Shown: one piece after another, positions 1 to 57,870 of the stretch
Layout of the letters: each line of letters starts with the position of its first letter
Position numbering within the stretch: the stretch's first letter is position 1
Source of the DNA: Opitutus sp. GAS368
GTDB taxonomy: Bacteria; Verrucomicrobiota; Verrucomicrobiia; Opitutales; UBA953
Assembly (NCBI GenBank): GCA_945866215.1
Contig: CAMBGQ010000007.1
Span: 1 to 57,870, forward strand
Reading direction: 5' to 3'
DNA length: 57,870 bases
Translations under genes and position numbers: made by a program
Notes under the pieces: generated by a model
What the model was told of the DNA's origin: nothing
The model's input: only the letters and a program-made list of their open reading frames with translations
Databases searched by the model: none

Positions 1-228
1 TAACAACTAGAGGAGGGGATCGCCCACGTTAACCGAGCTGATCCAGGACTGCAGGCGCGCCCTGGGGCTCGTCGCTGTACTTAGGCAGCGAGCGCGAGAA
101 CGTTGTCGTTCTCGAACGTGATGGTGTTTTTAGCAGTTATAGTGCTGCCGATAGGATTTAAGAGGTTACCGACTACCCTCTGCATGCCGTCGCGATATCT
201 TGGCGGGAATCGAATCCGGAACACCCCC
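1..228 (-). ncRNA. ssrA: tmRNA (transfer-messenger RNA), 3' end cut off by window edge
   Basis: Rescues stalled ribosomes by trans-translation. Read on the minus strand, the 5' end near 228 begins GGGGGTGTTCCGGATTCGA, the conserved tmRNA acceptor and T-arm-like start. It is followed by a GCATGC / GAGGG / CCTCT block equivalent to the helix region after the 5' end in the E. coli RNA. An internal tag frame ends ...NVLALAA-stop, the hallmark of tmRNA tags. The last codons of the tag form a perfect 8-bp stem with an ACAA loop (95-102 pairing with 107-114), which fits helix H5. The later pseudoknots and the 3' CCA end lie before base 1. A 69-residue open frame covering this RNA is only the tag frame read through upstream RNA and is not a separate protein. 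Downstream of the tag, 1-80 shows no gene. Confidence 0.93.
81..134 (-). other. tmRNA proteolysis-tag reading frame
   Basis: Resume codon GCT at 134-132, stop TAA at 83-81. The encoded tag is AKNTITFENDNVLALAA (17 residues including the resume alanine). The C-terminal LALAA is the degron recognised by ClpXP-type proteases in known tmRNA systems. The choice of resume codon is inferred from its position in the A-rich single-stranded stretch and from the alanine at position 1. The tag is longer than the 10 to 11 residues of E. coli. Confidence 0.85.
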
Positions 229-279
229 GAAATGAGACGTCGGTCATTTGCGGGATCCGACTGAGAAGGAACGGTATAC

Positions 280-307
280 ATTATCCTCATTCGGCCGGGA
301 ATGTCAA
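280..307 (-). promoter_or_regulatory. Sigma-70-type promoter of tmRNA
   Basis: On the minus strand a perfect -35 TTGACA (307-302) is followed after 16 bases by GATAAT (285-280). Transcription would start near 272. The mature tmRNA begins near 228, leaving a leader of about 45 nt for removal by RNase P, as is usual for tmRNA. Confidence 0.72.
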
Positions 308-330
308 GGTAGGCGGCCTCATGGGTGGAA

Positions 331-523
331 GCGGTTGGCGGTTAGAGGTTGGCGGTTAGATGAGATGACAGCGGGGAGAGTTGGATGGAGGATGGGGGAT
401 AAACGATAGGGATAGGTCAAAGGTGGGGAGAGGTTGGGGATGGTGAGGCTATGGGATTGTTCAGGATTTGGGTTTTGGGGTGTGTGGTCTGTTCCTATCC
501 GCTAACCGCCAACCGCTAGCCGC
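331..523. repeat. Inverted heptad repeat element (4 + 4 units)
   Basis: The left arm is four contiguous heptads at 331-358: GCGGTTG, GCGGTTA, GAGGTTG, GCGGTTA. The right arm at 496-523 is four heptads of the opposite orientation: TATCCGC, TAACCGC, CAACCGC, TAGCCGC. The 137-base centre is purine-rich and G-rich, and itself shows a period of about 7 around 381-412 (repeated GGAT/CGAT/GGATA steps). No open frame of note lies inside. It fills the gap between the tmRNA promoter and the divergent AEC transporter. A matching element lies at 55684-55802. Confidence 0.8.
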
Positions 524-579
524 TTTGGTGCAAAATTCCCTTTCCTCGTGAGGTGGTCGTGGGATAGTCGGCTTTGTCC

Positions 580-1536
580 ATGAATCTCTTCTCCGCCGAC
601 GTCGCGCTGGCCATCACTCGTCTCGGACTGCTGATTCTGCTTGGCTGGTTCTTAGCCCGCCAAGGTTGGGTAGGGCCTCATGCCCGGCAGCCGCTGATGC
701 GGATGATTATCTGGGTCTTCTTCCCGGCGATGATCTTCTCGCGGGTGAGCGGCAATCCCTTGCTCGCCGTAGGCTCGCAGGCGCTGCTCTACCTCGGCGC
801 CGGCTTCCTGATGATCGTCACGGGCTACGCCGTTGCGACTTTGATCGGCGCGCTCTGCAAGGTTCCCGCCGGCACGACCCGCCGGACCTTCGCCTTCTCG
901 GCGGGGGTCAATAATTTCGGCTATCTCGGCATTCCGGTCACGGCGGCGCTGTTCGATCGGGACGTCATCGGCGTGCTGCTGGTGCATAACGTCGGTGTCG
1001 AGGCGGCGGTGTGGACGGTCGGGGTGGCGATGCTTTCCGGCGAATCCCTGCGCCGCGGGCTCAAGAATCTCCTGCAGCCCATGACGATTGCGTTGTTCGT
1101 GGCGCTGGCGATCAACCTCGCAGGTTACGGCCAAAGCGTCCCGATCGTCTTCGCGAGCGACCTCTGTCATACCATCGGCGAATGTGCCATCCCGATTGGC
1201 ACGCTGCTCACCGGCCTCTACTTGCATGAGGTCATCAAGGACTTCCGGCTGGCGGCGGACGCCCCAGTCTCCTTCGGGGTGATGGCGGTCCGTTGGCTGG
1301 TCATGCCGGCCGTGGTGCTCGCCGCCACGGGCTTCCTCGTCACCGACGATTCCTTACGCAAGGTCATGTTCGTGCAGGCCGCGATGCCTTGCGGAATCTT
1401 CACCTTCCTGATCGTCGAGATGTTCAAGGGAGAAGTCATGGTGTCCCTGCGCTGCTCCGTCATCACGATGCTATGTTGCCCCTTGGTCACCCCGGTGTGG
1501 CTTTACCTGGGCGCCCGGTGGTTAGGGCTGTCCTGA
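580..1536 (+). CDS. AEC-family (auxin efflux carrier type) transporter
   Basis: Integral membrane permease of about 318 residues, the usual size for the Mem_trans/AEC family, with around ten hydrophobic segments in two blocks and a polar loop near the middle. The N-terminal GRxG-like stretch after helix 1, the NxxxxGxPxxxALF motif (NNFGYLGIPVTAALF) and the C-terminal PxG-x-FxxxxMF segment match the family. Bacterial members export small organic anions such as malate or related acids; the substrate cannot be told here. An in-frame TTG lies two codons upstream, and ATG 580 is preferred. It stands alone, with lipoprotein genes starting 48 bases downstream. Confidence 0.82.
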   Translation: MNLFSADVALAITRLGLLILLGWFLARQGWVGPHARQPLMRMIIWVFFPAMIFSRVSGNPLLAVGSQALLYLGAGFLMIVTGYAVATLIGALCKVPAGTTRRTFAFSAGVNNFGYLGIPVTAALFDRDVIGVLLVHNVGVEAAVWTVGVAMLSGESLRRGLKNLLQPMTIALFVALAINLAGYGQSVPIVFASDLCHTIGECAIPIGTLLTGLYLHEVIKDFRLAADAPVSFGVMAVRWLVMPAVVLAATGFLVTDDSLRKVMFVQAAMPCGIFTFLIVEMFKGEVMVSLRCSVITMLCCPLVTPVWLYLGARWLGLS

Positions 1537-1584
1537 GCATCCTTTACTTGTGGGCGGGGTGGGTTAGTCTCGAAGGGTCACTTC

Positions 1585-2964
1585 GTGCGGCCGTCCCTCC
1601 TCATCCTGATGCTCTGCCTGAGCGGCTGCGCGACGTATGTCGATCGCGGTCCTCGCGTGCGCGTGGCGGTGGAGGAAGGGGACTACGCCACCGCGGCGAC
1701 CGTTGCGCAGGCCTTCGCGGTTGCCACGCCGAAGGATGCCTTGGTCTGGAATCTCGATGCGGCCACCGCTTTGCGTGCCCAAGGGAAACTCCAGGAAAGC
1801 AGCCGGCTGTTGGAACAGGTCGAGGCGGCTTTTCGCGTGGAGGAGGAACGGCCTGGCTTCTCGGTCTCCGAAGCAACCCTCGCGGCCTTCACCAATGGCT
1901 ATGCGGAGGCCTATCGTCCCAAACCCGCCGATCGAATCTACGCCTCGACTTACCAAGCCTTGAATCGGATGGAGTTAGGCGATGTCAGCGGGGCCCGCGT
2001 CGCGATGGCTCGGCTCCGCTTCGTCCAGCAAGCCTTTGGTGCTGGCCAGCTTTACGTTAAACCGAAGGGGGATGGACAGTATGACCTCGCGCAGGCCGCT
2101 CAAGATCAGCGGACCCAGGACGGCCTTGGGATGGTCGCGGAGAATTTCATGAGCCTGGCGGCCGAGGGTTCCTACGACGATGCCTTCAGCCACTGGCTCC
2201 AAGGAATGTTCTTTTTGCGACTTGGTCAGGATCCGTCCGATCGCGAGAAGGCCCGCAAGGAGTTGCTGGCTGCGACGCAGCTTAACGGAGTCAACGAGGC
2301 CTTCCGCCGCGACCTGAAGGAAGCAGAAGCCCCGGCGATCGAAGGGCAGGGGATGATGGTCTACGTCGTCGCCGAGACGGGCATGTGTCCGGAGTGGTAT
2401 CAGCAACGTATCGACATTCCGCTTTTCATCGTCTCCGCACGTGTACCCTACGTCAGTGTCGCGCTCCCGGCGATCCGGCCCTCCGGCCTGAATTATAATC
2501 TGAAGCTCAAATTGGACGCTCAGGACATCGCGCTGCCTTTGGCGAGCCGCCCGGACGCCCTCATCGCTAAGCACTACGAAGCGGCCCTTCCGGGCATCCA
2601 AGCCAAGGCCTTCACGTCCGCCGCCGTCAAAGCCACGGCCAGCTACCTGATCAACAAATCGTCTGAAGAAGCCGCCCAGCGCCAAGATGCCGGCTCCGGG
2701 GCGGCGCTCTGGTCCATCGCCACCAGGGTCGGTACGGGCCTTTACATGGCTGGGACCACCGAGGCCGACCTCCGCCATTGGTCGGGGCTACCCGCCCGTT
2801 TCTCCGTGGCAAGATTCGAGGCCAAGCCTGGGCAGAAACTGACCGTCGTCGGTCACCCGGAGGCCACATTGACGCTGCCGGCAGGTAAGGTTCTGCTTGT
2901 AAGCCTCAAGTCCACGCAGGAAAATCACTCTATCGTCCTGCGCTGCACCCCTCTCGTCCCATGA
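1585..2964 (+). CDS. COG3014-like lipoprotein
   Basis: Exported lipoprotein of 459 residues. The N-terminus is a short hydrophobic leader ending in lipobox LSGC, with the lipidated Cys at residue 15. The first third is helical and TPR-like (alternating Ala/Leu-rich repeats). The rest resembles the uncharacterised COG3014 family. It starts with GTG. Its stop overlaps the start of the next gene by four bases (ATGA), so it is translationally coupled to ycfL, with lpoB close behind. In gammaproteobacteria this family is a known neighbour of ycfL and lpoB. The function is unknown; a role in regulating peptidoglycan synthesis at the outer membrane is inferred from context only. Confidence 0.75.
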   Translation: MRPSLLILMLCLSGCATYVDRGPRVRVAVEEGDYATAATVAQAFAVATPKDALVWNLDAATALRAQGKLQESSRLLEQVEAAFRVEEERPGFSVSEATLAAFTNGYAEAYRPKPADRIYASTYQALNRMELGDVSGARVAMARLRFVQQAFGAGQLYVKPKGDGQYDLAQAAQDQRTQDGLGMVAENFMSLAAEGSYDDAFSHWLQGMFFLRLGQDPSDREKARKELLAATQLNGVNEAFRRDLKEAEAPAIEGQGMMVYVVAETGMCPEWYQQRIDIPLFIVSARVPYVSVALPAIRPSGLNYNLKLKLDAQDIALPLASRPDALIAKHYEAALPGIQAKAFTSAAVKATASYLINKSSEEAAQRQDAGSGAALWSIATRVGTGLYMAGTTEADLRHWSGLPARFSVARFEAKPGQKLTVVGHPEATLTLPAGKVLLVSLKSTQENHSIVLRCTPLVP

Positions 2965-3392
2965 ACAAGTTATTGCCTCTCCTTGCGCTCGGTCTGCTGG
3001 CCGGTTGCACCACCGTCCTCGAAACTGGCGACCGTATCGAGCGCGGTCTGAATCCGCCCTCCGCCGTCAACTACGCTACCACGAAGCCCGAAGGGGGTTT
3101 TTCGACGCAGCTGAACGACAATCGTGTCGGCAACAAGGTGGAGCTGCTCGCCGCCCGTAAGTCGAAGACCGAGGGCGGTTACACGCGCGTCCAGTTCGAC
3201 CTCCGCAACGGATCTCACCTGCGCCAAAACCTTAACGTCAGCTTCGAATGGCTCGCCGCCGACGGCACCGTGACCGAAAGCCAGCCTAACTGGATTGCGA
3301 CCCCGCTTGAGCCGGGCGCCCTCACCACCATCACCGCCACCGCGCTCAAGTCGCAATCGGCCGAGTGCCGCCTTCGCCTTATCTCTCGCTAA
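2961..3392 (+). CDS. ycfL: YcfL family (DUF1425) lipoprotein
   Basis: Small lipoprotein of 143 residues with a signal peptide and lipobox LAGC (Cys16). The body holds the YcfL pattern: a central beta strand stretch with RVQFDLRN, then FEWLAADG and a C-terminal AxxCRLRL strand. It overlaps the upstream COG3014-like gene by ATGA and is followed after 8 bases by lpoB, the same order as the E. coli ycfL-lpoB pair. The function is not established; YcfL is thought to act with the LpoB system at the outer membrane. Confidence 0.8.
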   Translation: MNKLLPLLALGLLAGCTTVLETGDRIERGLNPPSAVNYATTKPEGGFSTQLNDNRVGNKVELLAARKSKTEGGYTRVQFDLRNGSHLRQNLNVSFEWLAADGTVTESQPNWIATPLEPGALTTITATALKSQSAECRLRLISR

Positions 3393-3400
3393 TTCCCCCC

Positions 3401-3940
3401 ATGAACAAGCTCTCCCTCCTGGCCTGCGCCGTCCTCATCGTCGGTTGCGGCACGCCCGCCACCTACAAAGACCCGAGCGGACGTGAACTCGTGGTCAGCC
3501 TCGACAAGGTGAACATCCAGGACTTCGCCACCGCGGGCTCGCAGATGCTCCAGTCGATGATCTCATCCCCGTCCTTCGCCAAGGGCGCGCCGGTGCTGCA
3601 GCTCGGCTCGATCACCAACGACACCGCTGACAACTTCGACACCGCCTTGCTGCTGTCGAAGCTCACCGTGCCCCTGGTCAACGCCGGACGCGTCACGTTG
3701 CTCGACAACGACGCCACCGCCAACGCCGCCCGCGCCGCGGCCGGCTCCAGCGCCAACGTCCCTCGCGCCGAATATGTGCTCAAGGGTAAGATTCTGGAAG
3801 ACCGCGCCAATGCCGGCAGCACTCGGCAGGGCTCGTTCATTTTCCAGCTGACCCTCGTCGAGGTGAAGCGGGGCGTCGCCGTCTGGACCGAGGAGAAGAT
3901 TGTCACCAAGCAGGGCACCAAGAACGCCGTCGGTTTCTGA
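3401..3940 (+). CDS. lpoB: Penicillin-binding protein activator LpoB
   Basis: Outer-membrane lipoprotein of 179 residues that in E. coli reaches through the peptidoglycan to stimulate the bifunctional synthase PBP1b. It has a signal peptide and lipobox VGC at residues 14-16. The mature domain carries family features: RELVVSLDKVNIQDF near residue 30, LQLGSITNDTADNFDT, a helix ending with LTVPLVNAGRV, and YVLKGKILEDRA plus QLTLVEVKRGVAVW towards the end. ATG 3401 directly follows a run of six C, with no Shine-Dalgarno. It is the last gene of the three-gene lipoprotein operon. Confidence 0.85.
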   Translation: MNKLSLLACAVLIVGCGTPATYKDPSGRELVVSLDKVNIQDFATAGSQMLQSMISSPSFAKGAPVLQLGSITNDTADNFDTALLLSKLTVPLVNAGRVTLLDNDATANAARAAAGSSANVPRAEYVLKGKILEDRANAGSTRQGSFIFQLTLVEVKRGVAVWTEEKIVTKQGTKNAVGF

Positions 3941-3991
3941 CAAAACGTCGTCGTCATTTGACCTTCTTTCGACCTGCGTCTCCCTCCGGTG

Positions 3992-5032
3992 ATGCAGGTT
4001 GATTTTTTGATTGTTGGCCAAGGCTTAGCGGGCTCGTTGCTCGCGAAGGAACTGCTGCGTCGCGGCCGCACGGTCCATATTGTCGATGATGGATGGAAGT
4101 CCGCCGCCTCGCAGGTCGCGGCCGGATTGATGACGCCGCTGACCGGTCGCCGTTTCACGCTGACCAAGGATTACCCCGAACTCTATGCGGCGGCGAAGCG
4201 TCGCCTGACGGTGCTCGGCGTGTTCCGTCTGACCGAAGTCTACCGGATGTTCGTGGACGAGGAGCAGCGCGCTCGGGGGCTCAAGCGCACCGAATGTACG
4301 AGTTGCCGGCCGTTTATCACCCGGCTCACGGCGCGGCGCGGGGAAGTGGACGGCGATCTGAACGATGAGTTCGGCGGCGCCTTGATGGAAGGTGCGTGGG
4401 TCGATCTGCCCCGGATGCTCACTGATATCCGGCAAGAACTGCAGGCCGCCGCTTGCCTGACCGAAGCGGCCTTTGACCCCGCCGACGCCGTGGTCGATGC
4501 CGAAGGCGTCACCTGGCGCCAGGTCCACGCCGGCGCCATCATCTATTGCGACGGCTACAAGTCCGCCCTCCGCGGTCCGTTCAAGTATCTGCCTTGGCAG
4601 CCGGCGAAGGGTGAGGCGGTCACCTTGCGTGCCTCCGTCGCCGACAAGCCCTTCATCCTGAATCGTGAAGGTTGGGCCTTACCTCTCGGTCAGGGCGTCT
4701 GGCGCACTGGGACTAATTGGCAGTGGGATCAGCTCAATGAGACCCCGACCGAGCCCCAGAAGGATAAACTGGTCCGCCGTTTCCAGAGCTATTTCGGCCA
4801 GGAGGTCCAGGTCGACGTCACCGCACACGTTGCCGGCGTCCGGCCCTGCACGGCGGATAACCACCCGTTCATGGGCACGCATCCGCGGCAGGGGCGGACG
4901 CATTTATTCAACGGACTTGGTCCGCGTGGCACCGTCTGGGCGCCGCTCATGGCCGATGAGATGGCCGCCTACCTTTGCGAGGGCACGGCGTTGCGGAAAG
5001 AATGTAACCTTGCGCGGTTCCCCGCGGCGTAG
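3992..5032 (+). CDS. FAD-dependent oxidoreductase (DAO/glycine-oxidase-like)
   Basis: Single-domain flavoprotein of about 346 residues. The N-terminal FAD site reads FLIVGQGLAGSLLAKELLRRG, a GxGxxG Rossmann motif followed by an acidic end of strand 2 (VDD). The C-terminal block HVAGVRPCTADNHPFMG ... GLGPRGTVWAPLMA is typical of the DAO superfamily (ThiO, MnmC C-terminal domain), where it closes the flavin site. It would oxidise an amine or hydroxy acid; the substrate is unknown. A GTG lies one codon before the ATG. The gene ends 2 bases from the convergent aroQ stop. Confidence 0.78.
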   Translation: MQVDFLIVGQGLAGSLLAKELLRRGRTVHIVDDGWKSAASQVAAGLMTPLTGRRFTLTKDYPELYAAAKRRLTVLGVFRLTEVYRMFVDEEQRARGLKRTECTSCRPFITRLTARRGEVDGDLNDEFGGALMEGAWVDLPRMLTDIRQELQAAACLTEAAFDPADAVVDAEGVTWRQVHAGAIIYCDGYKSALRGPFKYLPWQPAKGEAVTLRASVADKPFILNREGWALPLGQGVWRTGTNWQWDQLNETPTEPQKDKLVRRFQSYFGQEVQVDVTAHVAGVRPCTADNHPFMGTHPRQGRTHLFNGLGPRGTVWAPLMADEMAAYLCEGTALRKECNLARFPAA

Positions 5033-5034
5033 GC

Positions 5035-5505
5035 TTATTTCTTCTTCGCCTTGGCGGCCCGGGTGGGTTTCGCCTTGGCCTTGGCGACCAGGAAGTCGAC
5101 CGCGAGCAGGTAACCTTCGAAGCCCAGGCCAGTGATCACGCCTTCGCAGGCGGAGGCCGTGACGGACTTATGGCGGAATTCTTCACGCTTATAGATATTC
5201 GAGATGTGTACCTCGACGGCGCGCAGGCCGCTGCCGGCGATGGAGTCGCGGAGGGCGACCGAGACGTGGGTGTGGCCTCCCGGATTTATGACCAAGAACT
5301 TCACGCCCTTATCGGCCCACTTCGCGATCGTGTCGATGATCTCGCCTTCGTGATTGGATTGGAAGAAGCGGGTCTTCGCGCCGGCGGCCTTGGCATGCTT
5401 CTCGATGAGCTTCTCGAGGTCGCCGAGCGTCTGGGTGCCGTAGACCTCCGGCTCACGCTTGCCGAGTCGGTCGAGGTTGGGGCCATTGATGACGCCGATT
5501 TCCAT
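5035..5505 (-). CDS. aroQ: Type II 3-dehydroquinate dehydratase
   Basis: Third step of the shikimate pathway, dehydrating 3-dehydroquinate to 3-dehydroshikimate. The dodecameric type II fold is recognised by INGPNLDRLGKREPEVYG with the catalytic Tyr22 and flexible-loop Arg17, by FFQSNHEGEIID, by NPGGHTHVSVALRDSI, and by VEVHISNIYKREEFR with the general-acid His. The length is 156 residues. The last 15 or so are a Lys/Ala-rich tail absent from standard enzymes. The gene stands alone, divergent from the protease inhibitor at 5610. Confidence 0.95.
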   Translation of the reverse strand: MEIGVINGPNLDRLGKREPEVYGTQTLGDLEKLIEKHAKAAGAKTRFFQSNHEGEIIDTIAKWADKGVKFLVINPGGHTHVSVALRDSIAGSGLRAVEVHISNIYKREEFRHKSVTASACEGVITGLGFEGYLLAVDFLVAKAKAKPTRAAKAKKK

Positions 5506-5575
5506 GTATTAGGACTAGGGATTCGGATGGCTGGAGCAAGATGGAATCCCGCCCCCGTCCCTTGCCTCTAGCACT

Positions 5576-5603
5576 TTGACAGGCCTCAGGGATATGGCTT
5601 AAT
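5576..5603 (+). promoter_or_regulatory. Promoter of the chagasin-like gene
   Basis: A perfect TTGACA at 5576-5581 is followed after 16 bases by CTTAAT (5598-5603). The expected start of transcription is within a base or two of the ATG at 5610, implying a leaderless or near-leaderless mRNA. Confidence 0.5.
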
Positions 5604-5609
5604 GAGCTG

Positions 5610-5999
5610 ATGCTGTATTTAGCGTCTCTCTGTTGCATCCTTTGCGCCGCCGCAGACCCACGGCCTTTGCACGTGGTCGTGCCCTCCGAGCAGGTGACAA
5701 AGGTTACCGTAGGTGAGATTTTTGAAGTCTCCTTAATTGGCAACCCTAGCACCGGACGATCTTGGCAAGCCGTTGGGATTCCTGCCAGTTTAGAACAAGT
5801 GGGCCAGCCCAGGTACGAGGCGATACCCTACGTCGATTCGCTGAAGGTGAGGCCGAGCGGCCCGCGGCCCGGCGCGCCGATGTTGTGTGTTTTTACTTTC
5901 CGGGCAAAGTCCGCCTCCAAAGGCGCTATTGCTTTTAGGATGGCTAGCGCGTCGGGATTTGAGACCGCCGAAATCAAGTTCGTCGTCCAAGGGAAATAG
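5610..5999 (+). CDS. Chagasin-like (MEROPS I42) cysteine-protease inhibitor, secreted
   Basis: 129 residues with a short signal peptide (about residues 1-15, ending CAAA). The mature part resembles the I42 inhibitors that block papain-like proteases with three loops. Loop L2 is clear: IGNPSTGRSWQ corresponds to the NPTTGYxW motif. A glycine-bearing L4-like segment (RPGAP) and the following FTFRAKSASKGAIAF strand pair fit the fold. The usual RPW of loop L6 is missing; ASASGFE stands in its place. It has its own promoter and ends at a terminator. Confidence is limited because only one of the three contact loops is canonical. Confidence 0.66.
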   Translation: MLYLASLCCILCAAADPRPLHVVVPSEQVTKVTVGEIFEVSLIGNPSTGRSWQAVGIPASLEQVGQPRYEAIPYVDSLKVRPSGPRPGAPMLCVFTFRAKSASKGAIAFRMASASGFETAEIKFVVQGK

Positions 6000-6027
6000 A
6001 AAGCCCTCGGATAATCCCGAGGGCTTT
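6000..6027. terminator. Bidirectional intrinsic terminator
   Basis: An 11-bp perfect stem AAAGCCCTCGG / CCGAGGGCTTT with a 6-base loop lies between the convergent ends of the chagasin-like gene (5999) and acnA (6050). A tails on one side and T-rich bases on the other allow use in both directions. Confidence 0.85.
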
Positions 6028-6049
6028 GCTTGGTCTTTATCCGTGAACC

Positions 6050-8743
<2,694 letters not shown>

Positions 8744-8796
8744 GGCAGGTGTTCGGTAGGAAAGGTGGGTGTCGCCGCAGGTAGGCGGGTGAGTAG

Positions 8797-8838
8797 CCAA
8801 AAGCAAAGAAGGCGGACGGGGCAAGCCCGACCGCCTTC
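8797..8838 (-). terminator. Intrinsic terminator after the peroxiredoxin gene
   Basis: Stem GAAGGCGG (8808-8815) pairs with CCGCCTTC (8831-8838). An inner CGGG/CCCG stem extends it. On the minus strand it is followed by the T-rich run TTTGCTTTTGG. Its position between prx and acnA also argues against an acnA start upstream of 8743. Confidence 0.85.
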
Positions 8839-8857
8839 AAATAAGCCCTGCTGACGC

Positions 8858-9343
8858 TTAGGCTTCGACGGCCTTCTTGATCTTGGCGAAGTTCGGCATC
8901 GAGGACGGGTCGCGCTTCACTTCGGAATGGATCACATTGCCGGCCTTGTCGGCCACGAAGACGGAGCGCTTGGCCACATTAAGGAGGCCGGTCTTCTCGG
9001 GAATCACGCGGGTATCCTTGACCTTGAAGGCCTTGAGGGCGACGCGGTTGAAGTCCGAGACGAGGGTGACGCTGATGCTGGACTGCTTGGCCCAAGCTTC
9101 CTGAGCGAAGGGGGAGTCCACGGAGATGGCGATGACGTCAGCGCCCAGTTTCTTGTATTCGTCGAGCAACCCGGTCACTTTGCAGAGTTCGTCGGTGCAA
9201 AAGGACGTGAAGGCGAGGGGGAAGAAGAGGATGACGGTCTTACCCTTGCCGACATTACGGCGGAGGCTGACATCGGCCAGGCCGGCGTCGGTCTTCTGCT
9301 TGAGGGAGATTTCAGGGAGAGGCTGACCGATTTTTAGGGGCAT
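8858..9343 (-). CDS. Peroxiredoxin (AhpC/TSA family)
   Basis: Thiol peroxidase of 161 residues reducing hydrogen peroxide or organic peroxides. The peroxidatic site is PLAFTSFCTDELC, corresponding to PxxFTxxC; a second Cys five residues later could resolve within the same subunit, as in AhpE/Bcp-like enzymes. DVIAISVDSPFAQEAWAK is the standard strand-helix after the active site. The reducing partner is unknown. ATG 9343 gives MPLKIGQPLPEISL, the normal N-terminus; upstream in-frame codons are rejected because they run through the promoter region. A strong terminator follows. Confidence 0.92.
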   Translation of the reverse strand: MPLKIGQPLPEISLKQKTDAGLADVSLRRNVGKGKTVILFFPLAFTSFCTDELCKVTGLLDEYKKLGADVIAISVDSPFAQEAWAKQSSISVTLVSDFNRVALKAFKVKDTRVIPEKTGLLNVAKRSVFVADKAGNVIHSEVKRDPSSMPNFAKIKKAVEA

Positions 9344-9482
9344 GGTATGGGGGAGTAGGGGTTCATAGGAGTATTTGCCCCAAATACGGGGGCTTGCAAG
9401 GATGTAGGCGGTAAAATGGCAATAATGCCCATTTTTTACTGTCGTCGGGCTGAAATGCTGCCCACAAAGGTCATTTTCCTCA

Positions 9483-10373
9483 TTATTCACCCTCCCGAGC
9501 TAAACCCAGTCGCCGGAACCACTTACGTTGTTTCCTGACGAGAGCCCAAGTGTCCAAGTTGATCCGCTCCGCCAGTCCTGAATGGGCGACCGTCTTGCCG
9601 CCCTCCAGCCAGTCCATCACGGCCCGATAACCTACCGCGCGAGAGGAAGTCAGCTCGGGGTCGAGACGCATTGCCAGAAGACGTTCGGACTCCTCGATGA
9701 TGCCGCCTGTCAGCATCTGCTCTGTGCGGGCGGCAATCCGGGCCTTTAGCTCTTCGTCGGGGCGTTCCATCAATTCGCACGTCACCGCATGACTGGCGAA
9801 GGGTCCTTGGCGCGTCAGGAACTCCTCGCGGAGGGAATCCAGAGTTTGGCCGGAGGCCAGTCGGCGTTCCAAGGCCTTGGCGACGCGAATCGGGTTTTGG
9901 AGGTCGAGCCAAGCGGGCAGGTCAAGTCCTTCGACCTCGCGGAGACGCCGCACCAAGAAGGAGAGACCCTGGCGGTGCAGCGCCACGACCTCGTCGGCGA
10001 CGGCCGTCGGAATCTCGCGTTCGTCGGTCACCGGACCGAAGAAGGCGGCCAGGTAGAAACCGCTGCCCCCCGTCACGAGGATACGTTTGCCGCGGGCGTG
10101 CGCGGTGGTGATGGCCTCGCGGGCCATGGTCACGAATTGCGAGACGGAGAAGCGTTCGCTCGGGTCGACGAGGTCGAGACCGTGATGGCGGATGCGGCGT
10201 TGTTCCTCGGCCGTCGGCTTGGCCGCGCCGATGTCCATGCCACGATACACGCAGACCGAATCGCAGGAGAGGATCTCCGCGTCGTGCCGCTCCGCCCAGC
10301 GCAGCGCGGCCTCCGTCTTGCCGGCGGCGGTCGGCCCCGTCAGTATATGGAGGGCTGGCGTGGGCGCGGTCAT
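9483..10373 (-). CDS. miaA: tRNA dimethylallyltransferase
   Basis: Transfers a dimethylallyl group to N6 of A37 in tRNAs reading UNN codons; 296 residues. P-loop GPTAAGKT lies at about residues 13-20. DSVCVYRGMDIGAAKP is the tRNA/substrate motif (usually DSxQxYR), followed by HHGLDLVDP, and GGSGFYLAAFF lines the channel. SSRAVGYR towards the C-terminus is the family signature. Its ATG (10373-10371) overlaps the stop of cdsA (ATGA), making it the last gene of uppS-cdsA-miaA. The Gln of the DSxQ motif is replaced by Cys. Confidence 0.95.
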   Translation of the reverse strand: MTAPTPALHILTGPTAAGKTEAALRWAERHDAEILSCDSVCVYRGMDIGAAKPTAEEQRRIRHHGLDLVDPSERFSVSQFVTMAREAITTAHARGKRILVTGGSGFYLAAFFGPVTDEREIPTAVADEVVALHRQGLSFLVRRLREVEGLDLPAWLDLQNPIRVAKALERRLASGQTLDSLREEFLTRQGPFASHAVTCELMERPDEELKARIAARTEQMLTGGIIEESERLLAMRLDPELTSSRAVGYRAVMDWLEGGKTVAHSGLAERINLDTWALVRKQRKWFRRLGLAREGE

Positions 10374-11257
10374 CAGCCGTGCTTGGCCCACGCGTGACAG
10401 TAGGACAGCAGAATCAGCGCGGCGGGCGAAGTGAGTACCATGCTATCGATCAGGTCGAGTGCGCCGCCGATGCCGGGGATCGTCGCGCCGGAATCCTTGG
10501 CGCCAGCGAGTCGCTTGAACACGGATTCAATCAGGTCAGAGGGGATGCTCAGCAGCGCGAGGGGCAGGGCCAGGACGGCCGCCTTCCAGGGCACCATGAA
10601 GGAAACATCGACGACATCCCGGAGGAGCCAGGCGTAGAGTCCGGAGGCCAACGCGGAGACGAGGATACCGCCGAGGCAGCCTTCCCAGCTCTTGGCCGGG
10701 CTGATGTTCGGGGCGATCTTATGCTTGCCGAAAGGTACGCCGATGATGAGCCCGCCGACGTCGGTGAACTTCGTTGCCACGAAGACCCAGACGACGTAGT
10801 ATAAACCCACGGGTTCGGTCGTGAGCAGTTGACCTTCCTTCATGCGCGCGATGGCGATGAGCGAGGCCAGCATGAACGGGAGGTAGGCAAAACCGTAGAG
10901 GGTCGGGAAGCGACGCAAGAGCGACGGGACCTCTCCCGGGCGGCGGAGCAGGGTGAGGAGGTGGGTGCCGAAGAGCAGGGCGCCTATCGTCAGGAGCAAG
11001 TTGGCCCTGGCTTCCTCGGGAGCTAAAAAGAAGAGCGCAAAGAGGAGGACGAAGCCCGCCACGACCCCGCTCAAGTCTGGACGGCCGACGCCAGGGATAC
11101 GCCGGGCCAGCTGATAGAATTCATACTGCGCCGCCCCGATGATCAGCGCGAGTAGACCGAAGCAGGCCTGTTCGGCGATGGAGAAGAGACCCCCCACCCA
11201 GATGATCAAGGCGACGACCACCCAGAGACCGATGGTGCTGAAGGCGCGGTCTTTCAC
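10373..11257 (-). CDS. cdsA: Phosphatidate cytidylyltransferase
   Basis: Inner-membrane enzyme making CDP-diacylglycerol from phosphatidic acid and CTP; 294 residues with about eight hydrophobic segments. Family motifs are FGKHKIAPNISPAKSWEG and, near the C-terminus, SVFKRLAGAKDSGATIPG. The signature then reads IGGALDLID where the PROSITE pattern expects HGGxxDRxD, so His and Arg are replaced by Ile and Leu. Start codon GTG (11257-11255) overlaps the uppS stop as GTGA; its own stop overlaps miaA as ATGA. The product and uppS product both feed envelope synthesis. Confidence 0.93.
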   Translation of the reverse strand: MKDRAFSTIGLWVVVALIIWVGGLFSIAEQACFGLLALIIGAAQYEFYQLARRIPGVGRPDLSGVVAGFVLLFALFFLAPEEARANLLLTIGALLFGTHLLTLLRRPGEVPSLLRRFPTLYGFAYLPFMLASLIAIARMKEGQLLTTEPVGLYYVVWVFVATKFTDVGGLIIGVPFGKHKIAPNISPAKSWEGCLGGILVSALASGLYAWLLRDVVDVSFMVPWKAAVLALPLALLSIPSDLIESVFKRLAGAKDSGATIPGIGGALDLIDSMVLTSPAALILLSYCHAWAKHG

Positions 11258-12015
11258 GCTTTAGCTGGGACTTGGATCTGCTCGCCGGTTAGGCCGAAGC
11301 GGCGTTCGCGCTTGGCGTATTCGGCGAGCGCGAGTTGAAGTTGCGCCTTGTCGAAGTCGGGCCAGAAGACGGACGCGAACACGATCTCAGCGTACGCGGA
11401 TTGCAACAGGAGGAAGTTGCTCAGCCGGAATTCGCCGGAGGTCCGGATGATGAGGTCGGGGTCGGGGAGACCGGCGGTTTGCAAGCGGGCCTCGATGGTG
11501 GACCAGTCGACGGCGGCGGGTAGGAGCTTGCCGGCGGCGACGTCGGCCGCGAGCGATTGCGCGGCCGAGACGATCTCCTGGCGGGCGCCGTAGTTGAGGG
11601 CGACGACGAGCGTGAGGCCGGTATGATGCCGGGTGGAGGCGACGACGTCCTCGAGCGGGGTGCGGACGAACTCCGGGAGGGCGCTGACGTCGCCGATTAC
11701 GCGCAGGCGCACGTTACGTTTCTCGAGGCGGGCGAGATGCGCGCGGAGGACCCATTCCCCGAGCTTGAACAGACCGCTGACCTCCTCGAGCGGCCGTTTC
11801 CAATTCTCGGCGGAGAAAGCGAAGACCGTCAGCACGCCGATGCCGCCGTCGATACACGCATCCACAATCTCGATCAGCCGTTCGGCGCCGCGGCGATGGC
11901 CTTCGAGGCGGGGCAGGCCCTTGGCGGCGGCCCACCGGCCGTTACCGTCCATGATGATGCCGATATGCCGGGGCGGCACGGGCGGGGCGTTGACGATGGG
12001 CGCAGGGTCGGACAC
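11254..12015 (-). CDS. uppS: Undecaprenyl diphosphate synthase (cis-prenyltransferase)
   Basis: Makes the C55 lipid carrier for peptidoglycan from farnesyl-PP and isopentenyl-PP; 253 residues. HIGIIMDGNGRWAAAKGLPRLEGHRRG holds the catalytic Asp and the diphosphate-binding Gly/Asn/Arg. FAFSAENWKRP and the C-terminal DLIIRTSGEFRLSNFLLLQSAYAE with the WPDF motif are all intact. First gene of the uppS-cdsA-miaA operon, beginning 45 bases after the exbD stop on the same strand. Confidence 0.96.
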   Translation of the reverse strand: MSDPAPIVNAPPVPPRHIGIIMDGNGRWAAAKGLPRLEGHRRGAERLIEIVDACIDGGIGVLTVFAFSAENWKRPLEEVSGLFKLGEWVLRAHLARLEKRNVRLRVIGDVSALPEFVRTPLEDVVASTRHHTGLTLVVALNYGARQEIVSAAQSLAADVAAGKLLPAAVDWSTIEARLQTAGLPDPDLIIRTSGEFRLSNFLLLQSAYAEIVFASVFWPDFDKAQLQLALAEYAKRERRFGLTGEQIQVPAKA

Positions 12016-12060
12016 TTGGCCGGAGAATGTCCTACCCGACTCGCCTCTGGCAACCGCGAA

Positions 12061-12522
12061 TCAACGTTCGTCTGCCGCGATCAGGACGCCTGGGAAGCCA
12101 GCTTTGCGGGCCAGCGCGCAGACTTCGAGGAAGCTCTGCATGGTCAGCGCAACGTCTGCCTTGATCAGGACCGGCCGGGCGGCGCCACCCTTGGCGGCGA
12201 CGCGCGCGAGCTCCTGCTCGAGTCCGTCACGGTTGACCACGCGGCCAGCGACCACGAACACCCCGGCGCCACGGGCGGAGACCAGGGTCACTGTCAGAGA
12301 CGTGCGGGCCATGTCGCCCGCGGCGAGCTTGGGCGTCTGCAGTGTGCGGGTGACGGCCCCGGCGCGCTCATCGAAGCCCACGTACATCCCGGGGGCGAAA
12401 ATGAATTCGGCGGAGAGCACGTAGATCAGCCCAGCGCAGAAAAAGGCCAAGGCCAGCGGTAGGAAATCCAGACCGGTTTCAGCGGGGCGGACTTTCTCTA
12501 AGACTCCGAGGGACGTCCGCAT
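12061..12522 (-). CDS. ExbD/TolR-type biopolymer transport protein
   Basis: 153 residues with one transmembrane helix near the N-terminus (FLPLALAFFCAGLIYVLSAEF) and a periplasmic C-terminal domain. The end, ARPVLIKADVALTMQSFLEVCALARKAGFPGVLIAAD, matches the ExbD/TolR pattern of a beta strand, a helix and a strand. The aspartate normally found in the ExbD membrane helix is not evident; DFLP just before the helix may serve. It follows the ExbB homologue by one base and forms a proton-driven motor with it. Confidence 0.82.
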   Translation of the reverse strand: MRTSLGVLEKVRPAETGLDFLPLALAFFCAGLIYVLSAEFIFAPGMYVGFDERAGAVTRTLQTPKLAAGDMARTSLTVTLVSARGAGVFVVAGRVVNRDGLEQELARVAAKGGAARPVLIKADVALTMQSFLEVCALARKAGFPGVLIAADER

Positions 12523-12523
12523 C

Positions 12524-13165
12524 TCAGCCAGGGCGGGACTTGTCCTCCGTCAGCTCATGGCGGACGAAGGTGATGATGGAGTGGGCCGCGATTTCCATCT
12601 CGGTGACGATGGAGCGGACGCGACCGACGAGGAAGTGGTGGGCCATCGCGCAACCGGCGGCGATGACCAGGGCGAAGCCCGCGGTTGCGAGGGCGGCCTG
12701 GACATTGCGCAGGAGGCCGTCCGCGGAGGCGTAGACGCTGCCGTCGCGGAGGGCGGTCGCGAGGTCGAAGCCGGCGAAGATTGCGCCGGCGAGACCGAGG
12801 AGCGGGGCGACGCGCCCGATGGCGGCGATGGTGCCGAGGCGTCGTTCGAGCACGGGAAGCTCCAGCAAGGCCGCCTCGACGGCCGCCGCTCGCATTGCGT
12901 CCTCGCCAGTGCCCGCGCGGAGTAGTGCGGCCTTCACCACGCGGGGCACGGGCCCGGGGGATTCCTCGCAGGCGGCGAGAGCCTCGAGGGGCCGGCCGGC
13001 GCGCAGGTTATTGCGGACCCCTTCGATAAAATCAGAAGAAAGCACCAGGCCGCGGTGCAGGAACAGCGCGCGCTCGAAGACGAAGACCAAGGCGAGGAAG
13101 GCGAGCAGAAGCAGCAGCCAGACGAAGGGGCCAGCGTCGAGGGGAAAGGAGAAACGGTCGTTCAT
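12524..13165 (-). CDS. MotA/TolQ/ExbB proton-channel family protein
   Basis: 213 residues with three membrane segments: one at the N-terminus, then a pair around RVAPLLGLAGAIFAGF and AALATAGFALVIAAGCAMAHHFLVG. The latter two carry the Pro, Gly and Thr pattern of the ExbB/TolQ channel. It couples the proton gradient to an ExbD/TolR partner, here encoded one base downstream. The upstream TPR gene overlaps it by ATGA. The trio is a common arrangement in planctomycetes and verrucomicrobia; its load is unknown and could be TonB-like import or Tol-like envelope work. Confidence 0.9.
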   Translation of the reverse strand: MNDRFSFPLDAGPFVWLLLLLAFLALVFVFERALFLHRGLVLSSDFIEGVRNNLRAGRPLEALAACEESPGPVPRVVKAALLRAGTGEDAMRAAAVEAALLELPVLERRLGTIAAIGRVAPLLGLAGAIFAGFDLATALRDGSVYASADGLLRNVQAALATAGFALVIAAGCAMAHHFLVGRVRSIVTEMEIAAHSIITFVRHELTEDKSRPG

Positions 13166-15945
13166 TGGGGCTTAGCAGGATTGGACGACGATTGGCGGAG
13201 GGTCGCAAGTTTGCTTTCCGCGGTGGTCTGGCCCGGGAGCCGGCTTTGGCCTGCGGCCAGTCCTTGGTTCACGTTGAGGATGATCTTGTAGGCGGCAGCG
13301 GCTTCGGCGTGGTCGCCGTCCAGTTCGCAGATCTCGGCCAGCAGCAGGATTGAGCGGGAGAGCCAGAGGCGTCCTTCGGAAGAGAGCTTGGCGGTTGCGT
13401 CCGCCGCCGTGCGCGCGGAGGTCGTGCGCAGGACGGCCAGCGGCCGGAGGAGGATTTGGCGGGCCTCGGCGCGAGAGGCGACGGCGTCATTGCCGGATTC
13501 GATCCGGGAACGTTCAACCACAGTCAGGGCCCACTTATACCACGCCTCGACTTGCGTGTCTTCGGAATCCTTGGCCCAGGCCTCGGCGATACGTTCATAG
13601 GCGGCGGCGGCCCGGGAGATGCGCTGTCGATCGAGCTGCCCGATGCGATCGCGACGCAGCTGGGTGAGGCCGAAGAGGGAGTCCGCCCGGGCCATTTCGG
13701 CCTGTGCCCGGGCCGGGTCGAGCGGCTGGTCGCGGATTAGGCCCTCGAGCACCGACAGCGACTTATCGAACTCCCCGAGCGAGCGCAGGATCTCGGCGCG
13801 ACGTAGGGAGACGCGGAAAAGCAGGGGATTCTGCGGATAGGCCTCGGTGAAACGTTCAAGGAGTTCGACGGCGTCCTTTAGCTTTTTTTCACCGTCGGTG
13901 GGCGCCTGCAGGGCAGCCTGTTCCGCGGCTTCATAGAGGCCGAGTGCGGCGAATTCGGCCAAGGCGGCCTCACCTTTGAATTCCTTGGCCAAGGCTTCGA
14001 AGCGCTCTTGGGCCTCGGCGTGCCGGCCGACGGCGGCGAGGTGGCGGCCTTCGACGAGGTAGGCGGCTGCGGCGGCGGGTACCTTGCCGAACTTTTGGCG
14101 GAGTGCGACGAGTTCTTCGAGGCCCTTGGCGGCGCTGGTGTTGAGCGAGGTGCGGGCCTTGAGTAACGCCGCATGTCCGCGGAGCTCAGGGGCCGCCTTG
14201 GTGATTGCCGGCGGCGTGGTGCCGGCCGGGAGGTTGGTGAGTTTTTGGTCAATCACGTCCGCCAGTCGGCTCGCCTCGGCGGGGTTGTTGTTGGCGATGG
14301 CCAGCAAGGCGCGCTGCCAGGTGAAGCGCAGGTCGTATTCGATGCTGGCGCCTTGGGTCAGCGGCAGCAAACGCGCGAGCAGGCGTTCGGCGTCGGTGGG
14401 CCGGCGACTTTTACGGATGTCCTCGACCAGATTCCAGATTGCCGACCAGAGTGGTTCCCTCGTTTGGGTGCGGTTCGCGCGGGCGGCTCCCTCGATCACA
14501 TCTGCCGTACGGTTCCACGCGCCGATCTCTTCGCTCGTCTCCAGAAGGCAAAGGATGCGTTGATGCAGGGCGGCCTCGGAGAGCTTCGTGTCGGCGGCAT
14601 CATTCTGCAGGGTGGCGTAGGCCTTTTCGGCGAGGGTGAAATCCTTGGCGAGGAAGAGACAGTCGGCGGAGGCGATGCGCAGCCTCGCGCGCTCGGGTTC
14701 GACGCTACTTTCGGCCAGGGTCGTGAAGTGGGTTGCGGCGAGGCGGTAAGAGCCGTCGCCCCAGGCGGCGATGGCCAGCGTCCGGGTGGCTTCGCGGGCC
14801 AGCGGGCTCGCCGGGACGTCTTTGAGCAGGTCCTCAGCTGCTTGGCGGGCCTTCTCACGGCTACCAGCAAGGAGCATTAGCTGGGCCCGGGCGAGGTGGA
14901 TGGAGTCCAGCACCTTTTGATCGCGGGGACAGTAATAGGAAAGCTGCCCCGGGTTGCGGCGAAGAAGGAAGTCGTTCACCTCATTGGCGACCGCCTTCTG
15001 GCGTTCGAGGTCGGCTTGTTGCTCCGCGGCGGTGACCAAGGCGCGCAAGGCCGTGAGGCGGATGGCAATGTTGGCGGGATTGCGGGCGGCCTCCTTGAGC
15101 CGATCGCGGCCTTCGCTGGTCTCACTGCCGAGGATGAGTCCGGCAAGGAGGTCGGCTTCCGCCTGACGGATCGGCGGCAGCGCGCCGGCCGCGGCGAGCG
15201 CTTGCGCGGCGCCCTTCGGGTCCTTGATTTGCGCGAGGGCCAGCGCGAGGTTACGCGCATAGTCGAACGCCAGCGGCGTACCCTTGGCTTCGGCGGCCAG
15301 TTCCCGCAGGGCCGAAAGGGTGCGTTGCTCGACCTTGCCGGCGACGATCATGGCGCGATAGCCGAGCACTTCGATGCGCTGGCGCTGCTCCTCGGAGACC
15401 GCGGTCCGCGCGATGGCTTCTTGCGCCAGGTTGACGTTGAAGTTGTCGTTCGCCGCCCCGGCGACCATCCAGCGCAACGCATGCCCCCAGGCGATCTCCG
15501 GGGGCGGGAGCAACGTGACATCGAGCTCCGACGAAAAGGCGCGGGCGCTATCGGTGTCGTTTTCGAGCAAGGCGATCAGCCCTTCCCGAAGGGATTTGCG
15601 GGGCGACTTGGGCAGGAATTTGACCGTCGCCTTGGCTTCAGCCGTGCGCGTGCGTTCGATGTAGGCGGCGGCGAGCCCGAGGCCGGCCAGCTCACGTACC
15701 GGCTCGCCGAGTTTGGGGTCGGAGAGCAGCTGGGCGTAGAAACCGGAGGCCGTCGCGGCGAGGCCGGCGCCCAGCGCCTCGTCGGCGAGGCCAAGCAAGG
15801 CGCGGCGGTCGGGCTGCAGGCCAGCGGCGATGGGCGCATTAGCCGTGATTAGGTTTGGCGGGAGTTCCTGGGACAGGAGGCGTCCCGGCGGCAAAGCGCC
15901 CAGAGCGAGGAGGATGACCAAGGTGGACCGAAGCATCCCCCTCAC
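13162..15945 (-). CDS. Secreted or periplasmic TPR-repeat protein
   Basis: 927 residues. A signal peptide (about 1-26, LVILLALGALPPGRLLSQE) is followed by a long array of Ala/Leu-rich helical hairpins of TPR or SEL1 type covering nearly the entire protein (for example LLEDVPASPLAREATRTLAIAAW-like units). No catalytic motif was seen. The start could also be the ATG three codons in (MLRSTLV). It leads an operon with exbB and exbD homologues. In related operons such TPR proteins are thought to be periplasmic adaptors of the ExbBD motor, which is inference here. Confidence 0.82.
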   Translation of the reverse strand: MRGMLRSTLVILLALGALPPGRLLSQELPPNLITANAPIAAGLQPDRRALLGLADEALGAGLAATASGFYAQLLSDPKLGEPVRELAGLGLAAAYIERTRTAEAKATVKFLPKSPRKSLREGLIALLENDTDSARAFSSELDVTLLPPPEIAWGHALRWMVAGAANDNFNVNLAQEAIARTAVSEEQRQRIEVLGYRAMIVAGKVEQRTLSALRELAAEAKGTPLAFDYARNLALALAQIKDPKGAAQALAAAGALPPIRQAEADLLAGLILGSETSEGRDRLKEAARNPANIAIRLTALRALVTAAEQQADLERQKAVANEVNDFLLRRNPGQLSYYCPRDQKVLDSIHLARAQLMLLAGSREKARQAAEDLLKDVPASPLAREATRTLAIAAWGDGSYRLAATHFTTLAESSVEPERARLRIASADCLFLAKDFTLAEKAYATLQNDAADTKLSEAALHQRILCLLETSEEIGAWNRTADVIEGAARANRTQTREPLWSAIWNLVEDIRKSRRPTDAERLLARLLPLTQGASIEYDLRFTWQRALLAIANNNPAEASRLADVIDQKLTNLPAGTTPPAITKAAPELRGHAALLKARTSLNTSAAKGLEELVALRQKFGKVPAAAAAYLVEGRHLAAVGRHAEAQERFEALAKEFKGEAALAEFAALGLYEAAEQAALQAPTDGEKKLKDAVELLERFTEAYPQNPLLFRVSLRRAEILRSLGEFDKSLSVLEGLIRDQPLDPARAQAEMARADSLFGLTQLRRDRIGQLDRQRISRAAAAYERIAEAWAKDSEDTQVEAWYKWALTVVERSRIESGNDAVASRAEARQILLRPLAVLRTTSARTAADATAKLSSEGRLWLSRSILLLAEICELDGDHAEAAAAYKIILNVNQGLAAGQSRLPGQTTAESKLATLRQSSSNPAKPQ

Positions 15946-15986
15946 TATTGCCGCGGGTGGCCGGCGGGCAAGAGGCGAGTGCCGGC

Positions 15987-17204
15987 TCAGGCCTTGTCGA
16001 GGCCGAAAGCCGTGTGCACGGCGCGGACGGCGGCGTCGGCTTGGGCGGGGTCCAGGGCGACAGAAATCTTAATCTCGGAGGTCGTGATGAGCTCGCTGTT
16101 CACGCCGACGGAGGCGAGGGCCTTGAACAAGGTGCCGGCCACGCCGGGGTGGGAGATCATGCCGACGCCGACGATGGAGAGCTTGGAGATTTCGCCGGCG
16201 GAACGGACGGAACCGGAGCCGAGCTTCTTGAGCGTCTGGCTGACGACGGCCTCAACGCGGGAGAATTCCGCGGTGTTCACTGAAAAGGTTAGGTTGGCCT
16301 TCCCCTCCTTACCGAGGTTCTTGATGATCATATCGACGCTCAGCCCGGCTTCGCCGAGGTCGTCGAACAGGGCCGAGAGGGCCTGTGGGCTATCCGGCAG
16401 GTTATTGACCGTGACGCGGGTCTGCAGGCGGTCGAGGGCGACGCCGGCGATGGCCGCGTCTTCGAGGGTTTTGGCGAGGGCTTTCACAATGGTACCAGGT
16501 TGGTCGTTAAAAGAGGAACGGACCTCGAAGGGAACGTTATTTTTTTGGGCGAATTCCACCGAGCGCGACTGCATGACCTTCGAGCCGCTGGAGGCGAGCT
16601 CGAGCATCTCCTCGTAGGAAATCTCCGACAACTTGCTCGCGTTGAGCACGATGCGCGGGTCCGCGGTGTAGACGCCGTCGACGTCGGTGTAGATTTGACA
16701 GAGGTCGGCCTTGATCGAGGCGGCGACCGCGATGGCGGTGAGGTCGGAGCCGCCGCGGCCAAGGGTGGTGACTTCACCTTGGTCCGTGCAGCCCTGGAAG
16801 CCGGCGACCACGACGACTTTGCCTTCGTCGAGACGCGCGAGCAGGTCGCCGCCGGTGATGCGGGTGATGCGGGCGCGGGTGTGGATATCGTCGGTAAAGA
16901 TACCGGCTTGGGCGCCCGTGCGCGAGACCGCCGGGACGCCGATGGCGTGGAGGGCCATCACCGTGAGGGCGATGGTCTCTTGTTCGCCGACGGCCATGAG
17001 GACATCCATCTCGCGCTCGTCGGGGAGCTTCGACAGGGCCTTGGCGCGGGCGATGAGGTCGTTGGTCACGCCGCTACGCGCGGAGACGACCACGACGATG
17101 CGGTGGCCTTGCGACCATTGTTCCTTGATTTTGGCCGCGACGTTCTGGATGCGGTCGACGCTGCCGACGGAGGTGCCGCCGTATTTCTGGACGATGAGGG
17201 CCAC
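15987..17204 (-). CDS. lysC: Aspartate kinase
   Basis: First step of the aspartate family: phosphorylates aspartate. 405 residues, monofunctional. VQKYGGTSVGS at the N-terminus is the kinase signature; FQGCTDQGEVTTLGRGGSDLTAIAVAASI and YTDVDGVYTADPRI complete the catalytic domain. The last 150 residues carry two ACT domains (SVDMIIKNLG, KLSIVGVGMISHPGVAGTLF) expected to bind lysine or threonine as feedback inhibitors. Seven bases follow the hom stop, so it is the last gene of serA-plsY-hom-lysC. Confidence 0.97.
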   Translation of the reverse strand: MALIVQKYGGTSVGSVDRIQNVAAKIKEQWSQGHRIVVVVSARSGVTNDLIARAKALSKLPDEREMDVLMAVGEQETIALTVMALHAIGVPAVSRTGAQAGIFTDDIHTRARITRITGGDLLARLDEGKVVVVAGFQGCTDQGEVTTLGRGGSDLTAIAVAASIKADLCQIYTDVDGVYTADPRIVLNASKLSEISYEEMLELASSGSKVMQSRSVEFAQKNNVPFEVRSSFNDQPGTIVKALAKTLEDAAIAGVALDRLQTRVTVNNLPDSPQALSALFDDLGEAGLSVDMIIKNLGKEGKANLTFSVNTAEFSRVEAVVSQTLKKLGSGSVRSAGEISKLSIVGVGMISHPGVAGTLFKALASVGVNSELITTSEIKISVALDPAQADAAVRAVHTAFGLDKA

Positions 17205-17211
17205 CGGGAGG

Positions 17212-18543
17212 TCAGGATTCGGGTGAGAAGATACGGAGTACGACGGGCTCCTCGAGCACGGTCTTGAGGCGGCGTAATTCGGCCAGGACCGCAGACATGC
17301 TGCGCTCGCTGACGGGGTAGGTCGAGAGCGTGACGGTACCGCGCCCTTGGTGGGGGTGCTCGTACTGGATCACGCGGGCGATGGACACCTTGTGCTTGGA
17401 GAAGATGCGGTAGACGCCCTCGGAGACGCCGGCCTTGTCGAGGAGCGAGAGGCGCAGGTAGAAGGGCGAGATGATCTCGTCGATCGAGGCCATGCGGAGG
17501 GCGCGTCCCGCCTTCTCGCGGGCGGAGAGGGCGTCAGGGGAGAGAGCCTGCGGGATGGCGCCGGTGAGGGCGGCGATGGCATCGACGATATCCCCGATGA
17601 CGGCGGAAGCGGTCGCGTCGCCGCCGGCGCCGCGGCCGGTGAGCGTGGTGGCACCGACGACATCGCCGCGCAGCGTGATGCCGTTGTTGACGCCGGAGAC
17701 GCGGGCGAGGATGTCGCGATTAGGGACGAGGGAAGGGTAGACGCCGACGGTCATCCAGTTGGCCTTGAAGTCGCGGCGGATGACGGCGAGGTGCTTGAGC
17801 GCAAAGCCGAAGCGACGGGCGAAATCGATGTCGGCCGGCCCGATCTTACGGATGCCTTCGACGAGCGTGCGTGCGGGCGGCGCCCACTTGCCGTGCGCCA
17901 ACCAGGCGAGGATCGAGGCCTTATGGAAGGCGTCGACGCCATCGACGTCGAAGGAGGGGTCCGCTTCGGCGTAGCCGAGGGCTTGGGCTTCCTTCAACGC
18001 GTCGGCGAACGACAGGCCGTCCTCGCCCATGCGGGTGAGGATGTGATTACAGGTACCGTTGAGGATGCCGACGATCAGCTCGAAGCGGTTGGCGACGAGG
18101 CCCTCGCGGATGGCCTTGATGATCGGGATGCCGCCGGCGACACTGGCTTCGAAGAGAAATTGACCGCCATGTTTACGCACAGCCTGGAAAATCTCCGGCC
18201 CGTGTTCGCAGAGCAGGGCCTTGTTGGCGGAGACGACGATCTTGCCGAGCCGCAGCGCACGCAGGGTGAGCTCGCGGGCTTTGGTGGTGCCGCCGATGAG
18301 TTCACAGACTACGTGGACCTTTGGGTCGTCGATGATTGCCTTCGGGTTAGTTGTCAGCTTCGAGGCCGTGATCCTGACCGCGCGCTTCTTCTTGAGGTCG
18401 CGGACGGAGGCCTTGCGGAGGTCGAGCTTCACGCCGAGGCGCGATTCAAGGTCGGCCTGCTTTTCGTGCAGGTGTTTCCAGACGCCTTGGCCGACGGTGC
18501 CGAAGCCGAGGATACCGATGCCGATGGTGCGAGGAGCGGTCAT
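17212..18543 (-). CDS. hom: Homoserine dehydrogenase
   Basis: Reduces aspartate semialdehyde to homoserine; 443 residues. The N-terminal Rossmann motif GILGFGTVGQGV is followed by ANKALLCEHG, GGIPIIKAIREGL and GILNGTCNHILTRM, with catalytic Lys and Asp in the YAEADPSFDVDGVDAFHK segment. A C-terminal ACT domain (LDKAGVSEGVYRIFSKHKVSI) suggests feedback control by threonine. It lies 10 bases after plsY and 7 before lysC, so two branch enzymes of the pathway are co-expressed. Confidence 0.97.
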   Translation of the reverse strand: MTAPRTIGIGILGFGTVGQGVWKHLHEKQADLESRLGVKLDLRKASVRDLKKKRAVRITASKLTTNPKAIIDDPKVHVVCELIGGTTKARELTLRALRLGKIVVSANKALLCEHGPEIFQAVRKHGGQFLFEASVAGGIPIIKAIREGLVANRFELIVGILNGTCNHILTRMGEDGLSFADALKEAQALGYAEADPSFDVDGVDAFHKASILAWLAHGKWAPPARTLVEGIRKIGPADIDFARRFGFALKHLAVIRRDFKANWMTVGVYPSLVPNRDILARVSGVNNGITLRGDVVGATTLTGRGAGGDATASAVIGDIVDAIAALTGAIPQALSPDALSAREKAGRALRMASIDEIISPFYLRLSLLDKAGVSEGVYRIFSKHKVSIARVIQYEHPHQGRGTVTLSTYPVSERSMSAVLAELRRLKTVLEEPVVLRIFSPES

Positions 18544-18553
18544 TGCGAAAAGG

Positions 18554-19195
18554 TCAGGCTTGCTTGACGAAGCGGTTCTCGGTGCCGTTAAGCAGGCGAA
18601 CGATGTTGGAACGGTGCGTCCAAATGTTAAAGGCGGCGAGGGCGCCGGCGAACCAGAATTCGGCTGGGCTGAACGTCAGCTTCGAGTAGAGCGGCAGTAC
18701 CCAGCAAGAGATCGGTAGCGAGACGCTCAGGGCAAGCGAGGACAGGGAAACATAGCGCGAGAGCAGGAAGACGAGGCCCCAAATGGCGGCACCGATGAGG
18801 ATCGGGACGGGTAGGAGGACGACGAGGCCGCCGATGGTCGAGGCCACACCCTTGCCGCCCTTGAACTTCAGGAAACAGGAGAAGCAGTGGCCGAGCAGCG
18901 TGCCGACGAAGCCAGCGACGCAGATTGTGAAGTGGATTTCGGCCGCCGCCGGAGTCTCTTCCGTGCGGAGGAGGAGATAAGGCAGTCCGGCACCGACGAA
19001 ACCCTTAAGGACGTCGAGGGCGAAGACGAGGTTGCCTGGGCCCTTACCGAGCACGCGCTTGACGTTGGTGGCGCCGGGGTTGCCGGAGCCTTCCTTGAGG
19101 ATATCGACGCCGTGCTTCTTCGCCACGAGCACAGCGAAATTGACGGACCCGAGGAGGTATCCGAAAAAGAAGAAGATTCCGATGGCCGCGAACAT
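18554..19195 (-). CDS. plsY: Acyl-phosphate:glycerol-3-phosphate acyltransferase
   Basis: First acylation in phospholipid synthesis, using acyl-phosphate. Polytopic membrane protein of 213 residues with the PlsY signatures GYLLGSVNFAVLVAKKHGVDI, EGSGNPGATNVKRVLGK and LKFKGGKGVASTIGGL. The order of the three glycine-rich cytoplasmic loops is normal. It starts three bases after the serA stop. An enzyme of lipid synthesis between serine and threonine/lysine genes is unusual, though the spacing makes co-transcription near certain. Confidence 0.95.
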   Translation of the reverse strand: MFAAIGIFFFFGYLLGSVNFAVLVAKKHGVDILKEGSGNPGATNVKRVLGKGPGNLVFALDVLKGFVGAGLPYLLLRTEETPAAAEIHFTICVAGFVGTLLGHCFSCFLKFKGGKGVASTIGGLVVLLPVPILIGAAIWGLVFLLSRYVSLSSLALSVSLPISCWVLPLYSKLTFSPAEFWFAGALAAFNIWTHRSNIVRLLNGTENRFVKQA

Positions 19196-19198
19196 CGC

Positions 19199-20803
19199 TT
19201 AGGCTTCGAGCAGCTTGGCGCTGACGATCGCAGGATTACGGAGGATTTCCGCGATGGCGGAGGCGCCCGGTGCGGTGTCGAGTTGGTAGACGGCGAGGGC
19301 GTTGGCTCCGCCGGTGCGGCTGAGGGCCATGTTCGCGATGTTCACGCGTTCCTTGGCGAGGAGCGTGCCGAGTGTACCGATGATGCCGGGCTGGTCCTGG
19401 TTCTCGATGAGCAGCAGCTTGCCCTCAGGGATGAATTCAAGGGTGCGGCCATTGATCGAGACGATCCGTAGCGACTGCGCCTTGCCGAGGATGGTACCGG
19501 CGACGGAGACAGACTTGCCCCCCGCGAGCACAGCTTCGACGTGGATGAGTTCCTTATAATCGGCTTCGGCGGAGGAGCGCACGGTCTGGACCTCGACGCC
19601 GAGGGCCTTGAGCTTACCGGGGGCATTCACGTCGGTGACGCCCTCAACGATCCCGCGCAGGTAACCGCGCTGGATCGCGCGGGCGATGGCGTTGGCCCCT
19701 TGGTCCGAGCCGGTGCCGTAGGTGGTCAGGCGCAGCGATTCGATGCGGCCGGGGGCGGCCAGCTGGCGGGCGATGGAGCCCAGCTTATGCGCCAGGGAGA
19801 GGAAGGGGCGAATCGCTTCAAGCGTTTGCGCGTCGACGGAAGGCAAGTTGACCGCATTGGCCGGAGAGCCACCGCCGAGGACGGTGATGGCCGCTTCGGC
19901 GACTTCGACGCCAACGTTCTCCTGGGCCTCGGAGGTGGAAGCGCCGAGGTGCGGGGAGAGGTGGGCGCGCGGGAAGGCACGCAGCGGATGGTCCTTGGCG
20001 AGAGGCTCCTCGACGAATACGTCGAAACCGCAGCCGCCGCACTGGCCGGAGGCGAGCGCCGCCGCGAGGGCGGCCTCGTCAACGATGCCACCACGGGCAC
20101 AGTTCACGATCTTGACGCCTTTCTTCATCTTGGCGAAAGCGGCTGCATCGACCATGCCTTCGGTCGCGCCTTGCTTGCCCTTCTCGATGAGGGGCATGTG
20201 CACGGTAATATAGTCGGCGAGGGCGAAGACTTCGTCGAGCGACGCGATGGATACGCCCAGGGCCTTAGCGCGGCTCTCGGTGAGGTAAGGATCATAGGCG
20301 AGCACCTTCATGCCGAATGCCAAGGCGCGCTTGGAGACCTCAGCGCCGATGCGGCCGAGTCCGAGGACGCCGAGGGTCTTGCCGAAGAGTTCGGAGCCCG
20401 CGAGGGTCTTGCGGTCCCACTTGCCCTCGCGCATGGACTGCACCGCTTCGGGAACCGGTCGGGCGAGGGAGAGCAGGTGAGTGAAGGTGAGCTCCGCGGT
20501 CGCGACGGTGTTGCCCGAGGGGGTGTTCATCACAATGACCCCACGCTCGGTGGCGGCATCGACGTCGATGTTGTCGACCCCCACGCCGGCGCGGCCGACG
20601 CAGACGAGGCGTTGGGCGGCGGCGAGGACCTCCCGGGTGATCTGGGTTTCTGAGCGGACCAAGATGGCGTCGACGTCCGCGACGAGGCTCAGGATCTGCT
20701 CCGGAGTGGAACCATACGCCTCAATGACCTCATAGCCGGGCTGGGCTTTGAGGAGGGCGACTCCGGTGGGCGAAATCTTGTCAGCGACGAGTACCTTGGG
20801 CAT
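19199..20803 (-). CDS. serA: D-3-phosphoglycerate dehydrogenase
   Basis: First step of serine synthesis, oxidising 3-phosphoglycerate. 534 residues, the long type with catalytic, intervening (ASB) and ACT domains. LVCVGRAGVGVDNIDVDAAT, the NAD site GVLGLGRIGAEVSKRAL, NCARGGIVDEAALAAAL and LSPHLGASTSEAQENV are intact. The C-terminal ACT (LLIENQDQPGIIGTLGTLLA) suggests serine feedback. ATG 20803 (MPKVLVADKIS) is chosen over an in-frame upstream codon because it matches the family. First gene of the serA-plsY-hom-lysC operon. Confidence 0.96.
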   Translation of the reverse strand: MPKVLVADKISPTGVALLKAQPGYEVIEAYGSTPEQILSLVADVDAILVRSETQITREVLAAAQRLVCVGRAGVGVDNIDVDAATERGVIVMNTPSGNTVATAELTFTHLLSLARPVPEAVQSMREGKWDRKTLAGSELFGKTLGVLGLGRIGAEVSKRALAFGMKVLAYDPYLTESRAKALGVSIASLDEVFALADYITVHMPLIEKGKQGATEGMVDAAAFAKMKKGVKIVNCARGGIVDEAALAAALASGQCGGCGFDVFVEEPLAKDHPLRAFPRAHLSPHLGASTSEAQENVGVEVAEAAITVLGGGSPANAVNLPSVDAQTLEAIRPFLSLAHKLGSIARQLAAPGRIESLRLTTYGTGSDQGANAIARAIQRGYLRGIVEGVTDVNAPGKLKALGVEVQTVRSSAEADYKELIHVEAVLAGGKSVSVAGTILGKAQSLRIVSINGRTLEFIPEGKLLLIENQDQPGIIGTLGTLLAKERVNIANMALSRTGGANALAVYQLDTAPGASAIAEILRNPAIVSAKLLEA

Positions 20804-20892
20804 GGTGATGGCGTGGAAAGTTTGTGGTGAGTCATAAATGCCCGCCGAAGCCAATGGCAAGCCCCTACCCCCGTCCGACTGTCATACCCGGC

Positions 20893-22944
20893 TCAGAGCC
20901 GGCGATGGGCGTAATCCGCCAATTCGTAGCAATCTGGGCTCATTTCTTCCAGAAAACGGCATGGGTCAAGGGGTCGGTAGCCCTCGCCGGAGATGGCGAA
21001 GCGGGGCGCGAAAAGATAGAGCACGTTCTCGGCGCGTGTGCAGGCGACGTAGAACAGCCGACGCTCTTCTTCGACGTCGCCCTCATCGATGGCCCTCGTC
21101 AGGGGTAACAGCCCGTCCGCCACCCCGAGTAGAAAGACGACTGGAAATTCCAGCCCTTTGGATTGGTGGATCGTCGTCAGGCGGAGCATATCCTCTTCGG
21201 GTTCAGCTTTCTTGTCGGAAGACTCGCCGTTGAGCAGCGCCACCTGGGCGACGAGGTCGCCGACGTCCTCGAATTTCGCGGCGAACCCGATGAGGCCCTG
21301 GAGGTCCTGCTCGCGGTCGCGCCAATCCGGGAAGATCGTCTTAAGGAAGCTTCCATACCAACCCTCGATACAGACGCGCACCGTCTCGGCGGGCGTCCGC
21401 GCGACCTTGACCGAGCGCGCGTCGGCCGAGGCGACGAAGAGATCGGGGGCGGGGGCCGCGGGACTCGGGGTGGCCCGGGCGGCCTCGATGCCTTCGAGCA
21501 TGTCCTCGAGCGTGATGGTGAGGTCGTTGAAGTCGCCCTTCGCCGATTCCGGCACGCGCTTCAGGACGGTATCGGCGCGGAGGGCCCGGACGAGACCGCG
21601 GCCCTGCGCTTGGGCGGCCTCACGGGCGGCTTTGCTGATCTTGTCGGCGGCGACTGGACCGACCTTGGGGAGCAAGCAGAGCAGGCGGGAAAGCGCCACT
21701 TGGTCGAGCGGGTTGTGCACGAAGCGCAGGTGCGCGAGGATGTCCTTCACATGCGTGAGGTCGAAGAACTTATGACCGCTGGTGATGACGAATGGGACGC
21801 CCATGGCGTTGAGCTCCATCTGCAGCTCGAGCGACTGGTAATGCGCACGGTAGAGAACATGCATGTCCTTCAGCGCCTGGCCTTCGTGGTGCAGCTGCAT
21901 CAACTTGCGGACCACCAGCTTGGCCTGCTGCGAGGTATCGCCGACGGTGAAGACCGTGGGTGTCGGCCCGCTCGGGCGCACGGCCAGTAGGCGACGGTCG
22001 AAGCCCTCGACGCGCGGCCGGTGCCGGAGGATCTCGTTGGCGAAAGCGAGGATCTCCGGGGTCGAACGGTAGTTGGTGTCGATCGAGTGGATGAGCGTGC
22101 CGGGGTGGCGCTCCGGGAAGGCCACGATGTTCTCCCAGTCGGCACCGCGCCAGGTATAGATGCACTGGGCGTCGTCGCCGACGGCCATGATCTGGTGTTC
22201 GCTGGCGAGCAGGTCGATGATGCGGCTTTGCAGTCGGTTCGTATCTTGGAACTCGTCGACGAGGATATGCCGGAAGCGGCGACGGTAATGTTCAAGGGCG
22301 GCGGGGTCGTTTTCCAGGACGTGCAGCCAGAGGCCCAGCAGGTCGTCGAAATCGCAGAGGTTACGTTCCTTCTTCGCGGCCTCGTAACTCGCGCAGAACT
22401 GGAGCAGCTTGTCCGGGCCACCTTTCATCCAGTCGAGGCGTTCGGCGAGGACGTCGGGCAGCGGGCGGAGGGTGTTTCGGGCGTGCGAATAGGCGTCCAG
22501 GATGACGGCCGCCTTTGGGTTTGTCTTGTCTTTGATGAAGGCGCCGTCGACCGACTTCACGACCTCGGAGAAAAGCTGTTCGGATTCCTTCTGGTCCAAA
22601 ATGGTGAAGTCCGGCGAGCGAGCGGCCACGGCCGCGTTGCGGCGCAGGATACGCTGACCGATGGAGTGGAACGTGCCGCCCCAGAACTGCCCGCGCGGGA
22701 CGCCGGTCAGGTCCTCAACGCGCTCAAGCATCTCCTTGGCGGACTTATTCGTGAAGGTCAGCAGGAGGATGTCCCAAGGCTGGGCGCCTTGGTGCAGGAG
22801 CCAGGCGACGCGGTAGGTGAGGGTGCGGGTCTTGCCCGAGCCGGCGCCGGCGAGCACGAGGGCGGGACCGCGTGGCGAGGTCACCGCAGCGTATTGCTCG
22901 TCGTTGAGCTCGCCGCGGAAATCGACGGGGGGCAGGCCTTCCAC
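20893..22944 (-). CDS. UvrD/Rep/PcrA-type ATP-dependent DNA helicase
   Basis: Superfamily 1A 3'-5' helicase of 683 residues, used in repair and replication restart. Motif I is LAGAGSGKTRTLTYR; the Q motif region NDEQYAAV precedes it; motif II is LVDEFQDTN; motif III is GDDAQCIYTWRGA; motif IV-V is VMTIHQSKGLEFPVVFLLG-like (LTTIHQSKGLEF); and motif VI is ERRLFYVACTRAE. It starts with GTG, 3 bases after lipA. No LexA-type box is visible upstream of the pair. Which of UvrD, PcrA or Rep it replaces cannot be decided from sequence alone. Confidence 0.93.
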   Translation of the reverse strand: MEGLPPVDFRGELNDEQYAAVTSPRGPALVLAGAGSGKTRTLTYRVAWLLHQGAQPWDILLLTFTNKSAKEMLERVEDLTGVPRGQFWGGTFHSIGQRILRRNAAVAARSPDFTILDQKESEQLFSEVVKSVDGAFIKDKTNPKAAVILDAYSHARNTLRPLPDVLAERLDWMKGGPDKLLQFCASYEAAKKERNLCDFDDLLGLWLHVLENDPAALEHYRRRFRHILVDEFQDTNRLQSRIIDLLASEHQIMAVGDDAQCIYTWRGADWENIVAFPERHPGTLIHSIDTNYRSTPEILAFANEILRHRPRVEGFDRRLLAVRPSGPTPTVFTVGDTSQQAKLVVRKLMQLHHEGQALKDMHVLYRAHYQSLELQMELNAMGVPFVITSGHKFFDLTHVKDILAHLRFVHNPLDQVALSRLLCLLPKVGPVAADKISKAAREAAQAQGRGLVRALRADTVLKRVPESAKGDFNDLTITLEDMLEGIEAARATPSPAAPAPDLFVASADARSVKVARTPAETVRVCIEGWYGSFLKTIFPDWRDREQDLQGLIGFAAKFEDVGDLVAQVALLNGESSDKKAEPEEDMLRLTTIHQSKGLEFPVVFLLGVADGLLPLTRAIDEGDVEEERRLFYVACTRAENVLYLFAPRFAISGEGYRPLDPCRFLEEMSPDCYELADYAHRRL

Positions 22945-22947
22945 GGG

Positions 22948-23850
22948 TTAGCGGGCGGGTCGCTGACGGCGATCCATCAGGCCGAACTTGGTGACCTGTT
23001 CGTCGGCGCGATAGGAGGAGCGGACCAGCGGTCCGGACTCGACGTGCTTGACGCCGGCTTCCAGGGCAAAGGCTTTCCACTCGGCGAATTCGGCGGGCGT
23101 CACCCAGCGATCGATGGGGGCGTGTTCCTTACTGGGTGAGAGATACTGGCCGATTGTCAGGATGTCGACCTGGGCGGCGGCGATGTCCCGGATGAGCTGG
23201 GCGACCTCTTCGTGGCGTTCGCCGATGCCGAGCATCATGCCAGTCTTGGTGATGAAGTCGCGGGACTTGGCGTGTCGGAGTACCCAGAAGGAGCGTTCAT
23301 AGCGGGCGGTCTTGCGCACGGGCCGCTGGAGGCGTTCGACCGTCTCGAGGTTATGGTTCAGGATGTCCGGACGGGCGTCGAGCAGGGTATCGAGGTGAAT
23401 CTGCTCGCCGCGAAAATCGGCCGGCAGGACCTCGATGGTGGTGTCGGGGCAGCGATTGCGGGTGGCGCGGACGGTCGCGGCCCAGACGGAGGCGCCGCCA
23501 TCCTTGAGGTCGTCGCGGGCGACGGAGGTGATGACCACGTGCTTGAGGTTCATCAGGGCGATGGATTCCGCCACGCGGGCCGGTTCGCCGAGATCGAGTT
23601 CGCTGGGGCGCCCGGAAAGCACTGCGCAGAAGGTGCAGGAACGGGTACAGATGTTGCCGAGGATCATCACCGTCGCGCTGCCGCGGGACCAGCATTCGCC
23701 CATGTTGGGGCATTGCGCGGACTGGCAGACCGTGTGCAGCTTGTGCTGATCGACGTTCTTCTTGGTCTCCAGGAAGTCGGGGCCGCTGGGGAGCTTGGCG
23801 CGGAGCCAATCGGGTTTGCGGGCGGACTCGAGCATGGAGAAAGGCAACAT
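22948..23850 (-). CDS. lipA: Lipoyl synthase
   Basis: Radical-SAM enzyme inserting two sulfurs into octanoyl groups on lipoyl domains; 300 residues. The auxiliary cluster motif CQSAQCPNMGEC (C-x4-C-x5-C), the radical-SAM motif CTRSCTFC and the C-terminal RSSY serine ligand are all present. The start may be ATG 23850 (MLPFSMLES) or ATG 23835 (MLESARK); neither has a Shine-Dalgarno. The 3-base gap to the helicase gene suggests one transcript. Confidence 0.96.
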   Translation of the reverse strand: MLPFSMLESARKPDWLRAKLPSGPDFLETKKNVDQHKLHTVCQSAQCPNMGECWSRGSATVMILGNICTRSCTFCAVLSGRPSELDLGEPARVAESIALMNLKHVVITSVARDDLKDGGASVWAATVRATRNRCPDTTIEVLPADFRGEQIHLDTLLDARPDILNHNLETVERLQRPVRKTARYERSFWVLRHAKSRDFITKTGMMLGIGERHEEVAQLIRDIAAAQVDILTIGQYLSPSKEHAPIDRWVTPAEFAEWKAFALEAGVKHVESGPLVRSSYRADEQVTKFGLMDRRQRPAR

Positions 23851-23886
23851 TGCCGACTCGGGCCAGTTTTCAACCTTACAAAGAAG

Positions 23887-23921
23887 AAGGGGTGCTCTCC
23901 TACCGGAAAGCACCCCTTTTT
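23887..23921 (-). terminator. Intrinsic terminator after the outer-membrane barrel gene
   Basis: A 10-bp perfect stem AAGGGGTGCT / AGCACCCCTT with a 12-base loop is T-rich on both sides. It separates the barrel gene from lipA on the minus strand. Confidence 0.8.
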
Positions 23922-23941
23922 GCTATGAGTTCAGGCAGACC

Positions 23942-24571
23942 TTAGAAGGTCTTCTTGAGCGAGACAGCGGTGATGTTGTCGCCGCCCTGGACGTCCGAGA
24001 AGGACACCGTGCCAGTGCAACCGAACACCGGGTAGCTCAGGCCGACCGCGTAGTCGTCATTGCTGGAGGCGCGATCGTTACCGTAGTGGAGACCAATGGT
24101 CAGACCCTTGAAGGCGGCAACTGCGTAGCTGTAGTTAGCTTCGTAGTAGTAGTCGGAGAGGGTACCGTTGATGCCCTTGGAGGCTTTGAGCTGCACGCCG
24201 GCGTAGGTGACGCCGAGGTTGGCTTCAGAGGCACCAGCGGCGCCGTTGTAGGAGTAGTTGATGTAGCCGACCGAGACGTCGAGGGCACCGACCTTGAAGC
24301 CGTAGTTGGCGTAGAGATCGATTTCGAGATTGCCGAGGGCGGCGCTGACGTTGGAAGCGAAGATACCAGCCGAGAGGCCGGAACCGTGAGCGACGTCATA
24401 CTGAGCGGACAGCGCAGTCTTGCCTTCCGTTTGGGAGACGCCACGGAAGACGTACTCGCTGGACAGCGTCACGTTGCCAGAGGTGGTGAACGCCGAGGCA
24501 GCGGCGGGCGCCGACTGAGCAAAGCTCGCGGCAGCGGTGAGGGTGAGGAGGGTGATGGAGGTGTGCTTCAT
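23942..24571 (-). CDS. TIGR02001/Gcw_chp family outer-membrane beta-barrel
   Basis: 209 residues: a signal peptide (about 1-25) and a small barrel of alternating strands rich in Tyr, Ser and Gly, ending in KKTF (aromatic last residue, as outer-membrane barrels need). SGNVTLSSEYVFRGVSQTEGKTALSAQYD is the family signature. The role in other bacteria is not well defined; some members sit beside nitrogen-regulated genes, but no such neighbour exists here. The ATG at 24571 is preceded by GGAGAACGAA, one of the very few clear Shine-Dalgarno sites in the window, suggesting high expression. A strong terminator follows. Confidence 0.85.
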   Translation of the reverse strand: MKHTSITLLTLTAAASFAQSAPAAASAFTTSGNVTLSSEYVFRGVSQTEGKTALSAQYDVAHGSGLSAGIFASNVSAALGNLEIDLYANYGFKVGALDVSVGYINYSYNGAAGASEANLGVTYAGVQLKASKGINGTLSDYYYEANYSYAVAAFKGLTIGLHYGNDRASSNDDYAVGLSYPVFGCTGTVSFSDVQGGDNITAVSLKKTF

Positions 24572-24643
24572 TTCGTTCTCCGATGTGCTTAGATTTTTCA
24601 GAAATGCCATCCATTTTTAACCAATACCCTAAAATTGGAGATA

Positions 24644-24657
24644 AAAACGCACGTTTT
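24644..24657. promoter_or_regulatory. Operator-like palindrome upstream of the barrel gene
   Basis: Perfect palindrome AAAACG-CA-CGTTTT lies in the A/T-rich 129-base gap between glgA and the barrel gene, next to TTGACC on the minus strand. No regulator can be assigned, and it could equally be a weak terminator of glgA. Confidence 0.3.
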
Positions 24658-24700
24658 GGTCAAAATACGGCACTTTTGCTATGATTACAGCTGAAAATAC

Positions 24701-26125
24701 CTAATTCACATAGCACTCCAAGTGCTCTTCCGCGGCCTTTTCCCAGCTGAACTGAGCCGTCATCGCGGCCTTTTGCACCGCCTTGAGGGAGGCAGGTTGC
24801 CGATAAAGTTCTAACGCCTGAGAAAGGGCCCAAGCGATGCCTGCTTGGTCGGCATGCTCGAAGACGATGCCGGTGCCCTTGCGCTTTCCATTCCAACCGC
24901 TGACGGTGTCGGCCAGGCCACCGGTGGACCGGACAATCGGAAGCGTACCGTAGGCCATGGAATACATTTGGTTGAGGCCGCAGGGCTCGAAGCGGCTGGG
25001 CATGAGGAAGAAGTCGGCCCCGGCTTCAATCCGGTGCGCGAGTCCGTTGTCGTAGCCGATCCGGACGGCGCAGTGAGCGGGGAAGTCGGCCGCCATCCGT
25101 AAGAACTCCTTTTCAAGCCCGGCGTCCCCGCTACCCAGGAGCACGAACTGTAACTTTCCTTCACGGAGGAAGGGCGGGAGTGCGCGTCCGGCCAGGTCCA
25201 GGCCTTTCTGTTCGTAGAGGCGGGAGACGACGCCGATGAGCGGCACCTCGAGTCCGGGAGCGAGGCCGAGTTCGCGCAACAGGGCGGCCTTGCAAACGGC
25301 CTTGCCGGCGGGTTGCTGCGCGGAAAACGGCGCGGCGATATGTGCGTCGTCCGCCGGATTCCATTCGTCGCGGTCGACGCCATTGAGAATGCCGCGCAGT
25401 GCGCTGGCCCGGCGGCGCACGACGTCATCTAAGCCATAACCGAAGGCGGGCGTGAGGATTTCCTGCGCATACGTCGGGCTGACGGTGATGACTTTCGCGG
25501 CGTGCAGGATGCCGCCCTTGAGGAAGTTGACGGAGCCGAGGCATTCGAGTTCCTCTGGGCTCCAGAGAAATGCCGGCAGGCCGAGGTAGGCCATGATCCG
25601 CTTGGGGTAGAGGCCTTGGTGCTGCAGGTTATGGATCGTGAGGACAGACCGCGCGGCCCCCAGCGCCGTTGCCTTGAGCGTGGTGTTGAGCAACACGGGC
25701 ACGAGCCCGGCCGTCCAATCGTGGCCATGCACGATATCCGGAATCCAGTTGGTGGCCAGGCAGGCATCCAGCGCGGCGCGGGCGTAGAAAGCGGCGCGTT
25801 CGCCGGCATCCTCTCGGGCAGGGTAGATCTCGCGGGCGCCGTAGAAATCGTCGTGTTCGACGAACCAGGCTTCGAAATTCGGCGAGACCGGCTGGGTGCG
25901 GATCCGGCAGGCGGCCTTGCGGGCATCGCCGTGCACGCCGACCTTGAGCGACTCGATGAGCGTGCCCATCTGCGCCCGCCCGGGGACGGAGCCATACAGC
26001 GGCGTCACCGCGCGCACCTCATGACCCCGTGCGGCTAAGGCCTTGCCCAGCGCCACGGTGGCGTCGCCGAGGCCGCCGGCCTTGGACCAGGGCGCCAACT
26101 CGGGAGTCACGAAAAGAATCTTCAT
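24701..26125 (-). CDS. glgA: Glycogen synthase (ADP-glucose, GT5)
   Basis: Transfers glucose from ADP-glucose to alpha-1,4-glucan; 474 residues. MKILFVTPELAPWSKAGGLGD carries the nucleotide-sugar K-x-GGL loop. HGHDWTAGLVPVLL, VITVSPTYAQEI and GVVSRLYEQKGLDL are family blocks, and the C-terminal GT-B site is FFLMPSRFEPCGLNQMYSMAYGTLPIVRSTGGLADTV with the catalytic Glu. Its ATG overlaps the exosortase stop (ATGA), making it the last gene of a seven-gene transport operon. Confidence 0.96.
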   Translation of the reverse strand: MKILFVTPELAPWSKAGGLGDATVALGKALAARGHEVRAVTPLYGSVPGRAQMGTLIESLKVGVHGDARKAACRIRTQPVSPNFEAWFVEHDDFYGAREIYPAREDAGERAAFYARAALDACLATNWIPDIVHGHDWTAGLVPVLLNTTLKATALGAARSVLTIHNLQHQGLYPKRIMAYLGLPAFLWSPEELECLGSVNFLKGGILHAAKVITVSPTYAQEILTPAFGYGLDDVVRRRASALRGILNGVDRDEWNPADDAHIAAPFSAQQPAGKAVCKAALLRELGLAPGLEVPLIGVVSRLYEQKGLDLAGRALPPFLREGKLQFVLLGSGDAGLEKEFLRMAADFPAHCAVRIGYDNGLAHRIEAGADFFLMPSRFEPCGLNQMYSMAYGTLPIVRSTGGLADTVSGWNGKRKGTGIVFEHADQAGIAWALSQALELYRQPASLKAVQKAAMTAQFSWEKAAEEHLECYVN

Positions 26126-27141
26126 GCGGAAGGTCGGTCCTCGCGGGGCCGGCCGCAGCGGTTGAGCAGCGGCACGAAGACGATGAGGAAAGCCAAGGCC
26201 GCGACCATGGCGACGTTGCCCGCCAGGTCATGGACGCTGCCGAGCGAGGAGAACCCAGCCTGCCCATGCTCGACGCCGGCCAAGTCGCGTTCGAGTGATG
26301 GCGACCCATGGCGCAGCGCGTGGAAGGTGAGGAAGGTGTTGCGCCCGATGTTGAGCAGGATCGCGGTGAAGCCGGCGAGCCCGATGAGCGCCAATCGCCG
26401 CAATAACGCTCCCGGGAACTTACCTTCGAGGAAGACCGCGCCCAAGAAGGCTCCGGCGAAGACGCAGGCGGACAACGACCGGATTCCGGAGCAGGCCTCG
26501 GCGACGCCGACTGCGTCGCCGTTGGGGAAGATAATGGTGTTGCCGCTGACGCGGATGGCATGGTCGTTCGCGCGCAGGATGCCGGACACGACTTCGGTGA
26601 CGTTGGTGAGCAGCGCGCCCTTGAGCTGCTCGTCGACGAGATACAGGAACGGACCGGAAATCAGCCACACGCCGGCAGGGAAGACCAGCAGGCCGACCGT
26701 GCGCCAGCGCGCGGTCGTCGCCGCTGCGCCGGAATGCGGACCGCGGACTGAGATGAAGGCGAAGGCGAGCGCGGCACCCGCCAGGCCGAAGGCGATGGCG
26801 AGGGTCGGGCCGGCGCCGATGCCGAAGATCGCGCGGGCGGTGGCGCCAAAGCCGAACAAGGCGAGCGACGCAAACGCGACGAACTGGGCCAGGGCGAGCG
26901 TGCCTCGGGACGTGGGAGCGCCCCCCTCGTCGGATGCGCCGATCAACAAGGCGCGGAGATCGGCCCAACGATCCCAGAGCACGTAGGCCGAGAAGAAAGG
27001 CACGAGGTAACCGAAGGTGTAATCATCCTTGGTGCTCCAGATGGCCCATTGGTCCCAGGTTGTGAACGCGGCCATACCGACGAGCAGCAGCCCAAGCCCG
27101 CGGGTCGTGCCGTCGAGGCTCGATGAGGTTACCGCGGACAT
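26122..27141 (-). CDS. Exosortase/archaeosortase family transpeptidase
   Basis: Polytopic membrane cysteine protease-like enzyme of 339 residues that in known systems cleaves and attaches PEP-CTERM-type proteins at the cell surface. The triad is visible: Cys217 in EACSGIRSL, Arg267 in LLNIGRNTF and His304 in SVHDLAGN. Around eight hydrophobic segments are present. The start ATG overlaps the stop of dppF by one base (TGATG), and its stop overlaps glgA. No protein in the window ends with a PEP-CTERM-like tail, so its substrates lie elsewhere. The subtype cannot be assigned. Confidence 0.88.
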   Translation of the reverse strand: MSAVTSSSLDGTTRGLGLLLVGMAAFTTWDQWAIWSTKDDYTFGYLVPFFSAYVLWDRWADLRALLIGASDEGGAPTSRGTLALAQFVAFASLALFGFGATARAIFGIGAGPTLAIAFGLAGAALAFAFISVRGPHSGAAATTARWRTVGLLVFPAGVWLISGPFLYLVDEQLKGALLTNVTEVVSGILRANDHAIRVSGNTIIFPNGDAVGVAEACSGIRSLSACVFAGAFLGAVFLEGKFPGALLRRLALIGLAGFTAILLNIGRNTFLTFHALRHGSPSLERDLAGVEHGQAGFSSLGSVHDLAGNVAMVAALAFLIVFVPLLNRCGRPREDRPSA

Positions 27142-27932
27142 CAGAACCTGGGCACGGCGGCCAGCAGCGTCTTCGTGTAGGCCTGCTGGGGGTTGCCGAG
27201 GATCTCGGCCGGCGTGCCCTGTTCGACGATTCGCCCTTGCGCCATCACGAGGATATGGTCGCTGACGTGTTCGACCACGGCGAGGTCGTGCGCGATGAAG
27301 AGATAGGTCAGCCCCAGCTGTTCCTGCAGGTCCTGCAGGAGGTTGACGACCTCGGCCTGGACGGAGACGTCGAGTGCTGAGACGGGCTCGTCGCATATGA
27401 TCAGCTCAGGCTGGACGGCGAGGGCCCGCGCGATGCCGATGCGCTGGCGCTGGCCGCCGGAGAATTCGTGCGGGTGGCGGCGAAGGTATTCGGCCGGCAA
27501 CTGGACGTTGCGGAGGAGTTCGGCGCAACGGGCTTCGCGGTCAGCCCGCGTCATCCCCGGGAAGTGGATCTCCAGAGGCTCAGAGAGGATGCTCAGGATA
27601 TCGGCACGGGGGTTCAGCGAGTTATAAGGGTCCTGGAAGATCATCTGAATCTTCTTCCGCCACGGCAGGAAGGCCGCCGGAGAGAGGCCGCCAATGTCCT
27701 GACCTTGGTAGCGGATCTGGCCGGCGGTGAGCGGCGCAAGCTTCACGACGGCACGCCCAGTGGTGGTCTTGCCGGAGCCGGATTCGCCGACGAGTCCGAC
27801 CGTCTTACCTTTGGGCACGACGAACGTGATGCCGTCGACGGCCTTCTTGGGGACGGCTTTCTGGAAGAACCAGTTGGCCCGACCAGGGTAGTGGACCGCG
27901 AGGTCGGTGACTTCGAGCAAGGGGTCGCTCAT
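27141..27932 (-). CDS. Peptide ABC transporter ATP-binding protein, DppF/OppF type
   Basis: ATPase of 263 residues for oligopeptide import. Walker A GLVGESGSGKTTTG, Q-loop IFQDPYNSLNPR (typical of OppF/DppF), signature SGGQRQRIGIARAL, Walker B LIICDEPVSALD and H-loop IAHDLAVVEHV are intact. The C-terminal ENPQxxYTKxLLAAVP extension is present (GNPQQAYTKTLLAAVP). It overlaps dppD upstream (4 bases) and the exosortase downstream (1 base). ATG 27932 is preferred because the frame extending upstream lies within dppD. Confidence 0.94.
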   Translation of the reverse strand: MSDPLLEVTDLAVHYPGRANWFFQKAVPKKAVDGITFVVPKGKTVGLVGESGSGKTTTGRAVVKLAPLTAGQIRYQGQDIGGLSPAAFLPWRKKIQMIFQDPYNSLNPRADILSILSEPLEIHFPGMTRADREARCAELLRNVQLPAEYLRRHPHEFSGGQRQRIGIARALAVQPELIICDEPVSALDVSVQAEVVNLLQDLQEQLGLTYLFIAHDLAVVEHVSDHILVMAQGRIVEQGTPAEILGNPQQAYTKTLLAAVPRF

Positions 27933-28774
27933 GGGGAGACCTTGAGTTCGTCGGCCAGGGTGGTGAGACGCCGGCGGCGCTGGCCGAGACGCGGGATGCA
28001 GGCGATAAGGGCCTTGGTGTAAGGGTGCGCCTGCGTGCGCATGATCTGATCGACGGAGCCGGACTCGACGATGCGGCCTTTCCACATGACGGCGACTTTG
28101 TCGGCGAAGTTCGCGATGATACCGAAATTATGGGTGATGAGGATGATGCTCATGCCGCGCTCGCGGCGGAGGCGTGCGAGGAGGTCCATGATTTCCTTTT
28201 GAATGGTGACATCCAGCGCCGTGGTCGGCTCGTCGGCCACGAGGATCTTCGGGTTGCACGCCAATGCCATGGCAATCATCGCGCGTTGCTGCATACCCCC
28301 GGAGAGCTCGTGCGGGTATTGGTCGGCGACGCGCCCGGCGTCGCCGATGTGGACCTCGGCGAGGGCGCGACCGACCTCGGCCTGGATATCGCTGACTTCG
28401 GGGCGGTGCAGGGCGACGGCTTCGCCGATCTGGAAGCCGATGGTATAGACGGGATTCAGCGAAGAACCGGGCTCCTGGAAGATGTAAGCGATCGAGCCGC
28501 CGCGGACCTTGGCCAACTTGTCCTCGGGGAGGCTGAGCAGTTCGACGCCGGCCAGCTTAACCGAACCGCTCAGCGTGCAGGACGGTTCGGGCGGAAGGAG
28601 GCGGGTGAGGGCGAGGGCCGAGACCGACTTGCCGGAACCGGATTCGCCGACGACCGCGAGGACTTCGCCGGCGGCGAGTTCATAGCTCACGCTTTGGGCG
28701 GCGACGGTCGCGCGGTCACCATTGCGGAAGGTGACGCAGAGGTCCTGCACTTTCAGGAGAGGCTCGGCGGACAT
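27929..28774 (-). CDS. Peptide ABC transporter ATP-binding protein, DppD/OppD type
   Basis: Second ATPase of the importer, 281 residues. Walker A AVVGESGSGKSVSALAL, Q-loop IFQEPGSSLNPVYTIG, signature LSGGMQQRAMIAMAL, Walker B ILVADEPTTALD and H-loop LITHNFGII are present. The C-terminal AHPYTKALIACIPRL is the OppD extension that in related proteins can carry an iron-sulfur motif, although the Cys set is incomplete here. ATG 28774 is one of two close in-frame starts (the other at 28786). Confidence 0.93.
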   Translation of the reverse strand: MSAEPLLKVQDLCVTFRNGDRATVAAQSVSYELAAGEVLAVVGESGSGKSVSALALTRLLPPEPSCTLSGSVKLAGVELLSLPEDKLAKVRGGSIAYIFQEPGSSLNPVYTIGFQIGEAVALHRPEVSDIQAEVGRALAEVHIGDAGRVADQYPHELSGGMQQRAMIAMALACNPKILVADEPTTALDVTIQKEIMDLLARLRRERGMSIILITHNFGIIANFADKVAVMWKGRIVESGSVDQIMRTQAHPYTKALIACIPRLGQRRRRLTTLADELKVSP

Positions 28775-28823
28775 GGGCGGCAACATAGGTCGGGCAGGGG
28801 CGAAGGGAAAGGAAGAACGGCGT

Positions 28824-30707
28824 TCATTCGGCGCGCCAACGATCCTCGATGACAGTCTTGGGCGCACCGCGAACCTTGCCGGCACGGAAATCCCGGAGGT
28901 CGGCCTCGCGCTGGGCGGGGTCGAGCCAGAAGAGTCCGTGCTGGCCCGGGTCTTCGGCTGAACGTACATCGAACCCCCGCGGGAATTTGACCCAATCCCA
29001 ATGGGCGATGCGGTAGCCAGGGACGCGGAAACCGGGGATGAAATCGGCCAGGTCATGGATGCGCCGCTGCATCTCGTGCGCGAGCCGGATCATCTCATCC
29101 TCGCGAGTGGCTTCGCGGAACTGGTCGATCATCTTCGTTAGGGCGGGGTCATCGATGCCGGTGATATTATTCGTTTGGCGCTTGGGCACCTTACGTCCGT
29201 CGGTGAGCGTCTCGACGGCGTTGTCGGCATGGTGCGATTCCCAGAGGGCCGGCAGGCGGCTGGAGACCGACCAGGCCCAGAAGACGATGTCATGGTTCTT
29301 CTCCATCACCTTGCGGTACATCGTGGTATGCTCGAGCGTCTCGGGCCGGTATTCGACTCCGCAGCGGCGGGCGGATTCGACGAGGGTGGCGAGGAATTTG
29401 CGGCGGTCGGAGGTATCGAAGGTGAGGCGGAACGACAGACGCTCGCCGGCGGCGTTCATGAGGATGCCATCGTCCCCGGCCCGGGTGAAGCCGGCCTTGG
29501 CGAACGCGGCGCGGGCGAGCTCGGGTGAGTAGCGGCGCGGGCGGATCGCGGGGTCGGTGAACTTACCGAGTCCCTCGCTGAACTGGCTGAGGCGTTCGTA
29601 ATCGCCGCGATAGAAGCCGTCGATCACGCGCTGGAAATCGGTGGCGTGCTGGAGGCCGACGCGCACGTGGACGTCGCTGAGTAGGGGTTTCTGCGTGTTA
29701 AGGTAGAGGCCGTAAGGAGGGCGGGGGATGTCGTTGAAGAACTGGGCCTTGGTGAGGTAGCCGTCCCGGTAGGGTTTTTGGTCGTTGGTGCCATACCAGT
29801 AGCGCGGCATCATGATCGGCATGAAGTCGATCTCGCCGGCGAGCATCGAAGCGTAGGCGCTGTCGATCTCGCGGATGACGCCGTATTCGATGGTGTCTGG
29901 ATTGTAGCGGTAGCGAAAAAACTTTCGGCGGTCGCCCCACCAGTCGGTCACGCGGGAGAGCGTGATGGATTTTTCGCGCAGAAAACCTTCGGGTTTCACG
30001 TAATAGGCGCCGGTGGTCGGATGGAAGCGGTCGTTGTAGGCCTTCTCGTAGTTTGGTCCGAAATCCTTGAAGAAGTTGCGCGGCAGCGGGATCAGCCCGC
30101 CGAGCTGTTCGAGCTGGTAGGGGCGCTGGCGCGGGGCCTTGACGGCGATTGTGTGGGCGTCGTATCGCGTGATGCCGCCCCACTCGCGGGTGTAGTAGTC
30201 GGCATACCAGTCGGCCTTCGCCCACGGCGAGCGATGGAAGTAGAAGGTGTAGAAGAAATCGTCGGCCGTGATCGGTTGGCCGTCGGTGAACCGGGCGTTC
30301 GGATCGAGGCGGAAATAAGCCGTCATGCCGTCCGCGGACATCGCCCAGCTTGTCGCCAAGGCCGGGATGGGCTCGTCGGTGTTCGGGTGCGTGGACAGGA
30401 GGCCGAAATCGTTATTGTCGTAGAGCTCGCCGCGGAAACCGTTGTTCGCGTTGGGACCGACGCGCCGGAGCGTGGGCGGCGTGCTGGTCGTGAATTGACG
30501 CAGCGTGCCACCGCGGACGGCCCGGGGGTCGGCGAATTCCGTCTGCGCGGTCCCGTCCTGCCAGACGAGGTCTGAGGGGAGGTCGGCGGCCGTGGCGAAG
30601 CGGAAGAAGTCCGGTTGCGCGGCATAATACGCCGCGGCCTTCGGGTCTTCGTAAGTCTGGCCGGCCGCGGACGTCAGCGTCAGGAGGAGGGCGAGGAGCG
30701 TTCTCAT
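28824..30707 (-). CDS. Peptide-binding protein of the YejA type (SBP family 5)
   Basis: Periplasmic solute-binding protein of 627 residues with a signal peptide (about 1-18). The SBP_5 fold is recognised by FDNNDFGLLSTHPNTDEP-like N-terminal strands, ATSWAMSADGMTAYFRLDPNARFTDG, then FFYTFYFHRSPWAK and the C-terminal DQFREATREDEMIRLAHEMQRRIHDLADFIPGF. The YejA features (an N-terminal FFRFATAADLP stretch) suggest import of peptides or a microcin-C-like compound. The ATG overlaps the yejE-like stop (ATGA). It has a 49-base gap to dppD, the only real gap in the operon. Confidence 0.92.
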   Translation of the reverse strand: MRTLLALLLTLTSAAGQTYEDPKAAAYYAAQPDFFRFATAADLPSDLVWQDGTAQTEFADPRAVRGGTLRQFTTSTPPTLRRVGPNANNGFRGELYDNNDFGLLSTHPNTDEPIPALATSWAMSADGMTAYFRLDPNARFTDGQPITADDFFYTFYFHRSPWAKADWYADYYTREWGGITRYDAHTIAVKAPRQRPYQLEQLGGLIPLPRNFFKDFGPNYEKAYNDRFHPTTGAYYVKPEGFLREKSITLSRVTDWWGDRRKFFRYRYNPDTIEYGVIREIDSAYASMLAGEIDFMPIMMPRYWYGTNDQKPYRDGYLTKAQFFNDIPRPPYGLYLNTQKPLLSDVHVRVGLQHATDFQRVIDGFYRGDYERLSQFSEGLGKFTDPAIRPRRYSPELARAAFAKAGFTRAGDDGILMNAAGERLSFRLTFDTSDRRKFLATLVESARRCGVEYRPETLEHTTMYRKVMEKNHDIVFWAWSVSSRLPALWESHHADNAVETLTDGRKVPKRQTNNITGIDDPALTKMIDQFREATREDEMIRLAHEMQRRIHDLADFIPGFRVPGYRIAHWDWVKFPRGFDVRSAEDPGQHGLFWLDPAQREADLRDFRAGKVRGAPKTVIEDRWRAE

Positions 30708-31996
30708 CGTTGGGTGCGACGAAGGTCGAAGGCGTCCTGGAGCGCTTCGCCGACGGAGTTGATCATCACCATGGTGCCGACCAGGCAGAAGAGGGTCGGG
30801 CCGAGGATCCACCAAGCCTGCCAGTTCTCCTTGGCCTGGCGGAGCAATTCGCCCCACGAGGGTTCGGTGGGGGGCAGGCCGAAGCCGAGGTAATCGAGTG
30901 CGGAAAGCGAGAAGACCAGCCCGTGCAGGCTGAACGGCAACGTCGTGAGGATGACCGTCGTGCAGTTGGGCAGGATGTGGCGCCAGATGATGCGGGCGTG
31001 TCCGGCACCCAGCGCGCGGGAGGCGGTGACATAGTCGCGGGCCGAGATCTGGTAGGCCGAGGCCCGGAGTTGTTGCGCCAGGCCAATCCATGAAAAAGCC
31101 ACGAGGATGAGGATGAGAATCGCCAATGAGGGTTCAAGCAGGCTCGCCAAGAAGATGATGGCGTAGAGGAACGGGATGTTGGACCAGACCTCCATCAGGC
31201 GCTGGCAGACCATATCGAACCAGCCGCCGAAGTAGCCCATCGAAGCGCCCAGGATCAGCCCGATGCCGTAGATACAGGGCAGGAAGATGAGGGCGGCGAG
31301 GAGCAGGAGGCGGAAGCCGCCGAAGAGCCGCGCGACGATGTCGTGGCCAGATTCATCGGTGCCGAGCCAATGCCCGTCCAGCCCGGGGGGGCAGGGCGAG
31401 GGCACCTGCGTGCGCAACAAGCCTTGCGGCTCCCATTCGGTTCGATCCCCGGCCGGCACACGCTTCACCACTAGGCCGTCGGCGAACTGGGCGCGGGCGA
31501 TCCCGACGCCTTCGGCGAAGAGCCGGGCGTCGCCGGTCGGCCGCCCGTTGATGATCGTCCAAGTCTGCCGGCGTGAGCCATCGGCGTTGAGGGTGAAGAT
31601 GCGGCCCTCGGCGATGATGCCCCGCGGGTCGCGCCAACGGCCGTCCACGTCGCGGGTAGCTGCGGGCATCACCTCGCAGACTTCGCCGGGAGCGAACGGG
31701 ATGGGCGGCATCACGAGCCAGCCGCGGCCGCTCGCCTTGAGTTCATCGCCCAGTAGCCGGAAGTTGGGCTCGCCCTCGATCGGCAGGCCGAGGTCGCGTC
31801 CCGAGAGGAAGCCGCCGAAGACGGGAAAGCGCGTGACACCGTCGACTTTAAGCACGAGTGGCCGGTCGCCGACGAGCAGCGGCCCGAGGAGCGCCAGCAG
31901 GGAAAGGAAGAGCAGCGTCAACAGCGACCACCAGCCCATGCGGTTCCGGCGGAATCGTTCGAACCGCAGCAGCGTGATGGGGTCGAAGAAGCTCAT
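30704..31996 (-). CDS. Peptide ABC transporter permease, YejE/DppC type
   Basis: Inner-membrane permease of 430 residues. The N-terminal RRNRMGWWSLLTLLFLSLLALL is the OppC-N motif. After a long periplasmic insertion (about residues 45-200), the BPD domain follows, with the coupling loop RASAYQISARDYVTASRALGAGHARIIWRHILPN holding the EAA-type helix. The insertion is longer than in DppC and typical of YejE. It overlaps yejB by four bases. Confidence 0.92.
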   Translation of the reverse strand: MSFFDPITLLRFERFRRNRMGWWSLLTLLFLSLLALLGPLLVGDRPLVLKVDGVTRFPVFGGFLSGRDLGLPIEGEPNFRLLGDELKASGRGWLVMPPIPFAPGEVCEVMPAATRDVDGRWRDPRGIIAEGRIFTLNADGSRRQTWTIINGRPTGDARLFAEGVGIARAQFADGLVVKRVPAGDRTEWEPQGLLRTQVPSPCPPGLDGHWLGTDESGHDIVARLFGGFRLLLLAALIFLPCIYGIGLILGASMGYFGGWFDMVCQRLMEVWSNIPFLYAIIFLASLLEPSLAILILILVAFSWIGLAQQLRASAYQISARDYVTASRALGAGHARIIWRHILPNCTTVILTTLPFSLHGLVFSLSALDYLGFGLPPTEPSWGELLRQAKENWQAWWILGPTLFCLVGTMVMINSVGEALQDAFDLRRTQR

Positions 31997-33240
31997 GCGG
32001 ATTTGTCGAACCGGATGCGCGGATCGACCGCGGCGACGCAGAGGTCGGAGACGATGTTGCCGATGAGCATCGCCAGACTGGAGAGGGTGAGCAGGCCCAG
32101 GAAGACGGGAAAGTTACGATGGACGAGCGAGTCATAGCCCAGGAGGCCGAGGCCGGGGATGTTGAAAGTGACTTCGATGAGGAAAGACCCCGTGAGGAAG
32201 AAGCCCAGGTTGCCGCCGAAAGTGGCGGCCAGCGGGATGAGCGCATTACGGAGGGCGTGGACGAAGACGATGCGCGCGTGGCTGAGACCCTTGGCCTTCG
32301 CTGTGCGTACGTAATCGGCGGCGAGGTTATCCAGCAGCCCGTTGCGGGTGAACAGCGTGAGCGCGGTGAAGGCCCCGACCATCTCGCAGCAGAGCGGGAG
32401 CACCGTATGGTGGAAACGTCCGGCCCAGCTGAGGTTGGCCCAGTCGAAGCCCTTGGTGGGGAACCAGCCGAGCTGGAAGCAGAGGAGGTGGAGCAACGCC
32501 ACTGCGAGGATGAAGCCGGGGATCGAGTAGAGGACGAAGAGCGCCTGCGAGGAGCCGCGGTCAAACCAGCCATCGCGGCGCAAGGCCTTGGCGACGCCCA
32601 ACGGGATGGAGATCGCATAAGCGAGCAACAGGGACCAGCCGCCGAACCAAGCCGAGATGGGTAGGCGCGCCTTGATCTCATCCCAAACGGGCTTGTCGCT
32701 GGTCGTCGAGTCACCGAGCTCGGCTTGCAAAAGGCCGGCGTAGGCTTGGCGGTACACCAGCACGCGTACGGCCTTCTCCGGATCATCGGGCAGAGGAGCC
32801 GCGGCGGCGAACCAGTGATCACGGGGCTTGCCATCCCGCGTGGTCACCGCGAAGCCGTCGCCGGTTTGGCTGACGTTCAGTTTGAAGGTTTGGTCGGGAG
32901 TAAGTTCGTCGGCCACCTCGGCCTCAGCCCGACCGTTCTTGTCGAGGCGGACGGTGACCCAATCCGCCGGGCCCGGAACGATTCCGAGCCAGGTGCCGTA
33001 GGCTGCTGGCAGAGAGCGGTCGAACCCGTAGCGGCGCTTGAGGTTGTCGAGTTCTTCGGGCGAAGCCGGCCCAGTCGGGCGGGCCGCCTTGCTTTGCTTG
33101 CGATCGGCCTGCTGGCGCTCGGCCATGGCTTGTTCGATGGGGCCGCCGGGGACGAAGCGGGTGAAGCAGAACGCCACGAAGGAGATGCCCACGAAGGTCA
33201 GTGGGACAAGCAGCAACCGTCTGAGGACGTAGTCGCGCAT
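31993..33240 (-). CDS. Peptide ABC transporter permease, YejB/DppB type
   Basis: 415-residue permease with an N-terminal MRDYVLRRLLLVPLTFVGISFVAF and a periplasmic insertion of about 150 residues rich in Gln/Lys/Ala after RFVPGGPIEQAM. The BPD motif LAADYVRTAKAKGLSHARIVFVHALRNALIPL is the cytoplasmic EAA loop. It is the first gene of a minus-strand operon running to glgA. The order yejB-yejE-yejA-dppD-dppF differs from the E. coli yejABEF order, with the binding protein third and two separate ATPases instead of a fused YejF. Confidence 0.93.
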   Translation of the reverse strand: MRDYVLRRLLLVPLTFVGISFVAFCFTRFVPGGPIEQAMAERQQADRKQSKAARPTGPASPEELDNLKRRYGFDRSLPAAYGTWLGIVPGPADWVTVRLDKNGRAEAEVADELTPDQTFKLNVSQTGDGFAVTTRDGKPRDHWFAAAAPLPDDPEKAVRVLVYRQAYAGLLQAELGDSTTSDKPVWDEIKARLPISAWFGGWSLLLAYAISIPLGVAKALRRDGWFDRGSSQALFVLYSIPGFILAVALLHLLCFQLGWFPTKGFDWANLSWAGRFHHTVLPLCCEMVGAFTALTLFTRNGLLDNLAADYVRTAKAKGLSHARIVFVHALRNALIPLAATFGGNLGFFLTGSFLIEVTFNIPGLGLLGYDSLVHRNFPVFLGLLTLSSLAMLIGNIVSDLCVAAVDPRIRFDKSA

Positions 33241-33271
33241 CGTGGGCTTCCATAGGGCAATCAGCGCAGGG

Positions 33272-33337
33272 GAGGGGTCAATCTCGAAAGGACTCGGCTT
33301 GCACCCCTCGCCGTGGGTCGCACCTTGTGAGGGGTGC
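33272..33337 (+). promoter_or_regulatory. Two mutually exclusive hairpins over the start of the acyltransferase/synthetase gene
   Basis: GAGGGGT (33272-33278) can pair with ACCCCTC (33303-33309). The same segment, extended to GCACCCCTC (33301-33309), pairs perfectly over 9 bp with GAGGGGTGC (33329-33337), which includes the GTG start codon at 33334. The two stems exclude each other. No promoter was identified; it could lie in the yejB start region. The pairing is a direct sequence observation, and a regulatory role is inference. Confidence 0.4.
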
Positions 33338-35667
33338 CCCCTATCCTGTCCCTCCTCGGCTGCTCCTTACTCTTTGCCGTTCTTGCCAGCGTCGCGCTCG
33401 GCTTGCTTCTGCTCACGATTTACTTGTTCGCCTTCGCCTGGCGGGCACCGCGGCGCCATCAGTCGATGTCGTTGGGGTATTGCGCTATGCATACCCTGTG
33501 CTGGCTGCTCTTGAAGTGCGGCTACCGCATCCAGATTCGTGGCCTGGAGAATATCCCGAAGGAAGGCGGCGTGCTCCTGATCTCCAACCACATCGCCTAT
33601 GCCGACGTGCTCGTGATGGGCGTGATGTCGCATCGTCCGGTGCGCTTCCTCTCTTGGGAAGGTTTCGAACGGCATAAGTTCATCGGCTTCATGTGCCGAC
33701 TAATGGGGACGATTCCGGTTTCGGAGACGAAGGCCAAGGACGCCATCGTCAAGGCGGGCGAAGCTCTCGCCCGCGGTGAAGTCGTCTGCATCTTTCCCGA
33801 AGGCAGCATCACCCGTAACGGTGGCCTGATGCAGCTGCGCAAAGGCTTCGAGCTGATCGCCCGCCGGGGTGGCGCGCCTATCCTGCCCGTCGCAATCGAT
33901 GGTATGTGGGGCTCAGTCTTCAGCTTCAGCGGAGGAAAGTCTTTCTGGAAGTTACCCAAGCATTTTCCGCGACCAATCAGCGTTGTCATCGGCCAGCCGT
34001 TTCCCGCGAGCGAGCATGCCCAGACGCGCCTGCGCCTGCTGGAACTCGCCGCGGAAGCCTTCGCCATGCGCGAATCCCTCGAAGGGCATCTTAGCCGCGA
34101 GGTCGCGGAGGGTCTGGCAAAGAAGGGCGGGGCGATCGCCTTGGTCGATCGCACCTCGGCTCGACGCGAGTTTTCCGGCGCGACGCTGCTGGCCTTGGGG
34201 TGGGCTTTCGCGGGAGAGTTGAAACGGCGGACCCCCGCCAAGCGCGTCGCTATTGTGCTGCCTCCGGGCGTCGCGGCAGCGGTCGCCAATCTCGGTTGCC
34301 TGCTGGCCGACAAGGTCCCGGTAAACCTCAATTTCACCCTGGGGCGCGAACAGGTACTCTCCTGTCTCCAGCGCGCCGAGACCGACCTCGTCGTCACCGC
34401 TGCCCTGTTCCGTAGCAAGCTCTCCGAGAAGTCGCCCGATTTCCCGTGGGGGGAGCGTGTCCTCGACGTCGCTGATTTCCTGACTACCTATCCACGGGCC
34501 GACCTCGCCTGGCGCATCGCCCTGATCCGCGTCCTGCCCGCTTCGTGGATCTCCGCCTGCTTAGGCTTGCCGAAAAAAGGGGGGGATGCTGAGGTGGCGC
34601 TGCTCTTCACCAGCGGCAGTTCCGGTCAGCCCAAAGGCGTGCGGCTCTCGCATCGCAACCTGTTGGCGAACCTTCTCCAGATTGTGGACGCCGACATCCT
34701 GCCGGAGTCAGCGGTCCTGCTCAGCAGCCTCCCGGTCTTCCATAGTTTTGGTTTCACCATCGGCCTTTGGTATTGCCTCTCCCACGCGCCGCGTCTCGTC
34801 ACTTTGCCCTCGCCGCTCGACTCCGCCGCCGCCGTGAAGGCCATCAAGGAGGAGAAGGTCACAGTCGTCGTCGGCACCCCGACCTTCCTGCGGCCTTATC
34901 TCCGCCGGGGCACCGCCGCCGAGTTTGTGTCGCTGAAATGGGCGGTCGTGGGCGCCGAAAAATGTCCGGCCGATCTTGTGGATGCTTTCGCTGCCCAGCT
35001 TGGGACGGAGATGTTAGAAGGGTATGGCATCACCGAGACCAGCCCTGTACTTGCCGTCAACGTACCTGACCGGATCGACCCGGAAGGCCCCGGCGGCCTT
35101 TGGCTGGGCAATGTGCGTGGCTCGGTCGGCCGTCCCCTCATCGGCGTCGCCGTCCGCTTCCTCGACACGGAGACCGGCGAGGTCCTGCCGCTCGGTCAGG
35201 TGGGTCTCCTCGAAATCAAGGGTGCCAACGTCATGATGGGTTACCTCGACGCGACGCAGACCGCCAAGGCGATGACGGACGACGGCTGGTATCGTACCGG
35301 TGACATCGCTCGCATGGACGATGACGGCTTCCTGTATCTCGCCGGGCGCCTTTCCCGCTTTTCCAAGATCGGCGGGGAGATGGTCCCGCATGGCACCATC
35401 GAGGACGCCTTGCGTAAGGTACTGGGGCTGATCAATTCCGCCGAGATCAAGGTCGCGGTCACTGGCGTGGCGGACCCCGTGAAGGGCGAGCAACTGGTCG
35501 TGTTGCATGTCGACGATGTCGATGCCGAGGCGATCCGCACCGCCCTTGCCGCCGAGGGTCTCGCGAATCTCTGGATTCCGAAGGTGTTCAAGAAGACTCC
35601 CGCCATCCCGATTTTAGGCACGGGCAAGCTGGATTTGAACAAGTTGCGGGAGCTGGCACAAGGCTGA
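33334..35667 (+). CDS. Bifunctional 1-acylglycerol-3-phosphate acyltransferase / acyl-ACP synthetase (Aas-like)
   Basis: 777 residues joining two enzymes. A membrane segment at about 6-35 precedes a PlsC-type domain with the catalytic NHIAYAD (H86, D91) and [11 protein letters not shown]. From about 250 on is an AMP-binding (ANL) domain: [17 protein letters not shown], then the adenylation motif [29 protein letters not shown], and at the C-terminus [11 protein letters not shown] with the catalytic Lys. Together they would activate fatty acids and acylate lysophospholipids, as E. coli Aas does. It starts with GTG inside a hairpin. Confidence 0.91.
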
Positions 35668-35716
35668 CGCGGTTTTGGCTCGCTTGTGGCTTAAGGTCGA
35701 TTGTCCTCACCGAAAC

Positions 35717-38260
35717 ATGCCAAAAACGAAGAAGCCTGCGAAGCAGCCTGCAAAGAAGCCCGGCAAGATGCTCCGGGTCCGCAAGCCAGCCGGTAAGACG
35801 GCCAAGGCCAAGTCGGCCGACGGTTCATTGGTCGCCGTTTTTCGCGACGCGATCCTACGTCACCTGAAGAGTACCTTCGCTCGCGACCGTGTCACGGCCA
35901 CCCGGAACGACTGGTGGATGGCCACCTGCATGGCGGCCCGCGACCAGATGCTGGAGCGCTACATCGACACGCAGGCCCAGCACGCCAGCAAGAACGTCCG
36001 TCGCGTCTATTATCTCTCTTTGGAATACCTCATGGGCCGCGTGCTGACCAATAACCTGGTTAACCTGCAGCTCCGCGACGTCGCCACGGCGGCCTTGGCC
36101 GACCTCGGCCAGGACCTTGAAGCCGTCGCCGATGAAGAAGCCGACATGGGCCTCGGTAACGGTGGCCTCGGTCGCCTTGCCGCATGCTTCCTCGATTCCC
36201 TCGCTACGATGGACATCCCAGCGGTTGGCTATGGCATCCACTACGAGTTTGGTCTTTTCCGCCAGACCTTTGCGCAGGGCCGTCAGGTCGAGGTCGCCGA
36301 CAACTGGTTGGCGAACAATAATCCTTGGCTGATCCGACGCCCGAGCTACCGCGTCAGCGTGCCGCTCTATGGCCGGGTGAAGCATAGCACTGACGACCGT
36401 GGCAATCATTTCGCCGAACTCGTCGAGACCCGGAACCTGCTTGGTATGCCTTGGGATATTCCCATCGCCGGCTTCGCGGGTAGCAGCGTCAACTTCCTTC
36501 GCCTCTGGGAATCCAAGGCCGCGTCCGAATTCGACTTCCGCGCCTTCGACCGCGGAGGGTACGTCGAAGCCGTCCACGAGCGCGATGCGAGCGAGATCGT
36601 CTCGAAAGTCCTCTACCCGAACGACAGTACCGAGAGCGGCAAGGAGCTCCGCCTCGTCCAGCAGATCTTCTTCGTGTCCTGCTCCTTACAGGACATCCTG
36701 CGCCGTCATCGCCGGACCAACCCCGATTTCCGCAACCTGCCAGCCAAGGCTGCGGTGCAGCTCAATGACACGCATCCTTCCATTGCGATTGCCGAATTAA
36801 TGCGCCTGCTGGTCGATGAGCATAGCCTGACGTGGGACGAAGCATGGGCCTTAGGCACGCAGGTCTTCAGTTATACCAATCACACCTTATTGCCGGAAGC
36901 CCTGGAGACCTGGTCCGTGCCGCTCTTTGAGAAGGTGCTGCCGCGTCACCTGGAAATCATCTACGAGATCAACCGCCGCCACCTCGAGGACGTCGAGAAG
37001 CGCTGGCCGGGTGACGATGCCCGTAAGACGGAGCTTTCCATCGTCCAGGAAGGCTTCCCGAAGCGTATCCGCATGGCCCACCTCGCCGTCGTCGGTTCGC
37101 ATCACGTCAATGGTGTCGCCGAACTGCACACGCGCCTCATCCGCGCCAACCTGTTCCCGGGCTTCAACGAGCTGTGGCAGGGTAAGTTCGTCAACGTCAC
37201 CAATGGCGTCACGCCGCGCCGTTGGGTCCGCGGCTGTAATCCCAAGCTCGGCGCCCTGTGCGACGAAGTCGCTGGCAAGGGCTGGGAGGCCGACCTCGGT
37301 CGCCTCCGTAAACTCGACGCGCTGGCCGACCGACCCGCATTTCAGGATCGTTTCCTCGCGATCAAACGCGCCAACAAGGTCCGCCTCGCCGCATGCATCA
37401 AGGAACTCGTCGGGGTCGTGGTCTCGCCTGACGCGCTCTTCGACGTGCAGATCAAGCGTCTGCATGAGTACAAGCGCCAGCACCTCAACCTGCTGCACAT
37501 CCTGCACCTCTATCGGCGGATTCTCAACGAGCCCAACGGGCGCTTCACGCCCCGCGTCTGCATCTTCGGTGCCAAGGCCGCCCCGGGTTACGCCCTCGCG
37601 AAGCACATCATCCACGCGATTAACCGCGTGGCCGCTGTCATCAACGCCGACCCGCGCGTACGGGGCCTGCTGAAGGTGGTCTTCCTGCCAGATTACCGCG
37701 TCTCGCTCGCCGAGCGCATCATCCCCGCCGCCGACCTTTCCGAACAGATTTCTACCGCCGGTAAGGAAGCCTCGGGCACGGGCAACATGAAGCTCGCTCT
37801 CAACGGCGCGGTGACCATCGGCACGCTCGATGGTGCCAACGTCGAGATCGCCGAGGAAGTCGGCGCCGAGAACATCTTCATCTTCGGATTGCAGGTCGAA
37901 GAGGTCGAACAGCTCTGGGCTGACGGCTACGACCCTCAGGCGGTGCTGGCGGCGGACCCGGAGTTAGCCGCGCTCCTCGATTGGCTGCGCTCCGAGACCT
38001 TTACGCCGGAACAGCCGGGCGCGCTCGCCCCGGTGGTCGATTCGCTCACCTCCGGCGGTGACCCTTACCTCGTGCTGGTAGATTTTCGCGGTTATGTCGC
38101 GTCGCAGGAGAGGGCCTCGCAGGCTTTCTTGGATCGCCGCCGCTGGGCCGCCATGGCTATCCGGAACGTCGCCCGCTGCGCCAAGTTTTCCTCGGATCGC
38201 TCAATCGGTGACTACGCCAAGCTCATCTGGAAGACCAAACCCCACCTGATTCCCCGTTAA
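35717..38260 (+). CDS. glgP: Glycogen (alpha-glucan) phosphorylase
   Basis: Releases glucose-1-phosphate from alpha-1,4-glucan; 847 residues. PLP-binding Lys lies near residue 692 in [73 protein letters not shown] and RRISLKEY-like [16 protein letters not shown] are the other conserved blocks. The first 35 residues are Lys/Pro/Ala-rich, beginning [10 protein letters not shown], and precede the normal N-terminus. It follows the acyltransferase gene by 49 bases and has no Shine-Dalgarno. Confidence 0.97.
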
Positions 38261-38294
38261 GAAGGGATTGAGGTCGGCCGCCCAGGTGTCCAGG

Positions 38295-39167
38295 ATGCCT
38301 TTCTTGCGACCCCGCCTCTCCATCCTCGTCCTGTCCCTATCGGCCTCCCTGCTGGCTGCGGCGGACCGTCCGGCCGGCGTCATCAAAGCGGGCGTGATCA
38401 TCACGGCTGAAGGTGGCATCGAGGGGAAGCAGGAGTACCGCTATGACGCAGAAGGGCGGCCACTCGGTGGCGCGCCCGCCAGATCTTTCGCTCCTTCCTC
38501 CGGCCGCCCGCTCGGCTTCGTCGGTAAGGCTCCGGCTGAGTCTCCGGTGGCGCCGCCGGCGCCGGCCCTATCCGTGCCCAAGCAAACGCTGAAGACCGCC
38601 GACGGCCGGACGGTGCCCTTCACCTTCGAGGGCAGTGGCCTTGGCAAGAGCGTCGATGACGCCGTCGATTTCAACACCGGCCTGAAGATGGCCTCCAAGT
38701 CCAGCGGGCTCATGCAAGAGCGTTTCGAGAAGAGCATGTCGAGCATGGGTAAGGATCAGGTCTATTCGCGTAACAACCTCATCACGCTCGATACCTGGCA
38801 CGGGCGTTACGACACCCTCGGTCGAAAGAAATCCGACATCGAACTGAAGGATACGCTGGGCGCGTCGGTCCGGCCAAAGGACACCGTGGAGGTGAAGTCC
38901 GTGGACCGTATCAAATCGGCCGTCAGCGGCACCAAGGCCGAGGTCGGGGACTGGGAGGAGCGCATGGGCGTCGAGAGCAACCCCAAGTATGCTAACGTCA
39001 GGTCAAGCTGGCAGGGCCGACTCAACCCTGAACCCAAGACGGTCGACCAGCTTTCGATGCAGGACATCAACCGCTTTCAGTTTCGCCGGAATCGCTCGAG
39101 CGACCCTGGTCTGCCCGTGGTCAAGCCGGGTTCGGATGATGTCCAGACCAAGGGTGGTCAGCGTTAA
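38295..39167 (+). CDS. Hypothetical secreted protein
   Basis: 290 residues that I do not recognise. The N-terminal PRLSILVLSLSASLLAAADRP is a signal peptide. A Pro-rich stretch (about residues 55-85) follows. The middle contains DAVDFNTGLKMASKSSGLMQERFEKSM and LITLDTWHGRYDTLGRKK. The C-terminal part is charged and poor in hydrophobics, so no membrane anchor. No cysteine-rich or catalytic motif is seen. ATG 38295 is chosen as it begins the signal peptide; GTG 38286 and TTG 38268 are other options. It lies 34 bases after glgP on the same strand, so the two may be co-transcribed. Confidence 0.75.
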   Translation: MPFLRPRLSILVLSLSASLLAAADRPAGVIKAGVIITAEGGIEGKQEYRYDAEGRPLGGAPARSFAPSSGRPLGFVGKAPAESPVAPPAPALSVPKQTLKTADGRTVPFTFEGSGLGKSVDDAVDFNTGLKMASKSSGLMQERFEKSMSSMGKDQVYSRNNLITLDTWHGRYDTLGRKKSDIELKDTLGASVRPKDTVEVKSVDRIKSAVSGTKAEVGDWEERMGVESNPKYANVRSSWQGRLNPEPKTVDQLSMQDINRFQFRRNRSSDPGLPVVKPGSDDVQTKGGQR

Positions 39168-39245
39168 TGGGGGGAAATGAGGTAGCTCGGGCATTTTTTG
39201 CCTCGCAGATTTTTCACGGAGTTTTACTCATAGAATCTTAATTTC

Positions 39246-40448
39246 ATGAGCGAAGCTCTGACCAGACCCGCCGGCTCCGGCATCAGCGACCTTGAGGTCA
39301 AGGATGGCCAGATTATCTTCGATTCCGTCTGGGCCAGCCTAGAACGAGAAATCGGTCGCGAGAAGCTGGCTTTCCCGCGCGAGATCTTCTGGCTCAATGG
39401 CGCGCCCGGCGCCGGCAAGGGGACCAACACCGCGTTCATCTTGCAGTATCGTGATTATGACGCCGAACCGATCGTGGTCAGCGACCTGCTCTCGAGCCCC
39501 GAGGCCCAGAAGCGCATCGACGCCGGTATGCTCGTCGGCGACCGCGAAGTGGTCGAGATCCTCTTCCGCAAGTTGCTCTCCCCGGAATACGTCAGCGGCG
39601 CAATCGTCGACGGCTTCCCCCGTTCGATGGTGCAAGTGGAGTGCCTCAAGCATCTCTTTACCAAACTCAACGACCTTCGTACCGAGTTCCGCGGGGCCGC
39701 CGGCGTCCGCTTCCCCAAGCCGCACTTCCATATCCTCGTCCTGTTCGTCGACGAGAACGAGTCCGTCCGCCGTCAGCTCAAGCGCGGCCAGGAAGCCCTC
39801 GCCCAGAACGAGAAGGCCGCGCGCGAAGGCGGTCCGCTCGCCGAGGTCCGCAAGACCGACCTCACCGCCGAGGCCGCGCGCAACCGTTACCGTGTGTTCA
39901 AGGAGCGCACTTACGAGCCGCTGCAGTCGCTGCGGGACATCTTCCACTACCACTTCATCAATGCGCAGGGATCGCTCGCCGAGGTCCAAGCCCGCATTAT
40001 CAAGGAACTGCAGTACCAGAGCTCGCTTGAGCTGGCGGAAGAGACGTATGACCTTATTTCGCCCATCCCGTTGGCCGCGCAGATCGTCCAGCATGCCCGG
40101 CAGGACCTTGTCCGTCGCCTCGATGACTACGCCGAGCGCAACGCCGAGACCTTCCGTCAGGTCATCGAGCTGATCCAAGATAAGTTCCTGCCCATCATCC
40201 GGGCCCACGCGATCTCCGGGCAGGCGCACGTCAACATCGAGACCCCGGTCTTCGACGAGCCGCTCGCGATCGCGATGTTCATAGACATCTTTTCCGAGCG
40301 CGGCTTCCACGCCGTGGTCGACCAGCACCGCATCGAAATTCCCGAAACCATCGTCGCCGGCACGGGCAAGGTGATCACGCGCCTCAAGAAGGTCTGGCGC
40401 GTGTCGATTCGCTTCGAAGGTTCCGAGATTCGTCGCGGCGGCGCCTGA
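39246..40448 (+). CDS. Adenylate-kinase-like nucleoside monophosphate kinase with C-terminal extension
   Basis: 400 residues, nearly twice a normal adenylate kinase. The kinase core begins after an extra 45 residues: P-loop NGAPGAGKGTNTAF (about 51-64), the NMP-binding VSDLLSS in place of the usual ISTGD, and DGFPRSMVQVE (122-132). The region after residue 265 (QIVQHARQDLVRRLDDYAE onward, ending IRRGGA) matches nothing I know; it includes a long helix and a beta-rich end. Tight convergence with the next gene (2 bases) shows no terminator. Nucleotide phosphorylation is likely; the substrate and extension role are unknown. Confidence 0.8.
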   Translation: MSEALTRPAGSGISDLEVKDGQIIFDSVWASLEREIGREKLAFPREIFWLNGAPGAGKGTNTAFILQYRDYDAEPIVVSDLLSSPEAQKRIDAGMLVGDREVVEILFRKLLSPEYVSGAIVDGFPRSMVQVECLKHLFTKLNDLRTEFRGAAGVRFPKPHFHILVLFVDENESVRRQLKRGQEALAQNEKAAREGGPLAEVRKTDLTAEAARNRYRVFKERTYEPLQSLRDIFHYHFINAQGSLAEVQARIIKELQYQSSLELAEETYDLISPIPLAAQIVQHARQDLVRRLDDYAERNAETFRQVIELIQDKFLPIIRAHAISGQAHVNIETPVFDEPLAIAMFIDIFSERGFHAVVDQHRIEIPETIVAGTGKVITRLKKVWRVSIRFEGSEIRRGGA

Positions 40449-40450
40449 TC

Positions 40451-41806
40451 CTATTTCGCGGTCAGGTTGCCTTGCACGAGGTTGCCGGTGCAGTCCTGCT
40501 CATTGATGCTGGGCGCGGGGCCTAGGCGATTCTTACGGCCGTCCCGGACGAGGTTGCCGGTCACGATGCTGTCGGCGACGTCCCGCAGTGCGATGCCTTC
40601 GCCATCGGAGTCGAGGATACTGTTGTCCTGCACGCGCAGGCGTTTGCCGCCTTCGAAGCGCACGGCGGCGTGGTGGCGACGGACCCCGGTCACGATGTTA
40701 CCCGTGAAGGCGGAGTCGTTGGTGCGGCGGAAGACGATGCCGTTCTGTTCGGCGAGGTTGAAGCCATTGACGAGATAGCGCGGGTTACGGTCGAAGTTAT
40801 TCCCGGTGACGATGACGTTCATGCTGTCCTCCACGAGGAGATCGTGCTCGAAGCCTTCCCAGAACGTGTTGGCCGAGATGGTGACTCCGCGGACCTGGCG
40901 GAGCTCGATGTTGACCATCACGTCGCTGAAGACGTTACCGATGATGGTGACGTGGCCTTCGCGGGTGGTCGCGCGGCCTTCACGGCGGAGCAGGGAAGGG
41001 TCCGTGCCGGCGCCGAGAATCCGGATGTTGGCGGCGCCGGGGGCCTTATGGGTATGCTGGATGGTGCAACCAGTGATTGCGACTTCGGCAATCGAGCCAC
41101 CGGTGGAGTCGAGCATGATGTTAGCCGAGGGCGGGCCTTTCTCATCATGGTTAGCCTCGATGTCACAGGTCCCGATGTGCAGGTTACGGACTTCGCCGCC
41201 GATAGCGACGATGCCTCCGCCCAGGTTGTAGCTGATATGGCAGCCGATGACGTTGGTCTGGTGTAGGTTGACGCGATCGAGGAATAAGCCGACGCCCCGA
41301 TTGCGGTAGAGATGGCACTCCGAGACGATGACGTTGCGATTGCGCTCGGTGAGGTGGATGCCGTGGCGACATTCGCGGATGGTCAGGCGCGAGAGGGTTA
41401 GCTGCATGGTGCCGGTGGCTTCGATGCCGTCGGCCTCGGCGTGCGACCCGATGATCTCGAGGCCTTGTACGACTGGCGTGCGCTGAGCCCAGGTCTCAGG
41501 CTTGAAGGATTTAGGCGCCGCGGTGCCGCCGTGAGTGCCGACGATTTTCAGGGCAGGTCCAGGACCCGCCATGATGAGTGTGGCAGTACCGTCGGAGGAG
41601 ATGCTGGCGGCTCCAAGCTTAGCGAGATCGACCGTGACCGTCTTGGTTAAGCGATAGCGGCCTTTGGGTAGTTGGACGCTGCCGCCGGCGTCGACGAGTT
41701 TTTGGAGAGCAGCAGAATCGTCCGCCTGCCCGTCGCCGACGAGGGTCTGGGCGGAGAGGACCGTCGTGAAGGCCAGCAGGGTGAGGAGGCGCAACACGGC
41801 GTTCAT
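40451..41806 (-). CDS. Secreted right-handed parallel beta-helix protein
   Basis: 451 residues with a signal peptide (about 1-19). The N-terminus GDGQADDSAALQKLVDAGGSVQLPKGRYRL is the pectate-lyase-superfamily N-cap. About ten beta-helix coils follow, with the NosD/PbH1 pattern (NVIVSECHLYRNRGVGLFLD, NVIVTGNNFDRN, DNSILDSDGEGIALRD). Such proteins bind or cleave polysaccharide; no catalytic set is assigned. Its start overlaps the upstream esterase-like gene stop by four bases on the minus strand, so they are co-expressed. Confidence 0.85.
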   Translation of the reverse strand: MNAVLRLLTLLAFTTVLSAQTLVGDGQADDSAALQKLVDAGGSVQLPKGRYRLTKTVTVDLAKLGAASISSDGTATLIMAGPGPALKIVGTHGGTAAPKSFKPETWAQRTPVVQGLEIIGSHAEADGIEATGTMQLTLSRLTIRECRHGIHLTERNRNVIVSECHLYRNRGVGLFLDRVNLHQTNVIGCHISYNLGGGIVAIGGEVRNLHIGTCDIEANHDEKGPPSANIMLDSTGGSIAEVAITGCTIQHTHKAPGAANIRILGAGTDPSLLRREGRATTREGHVTIIGNVFSDVMVNIELRQVRGVTISANTFWEGFEHDLLVEDSMNVIVTGNNFDRNPRYLVNGFNLAEQNGIVFRRTNDSAFTGNIVTGVRRHHAAVRFEGGKRLRVQDNSILDSDGEGIALRDVADSIVTGNLVRDGRKNRLGPAPSINEQDCTGNLVQGNLTAK

Positions 41807-42849
41807 CGTTTGAGCAGTTCGGTCATCGCCTTACCCATCGCCGCGCCCACGTCCATGTAGGTTTCGGCGTTGCCGTTGTAGTGGCTATTGCCCGAACCGC
41901 CCTTGGAGAGCGGGTGGGTGTAGACGGTGGCGACGTTGTCCTTGAATTCAGGATACTTGCCAGAATCGCCGGCGACGGCGAGCTGGGCTTCGAGGATGCG
42001 GCCGCCGTTGCCGCCCGAGCCCTTCACGGCTTCTCCCAGTGTGGCCAGGACGAACTTCGCCTGCGGCGCCTCGAAATCCTGTCGGAGTCGCTTGATGAAG
42101 CGGACGAGATTAGCCTCATAGTTCGCGGCGTGCCCCGCGTTGCCGCCGTCCTTCTCTCCCTGCCAGAAGAAGAAGCCCGCCACCACGTGGCTTTGGGCGC
42201 CCGGGTAGTGCTGCTTCAGTTCGGTCAGGATCTGCTTCGCATGGGCGGTGTCATCGTCGTATTGCTTGCCGGCGTACCACTCGATGGGCTTCCCCTGCTT
42301 GTCCAGCCAAGCGGGCGGCGGCGTCGCGATACCCTTTGCGGGATCCGCCGGCCAGGTGTCGGGCCGTTCCTTGTAGGCGGCGTAGATTTTGCCGTCGAGC
42401 AACGTGCGGTCGCTACCGGGAGGTAGGAGGTCCCAGCCGAGGCTGCGGTTGCCGATGCAACTCTTCAGGAGCATGACTGGGTCGGCCAAGGCTTCGCCAA
42501 GGGGATGGGCGATACCATGTTCGGGCCCGAGGGACTTTCCGCTGACCTTAATCCATTCGTTATTGAGGCGCTGCATGCCGTTCCCTCTGCCGGACATCAC
42601 CCGCACATAGCGAACATCATCACGGGCTTTCCACGCTCCGCTGGCGTCCACCAAGAAGGAGTATTGCTTCTTTTCGCGGACCGCGTGCTCCAGTGAGCCG
42701 GCTGGTCCTGCGACCTTACCGAGGCCGACCATGTTCGACTGCCCCAGGAGGATGAACACCTGCACGGGCTTGCTCATGTCCGCGGGATTTCCAACGACGG
42801 CGACGACGGTCGCAATCAGCAGGATGAGGCTGGGAAATAAGGTACGCAC
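41803..42849 (-). CDS. Secreted sialate-O-acetylesterase-like (SGNH/DUF303) esterase
   Basis: 348 residues with a signal peptide after a GTG start (VRTLFPSLILLIATVVAVV). The catalytic FILLGQSNMVG is the SGNH Ser block of the DUF303/CE6-like carbohydrate esterases. GFFFWQGEKDGGN matches the WxQGE block, and the C-terminal DxxH-like SGNSHYNGNAETYMDVG carries the His. It would remove acetyl groups from polysaccharides. The upstream CCCCTTCGGGG hairpin is a few bases from the start. It is followed with overlap by the beta-helix gene, suggesting a joint role in polymer use. Confidence 0.83.
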   Translation of the reverse strand: MRTLFPSLILLIATVVAVVGNPADMSKPVQVFILLGQSNMVGLGKVAGPAGSLEHAVREKKQYSFLVDASGAWKARDDVRYVRVMSGRGNGMQRLNNEWIKVSGKSLGPEHGIAHPLGEALADPVMLLKSCIGNRSLGWDLLPPGSDRTLLDGKIYAAYKERPDTWPADPAKGIATPPPAWLDKQGKPIEWYAGKQYDDDTAHAKQILTELKQHYPGAQSHVVAGFFFWQGEKDGGNAGHAANYEANLVRFIKRLRQDFEAPQAKFVLATLGEAVKGSGGNGGRILEAQLAVAGDSGKYPEFKDNVATVYTHPLSKGGSGNSHYNGNAETYMDVGAAMGKAMTELLKR

Positions 42850-42881
42850 TAATTCTGGTGTCCCCGAAGGGGAGGGGCGTC

Positions 42882-43616
42882 TTAGGCGATGGCCTTGACG
42901 TAGATCTCGTTGGCCTTCTTCCAGTCGACGACCTTCCAGAAGGCGTCCACGTAGTCGGGGCGGCGGTTCTGATACTTGAGGTAGTAGGCGTGTTCCCAGA
43001 CGTCGAGGGCGAGGACCGGGGTGCCGTTCACGTCGGCGACGCCCTTCATGAGGGGGCTGTCCTGGTTCGGCGTGGAGGTCACGGCGATGGACTTGTCGGC
43101 CTTGACGATGAGCCAGGCCCAACCGGAACCGAAGCGGGTGGTCGCTGCGGCCTTGAAGGCAGCCTTGAGGCCCTTCTCGCCTTCGAGGCCACCGAAGGTC
43201 TTCTGGATGGCTTCGCCGAGGGCGCCGACGGGTTCGCCGCCACCGTTCGGGGAGATGATGTTCCAGAAGAAGGTGTGGTTGGCGTGGCCACCGGCGTTGT
43301 TGCGGACCGCGGTGCGGATGGACTCGGGGACCTTGGAGAGGTCGGCGATGAGTTCGTTGACGTCGGCCGGAGCGGCGAAGCCGGCTTCCTTGGCGAGGGC
43401 GGCGTTCACGTTCGTGACGTAAGCATTGTGGTGCTTGCCGTGGTGGATCTCCATCGTCGCCTGGTCGATGTGCGGCTCGAGCGCGGCGTGAGGATAGGGC
43501 AGGGGGGCGAGGGTGTAGCTCATGGTTTTGGTGGAAGAGGTTTGGGCGGAGAGGGAAGTGGCGCCGAGCGCGGCGGCGGCGAGGGAAGCTTTGCCGATGA
43601 AGTCGCGACGTTGCAT
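42882..43616 (-). CDS. Superoxide dismutase (Fe/Mn), with Tat-type signal
   Basis: 244 residues. The mature part begins [36 protein letters not shown] and carries the metal ligands His (EIHHGKHH), His ([10 protein letters not shown]), Asp and His ([13 protein letters not shown]). Before it lies a 30-residue Tat-like leader [19 protein letters not shown] ending in SLSAQ. Folded export would place the enzyme in the periplasm. The internal Met at MSYTL is an alternative start giving a cytosolic enzyme. Fe versus Mn cannot be told from the visible motifs. Confidence 0.94.
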
Positions 43617-43622
43617 GGGTGA

Positions 43623-43661
43623 GAGTATGGAGTATAGAGTTTGGAGTATAGGACTATATTC
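43623..43661. repeat. Heptad repeat with inverted partner
   Basis: Four contiguous heptads GAGTATG, GAGTATA, GAGTTTG, GAGTATA (43623-43650) are followed by TATATTC (43655-43661), nearly the reverse complement of the unit. The last unit and this partner form a 9-bp stem with one mismatch. It sits in the 84-base gap between tadA and the superoxide dismutase gene. Confidence 0.65.
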
Positions 43662-43700
43662 CGACCGACAGGCAAAGAGGTTGCGGAAAGCCTGCCGGGG

Positions 43701-44246
43701 TCAAGCCGAGGCGGAGGAATCGCGCCCGCGTTTCATATTGAAATAGGCCTGCAGGATTTCGCGGCAGGGCTCTTCCAGCACGCCGGAGGCCACCGAAACG
43801 CGGTGATTGAGCTTCGGGAGGCTGTGCAACTCGACCGCGCCGCCCATGCAGCCCATCTTGGGGTCGCCCCAAGCGTAGACCACGCGGTTGAGCCGGCTCA
43901 TAATCGTAGCCCCGGAGCACATCGGGCAGGGCTCCTTGGTGACGTAAAGGGTGCACTCGTTAAGGCGCCAATCGCCAATCTTCTTGGCCGCCTGGGTGAT
44001 GGCCAGCATCTCGGCGTGGGCGGTCGGATCGTTGGCCCGTTCGACCTCGTTATGGGCGGCCGCGATGATCTCGCCGCCGCGCTCGATGATTGCGCCGATC
44101 GGGACCTCGTCGATGCGCCAGGCGTCGACCGCCAAGTTGAAGGCCAGTGCCATGTAGAAGGCGTCGTCCCGGTTCAGTTGGGACGGACGCATCTTCTCGA
44201 ACGGGCAAATAAGCCCGGGGCGGGGGGTCGAAGCATCTCCTTCCAT
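43701..44246 (-). CDS. tadA: tRNA-specific adenosine deaminase (TadA-like)
   Basis: Zinc deaminase of 181 residues that would convert the wobble A34 of tRNA-Arg(ACG) to inosine. The zinc and proton-shuttle motif DPTAHAEMLAI and the PCPMCSGATIMSRLNRVVYAW motif are intact, and the PKMGCMGG segment has the TadA spacing (TadA itself usually reads PKAGAxGS). ATG 44246 gives an N-terminal extension of about 20 residues before the usual DDxFYMxLAF start. Guanine or cytosine deaminase is the alternative. Confidence 0.82.
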   Translation of the reverse strand: MEGDASTPRPGLICPFEKMRPSQLNRDDAFYMALAFNLAVDAWRIDEVPIGAIIERGGEIIAAAHNEVERANDPTAHAEMLAITQAAKKIGDWRLNECTLYVTKEPCPMCSGATIMSRLNRVVYAWGDPKMGCMGGAVELHSLPKLNHRVSVASGVLEEPCREILQAYFNMKRGRDSSASA

Positions 44247-44350
44247 GGCGGCAGGATTACCCCTGTGAGGCCCGTGGCAAGAGGGGAGGCGAGGGGCACT
44301 ACGGAGATTGACTCCCTTTAGGGTTAGGGATGCACTTCTCCCTCCAAGGC

Positions 44351-44614
44351 ATGGCTGAAGAACCCGTTATCGAACTCGAAGGCAAAATCCTGCAGGTGCT
44401 TCCTGGCACTATGTTCCGGATCGAGCTCCCCAACAAGCATGTGGTGCTGGGACGTATCTCCGGCCGTCTGCGTAAGAATTTCATCCGGATCAACCCGGGA
44501 GACCGCGTGAAGGTCGAGATGACCCCTTCGGATCTCACCACCGCTCGAATCATCTTCCGCCTCCGCGATACCGCCCCGCGCCCCCCAGGTCCCCCGCCCA
44601 AGCGTCGATACTAA
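44351..44614 (+). CDS. infA: Translation initiation factor IF-1
   Basis: 87 residues: an S1/OB-fold that blocks the A site during initiation. [30 protein letters not shown] aligns directly with the family start, followed by [26 protein letters not shown] and [12 protein letters not shown]. After the normal end it carries a tail of about 16 residues, [13 protein letters not shown], absent from E. coli IF-1. ATG 44351 is chosen over the ATG at 44330 because MAxE is the family start. A TTGACT at 44308 may be the -35 of its promoter. A terminator follows directly, so it is monocistronic. Confidence 0.95.
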
Positions 44615-44623
44615 TCCCTTCTG

Positions 44624-44645
44624 AACCCGTGCATACGGGTTTTTT
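44624..44645 (+). terminator. Intrinsic terminator of infA
   Basis: Stem AACCCGT / ACGGGTT with a GCAT loop, followed by five more T. It lies 10 bases after the stop. Confidence 0.9.
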
Positions 44646-44705
44646 ATTGCCAGGCTATCGGCTGTAATCTATTTATCATTACTTAACTACTCATCATTAA
44701 TCCCC

Positions 44706-45683
44706 ATGGCCATCTATAATAGCGTACTCGATACCATTGGTCGTACCCCCTTGGTGCGACTGAACAAGGTCACTGAAGGCCTTCATGCCGAAGTCCTCCT
44801 GAAGCTTGAATACTTCAACCCGCTCTCGAGCGTCAAGGACCGCATCGGTCGCGCCATGATCGACGCCGCCGAGCGCGACGGCCGCCTGAAGCCAGGTGGC
44901 ACCATCGTCGAGCCGACCTCCGGTAACACCGGCATCGCTCTCGCCTTCGTCGCCGCTGCTCGGGGCTACCGCTGTATCCTCACGATGCCGGAGACCATGT
45001 CCATCGAACGCCGCGTCCTCCTCCGCCTGCTCGGCGCCGAGATCGTCCTCACGCCAGGCGCCAAGGGCATGCGTGGCGCTATCGAGCGCGCCTCACAGCT
45101 CCGCGATGAGATCGGCGCAAACGCTTTTATGCCGATGCAGTTCGACAACCCGGCCAACCCTGAAGTGCATCGTCGCACCACCGCGGTCGAAATCTGGGAA
45201 GACACCGAAGGCAAGGTCGACGCCATCGTTTCCGGCGTCGGCACGGGCGGTACCATCACCGGCATCGCTTCCGTGATCAAAGGCAAGAACCCCAAGTTCC
45301 GCGCTATCGCGGTCGAGCCCACCGCTTCTCCGGTGATCACGCAGACCATGGCCGGCCAGCCCGTCCAGCCCGCCCCGCACAAGATCCAGGGTATCGGCGC
45401 CGGCTTCGTCCCGAAGAACTGCGACATCTCCCTGATTGATGAAGTTATCCTGGTCTCCAACGAAGACGCTTTTGCCATGGCCCAGGAGGTCTCGATTCGC
45501 GAAGGCCTCGCGGTGGGTATCTCCGCGGGTGCCAATATCTGGGCCGCCCTTCAGCTCGCGAAACGTCCGGAGTATGCCGGCAAGCGTATCGTCACGATCG
45601 CCTGCTCGCCGAGTGAACGCTACCTCTCGACCGCCCTGGCCGAGAAGGTGCGCGCCGAAGTCACCGCGCTGACCGCTTCGTAA
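44706..45683 (+). CDS. cysK: Cysteine synthase (O-acetylserine sulfhydrylase)
   Basis: PLP enzyme joining sulfide to O-acetylserine; 325 residues. PLP-Lys44 lies in [32 protein letters not shown] is the substrate loop; [10 protein letters not shown] is the phosphate-binding loop; and [12 protein letters not shown] supplies the last contact. The A/T-rich 60 bases upstream (TTGCCA at 44647 with an A/T -10 region) are the likely promoter, and ATG follows CCCC with no Shine-Dalgarno. It ends at a strong terminator, so it is single-gene. It belongs with serA and the cysNC/cysD genes in sulfur assimilation. Confidence 0.97.
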
Positions 45684-45705
45684 GCCGAGCTTACCGCTCG
45701 TCCCC

Positions 45706-45735
45706 AAGGCCCGCGTCGTGAGATGCGGGCCTTTT
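45706..45735 (+). terminator. Intrinsic terminator of cysK
   Basis: 9-bp perfect stem AAGGCCCGC / GCGGGCCTT with a 10-base loop and a run of T on the 3' side, 22 bases after the stop. Confidence 0.92.
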
Positions 45736-45748
45736 TGTTGGGTATCGG

Positions 45749-45849
45749 GTAGGGCTGGCCATCCTTGGCCGGCCGTGCCGTCGAGCAGGGATGCTCGACC
45801 CTACCAGGCAGCTATATCGTGACGCGGTCCCGACCCTACCTTGAGATGC
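45749..45849. repeat. GTAG-headed REP-like palindrome pair and a conserved tail
   Basis: Starts GTAGGGCTGGCCATCCTTGG, where TGGCCA-type arms flank a short loop. A second hairpin follows, GTCGAGCA / TGCTCGAC with loop GGGA (45780-45799), ending CCCTAC (45799-45804), the reverse complement of the GTAGGG head. So two palindromes face each other, as in REP/BIME pairs. A further CCCTACCTTGAGATGC (45834-45849) is shared with one mismatch at 54108-54123. There is no transposase in the window. Confidence 0.6.
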
Positions 45850-45899
45850 AGGGTTAGGCCTGTGCCTGATGATTTCTCCTTGAGTCCTTCCCCTTAAGG

Positions 45900-45915
45900 G
45901 TGAACATCCGTTCAC
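45900..45915 (+). promoter_or_regulatory. LexA/SOS-type operator of umuDC
   Basis: Perfect palindrome GTGAAC-ATCC-GTTCAC ends 3 bases before the umuD ATG. The GAAC-N4-GTTC core is the type of box used by LexA of Gram-positive and some other groups. It precedes a textbook SOS operon, so LexA repression is a strong inference. It is the only box of this form noticed in an intergenic region here. Confidence 0.7.
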
Positions 45916-45918
45916 TTT

Positions 45919-46350
45919 ATGTTGGATATGCGCACATTGCAGGGGTTCGAGGCCCGGCGGCCGCTGGCCTTGCCGTTGCTCGGTTCGCACGCAGTCGCCG
46001 GGTTCCCGTCGCCGGCCGACGACCATATGGAGCGCCGCCTCGACCTAAACGAACACCTGGTCCGCAACCCGATCTCGACTTTCTTCCTGCGCGTCGACGG
46101 GGATTCGATGTCGGGCGCCGGCATCCTCACCGGCGATCTTATCGTGGTCGATAAGTCCCTCGCGCCGCGCACGGGCACGATCGTGGTGGCCGAGGTCGGC
46201 GGCGAATTCACGGTGAAGCATCTCGGCCGCGACGCCGCCGGCGCCTGGAGCCTGCGGGCCGACAGCCCGCGCTGGTCGGGCTGGTCCTTGCCCTTCACGC
46301 CAGAATGCCGCATCTGGGGGACGGTGGTCGCCGTCGTGCGCCGCTGCTGA
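45919..46350 (+). CDS. umuD: UmuD-like autoproteolytic subunit of error-prone DNA polymerase
   Basis: 143-residue S24/LexA-fold protein. Self-cleavage site Ala27-Gly28 (HAVAGFPSP); Ser63 in [11 protein letters not shown] and Lys100 in EFTVKHLG form the dyad at the E. coli spacing (S60/K97, 37 apart). After DNA damage RecA filaments would trigger cleavage, and the short form joins UmuC. ATG 45919 is 3 bases from the operator with no Shine-Dalgarno; an ATG at 45928 is an alternative. Its stop is 4 bases from umuC. Confidence 0.92.
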
Positions 46351-46354
46351 CGCC

Positions 46355-47659
46355 ATGCTCCGCGCCCTCGCCGACTGCAACAACTTCTACGCCTCCTGCG
46401 AGCGCGCCCTGGACCCTTCGTTGATCGGCGTCCCGATTGTGGTGCTCTCGAACAACGATGGCTGCGTGGTCGCGCGTTCGTCCGAAGCCAAGGCGCTGGG
46501 CATCCCGATGGGTGCGCCGTATTTTGAGGTGCGTCGTACCTGCGAAGCGCATGGCGTGCGTATTTTCTCATCCAATTTTTCGGTGTACGGTGATTTCTCC
46601 GACCGTGTGATGGCCGCCCTCGGTGAGCAGGCACGTGACCTCGAAATCTATTCGGTTGACGAAGCGTTCCTGGGTTTTCCCGACATGCCCGACGCCGACG
46701 CGAGGGCCCTCGGGCTGCGTATTCGCGCCGATGTGCTGAAGCGGACGGGTATCCCGATCTCGCTGGGGATGGCCCCGACGAAGGTGCTCTGTAAGCTGGC
46801 GAACGAGCGGGCGAAGACCGATAAGGCCAGCGGCGGCGTGATCGTTGTGCCGGCCGATGTCGAAGGGCGCACGGCCTTCCTGCGCGGGGTCGAGGCGGAG
46901 GACGTCTGGGGCGTCGGTCCGGGCCTCGCCGCCCGTTTCCGCTCGCACGGCATCCTCTCGGCCCTCGACCTCGCCGAGGCCGATCCGGGTTTCATCCGGC
47001 GCATCGCCGGTGTGGTCGGCGAACGCCTCGCCCTCGAGCTTAGCGGAATCTCTTGCCATGACATCGTCGAGGACGCCGGCCCGCGGAAGAGCGTGCTGGT
47101 GTCGCGCTCCTTCGGACGTCCGATCACCGATGCGCATGAGCTCTCCGAAGCCATCGCCGCGCACGCCGCCCGCGCCGCGGAGAAACTGCGCGAAGATGGG
47201 ATGGTCGCCTCGTCGCTCGTGGTGTTCATCCGCACCAACAAGCATCGCATCGACCAGGAGCAGTATCGCGGCGACGAAGTCGAGCCGCTCGATCCGCCGA
47301 CCGACGACGCCCGGGCGCTCTGCGCGGCGGCCGCGCGGGCGCTGGCGCGGATTCGTCGCGATGGCTATATGTATAAGCGGGCCGGCGTCATGCTCCATGG
47401 CCTGACCCCGGCCGACGTCGTGCAGCCTTCCTTGCCTGGCATGGGCGGCGAGATCGATCCGAACAAGGATCGGCTCATGAAGGCCGTCGATGCGCTGAAC
47501 CATAAGCTCGGCCGCGATGCCGTGCGCCTTGCCAGCACCGGCTTCGAACGGGAGTGGAAAGGGAAGTCCGAGCTCCAATCAGGCGCCTCACTTTCCGATC
47601 CGGCCAATCTGCCCAAGGCCAAGGACGGACCCAAGCCGAGGATTAGGTTTCACGAATAG
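46355..47659 (+). CDS. umuC: Y-family error-prone DNA polymerase UmuC
   Basis: Catalytic subunit of Pol V-type lesion bypass; 434 residues. The metal site is formed by [16 protein letters not shown] near the start (DxxxFxASxE) and [36 protein letters not shown] is the fingers motif. [14 protein letters not shown] and the helix-hairpin-helix ([12 protein letters not shown]) follow, and the little-finger domain ends normally. The last ~25 residues are a variable tail. It is cotranscribed with umuD under one operator. Confidence 0.95.
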
Positions 47660-47674
47660 GACTTCAAGATTCGG

Positions 47675-47730
47675 GTGGCAGGTGGCGGCCCCAGGTGGCA
47701 GGTGGCTGGATATATCAACCCGCCACCTGG
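47675..47730. repeat. Heptad repeat with an inverted partner
   Basis: GTGGCAG, GTGGCGG, then a 6-base CCCCAG, then GTGGCAG, GTGGCTG (47675-47708). CCAGGTGGC at 47691-47699 pairs exactly with GCCACCTGG at 47722-47730. A GTAGGGCT head of the REP-like family follows at 47744-47751. It lies between umuC and the ceramidase-like gene. Confidence 0.7.
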
Positions 47731-47792
47731 AAATGGAAACAGGGTAGGGCTTGTCCCGGGAACTTTCTCCCGACATACCTGCTCTTACCTCT

Positions 47793-49301
47793 ATGAGTTC
47801 TCCCCGACTCGGTATCTGCCATGCCTTGCTGGTCCTGGCTTCCGTCACGCTTTTCGGGGCGCCGCCCGCCAAGCCTGGTATCCGCGTGGGGTTTGCTGAT
47901 CGCGACATCACACCCGACATCGGTATGGAAATGCCGGGTAATTACGGGAAGGTCTACTCGAAGAAGATCCATGATCCGTGCAAGGTACGCGCGAGCGTGT
48001 TCGACGACGGACAGAAGCGCGTGGCGCTCGTCGGCATCGACGCCCTGATGATCCGTCGCGAGACGGTGCTGGAGATTCGCGCTTTGGTGAAGGCCGCCAC
48101 GGGGATCACCGACGTGTTGATTGGCGCTTCGCATTCCCACTCCTCCGGTCCGATCGGGATGATCCTGCCGGGCGAGTTCGATCACGCTTCGGCCGAGATC
48201 CAAGAGCTCGCTTACAAGAAGTCGTCCTGCGCCGATGCGGGCTATCTCAAGAAGGTCGTCGCCGCCACGGTCGAGGCGATTGTCGCCGCCGATCAGTCAA
48301 AAGCCGCGGTGACAGTGGGCTACGGCGTCGGCCATGAGAGTCAGGTGGCTTTCAATCGCCGTGTGCGCATGAAGAACGGCCTCACCTTTTCCCATCCAGG
48401 GAAGAACAATCCCGACGTGGTTGAGTTCGCCAATCCGATTGATGACGAGGTCGGCTTGATCGGCGTCTGGCGCCCTGACGGCACGCTCGCGGGCTGCATC
48501 GTCAACTTCTCCTGCCACGCCACCACGAACTCCGACGGCATCGGCGCGAACTGGATCTATTACACTGAGAAGGTCATCCAGGGCTATTACGGCAAGGACG
48601 CCAAGGTGGTCTTCCTGCAGGGTGCCTGCGGGGACGTCACGCAGGTCAATAATCTCGACCCTAAGGCCAATCCTGCTTCCGACGACTGGTCCCAGTTCGT
48701 TGGCGGACGCGTGGGCGCAGAATCCCTCAAGGTTCTCCTGAGCATGTCACAGACCCGCACCGCCGAGGTACCGCTGGCCGCCGACCATAAGGTCTGGGAG
48801 ATTGGACGCCGGATTCCCGCCCCTGAGCGCATCGCCGAGGCCCGTGAACGCATCAAGGGCCCGCCCGCCCACAAGGATTGGGTCTGGGCCAAGGAGACGC
48901 TCCTGCTCGATGCCTTGATTGCCAAGAAGCGCGACGTCGAGGTCGAGGTGCAGGCCATCCAGGTCGGTCCGGTCGTCTGTCTCTCCAATCCCGCCGAGTA
49001 TTTTGTCTCCTACGGACTCCAGCTCAAGAAGCGCAGCGGATTCCCCATGACCTTCCCCGTCGAGCTCGCCAACGGTTGCGTCGGTTACGTCCCGGACGAA
49101 GAAGCCTTCGGGCCCAACGGCGGTGGGTATGAGACGCGTCTGACGAGCTACAGTAATCTCGAAATCACCGCTGGCACGCAGTTCATGAACGTCGGACTCG
49201 AACTCGCCGCCAAGATGAAGCCCGCCAAGTTGCCCGAACGTCCGAACGGCCCGGCCGGCAAGCCGTGGGCCTATGGTGACCAGCCCCCGCAGCTGAAATG
49301 A
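47793..49301 (+). CDS. Neutral/alkaline ceramidase-like secreted protein
   Basis: 502 residues with a signal peptide (about 1-24, LVLASVTLFGAPP). The N-terminal domain of neutral non-lysosomal ceramidases is recognised by VGFADRDITPDI, the HSHSSGPIG block (metal-binding His pair), NFSCHATT with another His, and FLQGACGDVTQV. The C-terminal immunoglobulin-like ceramidase domain is not evident, so the substrate may not be ceramide; related short proteins in planctomycetes/verrucomicrobia are uncharacterised. Its stop overlaps the start of the next gene (ATGA). ATG 47793 is chosen because it begins the signal peptide. Confidence 0.78.
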   Translation: MSSPRLGICHALLVLASVTLFGAPPAKPGIRVGFADRDITPDIGMEMPGNYGKVYSKKIHDPCKVRASVFDDGQKRVALVGIDALMIRRETVLEIRALVKAATGITDVLIGASHSHSSGPIGMILPGEFDHASAEIQELAYKKSSCADAGYLKKVVAATVEAIVAADQSKAAVTVGYGVGHESQVAFNRRVRMKNGLTFSHPGKNNPDVVEFANPIDDEVGLIGVWRPDGTLAGCIVNFSCHATTNSDGIGANWIYYTEKVIQGYYGKDAKVVFLQGACGDVTQVNNLDPKANPASDDWSQFVGGRVGAESLKVLLSMSQTRTAEVPLAADHKVWEIGRRIPAPERIAEARERIKGPPAHKDWVWAKETLLLDALIAKKRDVEVEVQAIQVGPVVCLSNPAEYFVSYGLQLKKRSGFPMTFPVELANGCVGYVPDEEAFGPNGGGYETRLTSYSNLEITAGTQFMNVGLELAAKMKPAKLPERPNGPAGKPWAYGDQPPQLK

Positions 49302-51808
49302 TTCGGCTCGCCTCCATCTTCTTCGCCTCCGCGCTGGCGGCGGCCCCGTTGCCGAGTCCGCTCGCTCCGGCGGACGCCTTGAAGGCCTTTGAAGCTGCGC
49401 CTGGCCTGCGAGTCGAACTCGTCGCCGCGGAGCCCTTGGTGGCTTCGCCGTGCGCGATTGCTTTTGATAGCAAGGGACGCCTGTTCGTCGCGGAAAATCG
49501 TGGCTACCCGATTGGCCCGAAAGAAGGGGAGAAGCCTGCGGGCGTCATCGCACTGCTCGAGGATACCGATGGCGACGGACGGATGGATAAACGCACCGTC
49601 TTCGCCGACGGCCTCACGTTTCCCAATGGCGTGCTTCCTTGGGGCGGTGGTCTGATCGTCACCTGCGCTCCAGATGTGCTCTTTCTCAAGGATAACAACG
49701 GGGATGGCGTCGCGGATGAACGTCGCGTCCTGCTGACCGGCTTCGCCACCACGGGCAGCACGCAACTACGCGTCAACGCCCCGACCATCGGGCCTGACGG
49801 CCAGATCTATCTGGCCGCTGGCTTGAGCGGCGGTACGGTCACCTGTCCGTCCCATCCGGAGCGCCCCGCGCTCAAGATGACGTCCGATGTTCGTTTCCAT
49901 CCCAAGACCCTCGAGGTCGAATTGGTGGACGGGAAATCCCAGTATGGGATGAGTTTCGATATCTTCGGTAACCGTTTCATTTGCATGAACCGCGTGCCGG
50001 TGCAGCACGTCGTCTTCGATTCCAAGTGGCTGAAGCGGAATCCACGCCTGGCTTTCAGCGAGACCGTCCAGGACTGTAATGAGCGCGATGCCTTCAATGG
50101 TATGAATGGCGGCCACGATGGCGTCCGGCTTTTTCCGATTAGCTCGAATATCACGACCGCCGACGGGCATGCTGGTTCCTTCAGCGCGGCCTGTGGCGTG
50201 AAGGTCTGGCAGGGGAAGTCGCTGCTGACTCCCGAATGCGCCAACACAATCCTGTCCTGCGATCCCACGGGTAATCTGATTCATGCCGACCGGCTCACTC
50301 CCAAGGGCGCGACCTTCACCGCTTCGCCGCTCTATCAGGGCCGCGAGTTCCTCGCCTCGCGTGACGACTGGTTCCGACCGGTTTACCTAGCCAAGGGTCC
50401 GGAAGGGGCACTTTACGTCGCTGACATGTATCGCAAGGTGATCGAGCATCCTGAATACCTGGCGGCAGAAGTGCGCAAACATACTGATTTTGAATCAGGC
50501 AAGACGATGGGCCGTATTTGGCGGGTGAGGGCAGAGAAGGCTCCGGATCAGCAGCAGAAAGCTTTAACTAATCCCCGCGTTAGCTTCCGTCAGATCATCG
50601 AACAAGGGGACGATGCCTCGCCCGAGGCGACCATGGCGCTCGCTTCGGCGGCTATTCGCGAGTCCGAAGACAAGTGGATGCGCGCTGCCGTGCTGAGCGG
50701 TATCGGTGGACGTGAAACTACGTTCCTACAGGCCTTGCTGGTGGAGCTTCCTCGCGATGCCAAGGTCGGCACGGGCCTGGCGGAAGTCTTTGGTTACCTT
50801 GGAGGTTCCTTGGTGAAGCCCGCCGACCTTGAAGTCGCCAGCGGCGCGCCCGAATCCGTCCGCCTCGCCTTGTTGAACGGTTATCTTTCAAGTGCAGGCC
50901 GCAAGGCCACGGGTCTGCCGACCTCTTTCCAAGCCCTCCTCGAATCGTCGCCGGCTGTCGCGACAGATAAGTCCAAGTCAATCGAAGAGCGGAGCGTCGC
51001 CGTTAAGCTCATGGGTCGATTGCCTTGGGAACGTGCCGGGGAATCCTTACTCAAGCTTGCCTTGGATGAATCCGCGCCCGACCTCGCAGCCGTGGCCCTT
51101 AAGTCTGTGGTGGCCTATCCTAAGGACGACGTCTCCGTGGCCCTTCTCTCCGGATGGTCGCGGTATACGCCCGCTCGCCGTGATGCCGTTCTGGGTTCGC
51201 TCCTCGGTGTGCCGTTCCATTTGAAGGGTGTCCTGGCGGCGGTTGAGGCCAAGCGCCTGCCCGCCAGCGCCTTTACCGGCGTCCGCCGTCGTCAGGTGCT
51301 CGCCGCCAAGGATCCTGCCATCAAGGCCTTGGCAGCGCGTCTGCTGACCGTCTCGGCCCGCCCCGAGGCCTTGGCCGAGGCTACCAAAGCGCTGACGTTA
51401 AAGCCTAACCCCTCGGATGGACGCGTCGTCTTCAATGCGATTTGTGCTACCTGCCATCGCTTGGACCGGGAGGGTCATGCCGTTGGACCGGATCTCTTTG
51501 ATATCCGGCGTCAGACCAAGGAGAACGCCCTTTTCCATATCGTGAACCCTGATGCCGAGATTGCGCCGGCCTTCACCGCTTATCTCGCCGAGGCCAAGGA
51601 CGGACGCATCCTCAGCGGCATCCTGGTCGGCGACACGCCCACCTCCATCACGCTCCGTGGTCCTTTAGGCGTTGAAGCGACGCTCCTTCGCGCCGACCTT
51701 GCCAAACTCGAATCTCTGCCCAGCTCGCTCATGCCCGCCGGCCTCGAAGCTGGCCTGTCGAAACAGCAGCTGTCTGACCTTTTGGCTTACCTTAAGGGAG
51801 AGAAATGA
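49298..51808 (+). CDS. Secreted PVC-type dehydrogenase domain / heme-binding protein
   Basis: 836 residues. A signal peptide (1-15) precedes a beta-propeller of the TIGR02604 membrane-bound-dehydrogenase type (about 30-400): GLRVELVAAEPLVASPCAIAFDSKGRLFVAENRGYP, then LLEDTDGDGRMDKRTVFADGLTFPNGV and CDPTGNLIHADRL. An Ala-rich alpha region resembling HEAT repeats follows (about 440-690). Near the end is a c-type cytochrome site, CATCH with C716, C719 and H720, in a TIGR02603-like domain. Such proteins oxidise sugars or alcohols in the periplasm. It is coupled by ATGA to the ceramidase-like gene upstream. Confidence 0.88.
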   Translation: MIRLASIFFASALAAAPLPSPLAPADALKAFEAAPGLRVELVAAEPLVASPCAIAFDSKGRLFVAENRGYPIGPKEGEKPAGVIALLEDTDGDGRMDKRTVFADGLTFPNGVLPWGGGLIVTCAPDVLFLKDNNGDGVADERRVLLTGFATTGSTQLRVNAPTIGPDGQIYLAAGLSGGTVTCPSHPERPALKMTSDVRFHPKTLEVELVDGKSQYGMSFDIFGNRFICMNRVPVQHVVFDSKWLKRNPRLAFSETVQDCNERDAFNGMNGGHDGVRLFPISSNITTADGHAGSFSAACGVKVWQGKSLLTPECANTILSCDPTGNLIHADRLTPKGATFTASPLYQGREFLASRDDWFRPVYLAKGPEGALYVADMYRKVIEHPEYLAAEVRKHTDFESGKTMGRIWRVRAEKAPDQQQKALTNPRVSFRQIIEQGDDASPEATMALASAAIRESEDKWMRAAVLSGIGGRETTFLQALLVELPRDAKVGTGLAEVFGYLGGSLVKPADLEVASGAPESVRLALLNGYLSSAGRKATGLPTSFQALLESSPAVATDKSKSIEERSVAVKLMGRLPWERAGESLLKLALDESAPDLAAVALKSVVAYPKDDVSVALLSGWSRYTPARRDAVLGSLLGVPFHLKGVLAAVEAKRLPASAFTGVRRRQVLAAKDPAIKALAARLLTVSARPEALAEATKALTLKPNPSDGRVVFNAICATCHRLDREGHAVGPDLFDIRRQTKENALFHIVNPDAEIAPAFTAYLAEAKDGRILSGILVGDTPTSITLRGPLGVEATLLRADLAKLESLPSSLMPAGLEAGLSKQQLSDLLAYLKGEK

Positions 51809-51816
51809 CGAAGTTA

Positions 51817-51856
51817 GGGGGCACGTGGGCAAGGTGACACGTGGGCATGGGGCGAT
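51817..51856. repeat. Octad repeat
   Basis: Five contiguous units of eight: GGGGGCAC, GTGGGCAA, GGTGACAC, GTGGGCAT, GGGGCGAT. The second and fourth differ by only one base, so a 16-base superperiod is present. It begins nine bases after the stop of the heme-binding gene. Confidence 0.6.
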
Positions 51857-51864
51857 ACATGACG

Positions 51865-51912
51865 TGAGGTAGTAACTATCAGACATTGCTGGTTTTTTAT
51901 CTGACGACCTCA
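51865..51912 (+). promoter_or_regulatory. Two-stem hairpin before the esterase start
   Basis: TGAGGT (51865-51870) pairs with ACCTCA (51907-51912), and inside it TCAGA (51879-51883) pairs with TCTGA (51900-51904). The loop includes a T6 run. The ATG is 4 bases after the outer stem. It could be a terminator of the preceding operon or a translation control site; neither is shown. Confidence 0.35.
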
Positions 51913-51916
51913 GACC

Positions 51917-52876
51917 ATGCGGATCTTCTCGAAAGCTACCATCGGCAGACTCTTTTGGGGTTTTCTCCCCGGCGTGCTCTTATTCGCCGCCGAGGACGCT
52001 AATTCTAATAGTCAGCCGCAGCCCGCAGCTGCTACGCCGCTGTGGGTGACGAAGCCGATGACGGCGCCGCGAGTCACGCACCACGTCTTTGCCAGCAAGG
52101 CCGCCAAAGTTGATGTAAGCTATCATCTGTACCGACCGGCAGCCTATGAGGCCGACGGTAATCGGCGATTCCCCGTCGTCTATTGGTTGCATGGCTCCGG
52201 TGGCGGTCTGCCGGGCATACCTAGTGTCGCCAAGCGATTCGATGCGGCCATCGAGGCGGGGAAGCTGCCACCTTGTCTGGTAGTCTTCGTGAACGGACTG
52301 GAGATGGGGATGTATGTCGATTGGGCGGACGGGTCCCTGCCGGTCGAGTCGATGATCATCCGTGATCTTCTGCCCCACCTCGACGCCAGCTACCGTACGC
52401 TGGCCAAAAGGGAAGGGCGTCTCCTCGACGGATTCAGTATGGGTGGGTACGGTTCTGCCCGGCTAGGTTTTAAGTACCCCGAGCTTTTCCGGTCGGTTTC
52501 GATCGTCGGCGCAGGACCCTTGCAGCCGGAACTCAAAAGCACTCCTCGAGCAAGTCGCATCCAGGCGGAAGATCTGTTGAAGCGCGCCTATGGGGGAGAT
52601 CAGGCCATTTTCCTCGAGGTCAGTCCGCGGAAGCTTGCCGAGCGTAACGCCAAGAAGATCGCGCAGGAATCGCTTGTCCGCATGGTCATCGGTGAGAAGG
52701 ACGAGACTTTCGGGAACAACGAGGACTTCCACCGGCACCTTCAAGTTCTCGGCATTCCGCATGGCTGGACGATCGTACCCGGAGTCGGCCACGAGCCCGA
52801 AAGGGTTTTTGCGGCCTTGGGTGATGACAACTGGGAATTCTACCGGAAGGCCTTCGGCGTCTCGGCCGGCAAGTGA
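51917..52876 (+). CDS. Secreted alpha/beta-hydrolase esterase (PF00756 type)
   Basis: 319 residues with an N-terminal hydrophobic leader (about 8-24). FPVVYWLHGSGGG is the oxyanion region, DGFSMGGYGSARLGFKYPELF holds the nucleophile Ser (GxSxG), and GVGHEPERVF supplies the His. It fits esterase D/feruloyl-esterase-type enzymes that cleave acyl or aryl esters from polysaccharides. It starts the second half of the secreted-enzyme cluster, with no gene overlap to its neighbours. Confidence 0.85.
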   Translation: MRIFSKATIGRLFWGFLPGVLLFAAEDANSNSQPQPAAATPLWVTKPMTAPRVTHHVFASKAAKVDVSYHLYRPAAYEADGNRRFPVVYWLHGSGGGLPGIPSVAKRFDAAIEAGKLPPCLVVFVNGLEMGMYVDWADGSLPVESMIIRDLLPHLDASYRTLAKREGRLLDGFSMGGYGSARLGFKYPELFRSVSIVGAGPLQPELKSTPRASRIQAEDLLKRAYGGDQAIFLEVSPRKLAERNAKKIAQESLVRMVIGEKDETFGNNEDFHRHLQVLGIPHGWTIVPGVGHEPERVFAALGDDNWEFYRKAFGVSAGK

Positions 52877-52943
52877 CCGGTGGCCTCGGTGCCCCATCGG
52901 GCTTGCTCAGTCCGACAATGGGCATACAAAGATCTGCACCCCT

Positions 52944-54041
52944 ATGAGCCCTACTCGTCGTTCTTTTCTTGGCACCCTTGGTGGCCTGGCCGCCGGTTAT
53001 GCGCTCGCTCCGGCGCTGCGCGCGGCGGAGGCCAGCGGTAAGCCGCTCGGTCTCGCGCTCTGTGGCCTGGGTAATTATTCCAACGGCGAGCTCTCACCGG
53101 CGCTACTGGAGACCAAGAACGTGAAGCTCGTGGCGGTGATCACGGGTACTCGCGAGAAGGGCCTGAAGCTCGCGAAGCTCCACGGCTTCGACGAAGCCAA
53201 TATCTACTCGTACGAGGAGTGGGACAAGGTAGCGGCGAACAAGGCGATCGACATCGTCTATGTGGTGACGCCTCCCGGCATCCACGCCCAGAACGTCGTC
53301 GCGGCTTTCGGCGCCGGTAAGCACGTCATCTGCGAGAAGCCGATGGCTATTTCGGCCGCCGAGTGTGATACGATGATCGCCGCGGCTAAGAAAGCCGGCA
53401 AGCGCCTCGCCATCGGCTACCGCCTCCATTTCGATCCGTATCACCAGGAGCTCGTTCGCCTGGCCAAGACCCAGGAGTTTGGTCCGTTCATGAAGATCAC
53501 GACCGCCAACGGCTACACGCTCCGTCGCAAGTCTTGGCGTATCGAGAAGAAGCTCGCGGGTGGTGGGGCGCTGACGGACATGGGCATCTATTCGATTCAG
53601 GCCTGCTGCATGGCGGCCGATGCTAGTCCAGTCTCCGTCACCGCCAAGGAGCTGCCGAAGACGCAGCCAGAATTATTCATCGAAGTCGAACAGGCCCTAG
53701 AGTTCCGCCTCGAGTTCGCCAATGGTGCCGTCGCTGATGTCTGGTCGGGCTACGATGCTAACCGTGCCGAGTTATACGCTGAGGGCGCAAAGGGCTGGTT
53801 CAAGGGCGAGCGACCGGTGTTCAGCTACCGCAACCTGAACATCTCGACCTCCGCCAAGGGCAAAATGGATTTCGGTATCTTCCGGCAGCAGCAGCGCCAC
53901 ATGGATGGTGTTGCTGCGGCTTTCCGTGATAATCAGCTGGTCAGCTGTGATGGCGAACTCGGCCGTCGCGACATGGTCATCATCGACGGCGTCTACGAGT
54001 CGATCCGCACCGGGAAGCGCGTCGAGCTGAAGTATAGCTGA
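52944..54041 (+). CDS. Gfo/Idh/MocA oxidoreductase with Tat signal
   Basis: 365 residues. MSPTRRSFLGTLGGLAAGYALAPALRAAEA is a Tat-type signal, so the enzyme is folded with its cofactor before export, as for glucose-fructose oxidoreductase. The NAD(P)-binding domain includes ALCGLGNYS, then IDIVYVVTPPGIHAQNVVAAFGAGKHVICEKPMA with the EKP motif. The C-terminal domain has GGGALTDMGIYSIQACC and DFGIFRQQQRHMDG. It would act on sugars or inositols. A 67-base gap precedes the ATG, which follows CCCCT with no Shine-Dalgarno. Confidence 0.88.
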   Translation: MSPTRRSFLGTLGGLAAGYALAPALRAAEASGKPLGLALCGLGNYSNGELSPALLETKNVKLVAVITGTREKGLKLAKLHGFDEANIYSYEEWDKVAANKAIDIVYVVTPPGIHAQNVVAAFGAGKHVICEKPMAISAAECDTMIAAAKKAGKRLAIGYRLHFDPYHQELVRLAKTQEFGPFMKITTANGYTLRRKSWRIEKKLAGGGALTDMGIYSIQACCMAADASPVSVTAKELPKTQPELFIEVEQALEFRLEFANGAVADVWSGYDANRAELYAEGAKGWFKGERPVFSYRNLNISTSAKGKMDFGIFRQQQRHMDGVAAAFRDNQLVSCDGELGRRDMVIIDGVYESIRTGKRVELKYS

Positions 54042-54047
54042 TATTAC

Positions 54048-54123
54048 GAGGGCCCGAGGACCTGAGGACCCGAGGGCGGGAGGGCAGGTGGACTGGAGGG
54101 TAGCCAGCCCTACCTTGTGATGC
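54048..54123. repeat. Octad repeat merging into a GTAG/CCCTAC element
   Basis: Seven contiguous units of eight: GAGGGCCC, GAGGACCT, GAGGACCC, GAGGGCGG, GAGGGCAG, GTGGACTG, GAGGGTAG (54048-54103). The final unit runs into GGTAG ... CTACC (54099-54103 and 54110-54114), an inverted repeat, then CCCTACCTTGTGATGC (54108-54123), which recurs at 45834-45849 with one mismatch. It lies between the convergent ends of the oxidoreductase and sulfatase genes. Confidence 0.7.
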
Positions 54124-54156
54124 TAATCGATTCAGCCCTCGACACAGTCCTCTTCT

Positions 54157-55626
54157 TTAATTCGTCCCCTTCGCCAGACGCTGGCGGAGTTCGGCGACGA
54201 CGGTCGCATAGGCCGGGTCGGTAGCGAGGTTCTTGAACTCACCCGGGTCGGCGTCGTGGTCAAAAAGCTCCACGCCGAGCCTCCCCTGGTTCCATTCGGT
54301 GTAGCGGAAGCGTTCGGTGCGTACCGAGCGGCCGACCTTACGCTCCGGGTTGGCGGCCTTATTCTTGCCGCCGGCGTTGATGGCGCCGAAGTCGACTTGG
54401 GTGAAGGCGGCGTTGGCCCATGGGCGTTTCGGATCCTCGAGCAGGGCGCGGAGGCTCTTGCCTTCGACGCGCTTGTCGGGCGTCAGGCTGCAGAGGTCGG
54501 CGAGGGTCGGATAGAGGTCGAGTAGTTCGGCGACACGTCGGGTGGGCTGGCCGTTGGCCTTGCTGTCCGGATCACGGATGATGAAGGGCACGCGCGCGGA
54601 ATCCTCGTAGAGCGAGCGCTTCTGCCAGAGACCGTGTTCGCCGAGGTTGTAGCCGTGGTCGCTGATGAAGATGACGATCGTATTCTTATCGAGGCCTTGC
54701 TTCTTCAGCTCCGCGAGCACGAGCCCGAACTGGGCGTCCATGAAGGTCATCGAGGCCAGGTACGCCTGCTTGGCTGTACGCTGCGTGTCTTCAGACATGC
54801 CGTAGTTGGCGACAGCCGTGTTGGAGAGGGCCACGTCTGGCTTGTTCGCGCGGTCAGCGGCGGGGTCGGGGACGAGCGTGACCTTCCCCTTGGGATAGGA
54901 CTCGAAATAGCTCGTCGGAGCCACGTAGGGCGTGTGCGGGCGGAAGAAGCCCACGGCCAGGAAGAACGGCTTGGCGCGCTGCTCCTGCAGGAAGGAAATG
55001 GCCTGCGCGGCAATCTTGCCGTCGGTTTGCTCGGCGTCGGTACCGCCGGCGGCGAGCCAGCTCAGCGTGCCGCCGTAGTTACCCGAACCTACCAGCACTT
55101 TACCGGCCATGCCCTTGGACTTGTCGGCCGACGAACCGGCGCCAACCCCGATGGAGAAGATCTTGTCCTCGTCGTCGCAATCACGGCCGCGGGGATTCCA
55201 GACTTGTTCCCACGACTGCGGGTCGTCGAGACCGTTGGTGCCAATCTCCTTGGGCACGCCGTAGTGGTAGAGCTTGCCGATGCGCGCGACGGCGTAGCCG
55301 TTGTTCTTAAATAGCTGCGGCATCGTCACCATGTCCGGGATCACCTTGCGGAACTCCTTGGCGTTATCGTAGACGCCGGTCGTGTCAGGGCGGAGGCCTG
55401 TGAGGAAGGATGTGCGACTCGGGTTGCAGAGGGCGTATTGGCAATAGGCGCGGTCGAAGCGGACGCCGGAGCGGGCGAGAGCATCGATGTTCGGCGTCAG
55501 TGCCTCGCCGCCGTAGGTGCCCATGCGGGCGCCGCAATCGTCTGAGACGAGCAGCAGGACGTTCTTACGGGGCGCCGCAAAAGCGGACAGGCAGGCGAGG
55601 AGGACGAGGGCGGTGGGGAGGCGCAT
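54157..55626 (-). CDS. Secreted sulfatase (iduronate-2-sulfatase-like)
   Basis: 489 residues with a signal peptide (about 1-18). LLLVSDDCGARMGTYGG contains the calcium-binding Asp pair, and ALCNPSRTSFLTG carries the C-x-P-S-R motif whose Cys67 becomes formylglycine. RPDTTGVYD is a hallmark of the iduronate-2-sulfatase branch, and FISDHGYNLGEHGLWQKRSLYEDSARVPFI is the second metal region. The substrate would be a sulfated sugar in a polysaccharide. It needs a formylglycine-generating enzyme or anaerobic maturase, not seen here. It is divergent from no gene; octad repeats begin directly before its start. Confidence 0.92.
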   Translation of the reverse strand: MRLPTALVLLACLSAFAAPRKNVLLLVSDDCGARMGTYGGEALTPNIDALARSGVRFDRAYCQYALCNPSRTSFLTGLRPDTTGVYDNAKEFRKVIPDMVTMPQLFKNNGYAVARIGKLYHYGVPKEIGTNGLDDPQSWEQVWNPRGRDCDDEDKIFSIGVGAGSSADKSKGMAGKVLVGSGNYGGTLSWLAAGGTDAEQTDGKIAAQAISFLQEQRAKPFFLAVGFFRPHTPYVAPTSYFESYPKGKVTLVPDPAADRANKPDVALSNTAVANYGMSEDTQRTAKQAYLASMTFMDAQFGLVLAELKKQGLDKNTIVIFISDHGYNLGEHGLWQKRSLYEDSARVPFIIRDPDSKANGQPTRRVAELLDLYPTLADLCSLTPDKRVEGKSLRALLEDPKRPWANAAFTQVDFGAINAGGKNKAANPERKVGRSVRTERFRYTEWNQGRLGVELFDHDADPGEFKNLATDPAYATVVAELRQRLAKGTN

Positions 55627-55630
55627 ACTC

Positions 55631-55670
55631 GAGGATTAGAGGCCGGAGGGCCGGAGGACAAGAGGGGAGA
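55631..55670. repeat. Octad repeat beside the sulfatase start
   Basis: Five units of eight: GAGGATTA, GAGGCCGG, AGGGCCGG, AGGACAAG, AGGGGAGA. It begins 5 bases outside the sulfatase ATG and is followed by hairpin GCCATA-GGT-TATGGC (55671-55685) and then by the inverted heptad element. Confidence 0.55.
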
Positions 55671-55683
55671 GCCATAGGTTATG

Positions 55684-55802
55684 GCGGTTAGCGGTTTGCG
55701 GATGGCGGTTGGGGCCTTTGACGGGTGAAAATAGACCAGGCGACAAGGGTTGATCCCTGCCGCCTGATGCTTCCTAACCGCAAACCGCTAGCCGCTAACC
55801 GC
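55684..55802. repeat. Inverted heptad repeat element (4 + 4 units), second copy
   Basis: The left arm is GCGGTTA, GCGGTTT, GCGGATG, GCGGTTG (55684-55711). The right arm is TAACCGC, AAACCGC, TAGCCGC, TAACCGC (55775-55802), all four being inverted heptads. The 63-base centre includes an imperfect stem AGGCG ... CGCCT (around 55738-55764). The unit and 4+4 layout match 331-523, although the centres are unrelated. It fills the gap between the sulfatase start and the end of cysNC. Confidence 0.8.
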
Positions 55803-55818
55803 GACTACCTTTCCATCA

Positions 55819-57711
55819 TTACACTTCCCAGTCGTCGCCCTTGCCCTGGAGGACCTTGTCGACGGCCGCTAGGACGAGGTCGACGGCGGTTTCCTGGGAG
55901 GTCTGGTCAGTCTTGATGTGAATCTCCGGCGCTTCGGGCACTTCGTAGGGTGACGAGATACCGGTAAATTCGGCGATCTCGCCGCGACGGGCCTTGGCGT
56001 AGAGTCCCTTGACGTCGCGGGATTCGCAGACGGATAGCGGGGCGTCCACGAAGACCTCGAGGAACGTATGGTTCGCGAGGGCGGCGCGGGCCTTGGCGCG
56101 ATCGGTGGCTAACGGAGCGATGAGGGTGACCAGTGTGATGTGGCCTGTGCTGGAGAAGAGGCCGGCGACGGCGGCGGCGCGGCGCACGCTTTCGGAGCGG
56201 TCGGCGGCGGAGAAGCCGAGGTCGCGGTTGAGCGAGACGCGGAGATCGTCGCCGTCGACGCGAATGACGTTGCGGCCGGCGTCGAAGAGACGGCGTTCGA
56301 CCGCTTCGGCGATGGTCGACTTACCCGAGCCCGAGAGGCCCGTGAACCAAATGACTGCGGGCGGATGGCCGGCGCGGGCGCCGCGCTCGGACGCGGTGAC
56401 CTTGCCGGAAGGCGCTTCGGATTTCGCGACCGTGTCGAGGATGATGCCGCCGCCATGGATGCGGCCGCCTTCTTCGAGGGCGAAGCGACCCGTGATCGGG
56501 CACTCGGCGTGCAGGTCATAGGCGATATTGCGGGTGGCGCGGACGATTACCTCGCAAATCGAGTCACGCGGTACGCTATCGGCTTCCTTGGATTCGAGGC
56601 TCGAGGCGTCGGTCACCTTGATGATCTTCGCGATGACCGCGTCGACGTTCTGGGTGAGCAGGCGGAGGCGGTAGGTCTTGTTGGGGACGAGCGGATCCTT
56701 GCCCAGCCAGAAGATGCGGGCGCGGAACTCGCGGCCCACGCGGGGTTGGTTGGCTGGGTGGGAGGCGACTTGACCGCGCTCCACGAAGATCTGCTCAGAC
56801 AGCGTCACGCTGGCGGAGCCGCCGGTCCCGACGACCGTGCGGGATGCGGGCCCTGGCCAGTCTTCGAACGTGCGGACCGTGCTACGACGCCCGCCGGGCT
56901 GGAAGATGAGCTCGTCGCCGGGGCGGATGGCGCCGGCTTCGACGCGGCCGGCGATGATGCGGCGATGGTCGAAACGATAGATGTCAGAGACCGGTAAGCG
57001 CAGGGGCAGGCCAGTGAGGTCGTCCTCGTGGGCAAAACCATCGAGGGCTTCGGTGACCGTCGGGCCCTTCCACCAGGGCATCAGGGCGGCGCGCTGGACG
57101 ACGTTGGCGCCGTGTTTGGCGGCGATCGGGATGAAGTGGACGGCGTTGAGTCCGAGGGTCTTCAGGAAAACCGAATATTCGTCCACGATCTTGTGGTAGG
57201 TGGCCTCCGAGTGGTCGACGAGGTCCATCTTGTTCACCAGCACGACGAGTTGCTTCACGCCCAGAAGGGAGAGTAGGAACGCGTGGCGGCGGGACTGGTC
57301 CATCACGCCTTCCTTGGCGTCGATCAGGAGGAGGGCGGCGGAGGCGCTGGCGGCTCCGGTGACCATGTTCTTAAGGAACTCCTTGTGGCCCGGGGCGTCG
57401 ATGATCGCGTAGGCGCGCTGCTTCGTGCGGAAGAAGATGCGCGTGGTATCGATGGTGATGTTCTGTTCCTGCTCTTCGATCAGGGCGTCGAGAAGGAAGG
57501 CGTATTCGAACTCCATGCCTTCGATGGCACAGTTCTTACGAACCTGCTCGATCTTGCCGTTAGGCAGGGAGTCAGTGTCGTTGAGGAGACGACCGACGAA
57601 GGTGGACTTGCCGTGGTCGACGTGGCCGACGACGACGACGTGCATCTTGCGATGGTCTTCGACGGAGGGAAGGGAGGTGCTCACAGGTTGGGAAAGGGAT
57701 TGGGTGTTCAT
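55819..57711 (-). CDS. cysNC: CysNC fusion: sulfate adenylyltransferase GTPase subunit + adenylylsulfate kinase
   Basis: About 630 residues. The N-terminal EF-Tu-like GTPase has [27 protein letters not shown] and [13 protein letters not shown], with VNKMDLVD for guanine binding. After about residue 440 comes an APS kinase: [42 protein letters not shown], and [27 protein letters not shown]. Together with CysD it turns sulfate into APS, and the C-terminal half makes PAPS. ATG 57711 is used; the GTG at 57729 overlapping the cysD stop (GTGA) is an alternative start. Confidence 0.95.
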
Positions 57712-57725
57712 TATTATCGGGCGGC

Positions 57726-57870
57726 TCACATGAAGCCCTTGGCGCGGAGTTCCTGCATCGAGTTACGACCGACGTGGTCCTGGGCGCGACCGGCGCGTTC
57801 GCTGGTCTTGGTCAGCTTCAGTTCCTCGATGACTTCGTCGATGTTGCTGGCCGGGCTGTCGACCGGGTGC
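57726..57870 (-). CDS. cysD: Sulfate adenylyltransferase subunit 2, C-terminal part only
   Basis: About 48 codons of the C-terminus are visible, the rest lying past the window edge. It reads [30 protein letters not shown] ... [12 protein letters not shown]-stop, matching the conserved CysD tail (E. coli ends with SMEKKKREGYF in the same place). It directly precedes cysNC with a possible GTGA overlap, the usual cysDN order. Confidence 0.88.

Follow-up and report, generated by a model that had tools for sequence, protein, structure and literature searches.

A dispersed, inverted heptad-array element at gene ends of an Opitutae genus, with a terminator-like hairpin in its centre at the cysN/C gap

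Intergenic mosaics of the REP/BIME type are inverted repeats dispersed at gene ends, where they likely form RNA hairpins, and in the foldback transposons of eukaryotes a variable centre lies between inverted ends that consist of short tandem repeats. Intergenic heptamer arrays have been described from Xanthomonas and from cyanobacteria, in both without an assigned function (Rehm et al. 2015, PMC4692102). The GGGAATC arrays of Xanthomonas, the nearest published case to the element studied here, are 89-93% intergenic and mostly of four units (up to 26), with convergent inverted pairs numbering 70 in one species and 75 in another and few arrays between divergent genes; they are mostly kept between the same genes while varying in length and sequence, and no function is given for them (PMC4692102). 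The TAACTGA repeats of Beggiatoaceae are dispersed intergenic heptamers in two to six copies; they mostly form direct arrays immediately before start codons, and one case is inverted (PMC4679880). For Opitut- or Verrucomicrobi- taxa, a search of one open-access literature library found no description of such arrays.

The window analyzed here, a stretch of 57,870 nucleotides, is contig C7 of its own draft genome (G000; 1.9 Mb, 85.5% complete). Near its right end, between a sulfatase gene and a CysN/CysC-like gene and directly past the stop codon of the latter, lies an element built of heptads of the form GCGG-N3, and a second element of the same family (family A) lies near the left end. The features are as follows:

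54157..55626, minus strand: sulfatase gene (PF00884, PF16347), start facing the left arm
55676..55682, plus strand: left outer border AGGTTAT, which borders the left arm
55683..55710, plus strand: left arm, four heptads GGCGGTT AGCGGTT TGCGGAT GGCGGTT
55711..55775, unstranded: centre, 65 bases, the part best conserved among 10 orthologues
55737..55766, minus strand: terminator-like hairpin CAGGCGGCAGGG..CCCTTGTCGCCTG, then GTCTATTTT, reading out of cysN/C
55776..55803, minus strand: right arm, four inverted heptads; reverse-complemented, CGCGGTT AGCGGCT AGCGGTT TGCGGTT
55804..55810, minus strand: right outer border ACTACCT (reverse complement AGGTAGT)
55819..57729, minus strand: CysN/CysC-like gene (PF00009, PF01583), stop 8 bases from the right border
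330..357, plus strand: left arm of the other family-A element, one unit being AGAGGTT
497..524, minus strand: right arm of the other family-A element

The first-pass annotation had described four heptads, a spacer and four inverted heptads, and this architecture is present at 55683-55803 far above chance: the 18-base pattern GCGGNTNGCGGNTNGCGG, with one mismatch allowed, has 8 matches in the window, whereas 100 dinucleotide shuffles gave 0.23 on average and 2 at most. Its coordinates were right to within a base or two, and the centre it gave as 63 bases measures 65 by our definition of the arms. Neither of the outcomes that it had named as refuting occurred: ordinary unique sequence kept unchanged in other strains, or a heptad period not above chance after GC correction. 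RNA folding of 55676-55810 gave z scores of -7.75 (plus strand) and -8.05 (minus strand), and the centre, at the 3' end of a gene, has the GC-rich stem and subsequent T-rich run of an intrinsic terminator. A coding explanation was ruled out, the arms sitting between two genes, and so was a known RNA family or tRNA; the sole Rfam match is the tmRNA at 1-228, a gene cut by the contig end that adjoins the element at 330-524.

The same annotation called the locus a second copy of one with exactly the same architecture. The partner at 330-524 is real, with a deviating left unit (AGAGGTT) and a centre of 139 bases; "second copy" was too modest, as GCGGNTNGCGGNTNGCGG has 43 exact matches in the own genome (1 for the reversed-pattern control). 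The design thus recurs genome-wide, which bears out the suggestion that it does not stem from a single duplication. A stricter heptad pattern matched 21 of 25 genomes from the genus, the own one counted, and none of 13 genomes from other families of the order. The compact inverted pair, searched with one gapped pattern across 177 genomes of the order, had matches in 3, all among the 7 sampled from the genus and none among the other 170, with no control match. Heptad unit and borders are also present, among the matches listed, in uncultured Opitutae / Opitutia records. The element is real and recurrent in the genus.

In family A, AAGGTGNN is followed by two to four RGCGGTT units and then by RGG and an A-rich stretch, often with an inverted copy opposite; the commonest letters are AAGGTG outside the arms and (G/A)GG, then A-rich sequence, inside. 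We counted 92 arms at loci of nine genus genomes, mostly picked for heptads or synteny (44 arms from the own genome, none from G047): 47 have four units, 29 three, 16 two and none more than four, counts that include orthologous copies and are thus not independent. These arms form 24 inverted pairs, and 44 arms have no partner within 450 bases; the G-rich-arm-first order of the pairs is not a finding, because pairs were defined that way. One Opitutae contig outside the nine-genome set (L067) has a five-unit arm. With distances counted from a point 7 bases outward of the first unit, the facing gene border is a stop codon for 47 arms (median distance 8 bases) and a start codon for 41 (50 bases), and some arms contain the stop codon, e.g., AAGGTGTAAGCGG of G016. 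Flanking genes are oriented +- in 20, ++/-- in 31 and -+ in 10 of the 61 distinct gaps with family-A arms, and in 20, 89 and 43, respectively, of 152 sampled gaps. At L226 1318-1530 (G000 C66), one inverted arm follows three G-rich arms that all point the same way, two of them with a GGGAACACAGAGAG linker; the G011 counterpart of this locus includes a run of N.

Like the Xanthomonas arrays, family A is a seven-base G-rich tandem unit, intergenic and present in many copies, with four units the commonest arm size (47/92) and with inverted pairs (24). In contrast to GGGAATC, the unit GCGGTTR has no GGG tract, its GCGG core having two G in a row, so it lacks the G-quadruplex feature; the arms stop at four units in our 92 whereas Xanthomonas arrays reach 26; and the genus of family A has several array families at one gap and a terminator-like core at the cysN/C site. 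With the TAACTGA repeats, family A has dispersed intergenic heptamers in common, although it is often inverted and those arrays are mostly direct. The likeness to REP/BIME lies in dispersal, inversion, position at gene ends and a likely RNA hairpin, but the family-A arms are short-period tandem arrays.

The whole element was found in 10 of the 55 genus genomes searched for orthologues, and in their alignment the centre is the fixed part, while in the arms single bases drift and entire heptads drop out. In the centre stem all 12 pairs are formed in 10/10 genomes, 11 of them unchanged throughout, and a T-rich run follows the stem; the hairpin predicted at the cysN/C gap is thus well supported by conservation. 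In the arms the GCGG/CCGC cores are nearly always pairable, with few exceptions, and the 3-base linkers vary. Exact heptads are lost in G004 (left arm 3), G014 (3 and 3) and G016 (left arm about 1). The first-pass annotation, which was right on architecture and recurrence, was wrong on the conserved part at this site: its "arms conserved, centres vary" is reversed among the 10 orthologues and is correct in so far as centres differ between loci of the own genome. Shuffling of units between loci, which it had raised, is not needed, since orthologous arms stay in register, and point changes together with losses of entire heptads account for their differences. Covariation gave no support for the arm stem: the covariation term was +1.65, and both partners had changed in 2 of the 38 predicted pairs. 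Arms matched their own partners no better than permuted ones (p 0.48 for 9 own-genome pairs, 0.16 for 24 pairs). The common descent of arms that had been read from a shared AGCGGCT AGCGGTT order therefore finds no support, and co-maintenance of arm pairs is rejected on permutation and covariation. Matched arm changes seen by eye in the C16 5769 element of G016 and G011 failed to hold across all pairs.

In the sister genomes the same gap is filled in different ways. Among 30 genomes, the cysN/C gap holds family A in 10, Q (GTGGGCAA-type octads) in 8, S (GGGCTA-type hexads) in 5, B (AGGCCCAG-type octads) in 2 and other content in 5. The labels Q, S and B, like K, M and N below, were assigned by eye, and three Q genomes (G001, G010, G042) were labelled on the left octad array and palindromes. 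These 6- or 8-base arrays are mostly inverted pairs around a different hairpin. In four of the "other" genomes (G059, G009, G039, G017) the gene that follows appears to differ, and the fifth, G058, has no array in the 260 bases viewed; all five were set aside in the count of A against not-A on the gene tree. The gap labels require at least 13 changes on this tree, against a mean of 17.0 for shuffled labels, which were as low in 1 of 200 cases; the label thus tracks the tree beyond shuffled labels, so that part of the distribution is plain descent. A fully supported sister pair nonetheless carries unlike labels (G014 A, G054 S). Since the A copies have one centre in common, the pattern fits recombination that swaps entire gap alleles as well as repeated replacement. 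In five chosen cysN/C gaps the folding z was -6.7 and -11.1 for A, -8.3 for Q, -4.2 for S and -4.2 for B; across the 95 gaps of at least 100 bases in the spaced sample, the median was -1.59 and 27% lay below -3.

Turnover of a like kind was seen, among the matches listed, in three further gaps of C16 (5 to 8 genomes each), which hold family A, octads, GAGTATG heptads, GGGCTA hexads and REP-like GGTAGGG palindromes. The sample of 152 gaps, from 458 kb made up of the window and 20 spaced stretches from G016 and G011, contains 9, 19 and 5 arrays of period 6, 7 and 8, against 0.6, 0.6 and 0.0 expected. By a threshold of our own, used with no null, an inverted match lies within the same gap for 19 of the 38 arrays. 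Under looser settings a 6- to 8-base array occupies 24 of the 152 gaps; arrays are common, yet far from universal, and, because of this fraction, the inverted structure is not generally required. Control stretches at the level of the order yielded 5 gaps in 117 kb, with the gene caller trained on the window. Some gaps hold concentric nests of up to four array families, as at L225 8985-9292 (G000 C46), where AGCGGTT, GGAAACC/GGAGACC, GGTCTC and GGTTCG were read by eye as four concentric inverted families. The window itself has further intergenic short-period G-rich arrays at 43622-43651, 47674-47706, 51818-51850 and 54047-54100 (units GAGTATG, GGTGGCA, GTGGGCA octads and CGAGGACC octads) and, at 45684-45918, REP-like palindromes with ends GGTAGGG...CCCTACC, which recur in gaps of related genomes. 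Two dispersed intergenic elements of ~242 and ~118 bases (L221 6993-7234 and L223 11863-11981) match many times across the 8 related genomes that were searched.

The GCGGTTR unit also occurs outside the Opitutae, in Povalibacter, Steroidobacter and Peristeroidobacter, which form one family. We counted 118+118 matches in Povalibacter (controls 6 and 13), 84+89 in one Steroidobacter draft (controls 0 and 0), 22+45 in Peristeroidobacter (controls 1 and 4) and 1+1 in Steroidobacter gossypii. At the three loci viewed, one from each genus (L057, L068, L101), two arrays are inverted 4+4 and one 5+5, with borders that differ from those of the Opitutae; at L057 the arms almost touch a stop codon and an ATG. 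Povalibacter stretches, 300 kb in all, contain 6 arms and 1 pair. The arrays of the two groups may have a common origin or may have converged. Among the matches listed, the heptad unit is also present in two contigs of a Polynucleobacter draft (L062, L122), of which one has the Opitutae border; the contigs are possibly misbinned.

We put at about even the chance that family A is a dispersed, genus-wide intergenic hairpin element at gene ends that acts like REP/BIME or as a reinforced two-way transcript end. At cysN/C the two arms frame the terminator-like hairpin and, if transcribed through, would pair and so lengthen this gene-end hairpin to about 120 nt; we infer that the arms may in this way help the centre hairpin. 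The most likely role would be that of a two-way transcript end, insulating neighbours and protecting 3' ends as gene-end hairpins of the REP/BIME type do. Where an array is present, its inverted structure seems to be kept while the letters are free, so that species would differ in the array family that fills the gap. The arms probably pair in the cell and may influence termination or stability, and the copies have presumably spread. A simple terminator is argued against by divergent gene pairs, which flank 10 of the 61 gaps with arms, and by compact centres: of the 13 folded, those of L272 and L273 (one gap in two genomes) are C-rich and near-unstructured at -2 to -8 kcal/mol and have no stem, and the centres of L224 and of the window element at 330-524 fold weakly on one strand.

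A selfish, foldback-like mobile element, mobilized by a transposase in trans and merely tolerated at gene ends as landing places, would account for the many copies, whose arms share their outer and their inner borders, and for the nesting, written A[K[M[N]]] at G000 C46. It also agrees with a G049 gap of 44 bases without family A whose G000 counterpart has 213 bases and four arms, and with the presence of other multi-copy intergenic elements (~118 and ~242 bases) in related genomes. Family A has the inverted ends made of short tandem repeats that mark foldback elements and MITEs; the eukaryotic foldback transposons differ from this bacterial element of about 120 bases, in which target duplication is inconsistent. 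Among 11 testable elements, those without GGT on both borders being set aside, the duplication score was 1.0 against 0.49 when shuffled (p 0.05), driven by 3 of the 11 and with no common length. Among the listed gaps that lack family A, most contain a different array or a palindrome, so no clean empty site with matching ends was seen there, and the centres are locus-specific. A Y1 (RAYT-type) transposase, the only transposase family looked for, was not found in the 85.5% complete own genome, a difference from REP/BIME as well, and is present in 16 of 31 genus genomes searched. We consider the mobile element possible but unlikely.

Two further explanations address the unit itself. Replication slippage with hairpin-templated copying could produce such arrays at gene ends as functionless by-products, in keeping with the exact heptad losses in G004, G014 and G016, the excess of periods 6, 7 and 8 alike and the many unit families, but it leaves unexplained both the identical unit and borders at dozens of loci and the lack of arms above four units in the genus sample (L067, with five, lies outside it); we regard it as quite improbable. 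Similarly improbable, in our estimate, is an array of binding sites for a putative DNA- or RNA-binding protein that recognizes GCGG once per seven bases, with the inverted order setting spacing and polarity. The kept GCGG core with drifting linkers, the limit of four units in 92 arms and the inverted 4+4 order of GCGGTTR with another border at Povalibacter and Steroidobacter loci speak for such a protein, and the arrays of quite different unit and period that sister genomes hold in one gap speak against it.

What is new here is the turnover of array families at one gap, their concentric nesting and the terminator-like core. A further reading, which we regard as doubtful though possible, is that at gene-end slots carrying an array the design of the gap rather than its sequence would be inherited: unrelated inverted families would replace one another and build concentric nests, some process would make and spread the arrays, and Povalibacter and Steroidobacter would have a parallel system built of the same unit. 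A rule that covers every slot is excluded, because only 24 of the 152 sampled gaps contain an array. The cysN/C gap can be viewed in 30 genomes of the genus, where four kinds of array occur in it, including one around a conserved hairpin, and this makes it testable whether an inverted frame at a gene end, and the way it is spelled, matters.
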